Under the pieces are notes generated by a model, which saw only the letters and a list, made by a program, of their open reading frames with translations, was not told the origin of the DNA and ran no database searches. This document shows, piece by piece, positions 1 to 64,000 of a stretch of DNA of 64,000 bases. Made by a program: the position numbers and the translations under genes. This stretch comes from Tepidicaulis marinus (GTDB lineage Bacteria > Pseudomonadota > Alphaproteobacteria > Parvibaculales > Parvibaculaceae), in contig NZ_BBIO01000010.1 of the NCBI RefSeq assembly GCF_000739695.1, forward strand, positions 62,001-126,000, read 5' to 3'. Within the stretch, counting starts at the first letter, position 1. Each line of letters starts with the position of its first letter.

Positions 1-344
1 AAATGAAAAACCACATGCTGGGCATAGATCGCAAGATCGAGCAGCAGAAGCGAGAGCGCAAAGATAAGGGGCTCCGGCAGCAGGTTTCCGGCGGCAGGCA
101 GATTGAAAAGCCCCCAGCCTTTCTCCTCCGCCAGAAGCGCGGCATCGACGGCAAGCAGCGGCAGCAAAAAGCGCAGCGCCAGCGAGTTAACGAGCGAGAT
201 GGAGAGGTTGCTCGCATCCCGCCGCCATTTCGGCAGGCTGGACGGGCGTTTCGGGATCAGCCATTCGAGCAACAGCATGGCGCCGAGGACGCCGAGGAAA
301 ACCCCCTGCCTTATGAGAATTTCATCCGTCAGCCAGCTTGCCAT
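1..344 (-). CDS. Sterol desaturase / fatty acid hydroxylase family protein (N-terminal part)
   Basis: Membrane di-iron hydroxylase or desaturase of the sterol desaturase superfamily; the gene runs off the left edge. From the ATG at 344 the minus strand reads 114 residues: hydrophobic stretches at about 12-31, 47-70 and 92-108, then DLAIYAQHVVFH at the edge. The HxxxH spacing at residues 110-114 matches the first histidine box of the family; the other boxes would lie outside the window. It is divergent from the next gene. An AT-rich patch (TATATATA) at about 401-410 is the likeliest promoter area. The substrate cannot be told from this part. The family call rests on topology plus a single histidine box, so it is good but not certain. 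Confidence 0.75.
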   Translation of the reverse strand, partial: MASWLTDEILIRQGVFLGVLGAMLLLEWLIPKRPSSLPKWRRDASNLSISLVNSLALRFLLPLLAVDAALLAEEKGWGLFNLPAAGNLLPEPLIFALSLLLLDLAIYAQHVVFH

Positions 345-481
345 TGCGTCCCTTCAGCCCCTTGGCGCACTCTTTACCGGTGCGCTGCCTTATCTTAAGG
401 ATATATATAGCGCAGATGAGACGGCAGGGGCGGGCTGACATGAACGTGATCCTGCCGGCCCTTTTTAAGGCGGATGAGGCG

Positions 482-1219
482 ATGGGGATAAACGCGGTTT
501 GGCTGGGCGCGCGCGGCGCGCGGGCATTTGTGCTGGCGGCGGTGTTTTTCCTTGCCGCTAGTGCGGGGCTCAGGGCGGAGGAGACGGACCTGGGCGCCGA
601 AGAAGGCGAGTTCGACACCGATTACATTTGCCGGACGCTGGATGAGACCCCGCCGGGCGAGCCGCTTTTTTGCTCCGCTTCCATCGGTCCCGGCGCGCCC
701 GACATCGAGGTCGCCCTTTTCTGGCAGCGCGAGGATTATTCGATCCTGATCGACCGGATCGAGATTGCGCGCCAGGGAGAGGTGGAGTCTTTCCAGACGA
801 TTGGCCCCATCGATTCCCGCGCCCTGCCGGATATGGAGACGAACGGCTTTGAAATGCTGGATATGAATTTCGATGGCTATCTCGATATGCGCATCATCGA
901 GTTTCTGCCCGCCGGTCCCAATATCCCCTATCTCCATTGGCTCTGGTCGCCGGAAAGCGGCAGGTTCGTTTCCGCCGGTTTTCTGAACGAGCTCGGCTAT
1001 ACGGAATTCGATGAGGAAGAACGCCTCGTCTTTGCGCCCTGGCGCTCCAGCGCCGCGGAAATGGGCGAGGACACTTATGTCTATGAGGCGGGCGAGCTGA
1101 AACAGACAGGCCGCATCATGCGCCGCTACACCGACGACGGTGCCTGCACGCAAACCTCTTATGAGGCGGTGGACGGCCAGCTCATCAAGACCGCAAGCGG
1201 CCCCTGCCCGGAAGAGTGA
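482..1219 (+). CDS. Secreted protein of unknown function, XAC2610/FG-GAP-like
   Basis: Exported 245-residue protein. From the ATG at 482 there is a clean signal peptide: a basic n-region, a hydrophobic core AFVLAAVFFLAASAGL and probable cleavage after LRA. An upstream in-frame ATG at 440 would give an unusually long n-region, so I prefer 482, which has GAGG about 5 bases upstream. The mature protein is acidic. Its middle holds MLDMNFDGYLDMRI, the D-N-DGY-D calcium-loop-like pattern seen in XAC2610-type and FG-GAP-like proteins. Near the C-terminus are two cysteines (DDGACTQ, ASGPCPE). No catalytic residues are recognised. It is a single gene between a divergent membrane enzyme and a convergent TerB gene. 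Function unknown. Confidence 0.7.
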   Translation: MGINAVWLGARGARAFVLAAVFFLAASAGLRAEETDLGAEEGEFDTDYICRTLDETPPGEPLFCSASIGPGAPDIEVALFWQREDYSILIDRIEIARQGEVESFQTIGPIDSRALPDMETNGFEMLDMNFDGYLDMRIIEFLPAGPNIPYLHWLWSPESGRFVSAGFLNELGYTEFDEEERLVFAPWRSSAAEMGEDTYVYEAGELKQTGRIMRRYTDDGACTQTSYEAVDGQLIKTASGPCPEE

Positions 1220-1246
1220 GCCGGACAGGCGCGTTGTCGCGGCAGC

Positions 1247-1660
1247 TTAAATCGTCGTGTGGCGCGCGCGGGCCCCGCGCTCGATAGCGGCAGCGGACAG
1301 CTTTTCGATGCCCAGCGTGTCGCGCAGCAATTGCAGAAGGCGAAGTTCTTCCTGCTGCACGGTCAGATCGGCCGCGGCAACCTCCACGGCGAGCGCATAG
1401 GCGGTTTCGTGCAGATGCTCGGGCAGCGCGTCGCGCACCAGGCCGAACACCGCTTCCAGCCCGCCATCTTCCTGCAGGATCTCGCCGCAATCTTCCGCGA
1501 TTTGCACAAGAAGGTCGGAGGAAAAATTGTCGAAAACCGGCAGCGTCGTCACGATCGTGCCGATCTTGCGCAGTTCCTTGTCGCTCATCGCGCTATCGAC
1601 GGCGGACATCGTGACCATCACATAGATGAGCGCGGTATGGGGGTTGATGGTTTGCGGCAT
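1247..1660 (-). CDS. TerB-like tellurite resistance family protein
   Basis: Small helical protein of 137 residues resembling the TerB domain. Pattern seen: ALIYVMVTMSAVDSAMSDKE near the start (a D-x-x-x-x-x-E acidic motif typical of TerB), then alternating amphipathic helices and LTVQQEELRLLQLLRDTLG near the end, which looks like the second acidic helix pair. The start is the ATG at 1660 (MPQTIN), which has GAGGTT about 10 bases upstream; a longer reading to 1753 adds a low-complexity basic extension and is rejected. Solitary TerB-like proteins of this size are common in alphaproteobacteria and need not have anything to do with tellurite. It ends 27 bases from the convergent secreted-protein gene. 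Confidence 0.75.
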   Translation of the reverse strand: MPQTINPHTALIYVMVTMSAVDSAMSDKELRKIGTIVTTLPVFDNFSSDLLVQIAEDCGEILQEDGGLEAVFGLVRDALPEHLHETAYALAVEVAAADLTVQQEELRLLQLLRDTLGIEKLSAAAIERGARARHTTI

Positions 1661-1774
1661 GAAACTGAACCTCGTTACCTTGTGTTGTCCCGCCGGCAGG
1701 GAAGCCGGGGCGGAAGGGCGCCCGACAGTAGGATTGCTCGGCCTTAATCGCAAGGGCGGATAAGAGCCGGAAAT

Positions 1775-4669
1775 TCAAAGAAAATCGCGCACTTTTTCAA
1801 GCGTTTCGGCAAGTCCCAGCCGCTCGATGGGCACTTCAGGGGGAAAAGCGGTGGTCAGCCGTGTCGGCAGGCCGGGATCGAGCAGAATGAAAACCCCTTT
1901 ATCCCCCGCCGAGCGGATCAGCCGCCCGAAGGCCTGTTTGAGCCGCAGGCGCACGATCATCTCGTCATATTTGCGCCCGCCAAAGGCCTCCCGCCGCGCC
2001 CGGTGCAGAATATCGGGCCGGGGCCAGGGCGTGCGGTCGAAAACGATCATGCGCAAGGAACGACCGGGCACATCCACCCCGTCGCGCACCGCATCGGTGC
2101 CCAGCAGACAGGCTTTTTCCTCGGCACGGAAAATGTCGACCAGCGTACCGGTGTCCATCGCATCGATATGCTGGGCGTATAGCGGCAGGCCCGCTTCTTC
2201 CAAAGGCTCGCTGAGGCGCTGGTAGACGCCCTGCAGGCGGTTGATCGCGGTAAAAAGGCCGAGCGCGCCGCCGCCCGACGCCAGAAAAAGCTCGCGGTAG
2301 GCAGCGGCCACATGATCGGCATTTTTCTTATCCACATCGCGCACGATGAATATACGCGCCTGCTCGGCATAATCGAAAGGTGAGGCGAAATAGGCGCGGG
2401 CCGAGGCGGAGGGAAGATGCGCCGCGCCCGTGCGGATTTCCGCCTGCGCCCAGCTTGGAGCAAAACCATCATCGGGCGTCTCTTCCTCGCGTTCATCGCG
2501 CAGTGTGGCGGAGGTGATGAGCACGCCCGGCGCGGGCGCGAGCACGGTTTCAGCCAAAGGCTCGGTCGGGTCGATCCAGTGCCGGTGCATGCCGACATCG
2601 ACATCATTGCCGCCCTGCCGCTCGATGGCGAACCAGTCCGTAAAGCGTGGCGCTTCCGGGTTGGGATCACCTGCCGCCTCGTCGATATCGAGGCCGGCCA
2701 GCGCCTTGAGCATGTGCCGCCATCCGGCAATGGCCGTGCCCGCGCGCCGGTCGAGGCCGCGAATGGCGGCATCGAAACGGATGCGGGTCGCGGTCTCAAG
2801 GCTGGAGGCTTCTTCATCGAGTGTGCGGCGCAGAATATCGGCAAGTGCCCGCATCGCCCGCTCAAGCCGGGAAAGGGCGGCATCGAGTTTCGGCGCTTCT
2901 TCCGAAACGCCTTCCGAGACGGGCAGCACATCGCACTCGACCGAATAAAACCCGCCTTCATCCCGCCCCCTTGCGCGCACTTGGGCGTGGACGGCGGCAA
3001 GGAACCTTTCGGCTGGCCCATGCGGCTGGCCCTGATTGAGGCGGCTCTGCCAGCCGGGCCCCGGCAGTGCCTGGGCGGCATCGAGCACCGCTTGCAGCGC
3101 TTCTTCGCCTTCCGGCGTACCGGCCACCAAATCGCCGATCCGCCCGCTCAGGCCCCGCGCACGGCCTCTGCGGCCCGCCTCCGGCCCGCGCAGCCAGCGG
3201 CGCAGATCGGAGCCTTCGAAGCCCGACAGATGACCGGAAAAGGCCGCGTCCGCCGCATCGAAAAGATGATGGCCTTCATCGAAGATGAGCCGGGGCGGCA
3301 GTAACTTGTGATCGGGCAGCTCGTCTTCGGCGCCTGCGGCGTGCTCGGCGGGGGCGGTGTCATCGCCGTTTTGATGAAAGGCGAAGTCGAGGGCGGCCCG
3401 GTGCAGCACGAGCGCGTGATTGGCGATCACGATGTCTGCATGACGCGCTTTGCGCAGCGCTTTTTCGATGAAGCATTTCTTGTAGTGGGGGCAGGAAGAA
3501 TAAACGCATTCCCCGCGCCGGTCCGTCATTTCCGCGGCAAGGCGCGGGCGCCCGAGCGCGGCGGGAAGCCAGGCGGGAAAATCCCCGCCCACCATGTCCC
3601 CGTCGCGGCTGTAAAGCGCCCAGCGGGCAATGAGCGCGGTGGCGATGAAGTCCGTTCCGGCAGGCACCCGGTTCGTTGCTTCTTCCAGATTGAGCAGACA
3701 AAGATAGTTCTCCCGGCCCTTGCGGATGACGACTTTTTCCTGCCGCTCGGCAGGGTCCGGGAAAAGCCGTCTTGTTTCCTGGTCGATCTGGCGCTGCAGG
3801 TTTTTGGTGAAGGTGGAAATCCAGACGGGGCCTTTATTCGTCTGCGCCCAAAGGCTCGCCGGGGCAAGATAACCGAGCGTTTTGCCGATGCCTGTGCCCG
3901 CTTCGGCAAGCAAAAGCGAGGGCATGCCGGGCGCAGGTTTAGGGGCGAAGGCGTGCGTGGCGCGGGCCGCATAATCGGACTGGGACAGGCGCGCCTCGGC
4001 GCCGGGACCGGTAAGCTCGGCCAGCCTTTGGCGTGCCGCTTCCGGCGGTACGGGGTCCTGGGAGGGCGGGGGCGGGGGCGCGCGTTCTTCCCATTCTTCC
4101 AGCTTGCGCCAGATGCGCAGGCCGTTTTCCCCGCTCAGCGCGCGCCGTCCCTCGGGCGGTTCGCCAAGCGCTGCCAGCACCGCCTCGCCCCAGCTCCAAC
4201 CGGCTTTGGCAAGGGCATTCGCCAGCGCGCGCGCTTCTTCTTTATCCGGGTAAGCCGGGCTTGTGAGCTCACCAAGCAGCGCCTCGGCGGCCTCGAAAAG
4301 AAACAGCGCTTCGGCCTCCGCTTCTCCCGGCACCGGCAGGCCAAGCGCCCGGGCAAGCCCTTGCGGTGTGGGCAAGGTGAAACGGGCGGGCCGCACGAAG
4401 GCAAAAAGATCGAGAATGTCGAATGTGCCCGGATGAGGCTGCGCGCGGCTCCGGGGGCCGGTCAGGCGGCGCAGCGTGAAGCCCCGGTGACAGAGAAGCA
4501 GCGGCGCGCTGGCAAGCTTTTCGCCTGCCTCGCGCGCGGAAAGCTCGTCCACCTCCCCATCCGTGCTAACCAGCACCGCGCCGCGTGCTTTCAGCCCCAG
4601 CGCCTTCGTGTCGGGCAACAGGATGGAAGCGCCGTTTGGCGGCGAATCGAACGGGGGAGCAGCAGACAT
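1775..4669 (-). CDS. ATP-dependent DNA helicase, DinG/XPD (Rad3) type with Fe-S cluster
   Basis: Superfamily 2 5'-3' DNA helicase of 964 residues. Walker A (AEAGTGIGKT) lies at 255-264 and the DEGH Walker B box at 464-467. Motif VI (QAFGRLIRS) is near the C-terminus, with RDGVDVPG upstream of it. Four cysteines between motifs I and II (C324, C388, C393, C399) have the spacing of the XPD/DinG 4Fe-4S cluster. The first 240 residues carry no helicase motif; FDILDLFAFVRPARF and LARALGLP inside them resemble the middle of a DnaQ-type exonuclease domain, but no DEDD acidic residues are visible, so it may be an exonuclease remnant. Likely role is unwinding of R-loops or forked DNA during repair. Its start is 72 bases from the stop of the upstream kinase gene. 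Confidence 0.93.
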   Translation of the reverse strand: MSAAPPFDSPPNGASILLPDTKALGLKARGAVLVSTDGEVDELSAREAGEKLASAPLLLCHRGFTLRRLTGPRSRAQPHPGTFDILDLFAFVRPARFTLPTPQGLARALGLPVPGEAEAEALFLFEAAEALLGELTSPAYPDKEEARALANALAKAGWSWGEAVLAALGEPPEGRRALSGENGLRIWRKLEEWEERAPPPPPSQDPVPPEAARQRLAELTGPGAEARLSQSDYAARATHAFAPKPAPGMPSLLLAEAGTGIGKTLGYLAPASLWAQTNKGPVWISTFTKNLQRQIDQETRRLFPDPAERQEKVVIRKGRENYLCLLNLEEATNRVPAGTDFIATALIARWALYSRDGDMVGGDFPAWLPAALGRPRLAAEMTDRRGECVYSSCPHYKKCFIEKALRKARHADIVIANHALVLHRAALDFAFHQNGDDTAPAEHAAGAEDELPDHKLLPPRLIFDEGHHLFDAADAAFSGHLSGFEGSDLRRWLRGPEAGRRGRARGLSGRIGDLVAGTPEGEEALQAVLDAAQALPGPGWQSRLNQGQPHGPAERFLAAVHAQVRARGRDEGGFYSVECDVLPVSEGVSEEAPKLDAALSRLERAMRALADILRRTLDEEASSLETATRIRFDAAIRGLDRRAGTAIAGWRHMLKALAGLDIDEAAGDPNPEAPRFTDWFAIERQGGNDVDVGMHRHWIDPTEPLAETVLAPAPGVLITSATLRDEREEETPDDGFAPSWAQAEIRTGAAHLPSASARAYFASPFDYAEQARIFIVRDVDKKNADHVAAAYRELFLASGGGALGLFTAINRLQGVYQRLSEPLEEAGLPLYAQHIDAMDTGTLVDIFRAEEKACLLGTDAVRDGVDVPGRSLRMIVFDRTPWPRPDILHRARREAFGGRKYDEMIVRLRLKQAFGRLIRSAGDKGVFILLDPGLPTRLTTAFPPEVPIERLGLAETLEKVRDFL

Positions 4670-4741
4670 GGCCGCCAGTATAGGCGGCGCCGGAGCTTAA
4701 GAAAGCGGTTCCCTGAAGGAGGGCGTTTCAGGCGATGTCGC

Positions 4742-6514
4742 TCAAGCGCTTAGGCGCGGGTAGATTTGCCTCAAGGTGGTCTCGGCGTTTTTCAGCCGGT
4801 TTTCAAGGCCGGGAATATGCGCCTTTGCCCCTTCCGTGCCGGGCGGGGAGAGGCTGAGCTGGCGGGCCGCCTCGCTGAGATATGTAAAGCCGAGCACGTT
4901 GGACGTATCGGCAAGGCGCCGTGCCGCCGCCGTCAGCAAGGCGCGGTCGTTCTGGTTGGCCGCATCCGACAATACATCCCAATGGCCGCGCAACTCATCG
5001 AGCGCGCGCTGAAGATGGGCGATAAACGCATCCGAGCCCATGCGGTCTTCGAGCATGTAAAGGCGGGCGAGATCGACCAAGTGGGTTCCCTCCGCCTCCA
5101 TATCGCTTTCTTGCTGCAGTCTCAGGCCGGGATGTTTGGGCACGGCGAACCAGATCGTGGCGCCGAAACCGGGCGCGGAATCGACACCGATGCGTCCGCC
5201 CATCAGCCCGATCAGCCTTTGGGCGATGTTCAGGCCCAGCACTTCCTCGCTGTAAAGGGAATGGGCGAGGGGAAGCGGGATCTCGTCGGTAAAGATGTCG
5301 AGTGACTGGGTGCTGCCTTCAAACGACGTGGAGGTCACGGAAAAGCGCACCGCCTCGCATGAATAGGCGTTGGACGAGGCAGCTTGCAGCACGAGGCCGC
5401 CCTTCTCCGTGCCGGTGAGAAGATAGGTGGCGATATTGGTCAGGATCTGCTGCAGACGGGCCGGATCGCCTACCATTTCACGGGGCACTTCGTTGCCCCA
5501 ATCCACTTCCAGCGACAAGCCGGGGCGCAGTTTCGTGTGGCGCAGCAAACGGGCGACCTGCTCGATCTGGTCTTTGGGCGCAAAGACCTGGGTATCGAGC
5601 TTCAAGGTCCGGCTTTCCATCGCCGTCAGGTCGGCGGCATCGGCTAGCATCCGGCCGATCAGGTGCGATGTTTCCTGAATGGTGCGTACCTGTTCGTCAT
5701 CGGCGTTATCTTTTGCAAGCTGTGCGGCGGCATCGGTCAGGCCGGCCAGCGGGGCGCGGATACCTTGCGAGATCATGGCAAGCAGGTCGCGCCGCGTGCG
5801 CTCGGACATGCGCAGCAATTCATGCGCTTTTTCCGCATCGCGGCGTTTTTGTTCGGCGGCGGTATGCGCCCGCTCCAGCCGTTCCACAAGGCCGGTATTT
5901 TCAAAGCGCAAGCGGATGCTTTCACTGTTCGAACGGTGAAGCTGCTTGATCCAGCCGGTCAGCGCGGCGGCGGTCAGAAAGGCAAGCCCGACAAGCAAAA
6001 GCCCCTGCGGGCCGCCGAACAGGGCAAGGCAGGCCAGCGTCGGCAAGCCGATCGTTGCCATATAGATGTACATGGCTGTCGGGTAGGAAAGACGCATGAT
6101 CACGCTGGAAAGGCACAGCATGGCGGCGATCAGCGTGAAAAGCGCCTGATATTCGAAAGGCACCAGAGGCAGCCAGCAAACGGCGCCGATGGCCCAGGTA
6201 GCGCCCGACCAGATGCAGTTCAGCGCATAGGCCCGCGCCCATTTATCGGCCCGTTCCGCGCGCTTCGGGTCGGCATAAAAGCCGCGGCGCAGATGGTTGA
6301 ACATGGTCTGCGCGCCGGCCTGATTGGCCAGCATGAGGGCAATCGGCCAGGCAGGGGCGATGGTGGCGAAAATCGCGCCGACGGCCAGAATACCGATGAA
6401 CATGGTAGCGGAACCGGGGCGGCCCAGATCGAAAAGCAGCCGGATTTGTTCGGCCAGCACACGCTGGTCGATCTGCCGCTTCGAGATGGCCTCGGCCTCT
6501 TCTACGTTAAGCAT
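4742..6514 (-). CDS. Membrane histidine-kinase-like protein with degenerate catalytic sites and degenerate HPt domain
   Basis: Multi-domain protein of 590 residues from the ATG at 6514 (a start at 6589 would add 25 polar residues; neither has a strong ribosome site). The N-terminal half has about six hydrophobic segments (roughly 36-66, 100-118, 124-140, 148-166, 168-188), then a coiled coil at 200-240. A HisKA-like helix follows, with SQGIRAPL at 249-256 where active kinases have SHEIRTPL: the phospho-acceptor His is Gln250. In the HATPase domain the second N-box Asn is Tyr364 and the G1 Asp is missing (VTSTSFEG at about 393-400), while the G2-like PGFGAT at 448-453 is kept. The C-terminal helical domain resembles HPt, but its His is Arg532 (ARRLADTSNVLGF). 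So it is probably a non-phosphorylating regulator or scaffold. Confidence 0.85.
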   Translation of the reverse strand: MLNVEEAEAISKRQIDQRVLAEQIRLLFDLGRPGSATMFIGILAVGAIFATIAPAWPIALMLANQAGAQTMFNHLRRGFYADPKRAERADKWARAYALNCIWSGATWAIGAVCWLPLVPFEYQALFTLIAAMLCLSSVIMRLSYPTAMYIYMATIGLPTLACLALFGGPQGLLLVGLAFLTAAALTGWIKQLHRSNSESIRLRFENTGLVERLERAHTAAEQKRRDAEKAHELLRMSERTRRDLLAMISQGIRAPLAGLTDAAAQLAKDNADDEQVRTIQETSHLIGRMLADAADLTAMESRTLKLDTQVFAPKDQIEQVARLLRHTKLRPGLSLEVDWGNEVPREMVGDPARLQQILTNIATYLLTGTEKGGLVLQAASSNAYSCEAVRFSVTSTSFEGSTQSLDIFTDEIPLPLAHSLYSEEVLGLNIAQRLIGLMGGRIGVDSAPGFGATIWFAVPKHPGLRLQQESDMEAEGTHLVDLARLYMLEDRMGSDAFIAHLQRALDELRGHWDVLSDAANQNDRALLTAAARRLADTSNVLGFTYLSEAARQLSLSPPGTEGAKAHIPGLENRLKNAETTLRQIYPRLSA

Positions 6515-6609
6515 GCTGTAACGCCCCAAATTCCCGCCCGTGCGCGCTTCCTGCCCGCATCGTGATTGACGGAATACGTGGGAAATCATAGGGTCCGGCG
6601 CTTTCGAAA

Positions 6610-6642
6610 CCTTTAAGAAAACTCGCCCGTTTTCCTAAAAGG
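6610..6642. repeat. Imperfect inverted repeat upstream of lysK
   Basis: Arms CCTTTAAGAAAAC (6610-6622) and GTTTTCCTAAAAGG (6629-6642) can pair with small mismatches around a 6-base loop. It lies between the divergent kinase-like gene and lysK, about 25 bases before the lysK start. It could be an operator, a leader hairpin or a bidirectional element. I do not see a T-box or a known riboswitch here. Confidence 0.4.
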
Positions 6643-6666
6643 CGAAACGATCCACAGGAGATCACC

Positions 6667-8265
6667 ATGACGAGTGAGGCGTTGCGCGAGATTGCGCAGG
6701 ACAGCAAGGCCTGGCCCTTTGAGGAAGCCCGTAAGCTATTGAAACGCCTTGAAAAGTCGAAAGTTTCGAAGGACGAAGTGCTGTTCGAGACGGGCTATGG
6801 CCCCTCCGGCCTGCCGCATATCGGCACGTTCGGGGAAGTTGCCCGCACGACCATGGTGCGCCATGCCTTCGAAACGCTGGCGCCGGGGGTGAAAACGCGT
6901 CTTCTGTGCTTCTCCGACGATATGGACGGCATGCGCAAGATCCCGGACACGGTGCCGGACCCGGCCCGGCTGATGCCGCATCTGCAAAAGCCGCTTTCGG
7001 AAGTGCCGAACCCGTTCGGCGGCGATTTCGACAGTTTCGCTGCGCATAACAATGCGATGCTCTGCCGGTTCCTCGATGCCTATGGCTTCGAGTATGAATT
7101 CGCCAGCGCCACCGAGTATTATAAGGCCGGCCGCTTCGACGAAAAGCTGCGCGAGGCGGTGGAGCGCTATGACGACATCATGAAAGTGATGCTGCCGACG
7201 CTGGGTGCCGAGCGTCAGGCAACCTATTCGCCCTTCCTGCCCATTTCGCCGAAGACGGGCCGGGTGCTTTATGTGCCCATGAAGCATGTCGATCCGAAGG
7301 AAGGCACGATCACTTTCGACGATGAGGACGGCGAGGAGATTACGCTGCCGGTGACGGGCGGGCGCGTGAAGCTGCAATGGAAACCGGATTTCGGTATGCG
7401 CTGGGCAGCGCTCGGTGTCGATTTTGAAATGTTCGGCAAGGACCATCAGTCCAACGCGCCGATCTATGACAATATCTGCCGCATTCTCGGCGCGCCGGCG
7501 CCCGAGCATTACGTTTACGAGCTTTTCCTCGACGAGAACGGGCAGAAGATTTCAAAGTCGAAAGGCAATGGCATTTCGATCGACGATTGGCTGGCCTATG
7601 CGACGACGGAAAGCCTGTCGCTTTTCATGTATCAAAAGCCCCGCGTCGCAAAGCGGCTCTATTTCGATGTCATTCCGAAAAACGTCGATGAATATATCAG
7701 CTTCCTGAGCGCCTATCCGGATCAGGACGACAAGCAGAAGCTGAACAATCCCGTCTGGCATATTCACTCCGGCAACCCGCCGAAGGTCGATGTGCCAGTC
7801 AGCTTTGCGCTGCTGCTCAATCTCGTCAGCGCCAGTCATTCCGAAGACCCGGCGGCGCTTTGGGGCTTCATCCGCAACTATGCGCCGGGCGCCAGCCCGC
7901 AGACCCATCCGGATCTCGACCGGCTGGTCGGCTACGCGATCAATTATTTCCATGATTTCGTCAAGCCGAACAAAAAGTACCGCGCGCCGGATGAAACGGA
8001 AAGAAAGGCCCTTGCCGATCTGGCGGGCCGGCTCAAAGAGATCGATCCGAAACTGCCTGCCGAGGAAATCCAGAACATCGTCTATGCGGTGGGCAAGGAA
8101 AACGGGTTTGAAAATCTGCGCGACTGGTTCAAGGCGCTTTATGAAGTGCTGCTCGGCGAAAGCCAGGGCCCGCGTTTCGGCTCTTTCGTTGCGCTTTACG
8201 GGGTAGAGGCGACGGTTGCACTGATCGAGCAGGCACTGGCCGGCGAAGACCTCTCTGCAGGGTAA
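6667..8265 (+). CDS. lysK: Lysyl-tRNA synthetase, class I
   Basis: Charges tRNA-Lys with lysine in the cytoplasm. At 532 residues it has the usual length of class I LysRS, the archaeal-type enzyme that most alphaproteobacteria use instead of class II. The HIGH-type signature is HIGT at 51-54 within [12 protein letters not shown], and the KMSKS loop is KISKS at 294-298. An ideal ribosome site (CAGGAG) sits 7 bases before the ATG. The gene is monocistronic: a strong hairpin terminator begins 18 bases after the stop. No second lysyl-tRNA synthetase is visible in the window. Confidence 0.97.
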
Positions 8266-8282
8266 AACTGCCGGCAGGTGAG

Positions 8283-8314
8283 AAAAAAGCGGGAAGCTTT
8301 CTTCCCGCTTTTTT
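8283..8314 (+). terminator. Rho-independent terminator after lysK
   Basis: Perfect stem GCGGGAAG / CTTCCCGC (8289-8296 with 8301-8308), extended by an A-run pairing with the T-run, loop CTTT, followed by TTTTTT. The flanking A and T runs mean it could work on both strands. Confidence 0.92.
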
Positions 8315-8389
8315 GTTGCCCGCTTTTCCTTCTCTCGCCCGGTTCCGTTTATCCCGCATTTCGGTCATGCTCTGCGGGTGAAACATGCG

Positions 8390-9916
8390 ATGAAACATAA
8401 AGGCCTTCTTGCGGGGCTTCTGGCTTTAGCGCTCATGCTTGCAGGCTGCGTGCAAAACTTTCCCGTGCCGCTTGAAGCGGGGCGCGCGGATATCGCCGCG
8501 TGCCGGGCAGCTTTTGCAGCTTTTGAAGAAAGGGTCGCGCGGGAGGGCGTGCGCGATCATGAGGCTGCGCCCGTGCCTGGATTTTCCTATCTGCGCAAGA
8601 CGCGGCTTCTTTCTTCGTTCCGTAGTGAAGCGATGAGCGATGCGCGGTTCGATGCGTGGGTCCGCGCGCTGCTTGAAGAAGCTGCGGCGGCGCGCGGCAT
8701 CGAGCTGGGCAATCTGCCGGGCGCGGCGCGCGCATCGCTTGGTGAAGCTGCGGGGCAGCGTCTGGATAATTGCGCCGCGCGTCTTGCCGCTCATGATCTT
8801 GCACGAGAGGAGGGCCGCGCGCTTTTGCGCGCGCGGATGATCCCGCCGCGCCATTATGATGATTGGGCGCGGGCGGCGGGCCTTTATCCGCTGAGCGGTA
8901 TTGGCGTTGCGGCCGGTTTTGCGCGCTGGAAAGCGGCCAATCTGCCGAGTTTCGATTTGCCGCCGCATGACGGCACCTCCTATGGCCTGCCCGCTGAAAA
9001 GGAGAAGAGTCTAGACGCGGCAGCGCTTCTCTCGGACGTGAAGCGGGATGCGCTTGGGCTCTGGCATCCGGCCTTGCAAGAGGTGGAAACGCTTGCCCGT
9101 CTTTTTGCGCCGCAAATCATCGTGGCGGAAGAAAGCGCGGCGGATGTGATCGGCACGCCGTTCCTCGATGAGAAGGGCCGCGCGCAAGTGGGAACGGCGC
9201 GCGCCGCGCTTTTTGTGCGTTTCGCGCAAACAAGATGGAACGGCAAGATCCTGCCCCAGCTCGTTTACACATTCTGGTTCAAGGAGCGGCCGAAAGAAGG
9301 CGCATTCGATATTCTGGGCGGCCCGCTCGACGGGGTGATGTGGCGCGTAACGCTGAATGAGAAAGGCCGCCCGCTTGTCTATGACACCGCCCATGCGTGC
9401 GGGTGTTATCATCTCTTCTTTCCCGTTCCGCCGGTGACCCGCCGCCCGGTCCCTGCCGATGGCGATTTGCGCGAGGCGCCGCTTACCCCCCGCGCCGCGC
9501 CGCAATTGCAAGCAGGTGAGCGGCTGGTCCTGCACCTTGCCGCGGGCAGCCATTATCTCCGGCAAATTTCCGTCACAAAAAAGCCCGCTATCAAGGGGTA
9601 TGATATGATGATGGAAATGGAAGCGCCCCGCTATGGACTGCGATCACTGCCTTTACGGAGTGAGCCGGTTCAAGAAGAGACAGTTCAAGAAGAGCTGGGC
9701 AAAGAAGAGGAAACGCGCCGGTCCTTTTATGGGCCAAACGGCATCGTGGCGCGCAGCGCGCGGGCCGAGCGGTTTTTGCTCTGGCCCATGGGGATCCGCA
9801 GCGCCGGGGCCATGCGTCAATGGGGCACCCATGCCACGGCCTTTGTGGGCGAACGGCATTTTGACGATGCGTTTCTTTTTCAGGAAGCATTCGATTGGCA
9901 GGAGACAGCCGAATGA
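8390..9916 (+). CDS. Uncharacterised large lipoprotein
   Basis: Predicted lipoprotein of 508 residues: the signal ends in the lipobox LAGC, so it should be acylated and anchored to a membrane facing the periplasm. I chose the ATG at 8390; a GTG at 8378 adds four residues. Conserved-looking blocks in the C-terminal half are GAFDILGGPLDGVMWR, AHACGCYHLFFP (a C-x-C-Y-H cluster) and GAMRQWGTHATAFVG near the end; similar blocks occur in conserved hypothetical proteins of Gram-negative bacteria as far as I recall. I cannot name a catalytic family; it does not match MltA or other lytic transglycosylases. It is translationally coupled (ATGA overlap) to the TPR gene that follows, so the two probably act together in the envelope. 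Confidence 0.75.
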   Translation: MKHKGLLAGLLALALMLAGCVQNFPVPLEAGRADIAACRAAFAAFEERVAREGVRDHEAAPVPGFSYLRKTRLLSSFRSEAMSDARFDAWVRALLEEAAAARGIELGNLPGAARASLGEAAGQRLDNCAARLAAHDLAREEGRALLRARMIPPRHYDDWARAAGLYPLSGIGVAAGFARWKAANLPSFDLPPHDGTSYGLPAEKEKSLDAAALLSDVKRDALGLWHPALQEVETLARLFAPQIIVAEESAADVIGTPFLDEKGRAQVGTARAALFVRFAQTRWNGKILPQLVYTFWFKERPKEGAFDILGGPLDGVMWRVTLNEKGRPLVYDTAHACGCYHLFFPVPPVTRRPVPADGDLREAPLTPRAAPQLQAGERLVLHLAAGSHYLRQISVTKKPAIKGYDMMMEMEAPRYGLRSLPLRSEPVQEETVQEELGKEEETRRSFYGPNGIVARSARAERFLLWPMGIRSAGAMRQWGTHATAFVGERHFDDAFLFQEAFDWQETAE

Positions 9917-10827
9917 ACCGGATTGATGCTAAAAGAGCGCCGCACCGCTTCGGCCCTTTACTGGCCGGACTTTTCGGCTGCGCGCTTCTTTTCTGGCAAG
10001 ACCCGGTTTCGGCGGAACCTTCCGAGCAGGCCTTGGCGCTTTATCATGAAGGCGATTTTCTTAGTGCCGCGAATAAGGCCGAAAAAAGTGAAACCGCCTC
10101 CGCTCTTGCCTTTGCCGCCCGCGCGCTTTTGACGGAAGCGGAACTGCGCACGCCTTATGGCGAGCGCGGCCCGCTATTCGACCGGGCCATGGAGCTTGCC
10201 CGCCAGTCGCTGCGCCTTGACGCTGCCATGATCGAAGCGCGCTTGCAGCTTGTCGCCGCGCTCGGGTTCAAGTCGCGCGCCATGGAGGGGCTGGAGGCGC
10301 ATTTTTCCGGCTATCCGGAAGAAGCGCGCGCGCATCTTGATTATGTGCTTGAAGAAGATCCCGGCAATGCGCTGGCCCATGCCATGCTGGGCAGCTGGAA
10401 CCTGATCATCGTGCGCAAGGGCGGCGCGTTTGGCGCCGCCGTCTATGGCGCGGATGTGGAAACGGGCATCCGTCATTATGAGACGGCGTTGACGCTTGCC
10501 CCCGGCAACGCGCTTATCGCTTATCAGTATGCGCTGCAATGCGCCGCGCTCGGCACGCCGGACAAGCTGCGCCGGGCAGAAGAATTGCTGGAGGGGATTT
10601 TGGCGCGCGAAGCGGACAGCGCCGTCGAAGAGATCGTGACAGGCCGCGCCGGTATGCTCAAAGCGGCGCTCGAAAGCGGCTCCGAGCGCGTGCTCGAGCC
10701 TATTCTGGCTGCCCATCTGGGCAAAGCGGCCATGCCGAAAAAGGACGCGGTCCCTGCTGCCGGCAGGGCGCCGGCAGAGCGGGTGCGGAAAAATTTTTCC
10801 AAGGATGCTATTGGCGCGCCCAGATAA
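9913..10827 (+). CDS. Exported TPR-repeat protein, partner of the preceding lipoprotein
   Basis: 304-residue protein with an N-terminal hydrophobic segment (FGPLLAGLFGCALLFW, about residues 13-28) and probable cleavage near VSA-EP. The rest is helical with tetratricopeptide-like units: LALYHEGDFLSAANKAEKS, ARAHLDYVLEEDPGNALAHA, and IRHYETALTLAPGNALIAY (the classic pattern ending in a P-x-N-A turn). The start ATG at 9913 overlaps the stop of the lipoprotein gene, implying coupled translation. The gene ends in a 20-base tail-to-tail overlap with the S24 regulator on the other strand. TPR domains are scaffolds, so a structural or adaptor role for the lipoprotein is likely; the function is otherwise unknown. 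Confidence 0.75.
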   Translation: MNRIDAKRAPHRFGPLLAGLFGCALLFWQDPVSAEPSEQALALYHEGDFLSAANKAEKSETASALAFAARALLTEAELRTPYGERGPLFDRAMELARQSLRLDAAMIEARLQLVAALGFKSRAMEGLEAHFSGYPEEARAHLDYVLEEDPGNALAHAMLGSWNLIIVRKGGAFGAAVYGADVETGIRHYETALTLAPGNALIAYQYALQCAALGTPDKLRRAEELLEGILAREADSAVEEIVTGRAGMLKAALESGSERVLEPILAAHLGKAAMPKKDAVPAAGRAPAERVRKNFSKDAIGAPR

Positions 10828-11458
10828 CCCGCGCGATCCAGAGTAAGTCCTCCTCGCGCAGCACGCGGTTGACGAAAGCCGGATTGAGCGAAATAAGCTC
10901 CGCTTCCCCGCCGCTCCGCCGTCCGAGTTCCTTCACCAGCACTTCGCCTTCCCTGGTTTTTGCCACCACCCGGTCGCCCCGCCGCACGGTTGCGGCGGGG
11001 GAGACCACGATAATGTCTCCCTGCCGGTAAACGGGCAGCATGCTCTCGCCGCTTATTTCCAGCGCGTAGGCATGTTCATCTGCAATGGCAGGCGCGCCGA
11101 CTTCTTCCCAGCCGCCGCCGACAGGAAAGCCGCCATCATCGAAAAAGCCGCCGCTGCCGGCCTGCGCAAAACCGATCAGCGGAATGGTGCGCCGCCCTGC
11201 GGGCGGGACGCTGGCTTCCGTGCGGCTGATGAGCTGGACGAATTCATCGAGAGTGGAATCGGTTGCGGCCAATACCTTGGCCAGACTCTCCGTGCTCGGC
11301 CAGCGCGGGCGGCCATTGGATGTGACGCGTTTGGATTTGTTGAAGGCGGTCGGATCGAGCCCCGCCGTGCGCGCCAGGCCCGATGGCGTCAACCCATGCT
11401 GAACGGCCAGCGCATCCAGCGCCAGCCAGATCTGGCTATGGGAAAAGCCATGCGTCAT
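10808..11458 (-). CDS. HTH / S24 peptidase-domain repressor (LexA/CI-like)
   Basis: 216-residue transcription regulator with an N-terminal helix-turn-helix (about 22-62, SGLARTAGLDPTAFNKSKR) and a C-terminal LexA/UmuD-like S24 domain. The Ser-Lys dyad is visible: Ser139 in SGESMLP and Lys176 in EVLVKEL. An Ala-Gly pair at 100-101 (FAQAGSGG) is at the right place for RecA-stimulated self-cleavage. Start is the ATG at 11458; a GTG one codon upstream is also possible, and neither has a clear ribosome site. No prophage genes are near, so it looks like a chromosomal regulator rather than a phage repressor. Targets are unknown. Confidence 0.88.
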   Translation of the reverse strand: MTHGFSHSQIWLALDALAVQHGLTPSGLARTAGLDPTAFNKSKRVTSNGRPRWPSTESLAKVLAATDSTLDEFVQLISRTEASVPPAGRRTIPLIGFAQAGSGGFFDDGGFPVGGGWEEVGAPAIADEHAYALEISGESMLPVYRQGDIIVVSPAATVRRGDRVVAKTREGEVLVKELGRRSGGEAELISLNPAFVNRVLREEDLLWIARVIWARQ

Positions 11459-11671
11459 CACGTTGCCGTTATGCTTTCATCGCCGCCGGGCGCTTGCATG
11501 CCCGGATTTCCTGCGGAGGCCTTTATGAGAACCCATCGGAGGGGAATCTACAAGTCCGGGAACTGAGATAGTCAGGTTGCGGGTATGGGAGGCGGGGGAT
11601 AAAGTGCGCGCGAACCGGCCCTGCAAGCTGGGTCAGAATGGCCTGTCATCCTTCTGCATTAGCTCTGCCTC

Positions 11672-12019
11672 ATGACCATCTACAAAATAGTCAGCACCAG
11701 CGAATGGCGCATTGCCGAAGAAAAAGGCACCTTTGACGGCGCGCCCGTCGACCTGGCCGATGGGTTTATTCACTTTTCCGCCGCCGGTCAGGTCAAGGAA
11801 ACCGCTGCCAAGCACTTCGCCGGAAAGGATGATTTGCTGCTGATCGGCATCGATGAGAAAAAACTCGGGGCCGCCCTGAAATGGGAGCCTTCGCGCGGCG
11901 GCGCGCTTTTTCCGCATCTTTATGATGTGCTCGACCTTTCCGCGGTGGTCAGCCGCGCCCCTCTGCCGCTTGGGCCGGACGGCGCCCATATTTTTCCTGA
12001 TTTGGAGGCGGGCGCATGA
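11672..12019 (+). CDS. DUF952 domain-containing protein
   Basis: 115-residue cytoplasmic protein that is almost entirely one DUF952 domain: IYKIVSTSEWRIAEEKG at the start, DLADGFIHFSAAGQV (the conserved DGFIHxS motif) at about 28-42, and KWEPSRGGALFPHLY later. The fold is related to ADP-ribosyltransferase-like domains, but no activity is established. Its last codon overlaps the ATG of pyrD (ATGA), so the two are co-translated. A similar DUF952-pyrD pairing occurs in other alphaproteobacteria, to my recollection. Confidence 0.88.
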   Translation: MTIYKIVSTSEWRIAEEKGTFDGAPVDLADGFIHFSAAGQVKETAAKHFAGKDDLLLIGIDEKKLGAALKWEPSRGGALFPHLYDVLDLSAVVSRAPLPLGPDGAHIFPDLEAGA

Positions 12020-13074
12020 AGGCGCTTTATGCTCTTTCAAGCCATATGCTGCGTCTGCTCGATCCCGAGCGCGCGCATGGGCTGACGATCGAGGCACTGC
12101 AATGGGGGCTCGGGCCCCATGCGCCGGAAAGCCGCGACCCGCGCCTTGCCGTGAAGCTTTTCGGTCTCGATTTTCCCAATCCCATCGGCCTTGCTGCCGG
12201 GTTCGACAAGAACGGCGACGTGCCGGACGCGATGCTGAAAGCAGGGTTCGGCTTTGCGGAAGTTGGCACCACCACGCCGCGCCCGCAGGAAGGCAACCCG
12301 CGCCCGCGCATTTTCCGCCTGCCCGCTCATGAAGCGGTGATCAACCGGCTCGGCTTCAACAATAAAGGCCATGACGCCATGCTGGCCCGTTTGAAACGGC
12401 GGCAGGGGCGCGGCGGCATCGTGGGCGTCAATCTCGGCGCCAATAAAGACAGCGAAGACCGCGCCGCCGATTACGTCAAAGGCATCGAAACCTTCGAGGG
12501 GCTGGCGAGCTATTTCACCATCAATATTTCATCGCCCAACACGCCGGGCTTGCGCGCCCTGCAAAGCCGCGCGGCGCTGGAAGATCTGATTACCCGTGTA
12601 CTGAGCGCCCGGAAAAGCGCCGTGCCAGTGCTCTTGAAAATCGCCCCGGACCTCATCGAAGAAGAGCTGGCCGATATTGCCGGCGTCTGCCTTCAAACCG
12701 GCATTGACGGGATCATTGTTTCCAACACCACCATCGCCCGCGACGGGCTGGTGAGCGGGGCGCATGCAGATGAGACGGGCGGTCTTTCCGGCAAACCGCT
12801 TTTTGCCCCTTCCACAGCGGTGCTGCGGCGGATGCGCGAGCTGACGGAAGGCAAGCTGCCGCTTGTCGGTGTCGGCGGCGTGTCGAGCGGGCGTGATGCC
12901 TATGCGAAAATCCGCGCCGGTGCCTCGCTCGTGCAGCTTTATACCGCGATGACGTTTCAGGGGCCGGGCCTTGTACAGGAAATTGCCTGCGAGCTCAGCG
13001 CGCTTTTGAAAGCGGATGGCTTTGCCTCGGTGGCGGAGGCTGTGGGCGCCGATGTGCCGCTGCGCCGATCTTAG
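12016..13074 (+). CDS. pyrD: Dihydroorotate dehydrogenase (quinone), class 2
   Basis: Oxidises dihydroorotate to orotate in pyrimidine synthesis, passing electrons to membrane quinone. 352 residues, normal for class 2. The N-terminal helical membrane-contact segment (LLDPERAHGLTIEALQ, about 14-29) is present. The class 2 catalytic serine lies in NISSPNTPGLR. FMN-binding segments are seen at LGANKDSED, IVSNTTIARDG and LVGVGGVSSG. The start overlaps the DUF952 stop and has GGAGG 7 bases upstream. Confidence 0.97.
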   Translation: MKALYALSSHMLRLLDPERAHGLTIEALQWGLGPHAPESRDPRLAVKLFGLDFPNPIGLAAGFDKNGDVPDAMLKAGFGFAEVGTTTPRPQEGNPRPRIFRLPAHEAVINRLGFNNKGHDAMLARLKRRQGRGGIVGVNLGANKDSEDRAADYVKGIETFEGLASYFTINISSPNTPGLRALQSRAALEDLITRVLSARKSAVPVLLKIAPDLIEEELADIAGVCLQTGIDGIIVSNTTIARDGLVSGAHADETGGLSGKPLFAPSTAVLRRMRELTEGKLPLVGVGGVSSGRDAYAKIRAGASLVQLYTAMTFQGPGLVQEIACELSALLKADGFASVAEAVGADVPLRRS

Positions 13075-13103
13075 TTTTTAAGCCGAAGACAAAGGAGCCT
13101 TTC

Positions 13104-13451
13104 ATGACGGCGACGATCTATCACAATCCCCGCTGCTCGAAATCCCGCCAGACGCTGGCGCTGCTGGAGGAAAAAGGCGAAAGCCCGCAGATCATCGAAT
13201 ATCTGAAAACCCCGCCGAGCGAAGCCGAGCTGAAAGACATTCTGGCAAAGCTTGGCCTGTCCGCCCGCGACATTATCCGCAAAGGCGAAGACGCTTACAA
13301 AGAGCTCGGCCTTGCCGATGAGGGGCTTTCGGAAGATCAGCTCATCGCAGCAATGGTGAAAAACCCGATCTTGATCGAGCGGCCCATCGTGGTGAAAGGT
13401 GGCAAGGCCGCGCTTGGCCGCCCGCCCGAAGGCGTGATCAAAATCCTCTGA
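13104..13451 (+). CDS. arsC: ArsC-family arsenate reductase (glutaredoxin type) / ArsC-Spx-like protein
   Basis: 115-residue thioredoxin-fold protein. The catalytic-type cysteine is Cys11 in NPRCSKSR, followed by the ArsC pattern ALLEEKG, and the conserved arginine lies in LIERPIVV near residue 94. The length matches glutaredoxin-dependent ArsC and the related YffB subfamily. There is no ars operon around it (no ArsR, ArsB or Acr3), so a general thiol role is as likely as arsenate reduction. It has a good ribosome site (AAGGAG). Its end overlaps the end of the convergent MATE gene by 14 bases. Confidence 0.85.
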   Translation: MTATIYHNPRCSKSRQTLALLEEKGESPQIIEYLKTPPSEAELKDILAKLGLSARDIIRKGEDAYKELGLADEGLSEDQLIAAMVKNPILIERPIVVKGGKAALGRPPEGVIKIL

Positions 13452-14805
13452 GGTCAGCCGCAGCGCCCGCGCTTTGCGCTGCAAGGCGCGGGTAATAGAC
13501 CGCAAGGCTGAGTGCGCGCATCAGGGCGAACAGCGTGAAGGCCGCCCAGAGCCCGTGATTGCCGAGCGGCTGAAAAAGCCACCAGCAGGCAAGAAAGACG
13601 GAAAGGGAGAAGATTGCCGCGTTGCGCATTTCGCCTGTGCGCGTGGCGCCGATGAAAATTCCATCGAGCTGATAGCACCAGACCGAGGCAATGGGCAGGA
13701 TGGCTGCCCAGACAAGATAGGTGCCGGCCAGTGCGCGCACCGGCTCCGCTGTCGTCAGAAGGGCGATGAAGAAAGGCCCGCTCAGCGCAAAACCGGCGGA
13801 AAGCAAAAGCGAGATGCCTGCGGCCCAAAGCGTTGAAAGTTTAACGGCACGCGCAAAAGCCTCGCGCCGCTTCGCGCCCAAAGCCTCCCCCACCAGCGCT
13901 TCGGCGGCAAAGGCAAAGCCGTCGAGGAAATAAGCGGCAAAAGAGACGAACTGCATCAGGATCGTGTTCGCCGCAAGCACTTCATTGCCGTGCCCCGCGC
14001 TCTGCGCCGTGAAGAATGCAAAAGCGAAAAGCAGGAGCAGCGTGCGGATCATGATGTCGCGGTTGACGGCGATGGTGCGTGTGAGTGCCGCTTTATCTTT
14101 GAGCGCGGCAAGGTTCCAGCCGCCCGGCACGGATTTAAGAACGCGGACGGCAAGAAAGAGCCCGGCAAGGGCGGCGGAGATTTCCGCGATCAGCGTGCCA
14201 TAGGCAATGCCGGCAACGCCCATCTCGAAGACGAAGACGAAAAGCGCATCGAGGCCTGCATTCATGCCGTTGAGAAAAAGCTGCAAGGCAAGGGCCGTGC
14301 GCATGCGCTGCAAGCCGATGAACCAGCCGAGCAGCGCGAAATTGGCCAGCGCGAAAGGCGCGCTCCAGATGCGGATATCGAAATAAGTGCGCGCCAGCGC
14401 CTCGGCATCGGCTTCCGCTCCGACAAGCGTGAAAGCGGCAAATTCGAGCGGCAACTGCAGGAGAATGAGCCCGCAGCCCGCCGCCAGCGCGATGAAGAGG
14501 GCCCGGCCGAGGCAGGCGCGGATCTCCGCCCCGTTCTCGGCGCCATGGGCCTGCGCGGTCAGGCCGGTCGTGCCCATGCGCAGGAAACCGAAGGCCCAGT
14601 AAAGGAAAGTGAAGATGAGCGCGCCGAGCGCCACCGCACCGATATATTTCGCATCCCCAAGCTGGCCGACCGCCGCCGTGTCGATGAGCCCGATCAGCGG
14701 TGTGGAAAGCCCGGAAAGGACAACGGGAATGGCGACCCGCAGAACCTGGGCGTTGTCCGGCAACGGCTTGGAAGACGCAGGGTGCGGGGCAGGCGCGGGG
14801 GTCAT
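13438..14805 (-). CDS. MATE family efflux transporter (DinF-like)
   Basis: Inner-membrane Na+ or H+ coupled multidrug exporter of 455 residues with about twelve hydrophobic helices. The signature VAIPVVLSGLSTPLIGLIDTAAVGQLG at about 23-49 is the MATE N-terminal motif, and GMGVAGIAYGT-like and GAKRREAFARAV segments recur in the second half. The start is the ATG at 14805; it lies 4 bases after the stop of the upstream thioesterase, so it is the last gene of a minus-strand operon with two thioesterases. Confidence 0.92.
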   Translation of the reverse strand: MTPAPAPHPASSKPLPDNAQVLRVAIPVVLSGLSTPLIGLIDTAAVGQLGDAKYIGAVALGALIFTFLYWAFGFLRMGTTGLTAQAHGAENGAEIRACLGRALFIALAAGCGLILLQLPLEFAAFTLVGAEADAEALARTYFDIRIWSAPFALANFALLGWFIGLQRMRTALALQLFLNGMNAGLDALFVFVFEMGVAGIAYGTLIAEISAALAGLFLAVRVLKSVPGGWNLAALKDKAALTRTIAVNRDIMIRTLLLLFAFAFFTAQSAGHGNEVLAANTILMQFVSFAAYFLDGFAFAAEALVGEALGAKRREAFARAVKLSTLWAAGISLLLSAGFALSGPFFIALLTTAEPVRALAGTYLVWAAILPIASVWCYQLDGIFIGATRTGEMRNAAIFSLSVFLACWWLFQPLGNHGLWAAFTLFALMRALSLAVYYPRLAAQSAGAAADLRGF

Positions 14806-14809
14806 CGCC

Positions 14810-15274
14810 TCAACCGGCGGCGTCTTGCGTGCTCTCAGGGGGCGGTGCCAGCAGGAAATGCCCATGGGCCGCGGCAATCGGCTTCATGCGGTCTTCCTGC
14901 CAGGCTTCCACCTGCACATTGGCAACGCGCCGGCCGTGTTTCGTCACCCGCGCGCGGGCGTAAGTATCGATGGGCCGGCCGGAGCGCAAGTAATCGACGG
15001 TAATGTCGATGGGCTTGGGCAAAGCATCGCCCTTGGCGTCATAGGCAAGCTGAATGATCGCCGTCATTTCCAATAGCGCGCCGATCACCCCGCCATGCAG
15101 CGCAGGCAGAACCGGATTGCCGATCAGCTTTTCCTCGAAATTGAGCACCGTTGTGATCTCGGTGCCTTTTTGATCGACGGTGATGCCGAGAAACTTTGCG
15201 TAAGGAATGGCTTCGATCAGCGCATTGAGATCGACCGTGCCGCCTTCTTCGCGGGCTTTGCGCAGGAGGTCCAT
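14810..15274 (-). CDS. PaaI family thioesterase (hotdog fold)
   Basis: 154-residue acyl-CoA thioesterase of the 4HBT/PaaI type. The active-site region LPALHGGVIGALLEM (about 55-69) has the HGG motif with the acidic residue on the following helix, and IDITVDYLRSGRP is the typical central strand. Substrate is unknown, but the position among fatty-acid genes suggests clearing of acyl-CoA. Start ATG overlaps the stop of the upstream thioesterase (TGATG), so the pair is probably co-translated and may form a heteromer. Confidence 0.9.
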   Translation of the reverse strand: MDLLRKAREEGGTVDLNALIEAIPYAKFLGITVDQKGTEITTVLNFEEKLIGNPVLPALHGGVIGALLEMTAIIQLAYDAKGDALPKPIDITVDYLRSGRPIDTYARARVTKHGRRVANVQVEAWQEDRMKPIAAAHGHFLLAPPPESTQDAAG

Positions 15275-15789
15275 CAGGCGTCCCCTTTCTTGTTGTCTTT
15301 TGCTTCAAGCGCCTTGGCCATTTGGGCAGCCATGGCGACGGGGGTTGCCCTGTTCGCGGCGAGCATGAAGGTGCCGACGGAAGTGGCGATGGGTTCATCC
15401 TCGTTTTCATCGTGATAGGCGGTGCCGCGCACGAACGCGACGTTCTGCGTCACCTTATAGCAATGAGCATGCGCCTTGATCGTCTTGCCGGGCTCGGCAG
15501 GGCGCATGTAATCGATGCGCAGATCGAGCGTTGCGATGGCGCTTCGCTCGGGCAGGGCAAGCTGCACGGCAACGCCGCTCGCATTATCGAGCAGGGTGGT
15601 GATGACGCCGCCATGAATGACGCCGGTATCCGGATTGCCCACGAGATGCGGTGCATAAGGCACTTCCAGCCAGGCATGAGACTTTTTGGCGGTCACGATT
15701 TTCAGGCCGATAGCCCGCGCATGGGGAACGTGCTGAATGAGCGCGTTTCCCGATTCTTCGACCATTTTCGTGAGCTTGTCTTCATCCAT
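15274..15789 (-). CDS. PaaI family thioesterase (hotdog fold)
   Basis: 171-residue acyl-CoA thioesterase. DTGVIHGGVITTLLDNASG carries the HGG motif with the Asp on the hotdog helix, and LDLRIDYMRPAEPGK is the matching strand. The ATG at 15789 is preferred because AAGG lies about 9 bases upstream; a longer reading to 15810 lacks a ribosome site. It is first in a three-gene minus-strand operon: thioesterase, thioesterase, MATE exporter. The two thioesterases differ clearly in sequence, so this is not a recent tandem duplication. Confidence 0.9.
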   Translation of the reverse strand: MDEDKLTKMVEESGNALIQHVPHARAIGLKIVTAKKSHAWLEVPYAPHLVGNPDTGVIHGGVITTLLDNASGVAVQLALPERSAIATLDLRIDYMRPAEPGKTIKAHAHCYKVTQNVAFVRGTAYHDENEDEPIATSVGTFMLAANRATPVAMAAQMAKALEAKDNKKGDA

Positions 15790-15923
15790 GGCAGGACCTT
15801 TCTTTTGCAACGGTGATAGGGCGCTGCCGGGAAGAGGTCAATCTGTCTGGCGCGGCAGATGTGCGCCTGGCGGGCAACATGTTGATTTAAAAAGAAAAAT
15901 CTTCACACGGGAAATCTCAAAAA

Positions 15924-15951
15924 TTGACGGTGCGTCACGAAATGATATGAT
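15924..15951 (+). promoter_or_regulatory. Sigma70-type promoter with inverted repeat over the -35 box (TetR gene)
   Basis: TTGACG (15924-15929), 16-base spacer, TATGAT (15946-15951). The inverted repeat TGACG-GTG-CGTCA (15925-15937) covers the -35 box and the start of the spacer, a natural site for repression, perhaps by the TetR protein encoded 120 bases downstream. Prediction from sequence only. Confidence 0.65.
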
Positions 15952-16007
15952 GCTAAAAGCCCGGCGTATTCGGGCAAGGGGTAAACGAAAGTGCCCGGAC
16001 ACTTTCG

Positions 16008-16067
16008 CCAGGCAGCGCCTTGGCCGCTGCTTTGAAACCAGGCAGCTCCTTGGTCGCTGCTTTGAAA
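16008..16067 (+). repeat. Two tandem 30-base direct repeats in the TetR leader
   Basis: Units 16008-16037 and 16038-16067 are adjacent and differ at only two positions; each starts CCAGGCAGC and ends CGCTGCTTTGAAA. They end 10 bases before the TetR start, inside the predicted transcript leader. They may be paired binding sites or a recent slippage duplication. Confidence 0.85.
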
Positions 16068-16077
16068 AGAGAAATAA

Positions 16078-16752
16078 ATGAGCGAAACGATCGAAAAAGA
16101 GCCGTCTGCCGCCGAAGCAGGCGCAGCGGCGGCCAAAACGCTAGGCAAGCGCGAGCGCACGAAAGCCTCCAACAAGGAAGCGATTCTGGATGCCGCCCGC
16201 GAAGTTTTTGCCGAAGTGGGCTATGGGGCAGCTTCTGTGCGCGACATCATCCGGCGCACGGGTCTCGCCTCCGGCACGTTCTACAATTATTTCAAGAGCA
16301 AGGAAGAAGTCTTCGAAGCGCTGATGGATGACGGCGCGCTGCGCATCCGTCCGGTCATTCGCGCCGCCCGTCTGGCCTCGCGCACTTTCGAGGAGTTCAT
16401 CCGCAACGCTTACAAAGCCTATTTCAACTATGTGTTGACCGATGAAGCGCAGTTCCGGCTGATGCGCCGCAATACCGGCGCGCTGCGCGTGCGCATGGTG
16501 ACGCCGGAAGTGCTGGCCGGGTTCGATGAAATTCAGTCCTTTGTCGAAGAAGACGTGAAAAGCGGCAAGGTGCCGCCCATGGATGCGGAGCTTTTCGCCG
16601 CGGCGGCGGTGGGTCTGGCGCAGGAAATGTCCGAGCGCATGATGATGCGCGACAATCCCAATGCCGATGAGGCGGCGGAATTTGCGGCGAATTTCTTGCT
16701 CGCGGGCCTGAAGGGTGTCATCGATAGAGGCAACGCCCAAAACAACGCATAA
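16078..16752 (+). CDS. TetR/AcrR family transcriptional regulator
   Basis: 224-residue regulator. The N-terminal helix-turn-helix is clear at about 32-80: AILDAAREVFAEVGYGAASV followed by the recognition helix GLASGTFYNYFKSKEEVF. The C-terminal half is an alpha-helical ligand and dimer domain. It is first in a same-strand group with an HSL-type esterase (23 bases downstream) and a quinone-oxidoreductase-like gene, which it probably controls along with itself. The promoter at 15924-15951 and the leader repeats precede it. The ligand is likely an acyl-CoA or an ester product, by context only. Confidence 0.92.
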   Translation: MSETIEKEPSAAEAGAAAAKTLGKRERTKASNKEAILDAAREVFAEVGYGAASVRDIIRRTGLASGTFYNYFKSKEEVFEALMDDGALRIRPVIRAARLASRTFEEFIRNAYKAYFNYVLTDEAQFRLMRRNTGALRVRMVTPEVLAGFDEIQSFVEEDVKSGKVPPMDAELFAAAAVGLAQEMSERMMMRDNPNADEAAEFAANFLLAGLKGVIDRGNAQNNA

Positions 16753-16774
16753 AAATCTAAAAAAGGGGGATCCC

Positions 16775-17800
16775 ATGAGCCTGCAGCGGCTGATCGTACG
16801 CGCTTTGATGAAACTGCCCGAAGGCGTGATCCTGAAAATGGCAGGCGGCGAGCCCGTCGAAATCGACGGCAATATCATGGACCCGCGCGTGCAGCTTCTT
16901 GCCGCGCAAGGGGCAAAGCAGCCTTCCATGGCGGCGATGAGCCCGGCCGAAGCGCGCGAAACCTCCTCTGCCGGACTTGCCATGCTGGATGATGCGCCCC
17001 GGCGCGGCGTTTCCATTCTCAACCGCACCATTCCGGGTCCTGCCGGTGAAATTCCGGTGCGCATTTACCGCCCGAGCGACAAGCAGAACGAGGCGCTGCC
17101 CGGTATCGTCTATTATCACATGGGCGGCTGGGTGATCGGCGATCTTGAAACCTGCAATCATTTCTGCTCGGTGCTGGCGGATGAATGCGGCGCGGCCGTC
17201 ATGTCGGTTGATTACCGTCTCGCGCCCGAACATGTTTTCCCCGCTTCCATCGAAGATGCGCTCGCCGCTTATGAATGGGCGGTCGCAAATGGCGCTGAGA
17301 TCGGCATGGATACCTCGAAGATCGCGGTGGGCGGGGATTCGGCGGGCGGCAACATGGCTGCCGTCGTCTGCCAGGAAGTAAAACGCAAGGGCGGCCAGCA
17401 GCCGGCCGCGCAATTGCTGATTTATCCCGCGACCGACCCGACGGATAAAGGCGGCTCGATGCAAAGCTGCGCAGAATGCTATCCCCTCACCAAGGAGATC
17501 ATGGATTATTTCCTGGATCACGCGCTGCCTGACAAATCCAAGGAAAGTGATCCGCGCGTCGCCCCGGCGCTCAGCGATGATCTGAGCGGCCTTGCGCCTG
17601 CCATTGTCGCAACGGCCGGTTTCGATCCCTTGCGCGATCAGGGCGAGGCTTATGCGAACAAGCTCAAAGCGGCCGGCGTCGACACGCTCTACCGCTGCTA
17701 TACGAGCCTCGCGCACGCCTTCACCGCCATGAGCGGCACGGTGCCCGAAGCCCGCCGCGCTTGCATCGAGCTTGCCCGCGATCTGAAGCGCCACCTTTAA
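16775..17800 (+). CDS. Alpha/beta hydrolase, hormone-sensitive-lipase (HSL) family esterase
   Basis: 341-residue carboxylesterase of family IV. The oxyanion motif is HMGGW (variant of HGGGW), the nucleophile elbow is GDSAGG, the acid is probably in DPLRDQG, and the catalytic His is in SLAHAFTA. Start is the ATG at 16775, with GGGGGA 5 bases upstream. Esterases of this family cleave short to medium acyl esters in the cytoplasm. It follows the TetR gene closely and precedes the oxidoreductase gene, so an ester-degradation module under TetR control is likely. Confidence 0.93.
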   Translation: MSLQRLIVRALMKLPEGVILKMAGGEPVEIDGNIMDPRVQLLAAQGAKQPSMAAMSPAEARETSSAGLAMLDDAPRRGVSILNRTIPGPAGEIPVRIYRPSDKQNEALPGIVYYHMGGWVIGDLETCNHFCSVLADECGAAVMSVDYRLAPEHVFPASIEDALAAYEWAVANGAEIGMDTSKIAVGGDSAGGNMAAVVCQEVKRKGGQQPAAQLLIYPATDPTDKGGSMQSCAECYPLTKEIMDYFLDHALPDKSKESDPRVAPALSDDLSGLAPAIVATAGFDPLRDQGEAYANKLKAAGVDTLYRCYTSLAHAFTAMSGTVPEARRACIELARDLKRHL

Positions 17801-17827
17801 AAACGAAAACAAAAAAAGGGAGGTCTC

Positions 17828-18802
17828 ATGCGCGCGCTCAGAGTGCATGAATTGTCGGAGGATATTTCCGTCCTGCGGATGGATGAGGTTGAGCTGCCGC
17901 CGCCCGGCGAAGGCGAGGTGCGGCTTGGCCTGAAAGCCTGTTCCATCAATTTTCCGGATATTTTGATGGTGCAGGGCAAATATCAGTTCAAACCGGAACT
18001 GCCCTTTTCTCCCGGCATGGAAGGGGCGGGCATCGTGCTCGAGGTAGGGCCGGGTGTCACCACGCTCCAACCCGGCGATGAGGTCGTTGCGGGTCTGCGC
18101 ATCGGCGGCTTTGCCGAGGAAGTGAATGCGCAGGCCTCTGCCTGCCGGCCCATCCCGGAAGGCATGGATTTCATCCAGGCCGCAGCTTATCCCGCAGCTT
18201 ATCTCACCGCTTATGTCGCGCTTGTCATTCGCGGCAATCTGCAAAAAGGCGAAACGCTGCTTGTCCATGGGGCAACCGGGGGCGTCGGTATGGCCGCCGT
18301 CGATGTCGGCAAGTTGCTCGGCGCGCGGGTCATTGCGACTTCAGCGTCGGATGAAAAGCTCGAAGCGGTGAAAAAACGCGGCGCCGATTGCACGCTCAAT
18401 GTCACGAAGGGCTTTAAGGACAAAGTGAAGGAGCTGACGGACGGGCGCGGCGCGGATGTGATTTACGATCCGGTGGGCGGTGATGTCTTCGATGAAAGCG
18501 TGCGCTGCATCGCCTGGAACGGGCGGCTGCTCATTATCGGCTTTACCAGCGGGCGCATTCCTTCCGTGCCGGTCAACATGCCGCTCATCAAAGGCTTTTC
18601 CGTTATCGGCGTGCGCGCCGGGGAGTATGGCCGCCGGGACCCGGAAGCGGGCAAGCGCAACATCGAAACGATCGACCGCTGGGCGGCGGAAGGTAAGATC
18701 GACCCTTATGTCTGCGCGACCTTTCCGCTTGAAAAAGCCGTCGATGCCATGCGCCTTCTCCAAGAGCGCAAGGCCATCGGCAAGGTCGTCGTGACGATGT
18801 GA
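17828..18802 (+). CDS. NADPH:quinone oxidoreductase family (zeta-crystallin-like) MDR protein
   Basis: 324-residue zinc-free medium-chain dehydrogenase/reductase. The N-terminal GroES-like part includes CSINFPDILMVQGKY and PGMEGAGIVLEVG; the nucleotide-binding part has GATGGVGMAAVDVGK at about 143-157 and DPVGGDVFDESVR. No structural zinc cysteines are seen. Likely reduces quinones or enones with NADPH. It has an ideal ribosome site (GGGAGGT) and is the last gene of the TetR operon. It converges on the SDR gene; a 9-bp hairpin GCGCAGCGT/ACGCTGCGC at 18814-18834 lies between them but has no T-tract. Confidence 0.92.
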   Translation: MRALRVHELSEDISVLRMDEVELPPPGEGEVRLGLKACSINFPDILMVQGKYQFKPELPFSPGMEGAGIVLEVGPGVTTLQPGDEVVAGLRIGGFAEEVNAQASACRPIPEGMDFIQAAAYPAAYLTAYVALVIRGNLQKGETLLVHGATGGVGMAAVDVGKLLGARVIATSASDEKLEAVKKRGADCTLNVTKGFKDKVKELTDGRGADVIYDPVGGDVFDESVRCIAWNGRLLIIGFTSGRIPSVPVNMPLIKGFSVIGVRAGEYGRRDPEAGKRNIETIDRWAAEGKIDPYVCATFPLEKAVDAMRLLQERKAIGKVVVTM

Positions 18803-18821
18803 AGGGGGCGGCAGCGCAGCG

Positions 18822-19712
18822 TCAAACGCTGCGCTTCGCCTTGTCCTTGTCGTTCGCGCCGCGGATCATCTCCTGCATCTGCTTCCATTCCTCATCCGTG
18901 ACCTTGGAAAGGCGCGGATAGAAATTGCCGCCGCTTGCATTGTAAGCCGCGCCGTCGATGGCGATGGTCTGGCCCGTCAGATACTCGCAGCCATCCCCCA
19001 TCAGGAAGGAGGCAAGGTTTGCGAGTTCCGGCATTTCGCCCACGCGGCCCATGGGAATGCCCTGGCGCGAGGCATCGCCCTCCGCGCTTTCGCCGGGGCT
19101 GAGCCGCGCCCAGGCGCCTTCCGTGGGAAAGGGGCCCGGGGCAATCGCGTTGAGGCGGATGCCGTATTGGCCCCATTCGGCGGCGAGCGACTGCGTCATG
19201 ACATTGATGCCCGCCTTCGACATGGCGGAGGGCACCGTGTAAGGCCCGCCATTCCACACCCAGGTGGTGAGAATGGAAATCACCGAACCCTTGTGCCCGC
19301 CCTCGATCCAGCGTTTGCCGACGGAATGGGTCACATAGAAGGAGCCGTGAAAGACGATATTGGCAATGGCATCGAAGCCGCGGGTGGAAAGATCTTTCGT
19401 CGGGCTGATGAAATTGCCCGCCGCATTGTTGACGAGGCCGCTCAAGGGCCCTTCTGCCCAGATATCGGCAATCATTTCATCGACGGCTTCCGCCACGCGG
19501 ATATCGCAGGCATGGGTTTTGACGCTGCCGCCATGCTTATCCATCAGCTCCTTGGCGGTTTCATCGAGCACCGCCTTGCGCCGCCCGCAAATGTGAATGT
19601 CGGCGCCGAGGCGCAAAAAGTCTTCCGCCATGACTTTGCCGAGGCCCGTGCCCCCGCCGGTGACGAGAATGCGTTTGCCTTTCAACAGGCCGTCGCGAAG
19701 CATGGATGTCAT
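18822..19712 (-). CDS. SDR oxidoreductase, 2,4-dienoyl-CoA reductase-like
   Basis: 296-residue short-chain dehydrogenase. The cofactor motif is TGGGTGLG at 18-25, with NNAAGNF and the C-terminal LTGQTIAIDG. The catalytic region PSAMSKAGINVMTQSLAAEWG keeps the Lys but has no Tyr in the YxxxK position, which is characteristic of the dienoyl-CoA reductase / trans-2-enoyl-CoA reductase SDR subfamily. It would use NADPH to reduce 2,4-dienoyl-CoA during oxidation of unsaturated fatty acids. Start ATG at 19712 has GGGAGG upstream; the reading further upstream to 19967 is low complexity and is rejected. The matching dienoyl-CoA isomerase is at 56583-57461. Confidence 0.88.
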   Translation of the reverse strand: MTSMLRDGLLKGKRILVTGGGTGLGKVMAEDFLRLGADIHICGRRKAVLDETAKELMDKHGGSVKTHACDIRVAEAVDEMIADIWAEGPLSGLVNNAAGNFISPTKDLSTRGFDAIANIVFHGSFYVTHSVGKRWIEGGHKGSVISILTTWVWNGGPYTVPSAMSKAGINVMTQSLAAEWGQYGIRLNAIAPGPFPTEGAWARLSPGESAEGDASRQGIPMGRVGEMPELANLASFLMGDGCEYLTGQTIAIDGAAYNASGGNFYPRLSKVTDEEWKQMQEMIRGANDKDKAKRSV

Positions 19713-19839
19713 ATCACCCTCCCTGATTGGTTTTATTTGAGAGGAAGATAGCAATTCAGCCGCCCATGGCGAGCTTTTGATGAGGCTTTGAGACGGCTTG
19801 GGGGGAAAGGCGCGGCGGACGCGGCGTCGCCCGACCGCT

Positions 19840-20187
19840 TTATTCCGCTTCGATCTCGGTCTTATTGGGATAGAAGGCGAAATATTCCCTGATGGGCTCG
19901 GCCTGCGCGATCGGCGTTTCGTAAGACCAGGCGGCATTTTCGATTTGCGTGTCGCCGGCCGCCGCATGCCAATGGGCCGCGTCGCCCTTTTTCGGGCAGT
20001 GGGTCACGCGGTCCGAACGGGTGAAAAGGTCCATCGCCACATCGGCGCGCGGAATGTAGAACACATCCGGCAGGCCCGTTTCATGCAGCACCAGCGCGTT
20101 GGTGGAAGCGGCCAGCACTTCGCCGCCATGGCGCACGGTGACTTTGCCTTTGTAAGGGGTAAAGCTGATGGGAGCCGGTGTCGCCAT
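19840..20187 (-). CDS. DUF427 domain-containing protein
   Basis: 115-residue single-domain protein. The conserved DUF427 core is visible: VRHGGEVLAASTNALVLHE, VFYIPRADVAM, and CPKKGDAAHWH followed by WSYETP near the C-terminus. The family has a beta-rich fold and no established reaction. AAGGA lies about 8 bases before the ATG. It follows the small DUF6460 gene on the same strand with an 18-base gap and is probably co-transcribed with it. Confidence 0.9.
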   Translation of the reverse strand: MATPAPISFTPYKGKVTVRHGGEVLAASTNALVLHETGLPDVFYIPRADVAMDLFTRSDRVTHCPKKGDAAHWHAAAGDTQIENAAWSYETPIAQAEPIREYFAFYPNKTEIEAE

Positions 20188-20205
20188 GGAATGGTCCTTC
20201 CAGTG

Positions 20206-20484
20206 TCAGTCTTTGCGCTGCGGCTCTTTTTCCACGAAAACGGACCAGAGCCGTACCAACAGCCATATAGGAAGCACGATCACCGCGCCCAATAGAAAAT
20301 AAGTGAACGACCAGTCGATCAGATTGAAGCCCATTTCCCAGACCCGGCTGATCGTGCCCAGAAAATCTTCCCAAAGCCGCCAGGGTTCGATGCCGAAAAT
20401 GGCAAGCACAATGCCCACGCCCACCGAGGCGAGGACAAGTTTGATCAAGGTGGGCAGAATGGGGCCGCCGAAAATCTTGTCCAT
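20206..20484 (-). CDS. DUF6460-like small membrane protein
   Basis: 92-residue protein with two hydrophobic segments, about 10-30 (LPTLIKLVLASVGVGIVLAI) and 58-80 (WSFTYFLLGAVIVLPIWLLV), joined by an amphipathic stretch containing IEPWRLWEDFLGTI. It resembles the small alphaproteobacterial family DUF6460, of unknown function. The C-terminus is charged (VEKEPQRKD). It sits between the MscS gene and DUF427 on the same strand. Confidence 0.75.
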   Translation of the reverse strand: MDKIFGGPILPTLIKLVLASVGVGIVLAIFGIEPWRLWEDFLGTISRVWEMGFNLIDWSFTYFLLGAVIVLPIWLLVRLWSVFVEKEPQRKD

Positions 20485-20601
20485 GGGGCTTTGCTCTCCT
20501 CAGCCTTTGACCCTTAGTTCTTATCCAAAGGGTGGCCATAAAACCCGGCAGACGCAAGGCCGCAATAAGCAGGCCCCGCTTCTGCCGGAATGTGAGGCGC
20601 C

Positions 20602-21435
20602 TTAATCGGCGGCGTTGTAAACGGTGCGCGAGGGGAAGGGGATGGTGATCCCGCCGCGGTCGAATTCTTCTTTCACCGCTTTGGTCAGGTCGAATTTGAC
20701 GGGCCAGTAATCGCCCGTCGCCGTCCAGGAGCGGGTGACGATATCGACCGAGCTTTCGCCGAGCCCCAGCACCGCGATAAAGGGTTCGGGGTCTTTCAGA
20801 ATGCGCGCGTCTTTCTCGATTTCCGCCTTGATGATGTCCATCGCTTTGTTGATGTCATCGCCATAGGAGATACCAAAGGTGATGTCCACACGCCGCGTCG
20901 AATAGGCATTGTAATTGCGGATTGCCTGACCCCAGACGTTGGAATTGGGCACGATGATCTGCACATTGTCCGGCGTGTTGAGCTCGGTGGTGAAAAGCGT
21001 GAGCTCCTTCACCGTGCCGGCAATGCCGCCCACCTCCACATATTGCCCTATACGGAAGGGACGGAAGATGAGCAGCATGACCCCGGCCGCCACATTGGAC
21101 AGCGTGCCTTGCAGCGCCAGGCCGACGGCGAGACCGGCGGCGCCCAGCACCGCGATAAGGCTTGTTGTCTCAATGCCGAATTGTGACAGCACCGCCAGCA
21201 CCGTCACGATGATGACGAGATAACGGACAATGGCGCCGAAGAAGTTTTTCAGCATGTCATCGAAGCGCGGCATCCGCCCGAGCGCCCGCACCGCCCAGTT
21301 CCGGGCCCGGCCCGCAAACCAGAAGCCGAGAATGAGAATGGCCACGGCGCCGATTAGGTTCAGCCCGTGTTCGACCACCAGCGGCATCAGCGCGTCGGCA
21401 TTATCCCGAATTAACTGCATCCATTCTTCCGGCAT
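20602..21435 (-). CDS. Small-conductance mechanosensitive channel, MscS family
   Basis: 277-residue inner-membrane channel that opens under membrane tension to release solutes. Three N-terminal helices are seen; TM3 is the pore helix with the Gly/Ala pattern GAAGLAVGLALQGTLSNVAAG at about 97-117, followed by the MscS beta-domain (FRIGQYVEVGGIAGTVKE) and the C-terminal alpha/beta domain ending in IPFPSRTVY. The length is that of canonical MscS. AAGGGGA lies upstream of the ATG. The gene is divergent from the Lhr-type helicase. Confidence 0.95.
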   Translation of the reverse strand: MPEEWMQLIRDNADALMPLVVEHGLNLIGAVAILILGFWFAGRARNWAVRALGRMPRFDDMLKNFFGAIVRYLVIIVTVLAVLSQFGIETTSLIAVLGAAGLAVGLALQGTLSNVAAGVMLLIFRPFRIGQYVEVGGIAGTVKELTLFTTELNTPDNVQIIVPNSNVWGQAIRNYNAYSTRRVDITFGISYGDDINKAMDIIKAEIEKDARILKDPEPFIAVLGLGESSVDIVTRSWTATGDYWPVKFDLTKAVKEEFDRGGITIPFPSRTVYNAAD

Positions 21436-21634
21436 GGCATCCCCTTTTCTTGGTTCTTCCCGGCGGTTCGATCTATCCGGCCATCTCTAGGCCCGGGCGT
21501 TTGGCCGTCAAAGCTTGTGTTGGCCCCATGTTGGCGCGCCGGGCCGGATTCGGCCAGTTTTTTTGCGGGCTTTGCAAGGAGGGCGGGGCCGCCTTCGCTG
21601 TTTCTGCCGCGCCCCGGCCCGCTATACTGAGCCC

Positions 21635-24163
21635 ATGAAGAATCCCGCCCTTGAAAACGCTGCGGATGCGGCCGGCCCGCTGCCTGCCCGTTTCGGCAAT
21701 TGGTTCGCGCAGCGCGGCTGGCAGCTGCGCGCCCATCAGCGCGAGTTGACCGAGCTTGGTCTTGCGGGCTACTCGGCGCTGCTCATCGCGCCAACGGGCG
21801 GGGGGAAGACGCTGGCGGGTTTTCTCGCCAGCCTGATCGAGCTTTCGCAGGAAGGCACGCATCCAGGGGGCATTCACACGCTTTATATTTCCCCGCTGAA
21901 AGCGCTCGCCGTCGATGTGCGGCGGAACCTTGAAATTCCGATCGAGGAAATGGGCCTCGATATCCGCCTTGAAACGCGCACCGGGGACACGCCGCAAAAC
22001 CGCCGTCAGCGCCAGCGGCGCGATCCGCCCGATATTCTCATGACGACGCCGGAGCAATTGGCGCTGCTTCTGTCTTACGAAGATGCGGCCCGGCTTTTCT
22101 CTTCGCTGCAATGCGTGGTGCTGGACGAACTTCACGCGCTCGCCAATACCAAGCGCGGGGATTTGCTTTCGCTGGGTCTTGCCCGCCTTTCAGCGCTTGC
22201 TCCTTCCATGCGGCGCATCGGCCTCTCGGCCACCGTGGCTGAACCCGATCAGTTGCGCCGCTATCTCGTGCCGCAGGTGGAAGGCGAAGAGCGGCTGAGC
22301 GCATTGGTCAAAGGGGAGGGCGGCGCGGTGCCGGAAATCGGCATTCTGACGCCGGAAGTCCGCATCCCCTGGTCCGGCCATTCGGCGCGCCATGCGCTGC
22401 CCGCCATTTACGAGGAAATCCGCAAGAACAAGACCGTGCTGATTTTCGTCAACACGCGCTCCCAGGCGGAATTCATCTTCCGCGATCTCTGGTACATCAA
22501 TGAAGACAATCTGCCCATTGCGCTGCATCACGGCTCGCTTTCGACCGAGCAGCGGCGCAAGGTGGAAGCGGCGATGGCGGCAGGCAGCTTGCGGGCCGTC
22601 GTCTGCACCTCGACGCTCGATCTCGGCATCGACTGGGGGGATGTGGACCTCGTTTTGAATGTCGGCGCGCCAAAAGGTTCAAGCCGTCTTTTGCAGCGCA
22701 TCGGGCGGGCCAATCACCGCCTTTCCGATCCGAGCCGCGCGCTGCTTGTCCCGGCCAACCGTTTCGAGGTGCTGGAATGCGAAGCGGCCCGGGCGGCAGC
22801 TCTTGCGGGTATTCATGACGGTATGGTGCCGAAGCGCGGCGCGCTCGACGTGCTTGCCCAGCATATTATGGGCATGGCCTGCTCGGCTCCTTTCGATGCG
22901 GACGAACTCTATGGTGAAGTGCGCAGCGCCGCCCCTTATGCGCATCTCACCCGCGCGCGTTTCGACAAGGTGCTCTCGTTCGTTGAAACGGGCGGCTATG
23001 CGCTGCGCACCTATGACCGTTACAGGCGCCTGCGGCCCAACAATATTTTCAAACAAGACCGGCGCTACCGCCTCGCCCATCCCCGTCTTGCTCAGCAATA
23101 TAGAATGAATGTCGGCACCATCGTCGAGGCGCCGATGCTGAAAGTGCGCCTGGTACGCCGGCGGCCGAACTCGGGGGCGCCCGTGCGCGGCGGGCGCGTT
23201 CTCGGGGAAATCGAGGAATATTTCATCGAGCAGCTTGTCCCCGGCGACACGTTTCTTTTTGCGGGCAAAATCCTGCGCTTCGAAGGGCTGGTGGAAACGG
23301 AAGCCTATGTCACAAGCTCGAAAAGCGAGAACCCGGCCATTCCCTCTTATGCGGGGGGCAAGTTTCCGCTTTCGACCTATCTTGCCGAAGAAGTGCGGCG
23401 CATGCTCTCCCAGCCTGCAAGCTGGAAGCACCTGCCGGATCAAGTGTCCGAATGGCTGCGCATTCAAGAATGGCGTTCGGAACTGCCGGGGCTCAATGAT
23501 CTTTTGGCCGAAACCTTTCCGCGCAACGATAAGTTCTATTTCATTTGCTATCCCTTTGAAGGGCGCCTTGCCCATCAAACCCTCGGTATGCTTTTGACAC
23601 GCCGCCTGGAGCGGGCAGGGGCGCGCCCATTGGGGTTCGTCGCGTCCGAATATTCGCTCGCCATCTGGTGCCTGCGCGATGTCGGGATGATGGCCGAGCG
23701 CGGGGATCTGTCTCTTGCTGCGCTCTTCGATGAGGACATGCTGGGCGATGATCTGGAAAACTGGCTTGCTGAATCCAACCTGATGAAGCGCACATTCCGC
23801 AATTGCGCCGTCATTTCCGGCCTGATCGAGCGGCGTTTTCCGGGCAAGGAAAAGAGCGGGCGGCAGGTGACGTTTTCCTCCGATCTGATTTACGACGTGC
23901 TTCGCGAGCATGAGCCGGATCACATTCTCTTGGAGGCGACCTGGGAGGATGCGGCGGCAGGTTTTCTCGATGTCGCCCGCGTTGCCGCCATGCTGGGCCG
24001 CATCAAGGGTCGCATCCGTTTGAAGCGGCTGGACCGCGTCTCTCCCCTTGCCGTGCCCGCGCTCCTTGATATCGGCAAGGAACCCGTTTATGGCGAAGCG
24101 AGCGAGGCGCTTCTGGCGGAAGCGGCGGATGATTTGATCGAAGAGGCGACGCGGCTTGTCTGA
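21635..24163 (+). CDS. Ligase-associated DNA damage response DEXH helicase (Lhr-like)
   Basis: 842-residue superfamily 2 helicase. Walker A is APTGGGKT at 52-59 and the DEXH box is DELH at 164-167. SATVAEP (motif III), HHGSLSTEQRRKVEAAM and QRIGRANH (motif VI) follow, then a long C-terminal Lhr core region. The length and its pairing with PdeM match the helicase of the ligase-associated repair set, whose usual partners are a metallo-beta-lactamase-fold exonuclease and an ATP-dependent DNA ligase; neither is next to it here. I took the ATG at 21635; upstream codons to 21515 are rich in Arg and Cys and unlikely. The last 8 bases overlap pdeM. Confidence 0.92.
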   Translation: MKNPALENAADAAGPLPARFGNWFAQRGWQLRAHQRELTELGLAGYSALLIAPTGGGKTLAGFLASLIELSQEGTHPGGIHTLYISPLKALAVDVRRNLEIPIEEMGLDIRLETRTGDTPQNRRQRQRRDPPDILMTTPEQLALLLSYEDAARLFSSLQCVVLDELHALANTKRGDLLSLGLARLSALAPSMRRIGLSATVAEPDQLRRYLVPQVEGEERLSALVKGEGGAVPEIGILTPEVRIPWSGHSARHALPAIYEEIRKNKTVLIFVNTRSQAEFIFRDLWYINEDNLPIALHHGSLSTEQRRKVEAAMAAGSLRAVVCTSTLDLGIDWGDVDLVLNVGAPKGSSRLLQRIGRANHRLSDPSRALLVPANRFEVLECEAARAAALAGIHDGMVPKRGALDVLAQHIMGMACSAPFDADELYGEVRSAAPYAHLTRARFDKVLSFVETGGYALRTYDRYRRLRPNNIFKQDRRYRLAHPRLAQQYRMNVGTIVEAPMLKVRLVRRRPNSGAPVRGGRVLGEIEEYFIEQLVPGDTFLFAGKILRFEGLVETEAYVTSSKSENPAIPSYAGGKFPLSTYLAEEVRRMLSQPASWKHLPDQVSEWLRIQEWRSELPGLNDLLAETFPRNDKFYFICYPFEGRLAHQTLGMLLTRRLERAGARPLGFVASEYSLAIWCLRDVGMMAERGDLSLAALFDEDMLGDDLENWLAESNLMKRTFRNCAVISGLIERRFPGKEKSGRQVTFSSDLIYDVLREHEPDHILLEATWEDAAAGFLDVARVAAMLGRIKGRIRLKRLDRVSPLAVPALLDIGKEPVYGEASEALLAEAADDLIEEATRLV

Positions 24164-24878
24164 CCTGGCGGCAGAGCAGAAATCGGGCAGCTTGCAGGTG
24201 CTGGGCACAAAGCTTCAGCCTCTGCCTGACGGCGCGCTTTATTGGCCGGAGCGGGAAACCCTCATTGTTGCCGATCTTCATTTTGAAAAAGGCTCGGCCT
24301 TTGCCGCCAAGGGCGTGCTCTTGCCGCCCTACGATACGGCGGCAACGCTCGCGCGCCTGGAACGGCTCTGCCGGGCGCTTGCCCCTTCAAGAGTGATCGC
24401 GCTCGGTGACAGCTTTCATGATGGCGAGGCGCTGGCCCGGATGGAGGAAGGCGCACGGGAACGCATCCGCGCCTTGGCGGCAAGCACCGATTGGATCTGG
24501 ATCGAGGGCAATCACGACCCCGCCCCGCCGCCCTTTTTCGGAGGGCAAGTGGAAAGCGCGGTCGATATGAAACCGCTCATCTTCCGCCATGAACCGCAAG
24601 CGGCTCCGGCAACGGGCGAGGTCGCTGGGCATCTTCATCCGTGCGCGGCGGTGCGTGTGCGCGGGCGCAGGCTGAGGCGGCGCTGTTTTGCAAGCGACGG
24701 CACGCGGCTTATCATGCCGTCTTTCGGCGCTTATACGGGCGGGCTCAATGTGCTCGACGCGGCCTTCGCGCCGCTTTTCGCCGGGCTCGAGTTTCATGCC
24801 TGGATGATCGGTGCCGAGCGCATCCATCCTGTCAAAGCCCGCACGCTTTTGCCCGATGGGGGAAGCGGCAAGGGGTAA
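24156..24878 (+). CDS. pdeM: Ligase-associated DNA damage response endonuclease PdeM
   Basis: 240-residue calcineurin-like metallophosphoesterase. Metal ligands are seen in the standard order: D40 and H42 in VADLHFEKG, GDSFHD, EGNHDP, and GHLHPC. The family is known as the nuclease partner of the Lhr-like repair helicase. The start is a TTG at 24156 inside the helicase gene (GAGG lies about 10 bases upstream); no ATG fits upstream of the first metal motif. The 8-base overlap with the helicase gene implies coupled expression. It ends 4 bases from the convergent DUF3429 gene. Confidence 0.9.
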   Translation: MSDLAAEQKSGSLQVLGTKLQPLPDGALYWPERETLIVADLHFEKGSAFAAKGVLLPPYDTAATLARLERLCRALAPSRVIALGDSFHDGEALARMEEGARERIRALAASTDWIWIEGNHDPAPPPFFGGQVESAVDMKPLIFRHEPQAAPATGEVAGHLHPCAAVRVRGRRLRRRCFASDGTRLIMPSFGAYTGGLNVLDAAFAPLFAGLEFHAWMIGAERIHPVKARTLLPDGGSGKG

Positions 24879-24882
24879 GCGC

Positions 24883-25413
24883 CTAGCCCGTGATGAGCCG
24901 GGCAAGCGCCGCCAGCATTGCCGCCATGGCAAGGAGCGTCAGCGGCGTGCGCAAAAGCCGGTACCAGGCCGGCGCATCGCCCGCTTTGACCGTTTGAATG
25001 TCCGCCAGATATTGCCCGCCATAACAGATGATAAGCACGCTGAGCGCCGGTAGCGGCGGCATCAGCAAGGCAAGCCAGGCAATGACGGAGGGAAGAACGG
25101 CCGCGATCAGCCCCGTGCGCAGCTCCCGCCGGGTTTCCGTATCGCTCGCATAGCCATGGCCTGCCATGGCAAGGCCCCAGCGCGCGCCGCCCAGAAAAGA
25201 AAGGATGATGGCGCCATAGGCCTGCAGCGCGAAAAGCGCATCGCGCGCCGCCGGGCTCGGCCAGGAAAGCCAGACGATGAGCGCGGTGCCCGCAAACGGA
25301 ATGAGCCCGGCATAGCCCAAAAGCGTGGCGCTGCCCGGCACCTTGATGCGGGGTTTTTTCTTTGCCGGCTGAACGGCGGGGGCGGAAGGGGCAGTCTTTT
25401 CGCTGCTCGACAT
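24883..25413 (-). CDS. DUF3429 family membrane protein
   Basis: 176-residue membrane protein with a basic Pro/Lys-rich N-terminus (AVQPAKKKPRIK) and about five hydrophobic segments from residue 28 onward. The conserved core YGAIILSFLGGARWGLAM at about 65-82 is typical of DUF3429. No enzymatic or transport activity is assigned to the family. It may be transcribed with no partner: the upstream ccdA stop is about 60 bases away on the same strand. Confidence 0.87.
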   Translation of the reverse strand: MSSSEKTAPSAPAVQPAKKKPRIKVPGSATLLGYAGLIPFAGTALIVWLSWPSPAARDALFALQAYGAIILSFLGGARWGLAMAGHGYASDTETRRELRTGLIAAVLPSVIAWLALLMPPLPALSVLIICYGGQYLADIQTVKAGDAPAWYRLLRTPLTLLAMAAMLAALARLITG

Positions 25414-25475
25414 GAAAGGCTCCCATGCTGGCCCGGGTCCTGGCCTCGGGCGCTTGCGGGGGCAGTCTACTGTCT

Positions 25476-26258
25476 TTAGCCGAGTTTCCCTAGCGCGGGA
25501 AATGTATTGATGAGATAGGTCGCGATGAGCTCGAAGGAACCGAGCACCATCAAGACCCCGGTCCCCACCAGAAGCACGCCCGCCGCGATTTCCACCTTGT
25601 GCAGGTGCTTGCGGAAGGAGGAAGAGAAGGCGAGGAAGGCACGCACGCCGAGCGCGGCGGCGATGAAGGGGATGCCAAGGCCGAGCGAATAGGTGGTGAG
25701 CAAAGCCACCCCGTACCCCAGACTCTCCTGGGAAGCGGCAAGGGTCAGAATGGTCGCCAGGATCGGCCCGATGCAGGGCGTCCAGCCGAAGGCGAAGGCA
25801 AGGCCGATCAGGTAAGGCGCGGCAATCTGCATATAGGCCGGGGCGTCCGCGCCGCCGATTTGCGGCATGAAGCGTACGTCCCGGTCGAGAAAGGCGAAGC
25901 GGAAGACACCCATATAGTGCAGGCCGAGGATAATGATGATCGAGCCTGCGACCTGACCGAGGATAACCCGGTTGGCCTGGATGAACGGGTTGATGGCCGA
26001 GGCCGAGGCGCCGAGCGCGACGAAGACCGTGGTAAAGCCGAGCACGAAGCCCAGCGCGCCGAAGAGCACCCGGCGGTTGAGTTGGCGGGCAAGCGCAGGA
26101 TCGTCCGCGCGTTTTTCCTGGGACTTGGTCAGCTCTTCCAGCGTCGTTCCGGCCATGAAGCAGAGATAGGCGGGTACGAGCGGCAAAACACAGGGCGAGA
26201 GGAAGCTGATCAGCCCGCCAAGCGCTGCAATCCCGAAACCGCCGTCAAGTCCGCCCAT
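25476..26258 (-). CDS. ccdA: Cytochrome c biogenesis protein CcdA
   Basis: 260-residue membrane protein of the DsbD/CcdA family that carries reducing power across the inner membrane for cytochrome c maturation or periplasmic thiol repair. The two redox cysteines are visible in FLSPCVLPLVPAY (near residue 22) and GWTPCIGPIL (near 150), each at the start of a transmembrane helix; six helices are predicted by eye. Start ATG at 26258 has AAAGGGAC upstream. No cytochrome maturation genes are adjacent. Confidence 0.93.
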   Translation of the reverse strand: MGGLDGGFGIAALGGLISFLSPCVLPLVPAYLCFMAGTTLEELTKSQEKRADDPALARQLNRRVLFGALGFVLGFTTVFVALGASASAINPFIQANRVILGQVAGSIIIILGLHYMGVFRFAFLDRDVRFMPQIGGADAPAYMQIAAPYLIGLAFAFGWTPCIGPILATILTLAASQESLGYGVALLTTYSLGLGIPFIAAALGVRAFLAFSSSFRKHLHKVEIAAGVLLVGTGVLMVLGSFELIATYLINTFPALGKLG

Positions 26259-26384
26259 CTGTGTCCCTTTCCGAATACCGCTGCCCAGGATGCAGGGTAC
26301 CGGCATGAAATGGCATCGGGACCCTTCACATGCAAGGCGCGTCTCGTCACACCTGCTTGAAAGGCCGCGAGCGCCGGAAATCCC

Positions 26385-27173
26385 CTATTCCCGGTAAATC
26401 AGGGCCGCCGTCCAGCCGGCGAATGTCGCCAGCATCACCGCGAAAATCCCGTAAAGCAGCGGCTCGCGGTGGGCGAGGCGGAAGATGATCCGCTCCATGC
26501 CGCTCTTGTCGATGAAGAGCGGAGTGGAGATGGCGTCGATCACATTGCCGTCGCGGATGAGATAGACCTTGGCCGTATAAAGCCCGACGGGCACGTTCGC
26601 CGGAATTTCGATGCTGGTCCGGAAAAGCGTGTTGGAGAGAAAGGCTACCCCTTCCGGCGCTTCGTGAAAAAGCCCTTGCTCCCGTTTGCGCCGGATCAGC
26701 GCGTCGGTAAATTCACGTGCTTCTTCCACGTCCAGGGGAATGCGCGTGCCCTCTATGGAGGTGGCGATAAGCTTGCCGAAGGTGAGGTGCCGCGCGCCGA
26801 TCTGCTCGATCGCCCGCACCCGCTCACTCGCAATCGTCTCGAAGGGCCGCGTGCTCGCCACGGCATAAAAGCCGGGCACGGAGGCGAAAGTGACCGAGTT
26901 GTAATTGATCCAGACGCCCGCCACCCGTTCTTTCTTGCGCACGGTTTCATCGCGCCGCGGACCGGAGACGACGATAACGACATCGGTGCTCTGACCGGGC
27001 TTGGCGGCGCTGTCGGCTTCGATGGCGCCGAAGATCAGAATTTCCGTTCCCGTGAAATTCGAGCGGATGGAGACCTGATGCTGGGAAAGGTCCGTGACGA
27101 GACCGGCCTTCGCTGCGCCGCTGGAAACCGCGAAGGCTAAAAGAAGAGCAAGAGTAGAAAGAAGCGCGCGCAT
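26385..27173 (-). CDS. TIGR02186 family membrane-anchored protein
   Basis: 262-residue protein with an N-terminal signal (LLSTLALLLAFAVSSGAAKA), a beta-rich extracytoplasmic domain (LSQHQVSIRSNFTGTEILIFG, VVIVVSGPRR, IPANVPVGLYTAKVYL) and a C-terminal transmembrane helix (LLYGIFAVMLATFAGWTAALIY). This is the TIGR02186 pattern, a family found almost only next to TauE-type transporters, as here: its ATG overlaps the stop of the TauE gene (TGATG). It is probably an accessory subunit of that transporter. Function is not established. Confidence 0.88.
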   Translation of the reverse strand: MRALLSTLALLLAFAVSSGAAKAGLVTDLSQHQVSIRSNFTGTEILIFGAIEADSAAKPGQSTDVVIVVSGPRRDETVRKKERVAGVWINYNSVTFASVPGFYAVASTRPFETIASERVRAIEQIGARHLTFGKLIATSIEGTRIPLDVEEAREFTDALIRRKREQGLFHEAPEGVAFLSNTLFRTSIEIPANVPVGLYTAKVYLIRDGNVIDAISTPLFIDKSGMERIIFRLAHREPLLYGIFAVMLATFAGWTAALIYRE

Positions 27174-28096
27174 CAATTCGCCCCCTGCGGTGCCAGCGAG
27201 AAAAGATCTTGCGGGGTTGCCACCATGTCGAAGCCCAGCCGCGCGCAAACCAGCAGCACCAGAAGGCCGAGCAGCGCGCGCAAATGTTCCCCGCGCATAT
27301 TCGCACCGAAGCGGGCGCCATATTGCGCGCCCACCACCCCGCCGATGAGGAGGAGAAGGGCGAGCATCACATCCACGGTCTGGTTTTCCACCGAGTGCAA
27401 GATGGTAACGAGGCCGGTGACGAAAATGATCTGAAAGAGCGAAGTGCCGATCACCACATTGGTCGGCATTTTTAAGAGATAGATCATGGCGGGCACCATG
27501 ATGAAGCCGCCGCCCACGCCCATGATGGCAACGAGCGTGCCGACGCTCGCGCCGATGAGGAAAGGCGGAATGGCGCTGATGTAAAGGCGCGAGCGGCGGA
27601 AGCGCATTTTGAAGGGCAGCCCGTGCACCCAGCTATGCTGGCCGGGGCGCCTTCCGGGAAGCGATTTGCCCGAGCGCGCCGCCTGAATGGCGCGCACGCT
27701 TTCCACCAGCATCAGCGTGCCGATGATGCCGAGAAAGGCGATATAGGAAAAGGAGATCAGAAGATCGACTTGCCCGATCTCACGCAGATATTTGAAAAGA
27801 TAGACGCCGCCGACCGAGCCCAGAATGCCGCCCGCGAGCAAGACGAGCCCCATTTTGAAATCCACGGTCTGCCGCTTCCAATGCGCCAGCACCCCGGAAA
27901 TGGAGGAGGCGACAATCTGGTTCGACTGCGTGGCAACGGCAACGGCGGGCGGAATGCCGATGAAGATCAAAAGCGGCGTCATGAGAAAGCCGCCGCCCAC
28001 ACCGAAAAGCCCGGATAGAAAGCCCACAGCGCCGCCAAGGCCGAGCAGCAGAAAGACGTTCAAGGAGAGCTCGGCTATGGGCAGGTAGATCTGCAT
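27173..28096 (-). CDS. Sulfite exporter TauE/SafE family membrane transporter
   Basis: 307-residue permease with about eight hydrophobic helices. Both halves contain the family's glycine-rich repeat: GFLSGLFGVGGGFLMTP at about 26-42 and ATLVAIMGVGGGFIMVPA-like in the second half. It probably exports sulfite or small organosulfur or sulfonate anions. The start is the ATG at 28096; upstream sequence to 28204 reads as a long polar extension without a ribosome site. It is coupled to the TIGR02186 gene. The substrate cannot be told from sequence. Confidence 0.9.
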   Translation of the reverse strand: MQIYLPIAELSLNVFLLLGLGGAVGFLSGLFGVGGGFLMTPLLIFIGIPPAVAVATQSNQIVASSISGVLAHWKRQTVDFKMGLVLLAGGILGSVGGVYLFKYLREIGQVDLLISFSYIAFLGIIGTLMLVESVRAIQAARSGKSLPGRRPGQHSWVHGLPFKMRFRRSRLYISAIPPFLIGASVGTLVAIMGVGGGFIMVPAMIYLLKMPTNVVIGTSLFQIIFVTGLVTILHSVENQTVDVMLALLLLIGGVVGAQYGARFGANMRGEHLRALLGLLVLLVCARLGFDMVATPQDLFSLAPQGAN

Positions 28097-28202
28097 TGCG
28101 TGGCGGTCTCTCGGACAGGTAGCCGGTTGATACTCGTCTGGCAGCGGCGGGCGGCAGAAAAATAACACGGCCAGACTATAACAAAGCCTGACCGTGCTGA
28201 AC

Positions 28203-28253
28203 AAAAGACTGCGGTAATTCCGTGTGGAGAAAAAGCATCTCCTCAGGTCTTTT
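28203..28253 (-). terminator. Possible terminator below the PodJ-like gene
   Basis: Nested arms AAAAGAC/GTCTTTT (28203-28209 with 28247-28253) around a second hairpin GGAGA/TCTCC. On the minus strand the outer arm ends in GTCTTTTGTT. It lies 15 bases beyond the stop of the PodJ-like gene. The long interior makes this a weak call. Confidence 0.4.
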
Positions 28254-28267
28254 CTTAGCGTGCCCCT

Positions 28268-31159
28268 TTAGCGTGTTTGCGCTTCGAGCAGTTCGATGAG
28301 CTGCGGTGTGACAAGTCCCGTCGCCGCCATGCCGGCGCTGCGCTGGAACTGCTGAATGGCTTCGGTCGTCTTCGGACCCATCACCCCGTCGGAGGGGCCG
28401 GGACGGAAGCCGAGCTCTGTCAAAAGTGCCTGGGCACGGGCGACATCGACGCTGCTGCCCGGCGTGCCGGCATCGGCCCGCTCGCTCCAGGTTTTCAGCG
28501 AGGCGATATTGCCATTGGCCACGGCATCGGAGGCTTTAGGGCTCCAGGTTTCCGCTTTCAGCTTGGCATCGACGAGCCCTGCCGCATCCATGCTCTGGCC
28601 GATTTCATCGCGCTTGGCGGCAGCGTCCTTATCGCCGCTTTTCGCGGCAACCGCATACCAAAGATAGGCTTTGGCCGGATCGGCGGTGACGCCGAGGCCG
28701 CGCTCATAAAGAACGGCGATGTTGAACTGGCTGTCGCCGAGCCCGCGCGCCGCCGCTTCCTCGAACCAGCGGGCTGCCTCGCTGAAATCCTGCTGAGTGC
28801 CTTTGCCTTCCGCGTAAATGACGGCAAGGTTGTGCATGGCTTTGATGTTGCCCTGGTTCGCCGCTTTCTCGTACCAGGTCCGGGCTTTGGCGAAATCCTG
28901 TTCGACGCCGCGCCCCTTTTCATAAAGCGTGGCGATGCGGTACTGCGCGATCGCAAGGTCCTGTTCGGCAGCCTGGGCAAACCAGTAAGCGGCCTGGCTG
29001 AAATCCTGCGGCACGGTCACACCGCGCGCATAGCGCAGGCCCACTTCATAGCGCGCTGCCGCATTGCCGTTTGCAGCTGCCTCGCGCAGCGTCGGTTTCG
29101 CCGCCTCGCGGGAAACGGGGGTGACGGGCGCAGGCTCGGCCGGGGCGACCTTCTCGGTCACTTTCGGCAGCGTCATGGTTTCCGGCTTCACGGCAGCCGT
29201 TTTGGAAGAGGCAGGCGCCGAACCTTCCGCCGCATCTGCTTTCGGCTCGGCGCCTTCCGGAGTGGCCTCCGGTGTTGCGGGTTTCTCATCTGTCTCAGCC
29301 GCGCTGTCTTGGGGCGCAGGCGTCTCAGGAATAGTGGTCTCGGATGCTGCCGCCTTGGGCGTGTCCGCGGCGGGTGTCTCTTCCGCGGGCGCTGCCTGTT
29401 CTTCGGCGGCAGGCGCTTCGGTCAGGGACGGGGTTTCAGGCGCGCTGCCGCCGCCGGTAAAACCGCGCAGGGCGAAAACGGCAAGCGCGGCCAGAAGCAC
29501 TGCGCCGGCAATGTAATAATATTTGCGTTTGCTCTCGCCTGCTTCTTCTTCATCGAAGCTCTTGTAGCGGGGGCTTGATTCATGAACCGGACCGCGCGGC
29601 ATTTCGCCGGAGGCGGCGGCCTGCGCGGCGCGGCGGGCGGCGGCGATGAAATCCTGACCGGCATGCGTGTCCGCCATGCCCGGCACGGCAGAGCCAGGCG
29701 GGGGCGGGGGGGCGGCAGGTTCGCCGCCTGCGCCCGGAAGCGGCGGATCGGCGGGCCCGCGCATTTCGCTGCGCGCAGAATCCGCCAAAGGCGGCGGGGC
29801 AGGCTGGCCGAGCGGTGTTGCCGGAATGGGCGGCGGGGCAAGATCGGGCATGCCGACCGGCGGGGGCATGGCGCCGGGCGCCAGCGCGCCGTAAGGCGGC
29901 CCCTGAGGCGGCCCCTGAGGCGGCAATGCGGTTTGGTGAGAGGCCGCTTCGTTTTCGGGCGCAGCCGGAGCTTTTGCTTCGGCTTCCGCCGCTTCTTGCG
30001 TTTTGGCGGTGAGGTTCTTTTCCTCAAGCTCTTTTAGCGAGGCTTGAAAATCGGCAATCGCCTGTTGAACGGAACTTGCGGCGGCCTGGCTTTGCTGTTC
30101 GGATTGTTCGATCCGGGCGCTGACATTTTGCAGGCGCTGATCGACTTCCTGCATGATTTCGGCAACGAGGGCGCTCGGCTGGGCGGCTTGCGCCTTGGCT
30201 TCGGCTTGGGCCTGCTCGACGCGGCTGTTCAGCGAGCCGAGGCTTTCCTGCATCTGCTCCAGCAAGGCGCGCTGAGTTTCGGCCTGACGCTGTTCGGACT
30301 GCTCGAGGCGCGCATGCATTTTTTCAAGCGCGTCCTGAAGCTGGAAAATGACTTTCTTCTGGCTTTCCGATTCCGCCTTGTCGTTGACGGCGCGCAGCGC
30401 GGCTTCAACGGCCTTTTGCTGGGCCGCTTCGCTTTGCGCGGCCGATTGCTGAACGGATTTTTCGATCGAGGCGAGACGCTCAGCAAGCGCGTGAACGGAT
30501 TTGTAAAGCGTTTCGGTTTCGCTGCGCGCTTTTTCGCGCTCGGCGGCAGCGTCCGTCTCATCCATGCGGCGCGAAAGCGTTGAAAGCGTCTGGCGGATAT
30601 CGTCGAAGCGGCGGTCGGTCTGATGGCCTGCCGTTTCCAAATGGTCGACCACGGCGCTGACCGCTTTTTCGAGCGACTTGATAGCCTGCGCATCTTCGGC
30701 GCGTTTGCCGAAAGGCTGGGCGCGTTCTGCGGCATCGAGACGTTCGGTGAGCTGCTGGATCTTGCGCTCAAGCGGATCGGGCCCGGTAAAGGAGGGCAGA
30801 CGATTGCCTTCGTCGAAGCGTGTGGCCATGGTTTCTATCGCACTATCGAGGCGCCGTTCGCTCGACTCGACCCGCTGCACAAGATTTTTGACGGCTTCTG
30901 CAACGGGCCCCATGTCGAATTGCGGGGCCTGTTCATAAGAGGGACGGTAGGAACCCTGGCCGGGCTGGGCCGTAAAATCGGGGCGGTAGGAGGCTTCGTA
31001 AGACGCGCCATCGGCGCCTACTTCATCCGTGCCGCTTTCGAGAATGACCTGATTGAGCCAATTGCCAAGGGTCATCCCGGCGCGGCGTGCAGCCTGCTTT
31101 GCTGCTTCACGCGCTTCAGGTTCGATGCCCTTGACGCTCCAGGGGACCCCCGATCTCAT
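28268..31159 (-). CDS. PodJ-like polar organiser: coiled coil, TM, Sel1 repeats, peptidoglycan-binding domain
   Basis: 963-residue protein. The N-terminus (MRSGVPWSVKGIEPEAREAAK, GMTLGNWLNQ) is the signature start of PodJ-type localisation factors. Residues about 100-400 are coiled coil rich in Gln, Glu and Ala; 420-520 is a Pro/Gly/Ala-rich linker. A single transmembrane helix (YYIAGAVLLAALAVFAL) lies near 545-565, followed by a Pro/Ala/Glu-rich stretch. Four Sel1-like repeats (YARGVTVPQDFSQAAYWFA and similar) come next, and a C-terminal PG_binding_1 domain (LLTELGFRPGPSDGVMGPKT). In Caulobacter PodJ recruits pole-specific proteins and touches the cell wall; the same architecture suggests polar differentiation here. 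It is transcribed alone. Confidence 0.88.
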   Translation of the reverse strand: MRSGVPWSVKGIEPEAREAAKQAARRAGMTLGNWLNQVILESGTDEVGADGASYEASYRPDFTAQPGQGSYRPSYEQAPQFDMGPVAEAVKNLVQRVESSERRLDSAIETMATRFDEGNRLPSFTGPDPLERKIQQLTERLDAAERAQPFGKRAEDAQAIKSLEKAVSAVVDHLETAGHQTDRRFDDIRQTLSTLSRRMDETDAAAEREKARSETETLYKSVHALAERLASIEKSVQQSAAQSEAAQQKAVEAALRAVNDKAESESQKKVIFQLQDALEKMHARLEQSEQRQAETQRALLEQMQESLGSLNSRVEQAQAEAKAQAAQPSALVAEIMQEVDQRLQNVSARIEQSEQQSQAAASSVQQAIADFQASLKELEEKNLTAKTQEAAEAEAKAPAAPENEAASHQTALPPQGPPQGPPYGALAPGAMPPPVGMPDLAPPPIPATPLGQPAPPPLADSARSEMRGPADPPLPGAGGEPAAPPPPPGSAVPGMADTHAGQDFIAAARRAAQAAASGEMPRGPVHESSPRYKSFDEEEAGESKRKYYYIAGAVLLAALAVFALRGFTGGGSAPETPSLTEAPAAEEQAAPAEETPAADTPKAAASETTIPETPAPQDSAAETDEKPATPEATPEGAEPKADAAEGSAPASSKTAAVKPETMTLPKVTEKVAPAEPAPVTPVSREAAKPTLREAAANGNAAARYEVGLRYARGVTVPQDFSQAAYWFAQAAEQDLAIAQYRIATLYEKGRGVEQDFAKARTWYEKAANQGNIKAMHNLAVIYAEGKGTQQDFSEAARWFEEAAARGLGDSQFNIAVLYERGLGVTADPAKAYLWYAVAAKSGDKDAAAKRDEIGQSMDAAGLVDAKLKAETWSPKASDAVANGNIASLKTWSERADAGTPGSSVDVARAQALLTELGFRPGPSDGVMGPKTTEAIQQFQRSAGMAATGLVTPQLIELLEAQTR

Positions 31160-31441
31160 CGAATCACTATGCCCGTTTCAGATTCCACGTTGTACCGAGA
31201 CGGTGATTCGGTGTAAAGCGCCGCCGTTTCTCGCCTTTTTCGAAGAAAAGACCGTGCGGCTCTTCATACCCGCCGTCCACCGGTCAAGAATCCCTTAACC
31301 GGCTCTTCCATCTGACGTGATCTTGGTAAAGGGGGCGTTAATAACGCGGCAATTTTTGCCCTTTACTGGGACGACTGGAGTCAGGGTGGATTTGACCTTG
31401 TGAGTTCTGATGAGACCTTCTGGGCAGATCAGGCTTCCCGC

Positions 31442-31999
31442 TCAAGGACCGGTGAAGAGCTGCGTCGCATAGACCCTGTCGCCGGAGACCGCGATGCCGA
31501 TACCCGTGCGCTGATAGGCGCGCGAGCGTAGGGGCGCGGCGTGGCGGGGCGAATTCATCCATTGCTCGACCATATAAGCGGCTTTTTCCGCCTCGCTTTC
31601 ACCGGGCGGGAACTTGAATTCGCCGACATTTTCCGCAACCCGGCCTTGGAAATCCTCATCGACCGACAAAACCCGGTCGAGCGGGCCTTGTCCGTCCGGA
31701 TTGTGGTGGCCCATGAAGCCGCGCGCCTTCATATCCGCGCTGTGAACGGCGGCGGCTTTATTGAGCACCGGATCGAGGGTGAAGGGGGCATCGGGCCGGC
31801 GGTTGTTGATTTCCGCCAAAAGCGCCCGGCCGAGCGGCGTGTCGAGGGACGCCTGGCGGCTCGCCTCGGCGGGCAGGGCGCGGGCGACTTCTACAGGCTT
31901 GGGCGGCGTATTGCCCCCGGCAGCGCAGGCGGCCAGGAAAAGAGCGGTGAGCAGGCCGGTGCCCGCCCGGCATATTTCTATGCGCGAAAAAATCCTCAT
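31442..31999 (-). CDS. CAP/SCP-domain (YkwD-like) lipoprotein
   Basis: 185-residue exported protein with a lipobox LAAC at about residue 25, so it is probably an outer-membrane lipoprotein. The CAP domain starts near residue 56 (LGRALLAEINNRRPD) and includes AAAVHSADMKARGFMGHHNPDG (His of the metal-site tetrad), GRVAENVGE and MVEQWMNSPRHAAPL, the classic CAP1/CAP2-like blocks. Bacterial members are often linked to cell envelope or sterol/lipid binding but lack a settled activity. GGGGAG lies upstream of the ATG. It is divergent from the MerR gene. Confidence 0.9.
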   Translation of the reverse strand: MRIFSRIEICRAGTGLLTALFLAACAAGGNTPPKPVEVARALPAEASRQASLDTPLGRALLAEINNRRPDAPFTLDPVLNKAAAVHSADMKARGFMGHHNPDGQGPLDRVLSVDEDFQGRVAENVGEFKFPPGESEAEKAAYMVEQWMNSPRHAAPLRSRAYQRTGIGIAVSGDRVYATQLFTGP

Positions 32000-32172
32000 G
32001 ACATCTCCCCAAACCCGTTTCCCAAAGCCGTGTCTACCGCCCGCCTGACCGGCAGTTGGGCAAAACCCTAGCCGAAATCGAGGTGTTGTGCGGGATTTTT
32101 GACGTAACTTGACATCTGCCCTATTTATATCTAGACATTTTTCCGCAGCCAGGACACTGTCTGGCCTGTTGG
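32000..32172. other. Intergenic region upstream of the MerR promoter
   Basis: Together with the promoter listed next this is part of a 325-base gap between the CAP lipoprotein and the MerR-type gene. It holds a second, weaker TTGACA (32109-32114) and an A/T-rich stretch at 32121-32140 (CTATTTATATCTAGAC). The spacing between them does not give a convincing promoter. No ORF or hairpin stands out. Confidence 0.4.
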
Positions 32173-32201
32173 TTGACGTTTACGTCAACGTCAAATATAT
32201 C
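32173..32201 (+). promoter_or_regulatory. Promoter with overlapping palindromic operator ahead of the MerR/beta-oxidation genes
   Basis: The palindrome TTGACGTTTACGTCAA (32173-32188; arms TTGACGT and ACGTCAA around TT) is followed by another CGTCAA half (32189-32194). The same bases form a -35 TTGACG (32173-32178) with a 17-base spacer to TATATC (32196-32201). A protein bound to the palindrome would cover the -35 box and spacer. MerR-type regulators of fatty and branched-chain acid catabolism (LiuR group) bind palindromes with an ACGT-nn-ACGT core as I recall, so autoregulation and control of the operon are likely. Confidence 0.6.
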
Positions 32202-32324
32202 GGTGGGGACCGGGCGCAAGATCCGGCACCCCAAGGGCAAGTAAAGCCGGCAGGCCCCCCCAAGGCGCGATGAGATGGCTTTGGAAAAGGTGTCCGCCAG
32301 CTTTTGAACAAGGGAGGATGACAG

Positions 32325-32801
32325 GTGACGGTACAGATGAGCCATGAACCGGCTGGTTTGGGCGAGCGGCACGGCGCGGAAGCCCCCACATTCACCATCA
32401 CGCAGCTTGCCGAGGAATTCGGCGTGACGACGCGGGCGATCCGCTTCTATGAGGATAAAGACCTTCTTCATCCGCGCCGCCAGGGCCAGACCCGCATTTA
32501 CCGCCCCCGCGACCGGGCCCGTCTTCAGCTTATCGTGCGCGGCAAAAAGGTAGGCTTTACGCTGGCCGAGATTCGGGAAATTCTTGACCTATATGACCTG
32601 CATGACGGGGCGGAAGCCCAGTACCGTCATGCCCTCGTCAAGTTCGAAGAGCGTATTGAAAGCCTCAACCAGCAAAAGGACGAGATCGACGCCCAGATTG
32701 CGCAGCTGAAGGACGGCTTGCGGCGTGTGGAAGGTTTGCTCCGGGATGAGGCGCCTTCGCTGAACGGCAAAGCCAGCGCCAAGCCCTGCGGTAAAGGCTG
32801 A
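32325..32801 (+). CDS. MerR family transcriptional regulator of the beta-oxidation genes (LiuR-like)
   Basis: 158-residue DNA-binding regulator. The winged helix starts near residue 22: FTITQLAEEFGVTTRAIRFYEDKDLL, then RIYRPRDRARLQLI and GFTLAEIREILDLYD, a textbook MerR N-terminus. A long coiled coil (KFEERIESLNQQKDEIDAQI) follows. There is no metal-binding cysteine pair at the C-terminus, which argues against a metal sensor. The start is the GTG at 32325, decided by AGGGAGG at 32311-32317; an ATG at 32337 has no such site. It is 24 bases upstream of the acyl-CoA dehydrogenase genes and is probably their regulator. Confidence 0.9.
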   Translation: MTVQMSHEPAGLGERHGAEAPTFTITQLAEEFGVTTRAIRFYEDKDLLHPRRQGQTRIYRPRDRARLQLIVRGKKVGFTLAEIREILDLYDLHDGAEAQYRHALVKFEERIESLNQQKDEIDAQIAQLKDGLRRVEGLLRDEAPSLNGKASAKPCGKG

Positions 32802-32825
32802 TCTCTTCCAAGGAGAGAAAGACCC

Positions 32826-34616
32826 ATGCCGACGTATAAAGCCCCGCTGCACGACTATCGCTTCATCCTGCATGAGCTGCTTGAAATCGGGCAGTACAGC
32901 GAGCTGCCCGGTTTTTCCGATGCGCAAGAAGATGTGGTGAACGCCATTTTGGAGGAAGCGGCCAAACTTTCCGAAGAAGTGTTGCAGCCGCTCAACCAAA
33001 TCGGCGATGAGGAAGGCTGCACGCTGGAAAACGGCGAAGTGCGCACCCCCAAGGGCTTTAAAGAGGCATACCAGACGCTGGTGGAAGGCGGCTGGCCCGC
33101 GCTGACCGCCGACCCCAATTATGGCGGTCAGGGCCTGCCGAACACGCTCGCGGTCATGTTCAATGAAATGGTCTCCTCCGCGAATATGGCTTTCGGGATG
33201 TATCCGGGCCTCAGCCACGGGGCTTATTCGGCGCTGATCAATCACGGCGCCGATGAGCTCAAAGACCGCTACTTGCCCAAACTCGTGACCGGGGAATGGA
33301 CCGGCACGATGAACCTGACCGAGCCTCATTGCGGCACGGATCTGGGGCTCTTGCGCACCAAGGCGGTGCCGCAGGGCGATGGCAGCTACAAGATTTCCGG
33401 CCAGAAGATTTTCATCTCGGCCGGTGAGCACGATCTGGCCGAAAACATCATTCATCTCGTTCTCGCCCGCATCGAAGGCGCGCCGGAAGGGGTGGGCGGC
33501 ATTTCGCTTTTCGTCGTGCCGAAATTCCTCGTCAATGACGATGGTTCGCTCGGGGCCCGCAACGGTGTGCGCTGCGGCTCTCTGGAAAAGAAAATGGGTA
33601 TTCACGGCAACGCCACCTGCGTGCTCAATTATGATGATGCGGTGGGCTGGCTTGTCGGCGTGGAGAACAAGGGCCTGCGCGCCATGTTCACGATGATGAA
33701 CGAAGCCCGTCTCGGCGTCGCGCTGCAGGGGCTCTCGCAGTCTGAAGCGGCCTATCAGAATGCTGCCGATTATGCGCGTGAGCGGCTGCAGGGCCGCGCG
33801 CTCACCGGGCCGAAGGAAGAAGACAAACCGGCCGATCCCATTATCGTCCATCCGGATGTGCGCCGTATGCTGATGAATGCCCGCGCCTTCAACGAGGGCG
33901 CCCGCGCGCTGCTTGCTTGGACGGCGCTGCAAGGCGATCTCGCGCATCTTTCTTCCGATGAAAAGCAGCGTGAGTTCGGCGAAGATATGATGTCGCTGCT
34001 CACCCCCGTGCTGAAAGGCTATTTCACAGACAAAGGCTTTGCGAATGCGGTGGAAGCCCAGCAGGTCTATGGCGGTCATGGCTATATCGATGAATGGGGC
34101 ATGGGCCAGTTCGTGCGCGATGCGCGCATCGCCATGATCTATGAAGGAGCGAACGGCATTCAGGCGCTCGACCTTGTGGGCCGCAAGCTGGCGCAGAATG
34201 GCGGGCGCGCGGTCTTTGCCTTCTTCAAGCTTGTCGATGAGGAGCTTGCCGCGCTCGAAGGGCAGGGCGATCTCGGCTTTGCGGCGGCGCCCCTCAAAGA
34301 AGCAAAAGCGCAGCTTGAAGAAGCAACGAGCTGGTTCATGGAAAACGCGCTGAAGAATTTCGATCACGCAGGCGCCGGCTCCAGCGATTACATGCACCTT
34401 TTCGGGCTGACCGCGATTGCGCTGATGTGGGCGAAGATGGCGCGCATCTCCGCCGCCAAAGCGAAGACGGGCGGCGCGGAAGCGGAGTTCTACAAGAACA
34501 AGCTCATCACGGCCCGCTATTACATGGAACGTGTGCTGCCCGAAACGGGTGCGCATCTTGCCCGCATCAAAACCGGTGCGGACAGCATGATGGCGCTGGC
34601 CGCCGATGCATTTTGA
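32826..34616 (+). CDS. Acyl-CoA dehydrogenase with C-terminal extension (DmdC/FadE-like)
   Basis: 596-residue FAD enzyme that puts the alpha-beta double bond into acyl-CoA. The N-terminal lid ([20 protein letters not shown]), the FAD-contact block [17 protein letters not shown] and the catalytic segment [13 protein letters not shown], with Glu440 as the likely base, are all visible. A further C-terminal domain of about 150 residues follows. This size and layout define the long subfamily that includes 3-methylmercaptopropionyl-CoA dehydrogenase (DmdC), so medium- or long-chain acyl-CoA and DMSP-derived substrates are both possible. It is the first enzyme gene of the beta-oxidation operon. Confidence 0.93.
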
Positions 34617-34650
34617 GAAACGATAAAAAGTAAAGTAGGGAGACGACGGA

Positions 34651-35808
34651 ATGGCGTTGATCGAAGGGTATAAATCACCCTGGCTGGATGAAGAGCTGGA
34701 AATCCTTCAGGATGCGGTGTCGAAGTTCTATGAAAAAGAATTCGTTCCCCATGTTGAAAAGTGGAACGAGCAGGGCTGCGTGGACCGCGATGCCTGGCTG
34801 AAGGCCGGTGAAGCGGGCATTCTGTGCGCTTCCATCAAGGAAGAATATGGCGGCGGCGGCGGTCATTTCGGCCATGAGATGGTCATCGCCCAGGAACAGG
34901 GCCGCGCCGGCATTGGCGGCTTCGGCAATTCCGTTCATTCGGGCATCGTCGCGCACTACATCCAGTCTTACGGTACCGAAGAACAGAAGAAAAAGTGGCT
35001 GCCGAAAATGGCCTCCGGTGAGCTTGTCGGCGGTATCGCCATGACGGAGCCGGGAACCGGCTCCGACCTTCAGGCCGTGCGCACCACGGCGAAGAAAGAG
35101 GGCAACCAGTATGTGCTGAACGGTCAGAAGACTTTCATCACCAATGGCCAGACCGCTGATCTCATCTGCGTCGTTGCCAAGACGGACCCGGAAGCGGGCG
35201 CTAAAGGCGTTTCCCTCATCATGGTGGAAACGGAGGAAGTCGAAGGCTTCCGCCGCGGCCGTAACCTGAAGAAAATGGGCCAGAAGGCGCAGGACACGTC
35301 CGAGCTCTTTTTCGACGACGTGAAAGTACCGACCGCCAATCTTCTCGGTACGGATGAAGGCAAGGGCTTCTTCCAGCTCATGCAGCAGCTGCCCCAGGAG
35401 CGGCTCATCATTGCCGTGCAGGCCTGCGTTGCCATGGAAAAGGCCCTGGAGCTCACCTCGGAATATGTGAAAGAGCGCAAGGCTTTCGGTCAGCGCATTC
35501 TCGATTTCCAGAACACGCAGTTCAAACTCGCAGAATGCAAAACCGAGGCGACGATTGCCCGTGTCTTCACGGATAATTGCGCAGAGCGCCTGCTGCGCGG
35601 CGAGCTCGACGCGACGACCGCTGCTATGGCTAAGTGGTGGACCACGCAGAAAGAGAACGAAATCATCGACGAGTGCCTGCAGTTCTTCGGCGGCTACGGC
35701 TATATGGACGAATATCCGATTTCGCGCATGTACCGCGACGCCCGCATTCAGAAGATTTACGGCGGCACGAACGAAATCATGAAGCTTCTGATCAGCCGCA
35801 CGATCTGA
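34651..35808 (+). CDS. Acyl-CoA dehydrogenase, long-chain (LCAD/IVD-like)
   Basis: 385-residue FAD acyl-CoA dehydrogenase. FAD and substrate motifs are ITEPGTGSD-type MTEPGTGSDLQAVRT and the C-terminal IYGGTNEIMKLLISR. The MCAD-position Glu is Gly in the latter; the base is instead expected at Glu250 in PQERLIIA, as in long-chain and isovaleryl-CoA dehydrogenases. It lies 34 bases after the first dehydrogenase and 50 before the thiolase, so one transcript carries two dehydrogenases of different classes, which broadens the chain-length or branching range. Confidence 0.93.
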   Translation: MALIEGYKSPWLDEELEILQDAVSKFYEKEFVPHVEKWNEQGCVDRDAWLKAGEAGILCASIKEEYGGGGGHFGHEMVIAQEQGRAGIGGFGNSVHSGIVAHYIQSYGTEEQKKKWLPKMASGELVGGIAMTEPGTGSDLQAVRTTAKKEGNQYVLNGQKTFITNGQTADLICVVAKTDPEAGAKGVSLIMVETEEVEGFRRGRNLKKMGQKAQDTSELFFDDVKVPTANLLGTDEGKGFFQLMQQLPQERLIIAVQACVAMEKALELTSEYVKERKAFGQRILDFQNTQFKLAECKTEATIARVFTDNCAERLLRGELDATTAAMAKWWTTQKENEIIDECLQFFGGYGYMDEYPISRMYRDARIQKIYGGTNEIMKLLISRTI

Positions 35809-35858
35809 TCCGGCGATCTTAAAAGATAAACACCGCGAACCTCGAAAGGAGAGGCCCC

Positions 35859-37064
35859 ATGGGTGAATGTTATATTTACGACCACGTGCGCACGCCGCGC
35901 GGTAAAGGCAAAAAAGACGGCGCGCTGCATGAAGTGACGGCGCTGCAACTCGCCAGCCAGGTGCTGGAAAACCTGCGCGACCGCAACGATCTCGACACGA
36001 AGCTTGTCGATGACGTGGTGCTGGGCTGTGTGGACCCCGTCGGCGAGCAGGGCGGCAACATCGCCCGCATCGCCGTTCTGAATGCCGATTATGCCGACAC
36101 GACGGCAGGTGTGCAGATCAACCGTTTCTGCGCATCCGGTCTTGAGGCCACGAACATGGCGGCGGCCAAAGTCATGTCCGGCGAAGCGGATATGGCGATC
36201 GGCGGCGGCGTTGAAAGCATGAGCCGTGTGGGCATGGGCGCCTCGGGCGGTGCCTGGTCGTCCGACCCTGAAATCGCGCTGAAATCCTATTTCACGCCGC
36301 AAGGCATCGGCGCGGACATGATCGCCACGAAATACGGCTTCTCCCGCGACGATGTGGACGCTTATGCGGTGGAAAGCCAGAAGCGCGCCGCCAATGCCTG
36401 GGAGAAGGGTTATTTCAAGAATTCCGTCATCTCCGTGAAGGATGTGAACGGCCTGACCATTCTCGACAAGGACGAGCACCTGCGTCCCGACGCGACCATG
36501 CAGTCGCTTGCGGCATTGCAGCCCTCCTTCTCGGCGCTGGGCGAGTTTGCTTTCGACGGCGTGGCGACGGACCGTTATCCGGAACTTGAAAGCATCACCC
36601 ATGTGCACCATGCCGGTAACTCCTCGGGCATCGTGGACGGCGCCTCGGGCGTGCTGCTCGGCACGAAGGAAGCAGGCGAGGGTCTTGGCCTGAAACCCCG
36701 CGCGCGCATCCGCGCCATGGCTTCCATCGGTTCGGAGCCCTGCATCATGCTGACGGGCCCGGCGGATGTTTCCCGCAAGGCACTGAAGAAAGCGGGCATG
36801 GAAGTCGGCGATATCGATCTTTACGAGCTCAACGAAGCCTTCGCTTCGGTGGTGCTGCGCATGATGCAGTCGCTCGACATCGACCATGAGAAAATGAACG
36901 TCAATGGCGGCGCGATCGCCATGGGTCACCCGCTGGGTGCAACCGGCGGCATGATTCTCGGCACGGTGCTCGATGAGCTGGAACGGCGCGACCTCAACAC
37001 CGCTCTCGTGACGCTTTGCGTCGGCGCGGGCATGGGCACGGCAACCATCATCGAACGTATTTAA
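35859..37064 (+). CDS. Acetyl-CoA C-acyltransferase (thiolase)
   Basis: 401-residue thiolase that splits 3-ketoacyl-CoA. The nucleophile is Cys91 in [10 protein letters not shown]. His357 lies in [13 protein letters not shown] and the acid/base Cys387 in TLCVGAGMG, so all three catalytic residues are present. Chain-length preference cannot be read from sequence; its place before the FadB/FadJ-like gene makes it the FadA/FadI-type partner. AAAGGAGAGG precedes the ATG. Confidence 0.95.
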
Positions 37065-37120
37065 GGGGCTTTCTGCGCGCCCGGAGCGCTTGTTCCAGGC
37101 AGCGCGGTAAGGAGAGATTT

Positions 37121-39373
37121 ATGGCTTACGAAAATTTTGGCTTTGAAGTGGACGGCGACGGCATTGCGCTCATCACCTGGGACATGCCGGACCGCTCCAT
37201 GAACGTCCTCAGCCAGGGCTCGATGGGCGACCTGGCGGACATTATCGAAAAGATCGTCGGTGACGACGCCATTAAAGGCGCGGTGCTCACCTCCGGCAAA
37301 TCCGCGTTCTGCGCAGGCGCCGACCTTTCCATGATGGGCGGTCAGGCCGGCTCGGGCGATGGCAGCCAGTCGAAGGAAGAGCGCGTCAAAGCGCTTTACG
37401 AAAACAATCTGAAATTCAACATGCTGCTGCGCCGCCTTGAAACTTGCGGCAAGCCGGTTGCAGCCGCCGTCAACGGCACGGCGCTCGGCGGCGGGTTGGA
37501 AGTGACGCTTGCCTGCCATGCGCGTATTGTCGGCGACAATCCGAAAACGCAGCTCGGCCTGCCCGAATCCAAAGTCGGCCTTCTGCCGGGCGGCGGCGGC
37601 ACGCAGCGCCTGCCGCGTCTGATCGGTGCTGCCGCGGCCCTGCCGCTGCTGCTTCAGGGCACGGCGCTGAAACCGGCCAAGGCCGTTGAAATGGGTATCG
37701 CCACCAAGCTCGTGAAACCGGGCGAGGAAGTGGCCGAGGCGAAAGCCTGGCTGAAAGAGGCGCTCTCCCAGGAGAAAGTGAAACTCGGCAAGCGCGGCCC
37801 GGAAGTGCTGCCCGCCGCGATCCAGCCATGGGACCGCGAAGGCTATCGCATTCCCGGCGGCGGGCCGCAGGACAAGGGCGGCTCGCAGGTCTTCACCATC
37901 GGCAACGCGCAGCTGCAGAAAAACACCCACGGCAATTACCCGGCGCAGACCTACATCATGCAGGCCGTCTATGAAGGCATTCAGGTGCCGATGGAAGCGG
38001 CGCTGCGGATCGAGACGCGTTACTTCACGAAACTGCTGATGGACCCGCGCTCCAAGGCGATGATCCGCTCGCTCTTCCTGTCCATGCAGGAACTGTCGAA
38101 AGGCGCACGCCGCCCGGCAGGCGTGCCGAAATTCGAAGTGAAAAAGCTCGGCATTCTCGGCGCCGGCATGATGGGGGCGGGCATTGCCTATGTCTCCGCG
38201 CAGGCCGGCATGGATGTCGTGCTGCTCGACACCGATCAGGCGAATGCGGAAAAGGGCAAGGCTTATTCCGAAAAGCTGCTCGACAAGGCCATTTCCAGAG
38301 GCAAGTCGACGGAAGAAAAGAAAGCGGCCCTCCTTGCCAAGATCAAGCCCACCACGTCTTTCGACGATCTGGATGGCTGCGATCTCGTCATCGAAGCGGT
38401 GTTCGAGAACCGTGAGATCAAGGCGGAAGTGACGAAGAAGTCCGAACCGAAACTGGCTGAGAACGGCATTTACGGCTCGAACACCTCGACGCTGCCGATC
38501 ACCGGCCTTGCCGAAGCTTCCGCCAAGCCGGAAAACTTCATCGGCATCCACTTCTTCTCGCCGGTCGACAAGATGCAGCTCGTCGAAATCATCATGGGCG
38601 CGAAGACCTCGGAAGAAACGCTGGCCAAGGCGATGGATTATGTGGCGCAGATCCGCAAGACGCCCATCGTCGTCAACGACAGCCGCGGTTTTTACACCTC
38701 GCGCTGCTTCGGCACTTATGTCTCCGAAGGCATTCAGATGCTGGCCGAAGGCATCAAGCCGGCCATCATCGAGAATGTCGGCAAGATGACGGGTATGCCT
38801 ATGCCGCCGCTCGCGCTGAACGACGAGGTTTCGCTCGATCTCGGCTATAAGGTGCGCCAGCAGACGAAGAAGGACCTTGGCGACAAATATGTCGAAGGGC
38901 CCGCCGACAGCCTCATCGAAAAGATGGTGGTGGATCTCGGCCGCGTCGGCAAAAAGGCCGGCAAGGGCTTTTACGATTATCCCGAAGACGGCAAGAAGCG
39001 CATCTGGCCGGGCCTTGAGGAGCTCGTCGGCTCCAACAAGAGCACGGAGGATGTGGATATCGAGGAGCTGAAAAAGCGTTTCCTCTATATCCAGGCGCTG
39101 GAAGCTTCCCGCTGCTTCGAGGAAGAAGTGGTGACGGATGTGCGCGATGCCGATGTCGGCGCCATTCTGGGCTGGGGCTTTGCGCCCTGGGCCGGCGGTC
39201 CGCTCTCGCTGATCGACATGGTCGGCGCGGATAATTTCGTGAAGGAGTGCGATGCGCTCGCCCAGAAATATGGCGACCGCTTCAAGCCCGGCGCCTTGCT
39301 GCGCGACATGGCGGCCAAGGGCGAAAGCTTCTACACCCGCTTTGCTCCGCAGAAGGAAAAAGCGGCAGCCTGA
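37121..39373 (+). CDS. Bifunctional enoyl-CoA hydratase / 3-hydroxyacyl-CoA dehydrogenase (FadB/FadJ-like)
   Basis: 750-residue fusion. The N-terminal crotonase domain (about 1-310) has the oxyanion motifs SAFCAGADLSMM and GTALGGGLEVTLACHARI with one catalytic Glu, and LPESKVGLLPGGGGTQ with the other. The NAD-binding domain starts near 340 (GILGAGMMGAGIAY), with EAVFENREIK and the HCDH catalytic segment IGIHFFSPVDKMQLVEI; a C-terminal helical HCDH domain repeats after 600. It completes the spiral: dehydrogenases, hydratase/dehydrogenase, thiolase in one operon. The start is the ATG at 37121 with AAGGAGAG upstream. A strong terminator follows at 39437. Confidence 0.96.
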   Translation: MAYENFGFEVDGDGIALITWDMPDRSMNVLSQGSMGDLADIIEKIVGDDAIKGAVLTSGKSAFCAGADLSMMGGQAGSGDGSQSKEERVKALYENNLKFNMLLRRLETCGKPVAAAVNGTALGGGLEVTLACHARIVGDNPKTQLGLPESKVGLLPGGGGTQRLPRLIGAAAALPLLLQGTALKPAKAVEMGIATKLVKPGEEVAEAKAWLKEALSQEKVKLGKRGPEVLPAAIQPWDREGYRIPGGGPQDKGGSQVFTIGNAQLQKNTHGNYPAQTYIMQAVYEGIQVPMEAALRIETRYFTKLLMDPRSKAMIRSLFLSMQELSKGARRPAGVPKFEVKKLGILGAGMMGAGIAYVSAQAGMDVVLLDTDQANAEKGKAYSEKLLDKAISRGKSTEEKKAALLAKIKPTTSFDDLDGCDLVIEAVFENREIKAEVTKKSEPKLAENGIYGSNTSTLPITGLAEASAKPENFIGIHFFSPVDKMQLVEIIMGAKTSEETLAKAMDYVAQIRKTPIVVNDSRGFYTSRCFGTYVSEGIQMLAEGIKPAIIENVGKMTGMPMPPLALNDEVSLDLGYKVRQQTKKDLGDKYVEGPADSLIEKMVVDLGRVGKKAGKGFYDYPEDGKKRIWPGLEELVGSNKSTEDVDIEELKKRFLYIQALEASRCFEEEVVTDVRDADVGAILGWGFAPWAGGPLSLIDMVGADNFVKECDALAQKYGDRFKPGALLRDMAAKGESFYTRFAPQKEKAAA

Positions 39374-39684
39374 TAAACAGGAGGGCGGCGCAAGAGCGCC
39401 CCGAAAAGAACGGCGGCAAACGCCGATAGGAGCCAGCCCCCGCGGGAAACCGCGGGGGTTTTCCTTTTTGGGCTGGCGGAATCCCTGAAACCCCATGGGG
39501 CCTGACCAGCTGCCCAGAAATGGCCTTATTGTTTTTTGCGATTTCGGGGAACCGCCATTCTCCCGGCGGCGTTTGTGGTCCCAGACAGTGACGCAAAATG
39601 TCGCGTTTCGTGCGTCCAAGGAGAGGCGCGGGGCGGCGAAAACCCGCTTTCCTGAAGGGAAGCGGCGGAAATGGGAGAAGACCA
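39374..39684 (+). other. Gap after the beta-oxidation operon
   Basis: The first part carries the operon terminator at 39437-39469. The rest, about 215 bases, has no convincing ORF. A small hairpin CCGCC/GGCGG lies near 39553-39571 and a T-run (TTGTTTTTTGCG) near 39528. A promoter for the following small acidic-protein gene must lie here, but no good -35/-10 pair is visible. Confidence 0.4.
39437..39469 (+). terminator. Rho-independent terminator of the beta-oxidation operon
   Basis: Eight-bp perfect stem CCCCCGCG/CGCGGGGG (39437-39444 with 39451-39458), loop GGAAAC, followed by TTTTCCTTTTT. Confidence 0.92.
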
Positions 39685-40029
39685 ATGCGGATGATGAGCA
39701 AAACAGCAGTGTCGATTCTGGCCCTCGGCTTTGCCGCGAGCGCGGCGATGCCGGCCTATGCGGATAATCTGGGCGCCGGGGCAACCGGCGGTCTGCGTGC
39801 CGATCAGGACAGCGTCGTGCCGGCACCGGCAGGCGATCCGACGCGGCTCGGCCCGCTTCAGGACAAGTATACGGGCGGTGCCATTGATCTGGACACCGGT
39901 ATTTCGGCAGAAGCTGAAACGGGTGCGGATGACGATGCGCTCTCCACCGGGTCCATCGGTGCGGAAGGCGGCCTTGAAGGGGATGCCGGCGCAGACCTGG
40001 GTAAGGAAGCAGACGAGACGGCGCAGTAA
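39685..40029 (+). CDS. Small secreted acidic protein, unknown
   Basis: 114 residues. The signal peptide is clear (SKTAVSILALGFAASAAMPAYA, cleavage before DNL). The mature part of about 87 residues is glycine-, alanine-, aspartate- and glutamate-rich with almost no aromatic residues (GAGATGGLRADQDS, LDTGISAEAETGADDD), so it is probably disordered and strongly negative. No domain is recognised. GGGAGA lies 9 bases before the ATG at 39685; ATGs at 39691 and 39694 are alternatives. The next gene encodes another small acidic exported protein of similar style but without sequence identity, which suggests related jobs, for example cation or envelope buffering (inference only). Confidence 0.7.
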   Translation: MRMMSKTAVSILALGFAASAAMPAYADNLGAGATGGLRADQDSVVPAPAGDPTRLGPLQDKYTGGAIDLDTGISAEAETGADDDALSTGSIGAEGGLEGDAGADLGKEADETAQ

Positions 40030-40158
40030 ACCTGCGCCAGGCTCCGGGGTTCTCTATTGCCCTGCCCGAAAGGGAGCGTGCCCCCCCTGAGGGCCCTGGA
40101 GCCTATTTTTTCGCACGGGCTTGTTGCCCGGCACATTCCCCAAAATGAGGATGAACCA

Positions 40159-40428
40159 ATGACTGAAGCCATGAAGAAACTTTGCCTGGCGCTTTCCCTT
40201 GCCGCGCTTCCCTTTGCTTTTGCCCCGGCCGTGCAGGCCGACGGCCATGAAGAAGGCGAAAGCGGCATGCATATGGAAGAGCAGGACGGCTCCCATGAGA
40301 GCATGATGGAAGAAGGCGCGGATGCGGAAGAAAGCGGCGGCGAAAAAGCTGCCGATGACGCAGCTGACGAGGCCGCTGATGAAGACGCTGCGGATGAAGA
40401 GGAAGCGGCCGAGGAAGAAGCGCAGTAA
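40159..40428 (+). CDS. Small secreted highly acidic protein, unknown
   Basis: 89 residues from the ATG at 40159 (GAGG 8 bases upstream); an ATG at 40171 gives a tighter signal peptide, MKKLCLALSLAALPFAFAPAVQA. The mature part is dominated by Glu, Asp and Ala with a Met/His-containing segment (GESGMHMEEQDGSHESMMEE) and an alternating (A-A-D-E)-type tail. The Met and His residues could bind copper or another soft metal, but that is only a guess. It has its own hairpin terminator. No family recognised. Confidence 0.68.
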   Translation: MTEAMKKLCLALSLAALPFAFAPAVQADGHEEGESGMHMEEQDGSHESMMEEGADAEESGGEKAADDAADEAADEDAADEEEAAEEEAQ

Positions 40429-40450
40429 GCCCTTCCCCTTTCGGAATTTC

Positions 40451-40481
40451 AAAAGCCCCGGGATATTCCCCGGGGCTTTTT
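40451..40481 (+). terminator. Rho-independent terminator after the second acidic-protein gene
   Basis: Perfect stem AAAAGCCCCGGG/CCCGGGGCTTTT (40451-40462 with 40468-40479), loop ATATT. The arms carry A and T runs, so it may act in both directions. Confidence 0.92.
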
Positions 40482-40589
40482 CGTGGGTCATCGGGGGCAG
40501 GGCTCAAAGTCACGGCCTTGTGAGCCTTATTTTCGTTGCCGCCGCTCTCTTTGCCCGGCATGAAAGAGGGATAACAAGGAGGAGTGGCA

Positions 40590-40973
40590 ATGGCTAAAGA
40601 ACTCATCAACCCGCCCGGCACGGAAGAAATCTATAAGAACTGGAAATTCTCCCAGGCCGTGAAAGTGGGTAACACCATTCATGTCTCCGGGCAGACGGGC
40701 TTCGGGCCGGACGGTATTCCGGACGATATCGAAGGCCAGACGCGCCTGGCGCTGCAAAGCCTGGAGCGCGTTTTGAAAGAGGCGGGCGCGAGCCTCTCGG
40801 ATGTGGTGGCGACCACGGTCTATCACACGGATATGGGCGAGATCGGCAAGGCGCAAAGCGTGCGCGATGAATTCTTCAAAGAGAATTATCCCGCCAATAC
40901 GATTGTCGGTGTGACCGCGCTTGCCCTGCCGCAGCTGCGCATTGAAATTCAGGCCGTCGCCATTATCGCTTAA
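40590..40973 (+). CDS. RidA family (YjgF/YER057c/UK114) protein
   Basis: 127-residue RidA-type protein. The family hydrolyses reactive enamine and imine intermediates such as 2-aminoacrylate; the conserved arginine sits in LPQLRIEIQAVAI near the C-terminus. VSGQTGFGPDG and DVVATTVYHTDM are the other conserved blocks. It is a trimer in the family. Start is the ATG at 40590, decided by AAGGAGG at 40577-40583; the GTG at 40584 lies on the ribosome site itself. It is monocistronic, flanked by terminators. Divergent RidA subfamilies act in other pathways, so the exact substrate is open. Confidence 0.93.
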   Translation: MAKELINPPGTEEIYKNWKFSQAVKVGNTIHVSGQTGFGPDGIPDDIEGQTRLALQSLERVLKEAGASLSDVVATTVYHTDMGEIGKAQSVRDEFFKENYPANTIVGVTALALPQLRIEIQAVAIIA

Positions 40974-40997
40974 GCCCGCTTGCCGCAGCGCTCAATT

Positions 40998-41034
40998 GCC
41001 CCTGCGCCGGAAACGGCGCGGGGGCTTTGCTTTT
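40998..41034 (+). terminator. Rho-independent terminator after the RidA gene
   Basis: Twelve-bp stem GCCCCTGCGCCG/CGGCGCGGGGGC (40998-41009 with 41014-41025), tetraloop GAAA, followed by TTTGCTTTT. Confidence 0.9.
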
Positions 41035-41106
41035 GCGGGCTTTCTCGCGGAGAATGCAGGCAGCCAAAATTCAAAACCAAATAACCTGAAAATTCAGGGA
41101 GGCCTT

Positions 41107-42129
41107 ATGAGCAAGAATGTGAACCGCGTTTGGCGGCTGGAAACGCGCCCGGAAGGGACGGCGGATGAAAACAATCTGAAGCTGATCGAAGAACCGCTTG
41201 CCGAACCGGGCGAGGGCGAGCTTTTGCTGCGCGTCGTTTATCTGTCCCTCGATCCGACGAACCGGATCTGGATGAGCGATATGGACCAATATATGGAGCC
41301 GGTGCAGATCGGCGCGCCGATGCGCGGGCTCATCGCGGGGCAGGTGGTCAAATCCAACACCTCGCGCTTTTCCGAGGGCGAGCTTGTCATGGGCGCGGGC
41401 CACTGGGCCGATTACATGATCACGGACGGCAAGGGGCTTTCCTCGCTCGGCAAGCCGGGCGCCGTGCCGCTTGCGGAAATTTTCGGCATGTGCGCGGTGG
41501 TGGGCCCCACGGCCTATTTCGGGCTTTTGGATATTTGCGACCCCAAGCCCGGCGAAACCGTGGTGGTAACGGCGGCCGCCGGCGGCGTCGGTTCCGTGGT
41601 CGGCCAGATCGCCAAGATGAAAGGCGCGCGCGCCGTCGGCATTGCCGGGTCGAATGAAAAATGCAAATGGATCAAGGATGAATGCGGCTATGACGCTGCC
41701 ATCAATTACAAGAGCGAAGATGTAGGCGCCATGCTGGACCGCTATTGCCCGGAAGGGGTGGATGTTCTCTTTGAGAATGTCGGCGGCTGGATCATGGATG
41801 AAGTCCTGGCACGGATGAACAACTTCTCGCGCATGGCGCTTTGCGGCCTCATCTCGCAATATAATGCGAAGGAGCCCGTGCCCGGCCCGTACAATTTCCA
41901 GCAGATCCTCATGCACCGCATCAAGGTGCAAGGCTTCATCGCCTCGGACTATGCCAAGGATTACCCCAAAGCTATCGGCGAGCTTTCAAGCTGGATGCGG
42001 GAGGGCAAACTCAAATTCCGCCTCGATATCGACAAGGGTCTCGAAAACGCGCTCACTTCCCTCAACAAACTTTATGACGGCTCGAACCAGGGCAAGCTGA
42101 TGATCGAGGTGAGCGAAGTGGCGGGCTGA
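41107..42129 (+). CDS. NADP-dependent oxidoreductase, MDR family (CurA / leukotriene B4 dehydrogenase-like)
   Basis: 340-residue zinc-free MDR enzyme. RVVYLSLDPTNRIWMSD at the N-terminus and VTAAAGGVGSVVGQIAKMKG (Rossmann motif, about 155-174) followed by CKWIKDECGYDAAINYK and DVLFENVGGWIMDEV are typical of the prostaglandin reductase / CurA subfamily, which reduces alpha,beta double bonds of enones and enals with NADPH. The ribosome site (AGGGAGG) overlaps the right arm of a small hairpin CCTGAA/TTCAGG (41085-41098), which could modulate translation. The gene has its own terminator, which overlaps its stop codon. Confidence 0.93.
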   Translation: MSKNVNRVWRLETRPEGTADENNLKLIEEPLAEPGEGELLLRVVYLSLDPTNRIWMSDMDQYMEPVQIGAPMRGLIAGQVVKSNTSRFSEGELVMGAGHWADYMITDGKGLSSLGKPGAVPLAEIFGMCAVVGPTAYFGLLDICDPKPGETVVVTAAAGGVGSVVGQIAKMKGARAVGIAGSNEKCKWIKDECGYDAAINYKSEDVGAMLDRYCPEGVDVLFENVGGWIMDEVLARMNNFSRMALCGLISQYNAKEPVPGPYNFQQILMHRIKVQGFIASDYAKDYPKAIGELSSWMREGKLKFRLDIDKGLENALTSLNKLYDGSNQGKLMIEVSEVAG

Positions 42130-42142
42130 CCCGCCATTTTCC
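42119..42142 (+). terminator. Terminator hairpin overlapping the stop codon of the preceding gene
   Basis: Seven-bp stem TGGCGGG/CCCGCCA (42119-42125 with 42130-42136), loop CTGA, which contains the TGA stop; followed by TTTTCC. Termination this close to a translating ribosome is unusual but the hairpin is clear. Confidence 0.7.
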
Positions 42143-42229
42143 TCGTCACGCCAAGAACTGAACGCTTATTCCCGTTTGGGTGCCAAGGCCGGTAAAATCG
42201 GCTAGAGTGGCCCAAACGGGGATGAGACC

Positions 42230-42667
42230 ATGAGTGAGCTTCAGGAAAAGCGCCGCTGTCCATGCGGCGGGCAAATGTGTCCGGAAGAAGAGGAAGGCAG
42301 CGCGCTGCTTGCGCCGATCCGCTTTCGCTGCGCCGCGTGCGGAGGCACGGCCTCGATCCGTTCGCGCCGGGTGCTCAACGCCATTCTGGTTCTGGGGCTC
42401 GCCGGTCTTTTCTTTACCGTCTGGGGCCTTTGGGAGCTTTATGCGGTGCGCATTTTCGGCCCCCGCTTCATGCCCGACAGTGAAGCCGTGCAGCGGCTGA
42501 TGAACTGGGCGGACGGTGTCCTCATTCTGGTGGGCATGTTCGTGGCAAGCATCGCCGCCTTGATGGCGGGGCTTGGTCTTTCGGGGCTTATCCAGGATGC
42601 GCGCCATCCTTTGATTGAGGAAGAGCCCGGCGCGCCGGATGTGCCGGGCGGCACGCCGCTCGCCTAA
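42230..42667 (+). CDS. Small zinc-ribbon membrane protein, unknown
   Basis: 145 residues. The N-terminus has a four-cysteine zinc ribbon: CPCGGQMC at about 10-17 and FRCAACGGTA at about 32-41. Two transmembrane helices follow, about 49-70 (LNAILVLGLAGLFFTVWGLW) and 94-116 (DGVLILVGMFVASIAALMAG). The C-terminus is acidic and proline-rich. GGGGATGAG precedes the ATG. No known family is recognised. The ribbon on the cytoplasmic side of a two-helix hairpin suggests a small regulatory or chaperone-like membrane protein (inference). Confidence 0.72.
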   Translation: MSELQEKRRCPCGGQMCPEEEEGSALLAPIRFRCAACGGTASIRSRRVLNAILVLGLAGLFFTVWGLWELYAVRIFGPRFMPDSEAVQRLMNWADGVLILVGMFVASIAALMAGLGLSGLIQDARHPLIEEEPGAPDVPGGTPLA

Positions 42668-42937
42668 GCTGTATTTGTCTTAAATTTCTAAGTTTTATGA
42701 CGGTGTGGCCGCCGGCGCACCGCGCTTGCATGCACGCCGCGCATCGTAAATGCGGTTTCAGAAAGTGATTGTCGGCTTGCTTTTTCCGTGCTTGAGTATC
42801 TCTCCGATATGGCTTTAAGCAGATGCCCCCTTTGACGCCGCCGAATTCTCGAACGCAAAAAAGCACGACATCTTCTGGCCAGTCGAGCCCGGCCGGGGGG
42901 CGAGGCCCGTGCAACTCATTGCGGAGTTTAAGAGACT
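42668..42937 (+). promoter_or_regulatory. Long leader region of the cold-shock gene
   Basis: 270 non-coding bases precede the cold-shock gene. The distal 120 bases hold a GC-rich potential stem around 42886-42905 (GAGCCCGGCCGGGGGGCGAG) and no strong Shine-Dalgarno directly before the ATG (the nearest is GCGGAG, 14 bases away). Cold-shock mRNAs typically have long structured leaders that control translation by temperature; this one fits, but the transcript start is not determined. No clear sigma70 pair is seen. Confidence 0.45.
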
Positions 42938-43147
42938 ATGGCTACTGGGACCGTCAAATGGTTCAATCCGACAAAAGGCTACGGCTTCATCGAACCCGAT
43001 GAGGGCGGCAAAGATGCCTTCGTGCATATCAGCGCAGTCGAGCGTGCAGGCCTGAGCCTGCTCAACGAAGGTCAGCGCGTATCCTATGAACTGACCGAAG
43101 GGCGTGGCGGTAAGATCGCGGCCGACAATCTTAAACTGGTCGACTGA
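42938..43147 (+). CDS. cspA: Cold-shock protein, CspA family
   Basis: 69-residue single OB-fold nucleic-acid binder. RNP1 (KGYGFIEPD, about 13-21) and RNP2 (DAFVHIS, about 28-34) are present, and the N-terminal [14 protein letters not shown] is diagnostic. Acts as an RNA chaperone. The leader upstream is 270 bases long and lacks a strong ribosome site next to the start, consistent with leader-controlled translation. Whether this copy is cold-induced cannot be told. Confidence 0.96.
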
Positions 43148-43212
43148 GGCGTCCCCCCGGACACCTGATTTCAGACGAGTTTCTGATACGAGTTTCGTGG
43201 GGCGGGCAGGCG

Positions 43213-44001
43213 CTAGCGCACTTGCCCGCCATCCACAACCAGCACTTCACCGGTCACGAACCGGGCTCTGTCGCTGGCGAGCCAGCAGGCGGCATCGGCA
43301 ATTTCGTCCGGCGTGCCGAAGCGGCGCAGCGCCACTTCCCGTTTGATCCAGCGGGTCCAGTCTTCGGGCCGCTCTTCCACCCGCTTTTCCCATTCCCCGT
43401 CTTTGAAAATGATATTTCCCGGCGCGATCGCGTTGATGCGGATGCCGTACCGCCCGACCTGCTTGGCCATGGTGCGGGCAAGCTGATTGATTGCCGCTTT
43501 CGAGGTGGCATAGGGAAGGGGCGTGCCGAGCGCATTCACCCCGGCGATGGAGGAAATGAAAATCACATTCGTGCCCGCGCGCGCTTCTTCATCGCGCGCC
43601 ATGAAAAGGCGCACCGCCTCGCGTGCAAGCGCCACGGAGCCGGTGAAATTCTGTTTGAAATCGGCCTCCCAGTCCTCATCGCTCACATCATAGCCGAGCG
43701 GGGAGCGGCCAAGGCCGACATTGGCGATGACGCTGTGAAGGGGGCCGAGATGTTTTTCGCCCGCAATCAGCGCTTCTTTCAGATTGCCCGTATCCGTCAT
43801 GTCTCCGGCAATGGTCAGCATGGCGGCGGCGTCATAGCCTTTGTCTTTGAGCGCGGCCTTGGCTTCATCGAGGCTTGCTTCCCCGCGCCCCGTCATCACC
43901 ACTTTGGCGCCTTCCGCCAGAAAGCCCTCCGTCATGCCGAAACCGATCCCGCGGGAAGCCCCGGCAATGAAAATCACTTTGTCTTTGAGTCTCAGGTCCA
44001 T
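43213..44001 (-). CDS. SDR family oxidoreductase
   Basis: 262-residue classical short-chain dehydrogenase. Cofactor motif AGASRGIG (about 13-20), NVG-type ANVGLGRS, catalytic Ser in ISSIAGVNA, Tyr-x-x-x-Lys in YATSKAAI, and the C-terminal TGEVLVVDGGQ. It oxidises or reduces a hydroxyl or keto group with NAD(P); substrate unknown, but it is divergent from an enoyl-CoA isomerase/hydratase gene and shares a regulatory region with it, so a 3-hydroxyacyl-type substrate is plausible. GGGGAGG precedes the ATG. Confidence 0.92.
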   Translation of the reverse strand: MDLRLKDKVIFIAGASRGIGFGMTEGFLAEGAKVVMTGRGEASLDEAKAALKDKGYDAAAMLTIAGDMTDTGNLKEALIAGEKHLGPLHSVIANVGLGRSPLGYDVSDEDWEADFKQNFTGSVALAREAVRLFMARDEEARAGTNVIFISSIAGVNALGTPLPYATSKAAINQLARTMAKQVGRYGIRINAIAPGNIIFKDGEWEKRVEERPEDWTRWIKREVALRRFGTPDEIADAACWLASDRARFVTGEVLVVDGGQVR

Positions 44002-44071
44002 GGATAGCCTCCCCTTCCGGCTGCGGACGCGGCGTCAACCCGGCGTGCTTGAGTGCCATTGAGCGCGCGCT

Positions 44072-44111
44072 TACACTTTTGGGAAAGCCTACACTTTTGA
44101 ACAAAAATGTG
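44072..44111. promoter_or_regulatory. Operator-like cluster between divergent SDR and enoyl-CoA isomerase genes
   Basis: TACACTTTTG occurs twice in direct orientation (44072-44081 and 44090-44099), 18 bases apart. The second copy pairs with CAAAAATGTG (44102-44111) to form a 22-base palindrome with two mismatches and an AA centre. It sits 21 bases before the plus-strand start and 70 before the minus-strand one, so one protein could control both genes. No regulator gene is adjacent. Confidence 0.6.
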
Positions 44112-44131
44112 AACTGCCGGGGAGGAAGGCA

Positions 44132-44959
44132 ATGGCTGAGAGGGTGGCGGCCCGCAGGGAGGGCTTCGAACAGATTTCCTATGAGGTGAAGGGAGAGGCG
44201 GCGCTCATCACGCTCAGCCGGCCCGAAAGGCTGAATGCCTGGACCCCGCAAATGATGGAAGAAATGGCGGGCGCCATCGAGGCGGCAAATGCTGATAAAT
44301 CCATCGGCGCGATTGTCGTGACGGGCGAGGGGCGCGGCTTTTGCGCGGGCGCGGATATTGAAAGCACATTCAAAACCCGCCTTGATGGTAAGGACCCCGG
44401 CAATGACACGGCAGGGGGCTCGGGCGGTGTGCCGGCGACCGTCGACTGGATCAAGCTCACCCGTTCCTCAAAGCCGCTTATCGCGGCGGTGAACGGCCCG
44501 GCGGTCGGCATCGGCGTCACTATGATCCTGCCTTTCGACATGATCATCGCTTCGCAGGCTGCGAAATTCGGCCTCGTCTTCGTGAAGATGGGCATCGTGC
44601 CGGAGCTTGCCTCCAGTCATTTCCTGGTGAGCCGGCTCGGCTGGGGCAAAGCGAGTGAGATGATGCTGACCGGCGGCATCTATTCGGGTGCCGAGGCCCA
44701 TGCGATGGGGCTTGCCGATCATCTGACCCCGCCCGAGGGGCTGATGGATAAGGCGTTCGAGTTTGCAGGGCGCATTGCCGCCAATCCCGATTTGCAGCTG
44801 CGCATGACGAAAGAGCTTTTGACGCTCAGCGCCTGTGAAACCGATCTCGACCTCGTGCAAAAGCGCGAAACGAAAATGCTGCATGAATGCTGGAAGACGG
44901 AAGAACACGCCGAAGCCGTGGCTGCCTTTCTTGAAAAGCGTCCTGCGAAATTCCGGTAA
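44132..44959 (+). CDS. Enoyl-CoA hydratase/isomerase family protein (isomerase-like)
   Basis: 275-residue crotonase. The oxyanion block is GRGFCAGADIES. The first hydratase Glu position is not acidic (VGIGVTMILPFDM), while an acidic residue follows in FVKMGIVPELASSHFL. That arrangement resembles Delta3-Delta2-enoyl-CoA isomerases and PaaG-like enzymes more than true hydratases. Would shift double bonds of unsaturated acyl-CoA so that they can enter beta-oxidation. GGGGAGG lies upstream of the ATG. It leads a plus-strand cluster with two alpha/beta hydrolases. Confidence 0.9.
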   Translation: MAERVAARREGFEQISYEVKGEAALITLSRPERLNAWTPQMMEEMAGAIEAANADKSIGAIVVTGEGRGFCAGADIESTFKTRLDGKDPGNDTAGGSGGVPATVDWIKLTRSSKPLIAAVNGPAVGIGVTMILPFDMIIASQAAKFGLVFVKMGIVPELASSHFLVSRLGWGKASEMMLTGGIYSGAEAHAMGLADHLTPPEGLMDKAFEFAGRIAANPDLQLRMTKELLTLSACETDLDLVQKRETKMLHECWKTEEHAEAVAAFLEKRPAKFR

Positions 44960-44969
44960 AGGAAAATCC

Positions 44970-46148
44970 ATGAACACCAAGGCGAAGTACGAAGTTGAGC
45001 GCATTCCGTTTTATCTGCATTGGCAGGAAAAATCGCCCTTCAAGGAAACTTATGCGGGCGCGCTCGACACGATCGTGGTGGAAGGCCAGCACTTGAAACC
45101 CAAAGGGGTGGACGCGAAGACGGTGCTGATCTTCATGCACCCCACGGGTACGATGAACCTGCTGCCCATGCCGAATGCGCTCGCCGCTGCAGGCATTCCC
45201 TGCCTCACTTGCGCAAGCCGGTACCCTCATAACGATACCGCGCTCATCATGGAAAAGGTGCTGCTCGATCTCGGCCACTATGTGCGCTACGCGAAGGAGA
45301 AGCTCGGCTATGAGAAAGTGATCATGGCGGGTTGGTCGGGCGGCGGTTCGCTTTCCATGTTCTATCAGTCCCAGGCGGAAAACCCGACGATCACCGAAAC
45401 CCCGGCAGGGGACGCGGTGGACGTGAAAGGCGCCGGGCTCATTCCCGCCGATGCGGTGCTGCAGCTTGCCGCCCATGTCAGCCGCGCCATTACGCTGACC
45501 GAGTGGCTCGACGCCTCGATCCTCGATGAGCTCGACCCGTCCAAGAAGGACAGCGCGCTCGATCTTTACGATCCGGACAACCCGAACGGGCCGCCTTATT
45601 CCTCCGAATTCGTCGCACGCTACCGCCAGGCGCAAATCGCCCGCTCGGCGAAGATCGACGCCTTTGTCTGGGAGAAGCTTGAGGCGATGAAACGGGAAGG
45701 CAGGCCGAACGAGGAATTCGCCTTTGTCGTCCACGGCACCATGGCCGATCCGCGCTGGCTCGATCTTTCCATCGATGCCAATGACAGAAAGGGGCCGAAC
45801 TGGTGCTTCATGGGTGAGCCGCGCATCGTCAACATGATGCCGGCGGGTCTGGCTCGCTATACCTCGCTCAGGGCCTGGCTCTCGCAGTGGTCCTATAAAC
45901 ATTCGCGCGCGGACGGGCCGAAATGCGCCGGCGATGTGACCGTGCCGGTGCTGGTAGTGGAAAACAGCGCCGATGATGGCTGCACGCCGAGCCATGCCGC
46001 GCGCATCATGGCGGGCATCAAACACAGCGACAAAGAGTTCCATGTCGTCAACGGCGCCACGCATTATTATATCGGCCAGCCGGAAAAGATGGCCGAGGCC
46101 GTCGAGATCGTGAAAGGCTGGCTGGAGAAAAAGAACCTGCTCGTTTAA
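44970..46148 (+). CDS. Alpha/beta hydrolase
   Basis: 392-residue alpha/beta hydrolase. Nucleophile elbow GWSGGGSLS at about 116-124; likely oxyanion HPTGTMNL; acid in VENSADDGCTPSHA; catalytic His in GATHYYIG. It is longer than typical esterases because of a cap of about 150 residues rich in Asp/Pro (LDPSKKDSALDLYDPDNPNG). AAAGGAAAA precedes the ATG. Only 10 bases separate it from the crotonase gene, so they are co-transcribed. The substrate is unknown; a thioester or ring-cleaved product is plausible given the neighbours. Confidence 0.88.
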   Translation: MNTKAKYEVERIPFYLHWQEKSPFKETYAGALDTIVVEGQHLKPKGVDAKTVLIFMHPTGTMNLLPMPNALAAAGIPCLTCASRYPHNDTALIMEKVLLDLGHYVRYAKEKLGYEKVIMAGWSGGGSLSMFYQSQAENPTITETPAGDAVDVKGAGLIPADAVLQLAAHVSRAITLTEWLDASILDELDPSKKDSALDLYDPDNPNGPPYSSEFVARYRQAQIARSAKIDAFVWEKLEAMKREGRPNEEFAFVVHGTMADPRWLDLSIDANDRKGPNWCFMGEPRIVNMMPAGLARYTSLRAWLSQWSYKHSRADGPKCAGDVTVPVLVVENSADDGCTPSHAARIMAGIKHSDKEFHVVNGATHYYIGQPEKMAEAVEIVKGWLEKKNLLV

Positions 46149-46177
46149 GAGCGGCGATGTAAAGGGGATGCGCAGCT

Positions 46178-47104
46178 GTGAGTGATGATAATTTGATGGC
46201 GCCGCCGCGCCGTCTATCCCTCTCTTTGGGGAGCGGAGAGATTTCCTATCTGGAATGGAAACTGGCGGAGGGCCTGCCGCCGCTTCATTTCGCCCATGCC
46301 AACGGCTTTAACGGCTTGACCTACCGCGCGCTGCTTGCCCCGCTTGCCCCTTACTTTCATATCCGCGCCTGGGACGCGCGCGGCCATGGGATGACGACAC
46401 TTCCTGCCGATCCGGCAGCCCATAAGGACTGGTACATCTACCGGGACGATCTCATCGCTTTTACCGAACGCTTTGCCGAAGAAGCGGGCCGCCCGGTGCT
46501 GCTTGCCGGTCATTCCATGGGCGGCACGGCGAGCCTCATGGCAGCCGCCGAGCGGCCGGATCTTGTGGCAGGGCTTTGCCTTGCCGATCCCGTGCTCATT
46601 CCTCCTTCCGTGCGCCGTCTTTTGCGGCTCGCCGGACGCTTCGGTTTCAAGCTGCGCGGCGGGGATTTGGCGGCGGGGGCTGAAAAGCGCCGGGCCCGCT
46701 GGAAGGACAAAGAGACGATCATTGCCGCCTATAAGGGGCGCGGCGCCTTCCGTACATGGCCGGACAGGTTCCTGGCCGATTATGTGGAAGGGGGCACGAG
46801 GCCCACAGACGGTGAAGTAGAGCTTGCCTGCGCGCCTGCCTGGGAGGCGGCGAATTTCCGCGCGCAGCGGCACGACCCCTGGGCCGCGATCGAAAAGCTC
46901 CGCGTGCCGCTCACCCTGCTTTATGCGGGAAAAGGCTCGACCTGTTCACCGCCCGGCCTGCAGCTTCTTGCCCGCAAAGACCCCGGCGCCACCATCGTGC
47001 GCGTGGGCGAGGCGACGCATTTCCTCCCCATGGAATTCCCCGAAAGGCTGCGCCAGGAGCTGTTGGCGCTGGAAGCGCGGGTGGAGCGGGGCGCAAGGGC
47101 CTGA
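46178..47104 (+). CDS. Alpha/beta hydrolase
   Basis: 308-residue alpha/beta hydrolase of the classic 280-300-residue type. HANGFNGLTYRALL gives the oxyanion region, GHSMGGTASLMAA the nucleophile Ser (near residue 111), and EATHFLPME the catalytic His. Start is the GTG at 46178, with AAAGGGG about 10 bases upstream; an ATG at 46196 is the alternative. It is unrelated in detail to the preceding hydrolase (different cap), so these are not duplicates. Last enzyme of the plus-strand cluster; substrate unknown. Confidence 0.88.
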   Translation: MSDDNLMAPPRRLSLSLGSGEISYLEWKLAEGLPPLHFAHANGFNGLTYRALLAPLAPYFHIRAWDARGHGMTTLPADPAAHKDWYIYRDDLIAFTERFAEEAGRPVLLAGHSMGGTASLMAAAERPDLVAGLCLADPVLIPPSVRRLLRLAGRFGFKLRGGDLAAGAEKRRARWKDKETIIAAYKGRGAFRTWPDRFLADYVEGGTRPTDGEVELACAPAWEAANFRAQRHDPWAAIEKLRVPLTLLYAGKGSTCSPPGLQLLARKDPGATIVRVGEATHFLPMEFPERLRQELLALEARVERGARA

Positions 47105-47174
47105 AACCTGCCCCTAAAAGGCCCGATTTCATCTCCATACTCTCCCCAATCAGAAGGGCGACAAGGAGGGCGAT

Positions 47175-47618
47175 ATGACCAAATTTTTCCCGGCCATGAC
47201 GGTTTTGCTGGCGGTTTCCGCGTTTGCCGCGCCGGCCGCCTTTGCCGAAGCTGAAGAGAGCGCCGATAAAGCGCCGCGCTATTCCATGCAGAAAACAGAA
47301 GATGGCTTTCTGCGCCTCGACCGGCAAACGGGTCAGGTCTCTCATTGCAGCAAAAAGTCGGGTGACTACGTGTGCGAAAGCGTGGCCGATGACCGCACGG
47401 TCTATGAAGAAAAGATCGCCGAGCTTGAGGCCGAGTTGAACAAGGTCGAAGCGGCGCTCACGCGTGCCAAGGGCGAGTTGCCGAACGAAGAAGATATTGC
47501 CGAAGCCTTTTCCGTCTTTGAAAGTTTCGCCAAACATTTCTCCCGCGCAGCCCGCGTCTTCCGTGATGAAATGGGCAAGGTGGACGAGCCCTTGCCGGAA
47601 GAAGGAAGCGGCAGCTAA
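47175..47618 (+). CDS. Secreted coiled-coil protein, unknown
   Basis: 147 residues. The signal peptide TVLLAVSAFAAPAAFA is followed by an N-terminal beta-like segment RYSMQKTEDGFLRLDRQTGQVSHC with a second cysteine in SGDYVCESV, probably one disulfide. A predicted coiled coil follows (YEEKIAELEAELNKVEAALTRAKGEL) and an acidic C-terminus. The RYSM...GFLRLD...G..S.C pattern recurs in conserved hypothetical alphaproteobacterial proteins, as far as I recall. AAGGAGG precedes the ATG. It is 12 bases upstream of a small cytoplasmic-looking gene. Function unknown. Confidence 0.78.
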   Translation: MTKFFPAMTVLLAVSAFAAPAAFAEAEESADKAPRYSMQKTEDGFLRLDRQTGQVSHCSKKSGDYVCESVADDRTVYEEKIAELEAELNKVEAALTRAKGELPNEEDIAEAFSVFESFAKHFSRAARVFRDEMGKVDEPLPEEGSGS

Positions 47619-47630
47619 GGCGCGGGGGCC

Positions 47631-47876
47631 ATGCAGCAGGAACCGCTTTTCCTAAGCGAAAACGATCCGGCGCGCGGCGAAAAAGAAGCCGCATTGCGCG
47701 CGCTGGATGACGAAGCGCTCGGCGCGCTTTACTGGCTGACGCGCGCCGCTGCGAAAGAGGCCAAAGAACGCCGGGAGATGGAGGCGCTCTTTTCTTATGT
47801 GCGCGGCACGAAGACCATTCAGCGCATAGCCGCGGAACGCGGGCTTCTCATCGATGCCCGCCGCCGCGCCGGTTAA
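47631..47876 (+). CDS. Small helical protein, unknown
   Basis: 81 residues, mostly charged and helical (ALRALDDEALGALYWLTRAAAKEAKERREME, written here only in part as ALRALDDEALGALYW) with a C-terminal RIAAERGLLIDARRRAG. No signal, cysteine or known domain. It follows the secreted coiled-coil gene after 12 bases, with no strong ribosome site, so translation may be coupled. Its end overlaps the end of the convergent thioesterase gene by 4 bases. Confidence 0.6.
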   Translation: MQQEPLFLSENDPARGEKEAALRALDDEALGALYWLTRAAAKEAKERREMEALFSYVRGTKTIQRIAAERGLLIDARRRAG

Positions 47877-48790
47877 ACGCCGAGCCCGCCGATCACCAGA
47901 CTTTCCAGATGCGCTTTCATCTCACGCGGAATGGGAATGGCCTTGCGCGCTTCCAGATCGAGCGCAATGGCAACCGCTTCGGCGGTGGCAACGGCATTGC
48001 CCGTTTCCGTATCGAAGAGCCAATGGCACCAGGTATAGGTCTTGTCTGTCACGGTCTTCAGCCCGCTGCGCAAGGTCAGAAGATCGCCTTCCTTCGGCGC
48101 GCCGCGGTAAATGAAGCGGTATTCGAGCGCCGCGCCGCCGGTCTTCGAATTGGCCGAACGGTCATCCCCGCGCGTGGCGGCAAGAAGATTGGGAATGGAA
48201 TCGGAGACAACGCCCATGAAATGGCGCTTTGTCATATAGCCGTGAGCGTCACACCAGTCCGGCATGACCTCGCCCATATAGGTGCGCACCATGCCCATGG
48301 CTTCGGCATCTTTAAGGCTGGGCGCCGGGCGGGGCGCTGTCATTTCAAGGCCGCGGAAAGCGCCATGGGCGGGAATGTCGGTTTTGACGTCTTCGGCCTT
48401 TTGCAGCGCCTCTTTCGGGAAAGAAAGCGGCGCGCGGCTCTTGCCGTCCACCAGCACTGCTTCGGCGCGGAAGGTCGCTGCCACATCGCCGCTTACCGTG
48501 TTGATCATCTCTTCATAGACAACAAGATGGTCCTCATGAATTTCGGCAATGCCGCCCCGGATGAAAAACGGCGCGCCGGGGCGCTGTTCGCGCAGGAAGC
48601 GGACATGATGATCGCGCGCGGTAAGCACCCAGCCCTTTTCCTTCAAAAGGCGCGGACCGAGGCCGATATAATGGCCGAGCGTGGCAAGCCCCGCCTGGGC
48701 TTTGTCCAGATAGAACTGAACATTCATATGGCCCATCTGGTCGCTTTCCCAGGTCTGCACCGAACTGCGGTAAACTTCCTGCATGCTCAT
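47873..48790 (-). CDS. Acyl-CoA thioesterase, tandem hotdog domains
   Basis: 305 residues, about twice the length of a single hotdog thioesterase. The first domain has the 4HBT motif WESDQMGHMNVQFY (Asp and His-x-Asn) near residues 14-27. The second is marked by PDWCDAHGYMTKRHFM at about 172-187, where the D-x-x-G-Y-M layout mirrors the first motif. A fused dimer is therefore likely. Last gene of the minus-strand operon ACAD, esterase, enoyl-CoA hydratase, thioesterase, thioesterase. GAGGAAG precedes the ATG. Confidence 0.85.
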   Translation of the reverse strand: MSMQEVYRSSVQTWESDQMGHMNVQFYLDKAQAGLATLGHYIGLGPRLLKEKGWVLTARDHHVRFLREQRPGAPFFIRGGIAEIHEDHLVVYEEMINTVSGDVAATFRAEAVLVDGKSRAPLSFPKEALQKAEDVKTDIPAHGAFRGLEMTAPRPAPSLKDAEAMGMVRTYMGEVMPDWCDAHGYMTKRHFMGVVSDSIPNLLAATRGDDRSANSKTGGAALEYRFIYRGAPKEGDLLTLRSGLKTVTDKTYTWCHWLFDTETGNAVATAEAVAIALDLEARKAIPIPREMKAHLESLVIGGLGV

Positions 48791-48814
48791 GAAACGCTTC
48801 CTCTTCTTACTTTC

Positions 48815-49642
48815 TTATAAGCGGTGATATGCGGCGCTTTCGTGCACGGCTTCCGGCAGGGCGATGGCGCGGCGGGTTTCCTTGTCGAAAAGAAGGCCGA
48901 TACCGTCCGCCGCCGCGACGGGCGCGCCCGTCTTGCCGTTGAAAAAAATATGCCGGTAATGAAGGGTCTTGCTGCCTACCGCATCGAGCCCAGTATGCAC
49001 GGCAATGAGATCGTCTTCGCCAAGCGCGCCGAAAAACTGAAAATGAAGCTCGACCGTTGCCGTGGCAAGGCCGCGCGCTTTTTGCTCCTGCCGCCCGAGG
49101 CCCGCAAGGCGCCACATATGGCCCTGGCAATCGGAAAGCCGGGAGAAATAGCCTTTCAGCGAAAAGCCGCCCTCTGCGCTGCATTCATGGCCCCCCACCG
49201 CGCTTAAATTCGTTTCCGTTAAGCCTTCATGCGCTTCCATGCCGGGGCGGAAAAGAAGACCCGGCGTCAGGCCGCGCGGCGCAGCCTCGTTTGCAAGCGG
49301 CGCGACCTCGTCCGGCATCTTTTCAAGGGGCAGATGAAAGCTGGCGGTTGCCGCGAGCGCGCCGCTTTCCTCGTTGCGCATGAAATGCGTGAGGACGCCG
49401 TTTTCTTTTTCAAAAGCGCTGACCTCGCCATGCGCGGCGGCAAGATCGGAGGCGTGGAGTTCTTTATGAAAACGCATATGGAGCGCGCGCAGCGTGCCCG
49501 GCGTGCCTTTGCTGCTTTCGCCCAAGAAAAAGAGATGGCGCAGCAGCGACTGCGAAAACTTGTCGGCAAAGAACTGAATGTTCATATGCTCCATTTCATC
49601 GCATTCCCAGGGGGCAACATACCCTTTGAACGTATCGTGCAT
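48815..49642 (-). CDS. Acyl-CoA thioesterase, tandem hotdog domains
   Basis: 275 residues. The first hotdog domain has PWECDEMEHMNIQFFADKF near 11-29, the same 4HBT signature as the next gene; the second half (GYFSRLSDCQGHMWRLAGL) is the partner domain. It differs enough from the neighbouring thioesterase to be an old paralogue, so the two may form a complex or act on different acyl-CoAs. Start ATG at 49642, 10 bases after the enoyl-CoA hydratase stop. A longer reading to 49705 lies inside the upstream gene and is rejected. Confidence 0.84.
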   Translation of the reverse strand: MHDTFKGYVAPWECDEMEHMNIQFFADKFSQSLLRHLFFLGESSKGTPGTLRALHMRFHKELHASDLAAAHGEVSAFEKENGVLTHFMRNEESGALAATASFHLPLEKMPDEVAPLANEAAPRGLTPGLLFRPGMEAHEGLTETNLSAVGGHECSAEGGFSLKGYFSRLSDCQGHMWRLAGLGRQEQKARGLATATVELHFQFFGALGEDDLIAVHTGLDAVGSKTLHYRHIFFNGKTGAPVAAADGIGLLFDKETRRAIALPEAVHESAAYHRL

Positions 49643-49652
49643 CGGGCGGGGC

Positions 49653-50537
49653 TCAGAACTTATAGGTGGGGCGCGAGACGCCCTCTGCGATCGGCGTGCC
49701 GCCATCGCGCATTTTCACCGCTTCCTGGAAGCCTTTTTCTTCGGCCATTTCCTTGAACCACATGCCTTCGGGCGAGTGGCGGGTAATACCGTCGAAAAGC
49801 GTCGCGATCATTTGCGTCGTTTCCATGCCCATCTGCTCGACCGCGCGGTTGAGCATCAGCTTCTGCATCATGAGCTGGTTGCGCGGCACGCCGGCCATGC
49901 GTTCGGCGAGTTCATCGACACGGGCATCGAGGCGCTCTTCGCTCACCGCCTCGAGCACGAGCCCCATCTCGGCAGCTTCCCTGCCGGTAATAAGATCGCC
50001 CGTCAGCAACATGCGTTTGGCTTTTTCCACGCCCAGCCGGTAGGCCCACATGGCCGTTGTCGGGCAGCCCCAGACGCGGGCGGGCGGATAACCGATCTTG
50101 GCATCTTCCGCCATGACGACGAGGTCGCAGCACAGCGCGATGTCGCTGCCCCCGGCCACGGCAAAGCCGCGTACCTTGGCGATGGTGGGTTTGTAGCTGC
50201 GCCAGAGCGACATGAAGTCCTTGGTGTTGGCGAACATCATGTTGAAGTCCACCATCGGGTCCCAGGGCCGCCCGTCGGCGTCCATCGCCTGCGCGCCTTG
50301 GTTGTTGCCGCGCCGCTCAGCGAAATCTTTCAGATCGTACCCTGCGGAAAAAGCCCGCCCCGCCCCCGTCAGCACGATGACATGGATGTCGTCATCTTCG
50401 TTCGCAAGCTCGACGGCGCGGGCAATCTCGCGCGGCATACCGGACGCAATGGCATTGAGCCGGTCCGGCCGGTTCAGCGTGATGCGCGCTATGCGCCCGT
50501 CTTTTTCATAGAGAAGATGCTGAAACGTCTCGCTCAT
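49653..50537 (-). CDS. Enoyl-CoA hydratase/isomerase family protein
   Basis: 294-residue crotonase. Oxyanion block GRAFSAGYDLKDFAE and GFAVAGGSDIALCCDLVVMA; the second active-site block IGYPPARVWGCPTT replaces the usual Pro-Glu-x-x-x-Gly by PARVWG, so the classical hydratase Glu is not seen and the reaction may be isomerisation, dehalogenation-type or retro-Claisen chemistry instead. The C-terminal part is helical (RNQLMMQKLMLNRAVEQMG). AAGGAAG precedes the ATG. It is third in the minus-strand operon. Confidence 0.88.
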   Translation of the reverse strand: MSETFQHLLYEKDGRIARITLNRPDRLNAIASGMPREIARAVELANEDDDIHVIVLTGAGRAFSAGYDLKDFAERRGNNQGAQAMDADGRPWDPMVDFNMMFANTKDFMSLWRSYKPTIAKVRGFAVAGGSDIALCCDLVVMAEDAKIGYPPARVWGCPTTAMWAYRLGVEKAKRMLLTGDLITGREAAEMGLVLEAVSEERLDARVDELAERMAGVPRNQLMMQKLMLNRAVEQMGMETTQMIATLFDGITRHSPEGMWFKEMAEEKGFQEAVKMRDGGTPIAEGVSRPTYKF

Positions 50538-50556
50538 GGGGGCTGCTTCCTTGAGA

Positions 50557-51516
50557 TTAGGCCTGAACCTCGTTCAAGAACCGGTCGATGCGGGCAAGGC
50601 CGCTTTCGGCAAGCTGGCCGGGAAAAGCGATAAAGCCATGGGCGCCGCCCGGATAGACCGCAAGTTCGGCCTTGTTGCCCGCCGCCACCCAGCGCGCATG
50701 CATGAAAAGACTGTCATCGAGCAGCGCATCTTGCGTGCCGACGGAGAAAAGCGCAGGCGGCATATCTTTCAAATCGGCGAAGATCGGGGAAATATCCGGA
50801 TTTTCGAGATCGGCATCGGCCGGCACGAAACAGCGGCGGAACTCTTCCACATCTTTGGTGCGCAGAATGAGTTTGCGCCCGCCGAAGGACCGCGCGCTCG
50901 GTGTCATGCGCATGTCGTAACAGCCGAAAACGAGATTGGCACCTTTAAAGCCGGTAAAGCCGTGCTTGTCGCGCAGGCGCAGCAGCGTGACGGCGGCAAG
51001 ATGCGCGCCGGCGGACTCGCCGCCAATGGTTAGAAACTCCGTGCCGAATTCCGCTTTGGCGTTTTGTGTGAGCCAGAGTGCGGCGGCCTCGCAATCATCG
51101 GGCGCTGCAGGATAAGGGTTCTCGGGCGCAAGGCGGTATTCGACGCTCACCGCCGCAAGGCCGGTATTATCGGCAATGCGCTCGAGGAGCGCGTCCTGCT
51201 GCGCCGCGCCGCCAAAGGTCCAGCCGCCGCCATGAATGTGAAGATAAGCGCCTTTGGGATTGTCCGGCGCAATGATGCGCAGATCGAGTTTGCCGGCAGG
51301 CGTGTCGATCGTGCGTGTTTTTGCGCGCGGGGAAAGCGGGGGCAGCGGGAAGGGGCCTTCGCCGCGCTCGCGCCTTGCGCGCGCTTCGGCGGGGCCGATG
51401 TCCCAATTATCCTCGATGCCCTCGGTCAGTTGGACGATGCCGTCATTGATCGCTTTGGTTTCGGCGGAAACCGCCTCGTCGCGGTAAAGGGCAGGGTCGA
51501 ATGGATTGTCGGACAT
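50557..51516 (-). CDS. Alpha/beta hydrolase, HSL family esterase
   Basis: 319-residue family IV esterase. HGGGWTFGG is the oxyanion motif (near 95-103), [11 protein letters not shown] the nucleophile elbow (Ser near 165), GTQDALLDD the acid loop and [11 protein letters not shown] the catalytic His. The N-terminus ([20 protein letters not shown]) has an extra cap helix. Cleaves acyl esters in the cytoplasm; exact substrate unknown. GGGGAG precedes the ATG. It sits between the acyl-CoA dehydrogenase (119-base gap) and the enoyl-CoA hydratase (19-base gap). Confidence 0.93.
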
Positions 51517-51635
51517 GGTTGGCTCCCCGTTATTTGCTCTCTTGTAGCAGGCAGCGCCGTCAAAAGGAAAGCCGCAGGGGAAACCCTGCTTTTCGCGAAA
51601 GCGGGGCTCTTTGAAAACCTGACGGCCGGTGAGGT

Positions 51636-52811
51636 TTAGATGCCGAGCTGGCGGGCGGCGAGATCGCGCATGATTTCTTCCGAGCCGCCGCCGATGGCAT
51701 TCACCCTGACTTCCCGGTAAATGCGCTCCACGCGGTTGCCGCGCATATAGCCCGAGCCGCCGAGTATCTGCATCGCCTCGCGCGCGCAGAATTCGAGCGT
51801 CAGCGTTGCCTGCACTTTCAGCATGGCAAGATCGGCGACCGGCGTTTCCCCGTTCTGCACCCGCCAGGCGCAGATTTCCAGATAAGCCTGCGTCGCATTG
51901 ATCTGGCGAACCATCTCCGCGATCTTGTGGCGGATCACCTGATGATCGCCGAGACGCTTGCCGAAGGTCTTGCGTTCCTGCGCCCAGTTCACCGCTTCTT
52001 CAAGGCAGACGCGGGCCGAGCCCATGGCACCGGCAGCCATGCCCAGCCGCTCGCCGTTGAAATTGTTCACGATGCCGATAAAGCCCTGGTTCTCTTCGCC
52101 GATAAGATTGGAGGCGGGCACTTTCACGTCGTCGAAATAAATTGCGGCGGTGTCGGAGGCCCACCAGCCCATTTTTTTCAGCGGCGTGCGGGTGACGCCC
52201 GGCGCATCGGCATCGATCAGCAAGAGCGAGATGCCCCGCATGCCTTCACCGCCCGTGCGCACGGCGGTGGTGAAGTGATGCGCGCGCATGCCGCCGGTGA
52301 TGAACATTTTCGAGCCGTTGACGATATAATGATCGCCGTCCCGCACGGCTTTCGTGGAGATATTGGCAACGTCGGAGCCCGCGCCCGGCTCGGTAATGGC
52401 AAGGGAAATGCGCTTGTCGCCGTTGAGAACCGGCGGGGCGATGCGTTCTTTCATTTCATCGGAGCCGATCGCCATGATCGGCGGCAGGCCGATGCCATGC
52501 ACCATGAGGCTCGCGGTCACGCCGCCCGCGCCGAGCCGCGCAAGCTCCTCGGAGGTCACGATGCCGTGGAAACGGTCGAGCCCCTCCGAGATGCCGCCAT
52601 ATTGCTCGGGATAGCCCATGCGCAGGAGGCCGAATTCGGAGGCTTTCTTGTAAAGCTCTTCGGGAAAGCCGCCCGCCTCGTCCCATTCGTCGGCATAAGG
52701 CATCATTTCCTTTTCCACGAATTTGCGCAGCTCCGCGCGCCAGTGATGATGACTGTCATTCATGAAAGGGCTGGGCAGACGGGTGGTGTCGAAATCGAAT
52801 TGCGCGGCCAT
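51636..52811 (-). CDS. Acyl-CoA dehydrogenase
   Basis: 391-residue FAD acyl-CoA dehydrogenase. [18 protein letters not shown] contains the FAD/substrate motif; the C-terminal [19 protein letters not shown] lacks the MCAD Glu, and the likely base is Glu254 in [10 protein letters not shown], as in long-chain, isovaleryl and related dehydrogenases. AGGGAG precedes the ATG. First gene of the five-gene minus-strand operon, about 145 bases from the FixK/FNR-like box that faces the other way. Substrate could be a branched or cyclic acyl-CoA, given the unusual partner genes. Confidence 0.93.
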
Positions 52812-52956
52812 GAGCGCTCTCCCTGAAATGGATGCCGGGTCTTGTTTGGGCGGCCCGGCTTGTTTGGGTCAGCATTGTCGCCAAACGCGCCTGCCATGCA
52901 AGCAAGGCCTCGCTGACGCCGCGTCTCCTGCGGAAAATACCGGCAGGGGGCCGCGG

Positions 52957-52970
52957 TTGACGCGGATCAA
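52957..52970. promoter_or_regulatory. FixK/FNR-type box
   Basis: TTGACGCGGATCAA: TTGA and TCAA halves separated by six bases, the exact layout of FNR/FixK sites in alphaproteobacteria. Its centre is 72 bases before the start of the small cysteine-rich gene. It is also about 145 bases upstream of the divergent acyl-CoA dehydrogenase start, so it could act on either, but the distance favours the small gene. No Crp/Fnr regulator gene is in the window. Confidence 0.6.
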
Positions 52971-53035
52971 TACGCGCGCGCCGGCAAAAAGGCAGACTGG
53001 CACTCCTTGGGATGCTTTTTGGGAAGGAGGGCGCG

Positions 53036-53272
53036 ATGGTGCCTTTTTGTCATGACCGGCTGCGCCTGGCGGTCAAGGTGCGTGAGCTTGGCCTGGAGGA
53101 AGATGCGCTGGCCCATCTTCAGGTGCTTGCCCGCTGCGCGCAGCTTTCCGACTGCCTCTGCCGGGAGGTTTGCCTAAAACATGTGGAGGAAATGCGTGCC
53201 CTTGGCGGAAAACCGCGCAGCGCCGCAGCAAGCGGCCAGCCTGTGCCGTATTGCAAACGCCTGAATTCCTGA
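53036..53272 (+). CDS. Small six-cysteine protein, unknown
   Basis: 78 residues, no signal peptide. Six cysteines: C5, C34, C40, C42, C46 and C73, with C34-x5-C40-x-C42-x3-C46 clustered in the middle and three histidines (H6, H27, H49). The centre is helical and the C-terminus Ser/Ala/Pro-rich. The start is the ATG at 53036, decided by AAGGAGG at 53024-53030 (five bases away); an ATG at 53012 has none. With a FixK/FNR box upstream, an oxygen- or redox-linked metal-binding role is an attractive guess, but no family is recognised. Confidence 0.75.
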   Translation: MVPFCHDRLRLAVKVRELGLEEDALAHLQVLARCAQLSDCLCREVCLKHVEEMRALGGKPRSAAASGQPVPYCKRLNS

Positions 53273-53302
53273 TGCGTTGAGGAAGCTTCTCCGGGGGAGA
53301 TG

Positions 53303-53540
53303 AGGGCGCCGCGCCGTAATCGAACCCCTACGACAACACTCTCGTGAATCGGCGCCCTCTTTTTCCCCGGATTTCGAAAAGCGTTGATAGCGCGCTTATC
53401 GAAACGTCCCCCAGGGCACGTCAGCTTTCTTGACCGGTCGGGCCCAAACTACGCATGGACCCCATACAGCCGGTAAAAGCTGCGGCGAGCGATCAACCCC
53501 AGGTCCAGCCCCCCGACAGGACTAGAGGGATCACTCCAGC
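53303..53540 (-). ncRNA. Candidate structured non-coding RNA (419-base gene-free gap)
   Basis: The gap 53273-53691 has no ORF but several stable stems, which I drew on the minus strand. GGACC/GGTCC (53506-53502 with 53462-53458) encloses CAGC/GCTG. GGGC/GCCC (53445-53442 with 53417-53414) encloses GTCA/TGAC. TTTCGA/TCGAAA (53403-53398 with 53377-53372) encloses a small inner stem. A 10-bp stem GAGGGCGCCG/CGGCGCCCTC (53358-53303 outer limits) has a 36-base loop with a T-loop-like GGTTCGAT, and is extended by CCGGGG/CCCCGG. A sigma70-like promoter lies just upstream (53547-53576). It does not match the tmRNA, RNase P, 4.5S or 6S features I can recall. On the plus strand the last stem is followed by TTTTT and could instead terminate the small cysteine-rich gene. 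Confidence 0.45.
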
Positions 53541-53546
53541 GGCAGG

Positions 53547-53576
53547 AGGATAGGCGGGATTGAACGTGAAGGTCAA
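53547..53576 (-). promoter_or_regulatory. Sigma70-like promoter reading into the structured region
   Basis: On the minus strand TTGACC (53576-53571), 18-base spacer, TATCCT (53552-53547). Transcription would start near 53540 and enter the stem-loop-rich region. No ORF follows for at least 250 bases on that strand. Confidence 0.5.
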
Positions 53577-53691
53577 CGTGTCAGAATGAGACAAGAGAAA
53601 TTTTTTGATGCCGCGGCGCAGTAAAGGCACAGGCGTATTTTCTCCCCGCTCCCATGAAGCGGGCTTTTGCCTTGCCTCCCATGGTTAACGC

Positions 53692-54306
53692 TCAAACCTC
53701 CGCCGTATAGGGCGGGGCCGGGTCATATTCCATGCCGCGCTGGGTGAGGCGCGCATGGGCGGACCCGTGAAGCTGGCCGGTCAGCCAAAGCGCCATATCG
53801 ATCCCGGCGGAAACGCCGGCAGCGGTGACGAGATTGCCGTCCCGTACATAGCGCGCGTTCTCCAAAACTTCTGCGCCGTAGGGCCGCTTGCGCAGTTCTT
53901 CCACAAAGGCCCAATGGGTGGTGATGCGTTTGCCTTTGGCAAGGCCTGCCGCCGCCAGCACCAAAGAGCCGGTGCACACGCTCGTCACCCAGCCGCAGGC
54001 AGGTGCGGCGGCGCGCAGATAATCCAGCATCGCTTCGTCTTTCTCGAGCGCCCGCGTGCCGTTGCCGCCGGGAATGAGAAGGACATCGAGGATCGGGGCC
54101 GTTTTGAAGGAATAGTCCGCTTCCACCCGCATGCCTTTGGCGCAGGTGACAGGGGCTCCGCCAGGTGAGATGAGAAACACCTCGTCGGGCCGCTCGTTTC
54201 CCTGCAGGGCGAACATTTCATTCGACATGGTGAAAACTTCCCACGGGCCGACAAAGTCGAGCTCTTCGGCGCCGTCGAAAATGAGAATACCGATATTCCG
54301 TGTCAT
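53692..54306 (-). CDS. DJ-1/PfpI family protein
   Basis: 204-residue class I glutamine-amidotransferase-like protein. The nucleophile-elbow cysteine is in TSVCTGSLVLAAAGL (near residue 110) and the conserved N-terminal Glu is in EELDFVGPWEVF. The fold serves many jobs, including isonitrile hydratase (InhA), glyoxalase and chaperone. The isonitrile hydratase group is the closest in layout (TTHWAFVEEL, GIDMALWL), so that is a fair guess. Start ATG overlaps the stop of the GlxA-type regulator upstream, implying that the regulator controls and is co-made with it. Confidence 0.9.
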   Translation of the reverse strand: MTRNIGILIFDGAEELDFVGPWEVFTMSNEMFALQGNERPDEVFLISPGGAPVTCAKGMRVEADYSFKTAPILDVLLIPGGNGTRALEKDEAMLDYLRAAAPACGWVTSVCTGSLVLAAAGLAKGKRITTHWAFVEELRKRPYGAEVLENARYVRDGNLVTAAGVSAGIDMALWLTGQLHGSAHARLTQRGMEYDPAPPYTAEV

Positions 54307-55319
54307 GAATGAACTCCAAGGGCTGAAAGGGCGGGAGAGTGAAAGCGCTCGCGGTAAGCTTGCGGGCTGACATTGAGCATGCGCTGAAAGGTGCGGCGCA
54401 TATGTTCGGTGTTGGAAAAGCCGCTGGCGCGGGCAACCTCTTCCACCGGGTCCTGCGCCTGTTCAAGGCGCTGGCGGGCATGTTCGAGCCGCGCCTGCAT
54501 GACGAAGCGGGCAGGCGTCATGCCCGTCTCGGCTTGAAACGCGCGCGCGAATGTCCGCTCGCTCATATGCGCGCGCTCGGCAAGGGCCGGGATGGTCAGA
54601 TCGGCGGAAGGATGCTCGATGATCCATTGCATGAGATCCGACAGCCGCCCCGGCGCCACGGACTGCGCCTTGAGCTGAGCGGAGAATTGCGACTGGCCGC
54701 CCGGCCTGATCATATAAACGACATGCTGGCGCGCGACGGCCAGCGCCGTCTCATGGCCCATATCCTCGCCGATCATGGCGAGCGCCATATCGATGCCGGT
54801 GGTTACGCCTGCCGAAGTCCAGAACTTTCCGTCCCTTACATAGATCGCATCCTCATCGACCTCGATTTCGGGGTAGAGCGTCTGCATCTTGGATAGCGAT
54901 TCCCAATGGGTGGTGGCGCGCTTGCCGTCCAAAAGCCCAAGCGCGGCGAGAACGAACGCGCCCGTGCAGATGGAGGCAACGCGCCGCGCCTGCTTTGCGG
55001 CCTTGCGGCAGAAGGAAAGGAGGGCGGGATTTTCCATGGCCGCCGCCGTGCCGTCGCCGCCGCAAATAAGAAGCGTGTCGATGCGTTTGAAATCGGCCGC
55101 CGTGAAATCGCTGAAGGAGCGGTCGGGCATCAGCTTCAGCCCGCCATTGGTCTTGAGCGGCGCTTTGTCTTCCGCCGTCAGCACCAGCTCGTAGCGCCTC
55201 GCGCCGGCCGCGCCATTGGCGCCCGCAAACATCTGCATGGGCCCGGTAATATCCAGGACCTGGGCCCTCGGAAAGGCGACCATGACGGTGAGGCGCGGTG
55301 CGGGTTTGGCTTGGCTCAT
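54303..55319 (-). CDS. GlxA family transcriptional regulator (DJ-1-like domain plus AraC HTH)
   Basis: 338-residue regulator. The N-terminal DJ-1/PfpI-like sensor domain (about 1-200) retains a cysteine in ICTGAFVLAALGL. The C-terminal AraC-type double helix-turn-helix (about 220-325) is clear: LAERAHMSERTFARAFQAETG and ARASGFSNTEHMRRTFQRML. Such proteins often regulate an adjacent DJ-1 gene, as seen here with a 4-base overlap. The presence of the same fold in regulator and target suggests that both bind a similar compound. Confidence 0.93.
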   Translation of the reverse strand: MSQAKPAPRLTVMVAFPRAQVLDITGPMQMFAGANGAAGARRYELVLTAEDKAPLKTNGGLKLMPDRSFSDFTAADFKRIDTLLICGGDGTAAAMENPALLSFCRKAAKQARRVASICTGAFVLAALGLLDGKRATTHWESLSKMQTLYPEIEVDEDAIYVRDGKFWTSAGVTTGIDMALAMIGEDMGHETALAVARQHVVYMIRPGGQSQFSAQLKAQSVAPGRLSDLMQWIIEHPSADLTIPALAERAHMSERTFARAFQAETGMTPARFVMQARLEHARQRLEQAQDPVEEVARASGFSNTEHMRRTFQRMLNVSPQAYRERFHSPALSALGVHS

Positions 55320-55418
55320 GGGGAAAGACTAGCCCGCCCGGCGCTTGGCGGAAATGTCAATTATCCCACAATTTATGCCAAATGGCGGGGCGGTCGCTGC
55401 GGTAATAGAGAGAGGCTG

Positions 55419-55519
55419 CATGGACCCCGGCTCGGGGGCCGGGATGACGGCTTTTATGGGGGGGGTGCTGCCCTGCCATTTACCGCAGCTGTCACCCCGG
55501 GCTTGTCCCGGGGTCCATG
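55419..55519. repeat. Inverted pair of GC-rich palindromic units
   Basis: Left unit 55419-55448 reads CATGGACCCCGG...CCGGGATGAC; right unit 55491-55519 reads GTCACCCCGGG...CCCGGGGTCCATG, its near-exact reverse complement, with 42 bases between. Similar GGACCCCGG/CCGGGGTCC-GTGAC units are scattered in many alphaproteobacterial genomes in intergenic spaces. It lies between the GlxA gene and the MaoC gene (55320-55555), a stretch with no ORF. Confidence 0.75.
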
Positions 55520-55555
55520 AGCTTTGTTTTAAAGTGCCGGATGAGGGAAGTGCCC

Positions 55556-56407
55556 TCAGGCCAGCGTGCATTTACCGTTATTGATCACCACGGCATCGCG
55601 CTCTTTCACGCGGGCGCGGAAGGAAACGGTTTTCCCGTCCTGCCAGATATCGACCAGGATCGTTTCGCCGGGAAAGACGGGCGAGGAAAAGCGCACGTCG
55701 AAACCGGTGATCTTCGAGGCGTCATAATCGCAGACGGACGAAATGATCGCCCGGCAGCAGGTGCCATAGGTGCACAGCCCATGCAGGATGGGCGCGGGAA
55801 AGCCCGCCATCTTGGCAACTTCGGGGTCCGCATGAAGCGGGTTGCGGTCGCCGGAAAGGCGGTAAAGCAGCGCTTGGTCGGGGCGGGTGTCCACCTCCAC
55901 CGTCTGGTCCGGCGCGCGCTCGGGCAGGGGATGGGGTTTGGGCGCACCCTCGCTCGGGCCGCCGAAGCCGCCATCGCCGCGCGCAAAGGTGGTGGACTGC
56001 ATGGTGCAGAGCTTATCGCCCGTCTTTTTATCTTTGATCAGCGTTTCGGTAATGATGATGGCGCCCTTGTCCGCGCCTTTGTCATAGGCGCCGATGACGC
56101 GGCTGTCGGCGGTGATGTCGGCGGCTACGGGCAGGGGCTTGTGCATGGTCAGTTTCTGTTCGCCGTGCACGACCATGAGATAATTGATGCCGCTCTGCGC
56201 CATCGGCCCAGCGCCCCAGGCAATGACCGAGGACATGGTGGGAATGGTCTGCAGGTCTTTTTCGTAAACGAAAGGCAATTCCTTGTCGTTCATGGGGTCG
56301 CGCCCGAAGCCGATGCCCAGTGCGTAGAGCATGGTTTCCCGGTCACCATAGGAAAATTCCTGCCCTTCCGATTTCAGTGACATGAGGTGTTCGTAATCGA
56401 TGGCCAT
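55556..56407 (-). CDS. MaoC family (R)-hydratase 2-like enoyl-CoA hydratase
   Basis: 283-residue tandem-hotdog hydratase. The hydratase 2 motif YRLSGDRNPLHADPEVAK (about 183-200) with the following GFPAPILHGLC carries the Asp and His catalytic pair. The N-terminal half (FSYGDRETMLYALGIGFG) is the substrate-binding degenerate hotdog. This is the layout of peroxisomal MFE-2 hydratase and PhaJ/HsdE2-like enzymes, so it forms (3R)-hydroxyacyl-CoA, possibly for side-chain degradation or PHA supply. GGGAGG precedes the ATG. It is divergent from the dienoyl-CoA isomerase. Confidence 0.92.
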   Translation of the reverse strand: MAIDYEHLMSLKSEGQEFSYGDRETMLYALGIGFGRDPMNDKELPFVYEKDLQTIPTMSSVIAWGAGPMAQSGINYLMVVHGEQKLTMHKPLPVAADITADSRVIGAYDKGADKGAIIITETLIKDKKTGDKLCTMQSTTFARGDGGFGGPSEGAPKPHPLPERAPDQTVEVDTRPDQALLYRLSGDRNPLHADPEVAKMAGFPAPILHGLCTYGTCCRAIISSVCDYDASKITGFDVRFSSPVFPGETILVDIWQDGKTVSFRARVKERDAVVINNGKCTLA

Positions 56408-56429
56408 GGCCGCCTCCCTGATTGCGGGG

Positions 56430-56457
56430 CTTTGCGGTTCGCTTGCGGACCGCCCCT
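56430..56457. promoter_or_regulatory. GC-rich palindrome between divergent MaoC and dienoyl-CoA isomerase genes
   Basis: GCGGTTCGC-TT-GCGGACCGC (56434-56442 and 56445-56453) is a near-perfect 20-base palindrome with one mismatched pair. A GGGG run lies just before it (56426-56429) and CCCC follows the right arm (56453-56456). It sits 27 bases from the MaoC start and may be an operator or leader hairpin. Confidence 0.45.
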
Positions 56458-56582
56458 GTTCAAACTTGCCCTATGGAACCGCGAATATGGACACGCTGCA
56501 AGCATCGTTCTGCGCGGGGCGCCGTGATAAAGTGCGGCCCAAGGATAATGGCGCCAAACCGCAATTTTGAGGGAGAGATGAC

Positions 56583-57461
56583 ATGAGCCAGGCCGCCGCA
56601 GCGTCAACGCCGCAACGCGCGTATGAATGTTTCGATGTGGAGATCAAAGACAAGATCGCCCACATAAAACTGTCGCGCCCCGACGCGCTCAACACGATGA
56701 ACAAGGCCTTCTGGCGCGATCTGCCGGCGATCGTCGAAGATATCGATGCCAATGCGAAGGCGCGGGTGATCGTGATTTCCTCGACGGGCAAGCACTTCAC
56801 CGCCGGGATGGACCTGTCGGTTTTCGGCGACGGCACCCATGGCGGGCGCAAGATGGAAGCGGCGCGTAAGAACACCACCATCATGATGGCGGCCCAGGCG
56901 CTGCAGAAAACTTTCTCCTGCCTCGATGAAGCGCGCATCCCCGTGCTCATGGCCGTGCAGGGCGGGTGCATCGGCGGCGGCGTAGATTTCGCCAGCGCTT
57001 GCGATATCCGCTATGCCACGAAAGACGCCTTCTTCTGCGTGCAGGAAATCAATATCGGCATGACGGCGGATGTGGGCACCTTTCCGCGCTTGCCGCATCT
57101 TCTGCCGCAAGGGCTGGTGCGCGAGCTTTCCTATACGGGCCGGCGCATGGGCGCGGATGAAGCGGCGGCGAACGGTTTCGTGACCCGTATCTTCGACACG
57201 CAGGAGGAAATGCTCGCAGGCGTGATGGAGATCGCCCGCGAGATTGCGTCCAAAACGCCGCTGGCCGTTTGGGGCTCGAAGGAAATGCTGAACTATGCGC
57301 GCGATCATTCCATTGCCGATGGCCTGAAACATATCGCCGTCTGGCAGGCGGGCATGTATCAGGGCACGGATATGGCCGAAGCCTTTAAAGCGAAGATGGA
57401 AAAACGCGAACCGGAATTCGACGACCTGCCGCCCATCAAGAACCCGATGGACGTCGTCTGA
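56583..57461 (+). CDS. Delta3,5-Delta2,4-dienoyl-CoA isomerase-like crotonase (ECH1-like)
   Basis: 292-residue crotonase. The oxyanion block is GKHFTAGMDLSVF at about 69-81. Asp135 (GGCIGGGVDFASACD), Glu155 (FCVQEINIGM) and Asp163 (TADVGTFPRLP) match the acidic catalytic residues of the dienoyl-CoA isomerase ECH1, whereas a simple hydratase would have Glu-x-Leu in the first block. It rearranges 3,5-dienoyl-CoA to 2,4-dienoyl-CoA from odd-position double bonds; the DECR-like reductase at 18822-19712 would take the product. GAGGGAGAG precedes the ATG. It is divergent from the MaoC hydratase. Confidence 0.92.
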   Translation: MSQAAAASTPQRAYECFDVEIKDKIAHIKLSRPDALNTMNKAFWRDLPAIVEDIDANAKARVIVISSTGKHFTAGMDLSVFGDGTHGGRKMEAARKNTTIMMAAQALQKTFSCLDEARIPVLMAVQGGCIGGGVDFASACDIRYATKDAFFCVQEINIGMTADVGTFPRLPHLLPQGLVRELSYTGRRMGADEAAANGFVTRIFDTQEEMLAGVMEIAREIASKTPLAVWGSKEMLNYARDHSIADGLKHIAVWQAGMYQGTDMAEAFKAKMEKREPEFDDLPPIKNPMDVV

Positions 57462-57479
57462 GCGGTCTAAGCTAAAGCG

Positions 57480-57896
57480 CTATTCAGCGGGCGTGATCTT
57501 GTACACCGCCGTTGCGGTGAGAAGATTGCGCCCGTTTGCGCTTAAGGAGACATCCGAAAAAATCACCGAGCGGGTGCGCCGCGTGATCTGCGCGCAGGCG
57601 GTGACGCGCTCACCGGCCTTTGCCGTGCCGGTAAAATCGGAATTGATGGAAAGCGGGCTGGCCGTGTCGCCGCCCGCCGTGCTTGCCGCCAAAAGCCTGA
57701 GCGCGAGCGCGGCAAAGCCCATCGCATAGCCGGCATCGAGCGCGCCGCTTGCCAGATGCGCGTCTTTGACATCGAAGCTGAGCGTCAGCGGGTCATTTCC
57801 ATCAAGGCGGGGAGAAAGCGCGGCGCCCATCGCTTCTTGCGCAAACTGGCTAAGAAGCATGCCGGGGTCTTGCTCGTTTGTCGGCGCGTCGCTCAT
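57480..57896 (-). CDS. PaaI-like hotdog thioesterase
   Basis: 138 residues. LASGALDAGYAMGFAALALRL at about 48-68 is the hotdog helix segment, with an Asp (D54 or D55) in the usual acid position but without the HGG motif. SINSDFTGTAKAGERVTACA and SVIFSDVSLSANGRNL are the strand pairs of the fold. Probably a thioesterase or acyl-binding hotdog protein. Start is the ATG at 57896 with AAGGAG 9 bases upstream; longer readings are polar and have no signal. Tail-to-tail with the dienoyl-CoA isomerase. Confidence 0.8.
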   Translation of the reverse strand: MSDAPTNEQDPGMLLSQFAQEAMGAALSPRLDGNDPLTLSFDVKDAHLASGALDAGYAMGFAALALRLLAASTAGGDTASPLSINSDFTGTAKAGERVTACAQITRRTRSVIFSDVSLSANGRNLLTATAVYKITPAE

Positions 57897-58011
57897 CTTT
57901 ATACTCCTTGGGATCCGGCAACGATCGATAGGCCAGCCTCGTTCGGCGTGACTGAGGCTATCTACCTGTTTCGCGCGGCCATGAAAAGAGATCAGGAAAG
58001 GGACGAGCTTC

Positions 58012-58431
58012 ATGATGCGTCAACGGCACAGAACCATCCGTCTTGAAACCGGTGCGCGCCAGGCGCTTGAACTGACGGCGGAGATTCGCGATTGGCTTGA
58101 CCAGATCGAGGCGGAAGAGGGGTTGCTCAGCGTTTTCATCCGCCATACCTCCGCCTCGCTCACCATCATGGAAAATGCCGATCCGGATGTAATGCGCGAT
58201 CTGACGGATTTCCTGGCGCGCCTTGCCCCGGAAGAGGCAGACTATGCCCATGACACGGAAGGCCCGGACGATATGCCCGCGCATTTGAAAACAGCGCTCA
58301 CCCAGACCCATCTTTCCATTCCCGTCATCGGCGGGCGGCTGGGGCTCGGCACCTGGCAGGGGATATGGCTGCTCGAGCACCGGGCAATGGCGCATCAGCG
58401 CAGCGTCATTTTGCATTTCATCGGCGAGTAA
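58012..58431 (+). CDS. yjbQ: YjbQ/UPF0047 family (secondary thiamine-phosphate synthase-like)
   Basis: 139-residue single-domain protein. Conserved YjbQ features: LLSVFIRHTSASLTIMENAD (His-Thr-Ser-Ala core near 40-59) and the C-terminal GRLGLGTWQGIWLLEHR. The fold binds a metal through conserved His/Asp; some members can replace thiamine-phosphate synthase at low efficiency, but the main function is unknown. It is isolated from other thiamine genes here. AGGGACGAG precedes the ATG. Confidence 0.92.
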   Translation: MMRQRHRTIRLETGARQALELTAEIRDWLDQIEAEEGLLSVFIRHTSASLTIMENADPDVMRDLTDFLARLAPEEADYAHDTEGPDDMPAHLKTALTQTHLSIPVIGGRLGLGTWQGIWLLEHRAMAHQRSVILHFIGE

Positions 58432-58445
58432 AGTTCCTCGGCGCA

Positions 58446-58483
58446 AAAGAAAACCCCGGTGACGCGAGGGAACATCACCGGGG
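58446..58483 (-). terminator. Rho-independent terminator for the OmpA-like gene
   Basis: Stem CCCCGGTGA/TCACCGGGG (58454-58462 with 58475-58483). On the minus strand it is followed by TTTTCTTTT (58453-58445). It may also stop yjbQ transcripts from the other side, though no T-run follows there. Confidence 0.85.
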
Positions 58484-58523
58484 AAGCATCGAGGAACGAG
58501 GAGGGGTTTTTAAAGCGTGTTTC

Positions 58524-59081
58524 TCACACGTCTTGGCTGTCACCGCTGAGGGTTGCGGTGGGAACGGTCCGCTCACTGTCGAGCGGCTCGAGGGAAATCA
58601 TGCTGGCCGGCACGCCAAGCTCGATCAGCGTGTCGAGCACGGCGCTTGCGCGCTGCGTTGCCGTTTCGCCGTAAAGCGCAGGCATGAAGGAGGGCGCGGC
58701 GGAAATCGCGATGCGGGCAGAACCTTCCGTCAGCACTTCATCGGCAAAGGCGGAAAGCGCCTCGCGGGCCTCCGGCGTCATGTCGCTGCCGCCGGGCTTG
58801 AAATAGACCGGCATGGAAACTTTCTCTCGGGGGCCGTCTTCAAATTCGCTGTCGAAAGCAGGCGCGATTTCCGCGCTCACCGTCACGGCGCGCTGCTCGA
58901 TGCTTTCGGCAGCTGCCGCTTCCATCGGCGCGCTGGCGCAAGTGAGGATGTGCCCCGGCGCAGCGGCGGCCGGCTGTGCAATGGCGCCCGTGGGCATGAA
59001 GGCGCCTGCGACAAGCGCAAGGCCGGCTGCCAAAGCGGCCGGAGCTGTAAAAGTGCGGATCGGCATATAAGCGCGGGTCAT
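58524..59081 (-). CDS. Secreted OmpA-like domain protein
   Basis: 185-residue exported protein. After a polar n-region the core APAALAAGLALVAGAFMPTGAIA is a signal segment, with probable cleavage at AIA-QP. The C-terminal 90 residues resemble an OmpA-type peptidoglycan-binding fold: MPVYFKPGGSDMTPEAREAL then ATQRASAVLDTLIELGVPASM. However, the usual NxxL/R-x-x-R-A-x-x-V motif is degenerate, so binding to peptidoglycan is not certain. One unpaired Cys lies in LTCASA. Start is the ATG at 59081 (GGAG upstream); a GTG at 59087 is possible. It has its own terminator. Confidence 0.75.
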   Translation of the reverse strand: MTRAYMPIRTFTAPAALAAGLALVAGAFMPTGAIAQPAAAAPGHILTCASAPMEAAAAESIEQRAVTVSAEIAPAFDSEFEDGPREKVSMPVYFKPGGSDMTPEAREALSAFADEVLTEGSARIAISAAPSFMPALYGETATQRASAVLDTLIELGVPASMISLEPLDSERTVPTATLSGDSQDV

Positions 59082-59474
59082 CGTCACACTCCATCTGTGA
59101 AGCCCTGCCCCGACATTTCTCTGCTCTCAATCATGTGAACGAGCGGGGAAGGCCCTTTGTTCTGAGAATGAAGATGGCAGCGGAATCCGGCACGTCTTGG
59201 GTGCTCCAAAGGCGGCGGCGTGATGGTTTTAAGGCGATTTCGAGGCACCCCGGCGCGCGCAGCTTTCAAAAAGGCGCGGATTCCTGCGAGTTGCGGTTCA
59301 GAATTGGCACGTCACTGGTCAATTTTTTTGATTCCCAGGGCGCACTCGGGCCGTTATGGTGCCGCCAACCATTGGGAACGTAACGGAATCCGCGCTTTAT
59401 GGTGTCCCTGCCTCCTCCAAGGTCAGGCACCGCCGGGCTCTGTCGTGCAAATTGAACCATAAGGGAGATCTATC
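59082..59474 (+). other. Long gap upstream of the second thiolase
   Basis: 393 bases without a gene. The only promoter-like pair towards the thiolase is TTGGCA (59304-59309), 17-base spacer, TTTGAT (59327-59332), which leaves a leader of about 135 bases. A T-run (59323-59329) lies between them. No stable terminator or ORF is seen. The leader is unusually long for a metabolic gene, but no known riboswitch is recognised. Confidence 0.4.
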
Positions 59475-60680
59475 ATGGCAAGGGAAGCAGTCATCGTTTC
59501 GACCGCCCGCACGGGTCTGGCGAAATCCGGCCGCGGCGGTTTCAACATGACCCACGGCGCGGCGCTCGCCGGGCACACCATCAAACACGCGATCGAGCGC
59601 GCTGGCGTCGAGCCGGGTGAAGTCGAAGACGTGATCATGGGCTGCGGCGCGCCGGAAGGCGCCACGGGCCACAATGTCGGCCGCACCGCCGCCATCTGGG
59701 CCGGCTGCCCGGTCACGACCTCCGGCACCACGGTCAACCGTTTCTGCTCGTCGGGCCTGCAGACCATCGCGATGGCTGCCAACGCGATCGTCAACAACAA
59801 CGTGCCGGTCGCCATCGGCGGCGGCGTTGAAACCATTTCGCTGACCCAGATGCAGGGCCTCAACCTCAACAACTTCACCGAAGAGAAGTTGATGCAGGAA
59901 AAGCCGGAACTGTGGATGGCGATGATCGAAACGGCTGAAATCGTTGCCGAGCGTTACGGCATCTCCCGTGAAGCGCAAGACGAGTTCTCGCTGCGCTCGC
60001 AGCAGCTGATTGCCAAGGCCCAGGCCGAAGGCAAGTTCGACAATGAAATCGTTCCCATGAAGACCAAGATGAAAAAGGTCAACAAGGAAACGGGCGAAGA
60101 AACCATCGTCGATTACGTGGTGGACAAGGACGAATGCAACCGTCCCGACACGACGCTGGAAGGTCTTGCCTCGCTGAAGCCGGTCTTCAAGAACGGCCAG
60201 AAGGTCAAGGAAGGCCGGTACATCACCGCCGGTAACGCTTCGCAGCTTTCCGACGGCGCCGCTTCTTGCCTCCTGATGGAAGCCAAGGAAGCCGAACGCC
60301 GCGGTCTCGAGCCGCTCGGCGCGTTCCGCGGCTTTGCCGTTGCCGGCTGCGAGCCCGATGAAATGGGTATCGGCCCGGTTTACGCGATCCCGCGTCTTTT
60401 GGAGCGCACGGGCCTCAAAGTCGACGATATCGACCTTTGGGAACTGAACGAAGCGTTCGCCAGCCAGTGTCTCTACTGCCGCGATACGCTGGGCATCGAT
60501 CCCGACAAATACAACGTCAATGGCGGCTCCATCGCCATCGGCCACCCCTTCGGCATGACGGGTGCGCGCCTCACCGGCCACATCCTGCTCGAAGGCAAGC
60601 GCCGCGGCGCCAAATACGGCGTTGTGACCATGTGCATCGGCGGCGGCATGGGCGCAGCCGGCCTCTTCGAAATCTTCTAA
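59475..60680 (+). CDS. Acetyl-CoA C-acyltransferase (thiolase)
   Basis: 401-residue thiolase, related to but distinct from the one at 35859. Catalytic Cys91 in [10 protein letters not shown], His in [13 protein letters not shown], and the second Cys in TMCIGGGMG. The DKYNVNGGS-type loop and the EIMVDYVV-like insert near residue 205 suggest a long-chain thiolase. Isolated gene with a strong ribosome site (AAGGGAGA), so it is regulated separately from the beta-oxidation operon. It ends in a clear terminator at 60703. Confidence 0.95.
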
Positions 60681-60702
60681 GATTTCGGGCATGAATGAGT
60701 TG

Positions 60703-60737
60703 AAGGGCCTGCGCCTCGCGCGGGCCCTTTGCTTTTT
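60703..60737 (+). terminator. Rho-independent terminator after the second thiolase
   Basis: Arms AAGGGCC-T-GCGC and GCGC-G-GGCCCTT (60703-60714 with 60718-60729), loop CTC, one T-G pair, followed by TTGCTTTTTG. Confidence 0.88.
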
Positions 60738-60747
60738 GCGTGAGAAG

Positions 60748-61590
60748 TTATGCAGGTAACGTCTTCGCAAACGCGGTGAAGGCTTTGGCAAAAGCTTTCG
60801 GCCGTTCGAGGAAAGGTGCATGGCCGCCGGGAAAAGTGGTGAGCCCGGCTTTCTTCATTTGTTTGATTACGGGAAGGCTGGCTTTCAGCGCCACAATCCG
60901 GTCGCCTTTCGCCCAGGCAAACCAGACAGGAATGTCGAGAGAAAGGGCGAGGGAGCGGATGTCGGCCTCGGGCGCGGCAAAGCTCTCCCATGCCGCACGT
61001 AAGACCGGGGCGGTTTCATAACCGGCGGCAACGATGCGCCGCCTTTGCGCCGCGGCCGGGCGTTTCGGCAGCACCAGAAAGCGGTAATAGACGCGGAAGG
61101 CGGGCGCGAACCAGCGCGCCCCGCGCTCGCCGGCGGAAAAGAACTTCACCATGAGGCCGATCGCTTTGCGGGCCTTTGCGTCGATCTCCATGAGCCCGCC
61201 GGGACTGCAGGCAACGAGCCCGCGTACTTTGCCGGGTACGCTCGCGGCATAGATGAGCGCGGCGGCCCCGCCGACGGAGCAGCCAAGAAGGATGGGGCGT
61301 TCGATCCTAAGTTTCTCGATCACGCCGGAGAGAAGCTCGGCATAGCGCGCGGCACTGGCGGGCTCGTTGTCCGGGCCGGAGCGGCCCTGGCCCGGCCAGT
61401 CGAGGCGGATGATTTCAAAATCGCGGCCCGCAAGTTTTGCAAAGCGCTCGAAATCCCGCGCCCCGTGGCCGATGGCATGGAGGCAAATGACCGCAGGGCC
61501 TTGCCCGGAGCGGGCAACGGCGAGCCGCACTCCGTCAACTTCCACAATTTCCGCATCTTCCGGCGTTCCCGTCCAGGCTCGTGCGTTCAT
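60748..61590 (-). CDS. Alpha/beta hydrolase
   Basis: 280-residue alpha/beta hydrolase of the PcaD/BioH-like shape. HAIGHGARDFERFAKL is the oxyanion region, LLGCSVGGAAALIYA the nucleophile elbow (Ser near 105), and FPGGHAPFLERPKA the catalytic His near 265. Likely hydrolyses esters, lactones or C-C bonds of small acids; no substrate can be named. Start is the ATG at 61590 with GGGAGG upstream; codons further up lie over the operator. It is divergent from the TetR gene and probably its main target. Confidence 0.9.
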   Translation of the reverse strand: MNARAWTGTPEDAEIVEVDGVRLAVARSGQGPAVICLHAIGHGARDFERFAKLAGRDFEIIRLDWPGQGRSGPDNEPASAARYAELLSGVIEKLRIERPILLGCSVGGAAALIYAASVPGKVRGLVACSPGGLMEIDAKARKAIGLMVKFFSAGERGARWFAPAFRVYYRFLVLPKRPAAAQRRRIVAAGYETAPVLRAAWESFAAPEADIRSLALSLDIPVWFAWAKGDRIVALKASLPVIKQMKKAGLTTFPGGHAPFLERPKAFAKAFTAFAKTLPA

Positions 61591-61612
61591 TTTCTGCCTC
61601 CCGTTCAAGTTT

Positions 61613-61630
61613 AGTGATAGATATATCACT
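61613..61630. promoter_or_regulatory. TetR-type operator palindrome
   Basis: AGTGATA-GATA-TATCACT: perfect 7-base arms with a 4-base centre. It lies 23 bases before the hydrolase start on one side and 61 bases before the TetR start on the other, the usual place for a TetR operator controlling a divergent pair. Confidence 0.72.
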
Positions 61631-61690
61631 TTTAGGGTATTTCAAGAGCGGTAATTGGCGCGGCGGGCAAAGGCGGGTATCACGGGACCT

Positions 61691-62293
61691 ATGGCAGAAG
61701 CAGAATCGGCACGAGGCGCACAGGCGGCACAAGGCGCAAAACGCGCGCGCGGCAAGGGGGAAACGCCCCGCCGCCTGACGCGCGCGGCGGCTGAAGAGTT
61801 CAATGCTCATGGCTTTGCGGGCACGGACACGAATAAGATTGCCCGGCGCGCGGGTTTTGCCCCGCAAACTTTCTATCGCTGGTTCAAGGACAAGACCGAC
61901 ATCTTCCTTGCCGTTTACCGGGACTGGGAAGAAGCGGAGCGGGAGATGTTAGCCGGCCTTGCCGCGCAAAAAGCGCCGTCTTTAAAGCTGGCTGAAGCGG
62001 TGATTTCCCATCACCGGAACCATCTTTTATTCCGCCGCTCGCTGAGGCAGCTTGCCGTGGAAGACGAGGCCGTGCGCGCCGCGCGGGCCGAAAGCCGGCT
62101 GCGTCAGCTTTCGAGGGTAGCCGGGCCCGGCGCGTCCAAAAGCCGCCTTGCGGAGCTTGCCGTTTTGCTGCTTCAAATTGAACGGCTCTGCGACGGGGTG
62201 GCGGAAGGCGAGTTCGCCGATCTCGGCCTCGGCGAAAAAGAAGCGAAAAAGACACTGGGCGCGCTTTTAGAAGAATTGCGCCGGCATCCCTAG
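61691..62293 (+). CDS. TetR/AcrR family transcriptional regulator
   Basis: 200-residue TetR regulator. HTH at about 26-70: AAAEEFNAHGFAGTDTNKIA then RRAGFAPQTFYRWFKDKTDIF. The C-terminal domain is all helix and short. The ATG at 61691 is chosen; a TTG at 61655 would extend into a region of simple basic residues and overlap the operator area. Most likely represses the divergent alpha/beta hydrolase and itself through the palindrome at 61613-61630. The downstream dehydratase and globin genes follow on the same strand and may be co-regulated. Confidence 0.88.
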   Translation: MAEAESARGAQAAQGAKRARGKGETPRRLTRAAAEEFNAHGFAGTDTNKIARRAGFAPQTFYRWFKDKTDIFLAVYRDWEEAEREMLAGLAAQKAPSLKLAEAVISHHRNHLLFRRSLRQLAVEDEAVRAARAESRLRQLSRVAGPGASKSRLAELAVLLLQIERLCDGVAEGEFADLGLGEKEAKKTLGALLEELRRHP

Positions 62294-62343
62294 CCGGCCT
62301 CCTGAAAAGCCCCCCGGAAAGAGTGCGGAAAGGCAGGGACGAG

Positions 62344-62784
62344 ATGCGCTATTTCGACGATTTTGACGTGGGCGAGGAATGGCCCATCGATGCGGCCTAT
62401 GAAATGACGGAAGAAGAGATCGTCGCCTTCGCCGCCAAATGGGACCCGCAACCCTTTCACATTAACAAGGAGGCGGCCTCCCAATCCGTCTATGGCACGC
62501 TGACTGCCTGCGGCACGCATATTCAGGCGGTGGTGCTGTGGCTCGCAAGCCGTCTTCCCCATGAAACGGCGGTGATCGGCGCGCTCGGCTATGACGAAGT
62601 GCGCTTTCATAGAGCCGCCAAGCTCGGCGATACGCTGACGCTGACCATTGAATGTATAGAAAAACGCCCTTCCGGCTCGAAGCCGGACAGGGGCATCGTG
62701 AAGAACCGGCATATACTGGCCAATCAGGACGGTGAAACTGTCTTCACGCAGACAACGACGCTGCTGATCAAGCGCAAGGTTTAA
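62344..62784 (+). CDS. MaoC-like acyl-CoA dehydratase
   Basis: 146-residue single-hotdog dehydratase. WDPQPFHINKEAASQSVYGT (about 38-57) carries the Asp-x-Asn/His pattern of the MaoC hydratase motif with a Gln instead of the usual Asn. CGTHIQAVVLWLAS gives the following helix. The subfamily hydrates short enoyl-CoA and related thioesters. Start is the ATG at 62344 with AGGGACGAG upstream; a GTG at 62323 is less likely. It lies 11 bases upstream of the globin gene, so the two are co-transcribed. Confidence 0.85.
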   Translation: MRYFDDFDVGEEWPIDAAYEMTEEEIVAFAAKWDPQPFHINKEAASQSVYGTLTACGTHIQAVVLWLASRLPHETAVIGALGYDEVRFHRAAKLGDTLTLTIECIEKRPSGSKPDRGIVKNRHILANQDGETVFTQTTTLLIKRKV

Positions 62785-62795
62785 GGGGAAGGGTG

Positions 62796-63221
62796 ATGGC
62801 GGGCGAAGCTGTGATGGAAAGCCTGGAGCAGGTCAGCGAGCGCTGCGCCGATCCGACGGGGGCCGTTTATGCCAAACTCTTCGAGCAGCACCCGCAGATG
62901 AAGCCGCTCTTCGTCCTCGACAAGGACGATGCCGCCAAAGGCCATATGCTGCAGGAAGTGCTGGAGAACCTGATCGACTTTACGGGCGAGCGCCATATCG
63001 CGCCGCATTTCATCCGCTCCGAACTCGTTAACCATGACAATCTCGGCATTGCGCCGGATGTCTTCGGCACGTTCTTCCCCATTCTGCGCGACACGTTCAA
63101 GGATATTTTGGGCGCGGACTGGACGGAGGCGATGGAAAGGGATTGGAACGCGCTGCTCGGCGAGATCGATGACATGATCCGCGAGGAAACGGGAGAGAGG
63201 GCGCAGAGCGCCCGGGCTTAA
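62796..63221 (+). CDS. Globin family protein
   Basis: 141-residue single-domain globin-like protein. YAKLFEQHPQMKPLF (about 25-39) is the globin B-C-D region with the HP-x-x-x-P-x-F signature, and the proximal His is probably in SELVNHDNLGIAPDVF near 82. The final helices read WTEAMERDWNALLGEI. It could bind oxygen or nitric oxide or sense them. No reductase domain is fused. Start is the ATG at 62796 (GTG one codon before). Co-transcribed with the MaoC-like gene. The haem contacts are inferred, not proven. Confidence 0.82.
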   Translation: MAGEAVMESLEQVSERCADPTGAVYAKLFEQHPQMKPLFVLDKDDAAKGHMLQEVLENLIDFTGERHIAPHFIRSELVNHDNLGIAPDVFGTFFPILRDTFKDILGADWTEAMERDWNALLGEIDDMIREETGERAQSARA

Positions 63222-64000
63222 AGCCCGAGCACCAGTTTTGCCATGATGTTGCGCTGAACCTCGTTCGAGCCGCCATAGATCGAAGAGGCGCGGTTGTTGA
63301 GATAGGTCGCCATGGGGGTGAGCGCATAATCGGGACCCACCGGCGCGATATTGGAGCCGGGCTCGCGCGCTTCGCGTTCGAAAGGCGCCATGTAATAGCC
63401 GATCGCCTCGACCGCTAGCGTATCGATAAGCTGCTTCAGTTCCGTGCCGCCCGCCTTCAGCATGGAAGAGGCCGGTCCCGGGTTTTGGCCTGCGGACATC
63501 GCGGACATGATGCGGTGCTCGGTCATTTCCAGCGCCTTGACGCGGATCGCGGCGTCATCGAGCTTGGCTTTGAAAGCCGGATCGTCGATCAGCTTGCCGC
63601 CATCGGCCGCTTCCTGATGGGCGATATGTTCGACCTGCTGAATATTGACTTCAAGGCCTGCCGCATAAGCGCCGCCCCGCTCGAATTCGAGCAGGTATTT
63701 GGCGACCGTCCAGCCATCGTTTTCTTCACCCACACGGTTTTTCACCGGCACGTGCACATCGTCGAAGAAGACCTGATTGACTTCATGGTCACCCGCCATG
63801 GTGAGGATCGGCTCGACCTTGAGGCCGGGCGTGTCCATATCGATCAAAAGGAAGGTAATGCCCTGCTGCGGCTTGCCGCTTGCATCCGTGCGCACGAGGC
63901 AAAACATGCGGTTGGCGAAATGGGCATGGGTGGTCCAGATTTTCGTGCCGTTGATGACGTACTCATCCCCCTCGCGCACCGCTTTGCATTGCAGCGAGGC
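63218..64000 (-). CDS. Acyl-CoA dehydrogenase (C-terminal part, runs off the right edge)
   Basis: C-terminal 260 residues of a FAD acyl-CoA dehydrogenase; the N-terminal part lies outside the window. GTKIWTTHAHFANRMFCLV begins the substrate-loop region, and VNQVFFDDVHVPVKNRVGEE is the family block before the helical C-terminus. The end reads RASSIYGGSNEVQRNIMAKLVLGL, with Gly in the MCAD-Glu position, so the base must come from another residue. The C-terminal half is closest to the FadE-type dehydrogenases of sterol or branched-chain breakdown, as far as can be judged. The reading frame is open to the window end. Tail-to-tail with the globin gene (4-base overlap). Confidence 0.92.
   Translation of the reverse strand, partial: ASLQCKAVREGDEYVINGTKIWTTHAHFANRMFCLVRTDASGKPQQGITFLLIDMDTPGLKVEPILTMAGDHEVNQVFFDDVHVPVKNRVGEENDGWTVAKYLLEFERGGAYAAGLEVNIQQVEHIAHQEAADGGKLIDDPAFKAKLDDAAIRVKALEMTEHRIMSAMSAGQNPGPASSMLKAGGTELKQLIDTLAVEAIGYYMAPFEREAREPGSNIAPVGPDYALTPMATYLNNRASSIYGGSNEVQRNIMAKLVLGL

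Follow-up and report, generated by a model that had tools for sequence, protein, structure and literature searches.

The locus lies in a 64,000-nt stretch of Tepidicaulis marinus DNA (the window, in whose numbering positions are given unless a contig is named), which is part of a genome of 3.48 Mb in 46 contigs with a completeness of 99.98%. Two converging genes leave between their stop codons a gap of exactly 419 nt (53273-53691; Table 1). The gene on the plus strand encodes a small protein for which no Pfam family match was found; that on the minus strand belongs to the DJ-1/PfpI family, and its start is overlapped by a gene for a GlxA-like regulator. The initial annotation had described these neighbours as a redox-linked small protein and a DJ-1/GlxA pair, of which Pfam confirmed the pair and gave the "redox-linked" label no backing. 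The small protein is cysteine-rich, and its homologues found in a sister genus (g3), which are also convergent with a DJ-1 gene, keep spaced cysteines (C-x-x-R-D-R ... C ... SDC-x-x-R-x-x-C). All ORFs inside the gap are at most 45 aa long, in agreement with the original description of 419 bases without a plausible ORF, and the longest ATG ORF starting within the conserved block described below has 32 aa. A short ORF in the predicted minus-strand RNA (53464 region) was considered as a coding sequence and rejected, since its start codon is lost in the congener.

Table 1. Genes and sequence features at the locus (positions in the window; features of the RNA and its promoter are predicted).
Feature	Position	Strand	Remarks
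Small protein gene, converging	53012-53272	+	86 aa; 78 aa if from ATG 53036, after AAGGAGGG
Candidate intrinsic terminator for the 86-aa gene	53302-53365	+	putative; 10-bp stem closing a 38-nt loop and followed by TTTTT
Conserved non-coding block (promoter region and predicted RNA gene)	53288-53608	-	substitutions counted against UBA4490
Predicted RNA structured as five hairpins, about 252-254 nt	53541-53288	-	predicted 5' end about 53540, predicted 3' end about 53290
Hairpin H1	53485-53540	-	substitution 53504: U-A to U-G on minus, A-C on plus
Hairpin H2	53422-53482	-	substitutions 53439, 53463 unpaired; 53464, 53449 in weak closing pairs
Small hairpin H3	53404-53421	-	0 changes between species
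Hairpin H4	53373-53403	-	substitutions 53398, 53391, both unpaired
Terminal hairpin H5, 22-nt inverted repeat around three-way junction	53290-53371	-	inner loops GAGA, GGGUUCGA
Sigma70-like promoter TTGACC-N18-TATCCT	53547-53576	-	sole match in 52800-54400
Stretch upstream of -35	53577-53608	-	32 nt, substituted at 53596 and 53597; no longer conserved from 53609
DJ-1/PfpI gene, converging	53692-54306	-	PF01965, 2.1e-31
GlxA-like regulator, DJ-1/PfpI domain and AraC-type HTH	54303-55319	-	PF01965, PF12833

The region was compared by pairwise alignment with its counterpart in Rhodobiaceae bacterium UBA4490, the only congeneric genome besides this one. The block differs there by 11 substitutions in 321 nt, with no indels (96.6% identity), as against 308 of 1920 third codon positions in seven neighbouring genes (16%, that is, 84% identical; P about 5e-13), and it must therefore be under strong constraint. 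It is also better conserved than the remaining non-coding DNA of the window (P 6e-5) and than the adjoining flank 53609-53691, where 18 of 83 positions differ (Fisher P 4e-7). Its substitutions lack codon periodicity, unlike those of the 86-aa gene, where 25 of 37 fall in third positions. One edge of the block coincides with the base of the terminal hairpin H5 (53290), and the other (53608) lies about 32 bp upstream of the -35 hexamer of a promoter-like sequence. The comparison thus shows a non-coding block with sharp edges whose substitution pattern indicates purifying selection, of the kind expected for a stand-alone sRNA; conservation in related genomes, which had been proposed at the outset as a check, holds in the sole congener compared. 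These figures are to be read against a mean identity of 92% between the two genomes across the window: 8% of all 320-nt segments in the genome pair, mostly coding, are equally conserved, and segments with still higher conservation occur in at least two other non-coding gaps that are 321 nt or longer (42655-43212, which contains a cold-shock gene, and 59088-59474).

Several other parts of the window stood out as well. The leader of the cold-shock protein gene (leader 42655-42937; gene 42938-43147, PF00313, 7.7e-23) is non-coding and 98-99.7% identical between the congeners; an Rfam search of 42600-43000 gave no match, and the leader is probably a structured cold-sensing 5' UTR. The 387-nt non-coding stretch 59088-59474, upstream of a thiolase gene (59475-60680, plus strand), is 97-98% identical; a conserved regulatory element may lie there, or a small gene that was overlooked. 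About 1.6 kb (60739-62343) with genes for an alpha/beta hydrolase (60748-61629, minus strand) and a TetR-type regulator (61655-62293, plus strand) is missing from the congener's collinear region, a gain or loss of a small module, and the ORF region 8378-9916, with about 75% identity to the congener against the 92% window average, appears to be a fast-evolving or replaced gene.

Read on the minus strand, the part of the block beyond the promoter-like sequence is predicted to form five hairpins. For this 254-nt RNA, the MFE and centroid structures have nearly the same energy (-121.1 and -121.0 kcal/mol), z is -3.54 and no shuffled sequence was equally stable; for the entire 419-nt interval on the same strand, z against shuffles is -3.1. 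The orthologue in UBA4490 takes the same fold apart from two weak pairs. Seven substitutions separate the two species within the 254 nt, four of them at unpaired positions, two in weak pairs outside the two-species consensus (the closing pairs of H2 at 53464 and 53449) and one turning a U-A pair into U-G. The 82 nt of H5 are identical in both species. Its 10-bp stem (GAGGGCGCCG, 53302-53311, with CGGCGCCCTC, 53350-53359), the terminal stem noted in the initial annotation, is real and forms the core of a 22-nt inverted repeat (53290-53311/53350-53371) that is 86% complementary; on the minus strand, the loop of this stem contains GGGGTTCGAT. The sequence is carried by just two genomes, too few for true covariation; the non-random fold is common to both, as would be expected of a stand-alone sRNA.

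Searches for known RNA families placed the element in none of them. With cmscan and Rfam 15, nothing was found in the whole window at gathering scores, ARAGORN detected no tRNA or tmRNA in it, and permissive filters returned for the region, in both species, just scores far below cut-off, such as those of microRNA families. The genome encodes alpha_tmRNA (RF01849) at C42:165064-165427 with 310 bits and, each above cut-off, 6S RNA (RF00013) at C26:21916-22072, RNase P RNA class A (RF00010) at C23:883-1265 and the bacterial small SRP RNA (RF00169) at C39:85533-85628, and the region itself matches none of the four. As these housekeeping RNAs lie on other contigs and no Rfam match was obtained, the element is not a disguised housekeeping RNA; the earlier exclusion of RNase P, SRP, 6S and tmRNA was thus borne out, and the Infernal search proposed with it has been run and matched no known family. 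In outline, the size of the element and a GGTTCGAT loop resemble those of tmRNA or RNase P, and on these grounds a diverged member of one of the four families, or of another Rfam family, might be suspected; but the low scores obtained with permissive filters are meaningless, and this reading, already largely refuted by the results above, has a negligible probability. The GGTTCGAT motif was also tried as a tRNA T-loop and rejected by inspection, the flanking bases forming no T-stem. A literature search found no study of sRNAs in this bacterial group.

Fold stability picks no strand, because z on the plus strand (-2.6 for the entire interval and -3.41 for the same 254 nt) nearly equals that on the minus strand. 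The minus strand was assigned from the promoter, the ensemble, which is sharper there, and the one substitution that yields a G-U pair; this assignment is no more than moderately secure. A promoter scan over 1.6 kb (52800-54400) found one sigma70-like site, on the minus strand, and none on the plus strand; since 0.4 sites are expected by chance, this site alone is weak evidence. Both of its hexamers are unchanged in the congener, where two changes fall in the spacer (53562-53563), and the conserved stretch upstream of the -35 hexamer is a possible UP element or regulator site. The initial annotation had recognized this sequence on the minus strand, where it is present at 53576-53547, but had placed it just outside the region; it lies within the 419-nt interval and outside the proposed RNA. 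About 67 nt of the block (53542-53608) hold the promoter hexamers, and the about 252 nt that remain fit the earlier estimate of an RNA of about 240 nt, its minus strand now being moderately supported.

The same DNA could act on the plus strand: it would be the 3' UTR that belongs to the 86-aa gene, where H5 would serve as a terminator or exonuclease block, or it would give a 3'-UTR-derived sRNA ending at 53663. In this orientation TTTTT follows the GC-rich 10-bp stem of H5, G-U pairs lengthen its outer helix, a short terminator-like hairpin is present at 53645-53663, and the 254-nt fold has the z value given above. Against these features, the 38-nt loop of H5 is identical in both species, an identity that a terminator would not need, the hairpin at 53645-53663 lacks conservation, with changes to its stem in UBA4490, the substitution at 53504 breaks a plus-strand pair, the fold of the 321-nt block is poorly defined on this strand (centroid -82 against MFE -117, z -1.75), and the promoter scan was negative. 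A plus-strand element is therefore unlikely, if with a real chance. On the plus strand, H5 with its T5 tract may also end the mRNA of the 86-aa gene, and this putative terminator was missed by the terminator scan because its loop is longer than 8 nt. On the minus strand, H5 is a strong hairpin, but the sequence after it lacks a U-tract.

A minus-strand RNA with no promoter of its own could also come from the GlxA/DJ-1 operon, whose mRNA would carry it as a 3' UTR trailer or be processed to release it. The element is on the same strand as the operon and follows the DJ-1 stop codon at a distance of 150 nt, and the scan shows no clear minus-strand terminator directly after DJ-1. However, the sequence between this stop codon and the block is the divergent flank 53609-53691, and the conserved block starts upstream of the promoter-like sequence, so that we consider an origin from the operon quite improbable.

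Outside the two congeners the sequence was not encountered. A DNA search of 60 relatives found the region in UBA4490 only, and of 84,980 species genomes a single record, that of the same organism, contains a 20-mer taken from the terminal hairpin. A search of about 145 relatives with covariance models of the whole RNA and of its 3' half, built from the two sequences, brought up no convincing homologue, the best other matches having E 0.13-0.14, and weak DNA matches in genomes of the family were on inspection no better than scattered short matches. At a threshold of E 0.001 the element is single copy in the genome and therefore not a dispersed repeat. A mobile or phage origin was rejected on the basis of the single copy and the lack of any match in phage or plasmid records; five viral contigs have just a 17-mer in common with the element, without extended similarity. 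In six genomes of the sister genus, the same converging pair of an 86-aa homologue and DJ-1 lies 2-35 bp apart, which leaves no room for the block, and in a seventh the small gene is interrupted; the DJ-1 proteins of this genus are about 40% identical to that of Tepidicaulis marinus. The closer DJ-1 relatives in other genera (62-72% identical) are followed, directly or soon downstream, by an ORF that matches a GlxA-like gene in size (roughly 330-366 codons), and no sequence resembling the block was found at these loci. Because the gene pair nearly abuts in the sister genus, the relatives yielded no homologue, and the element is single copy and matches no phage or plasmid, the RNA appears to have been gained in this lineage.

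The block might instead be conserved as DNA rather than as RNA, for binding a regulator or nucleoid protein or as the remnant of an inserted element: its inverted repeats could serve as protein sites, and compared with sister genera it seems to be inserted. Yet conservation extends over all 321 nt, far beyond a few binding sites, the single copy is accompanied by no phage or plasmid match, and the fold is far from the shuffled expectation, all of which makes such an explanation highly improbable.

The reading that we favour, with a probability of roughly 0.6, is that the minus strand of the locus encodes a structured sRNA of about 250 nt that is transcribed independently, is restricted to the genus and probably acts in trans. 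Its own sigma70-type promoter would drive an RNA that would fold as a chain of five hairpins, the last being the inverted-repeat hairpin with its three-way junction. From sequence we infer both the transcription of this RNA, with its strand, exact ends and 3' end formation, and its mode of action and targets: it would code for no peptide and act in trans, by base-pairing via its loops or by protein binding, and the fold suggests as candidate contact sites the loops of H2 and H4, the inner loops of H5 and an A5 internal loop. The first description of the region as a candidate new small RNA is in this way supported by its conservation, its fold and the lack of an Rfam match. We regard as distinctly unlikely the stronger claim that this large, highly structured RNA, with its five hairpins and three-way-junction terminal domain, stands for a new class of bacterial RNAs that has its own function, is so far limited to a single alphaproteobacterial genus and arose between two genes that leave no room for it in a sister genus. 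There is as yet no sign of anything unusual in the mechanism of the RNA, which is an ordinary kind of element. If transcribed, it would present a clear case of an RNA gene acquired recently, in which a gene pair that nearly abuts in the sister genus is separated here by a structured block of 320 nt under selection, and it could aid the study of how lineage-specific regulatory RNAs arise.

Many bacteria have unclassified sRNAs that are limited to one genus. The candidate exceeds typical base-pairing sRNAs in size and in degree of structure. The housekeeping RNAs alpha_tmRNA, 6S, RNase P type A and small SRP are comparable in size or in richness of stem-loops, but give no score here. The logic of pipelines for GC-rich intergenic ncRNAs (PMC6429828, PMC8632094) is the same, in that a long, conserved, structured intergenic region without an ORF is sought, whereas their candidates usually comprise many sequences with covariation and ours comprises two nearly identical ones. 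Compared with the trans-encoded sRNAs of Alphaproteobacteria, such as the Sinorhizobium meliloti set (PMC2873474), the candidate is known from sequence alone and is without a U-rich terminator on the predicted strand, but it is like them in its stand-alone intergenic position, its predicted own promoter, its stem-loop fold and its narrow phylogenetic range.
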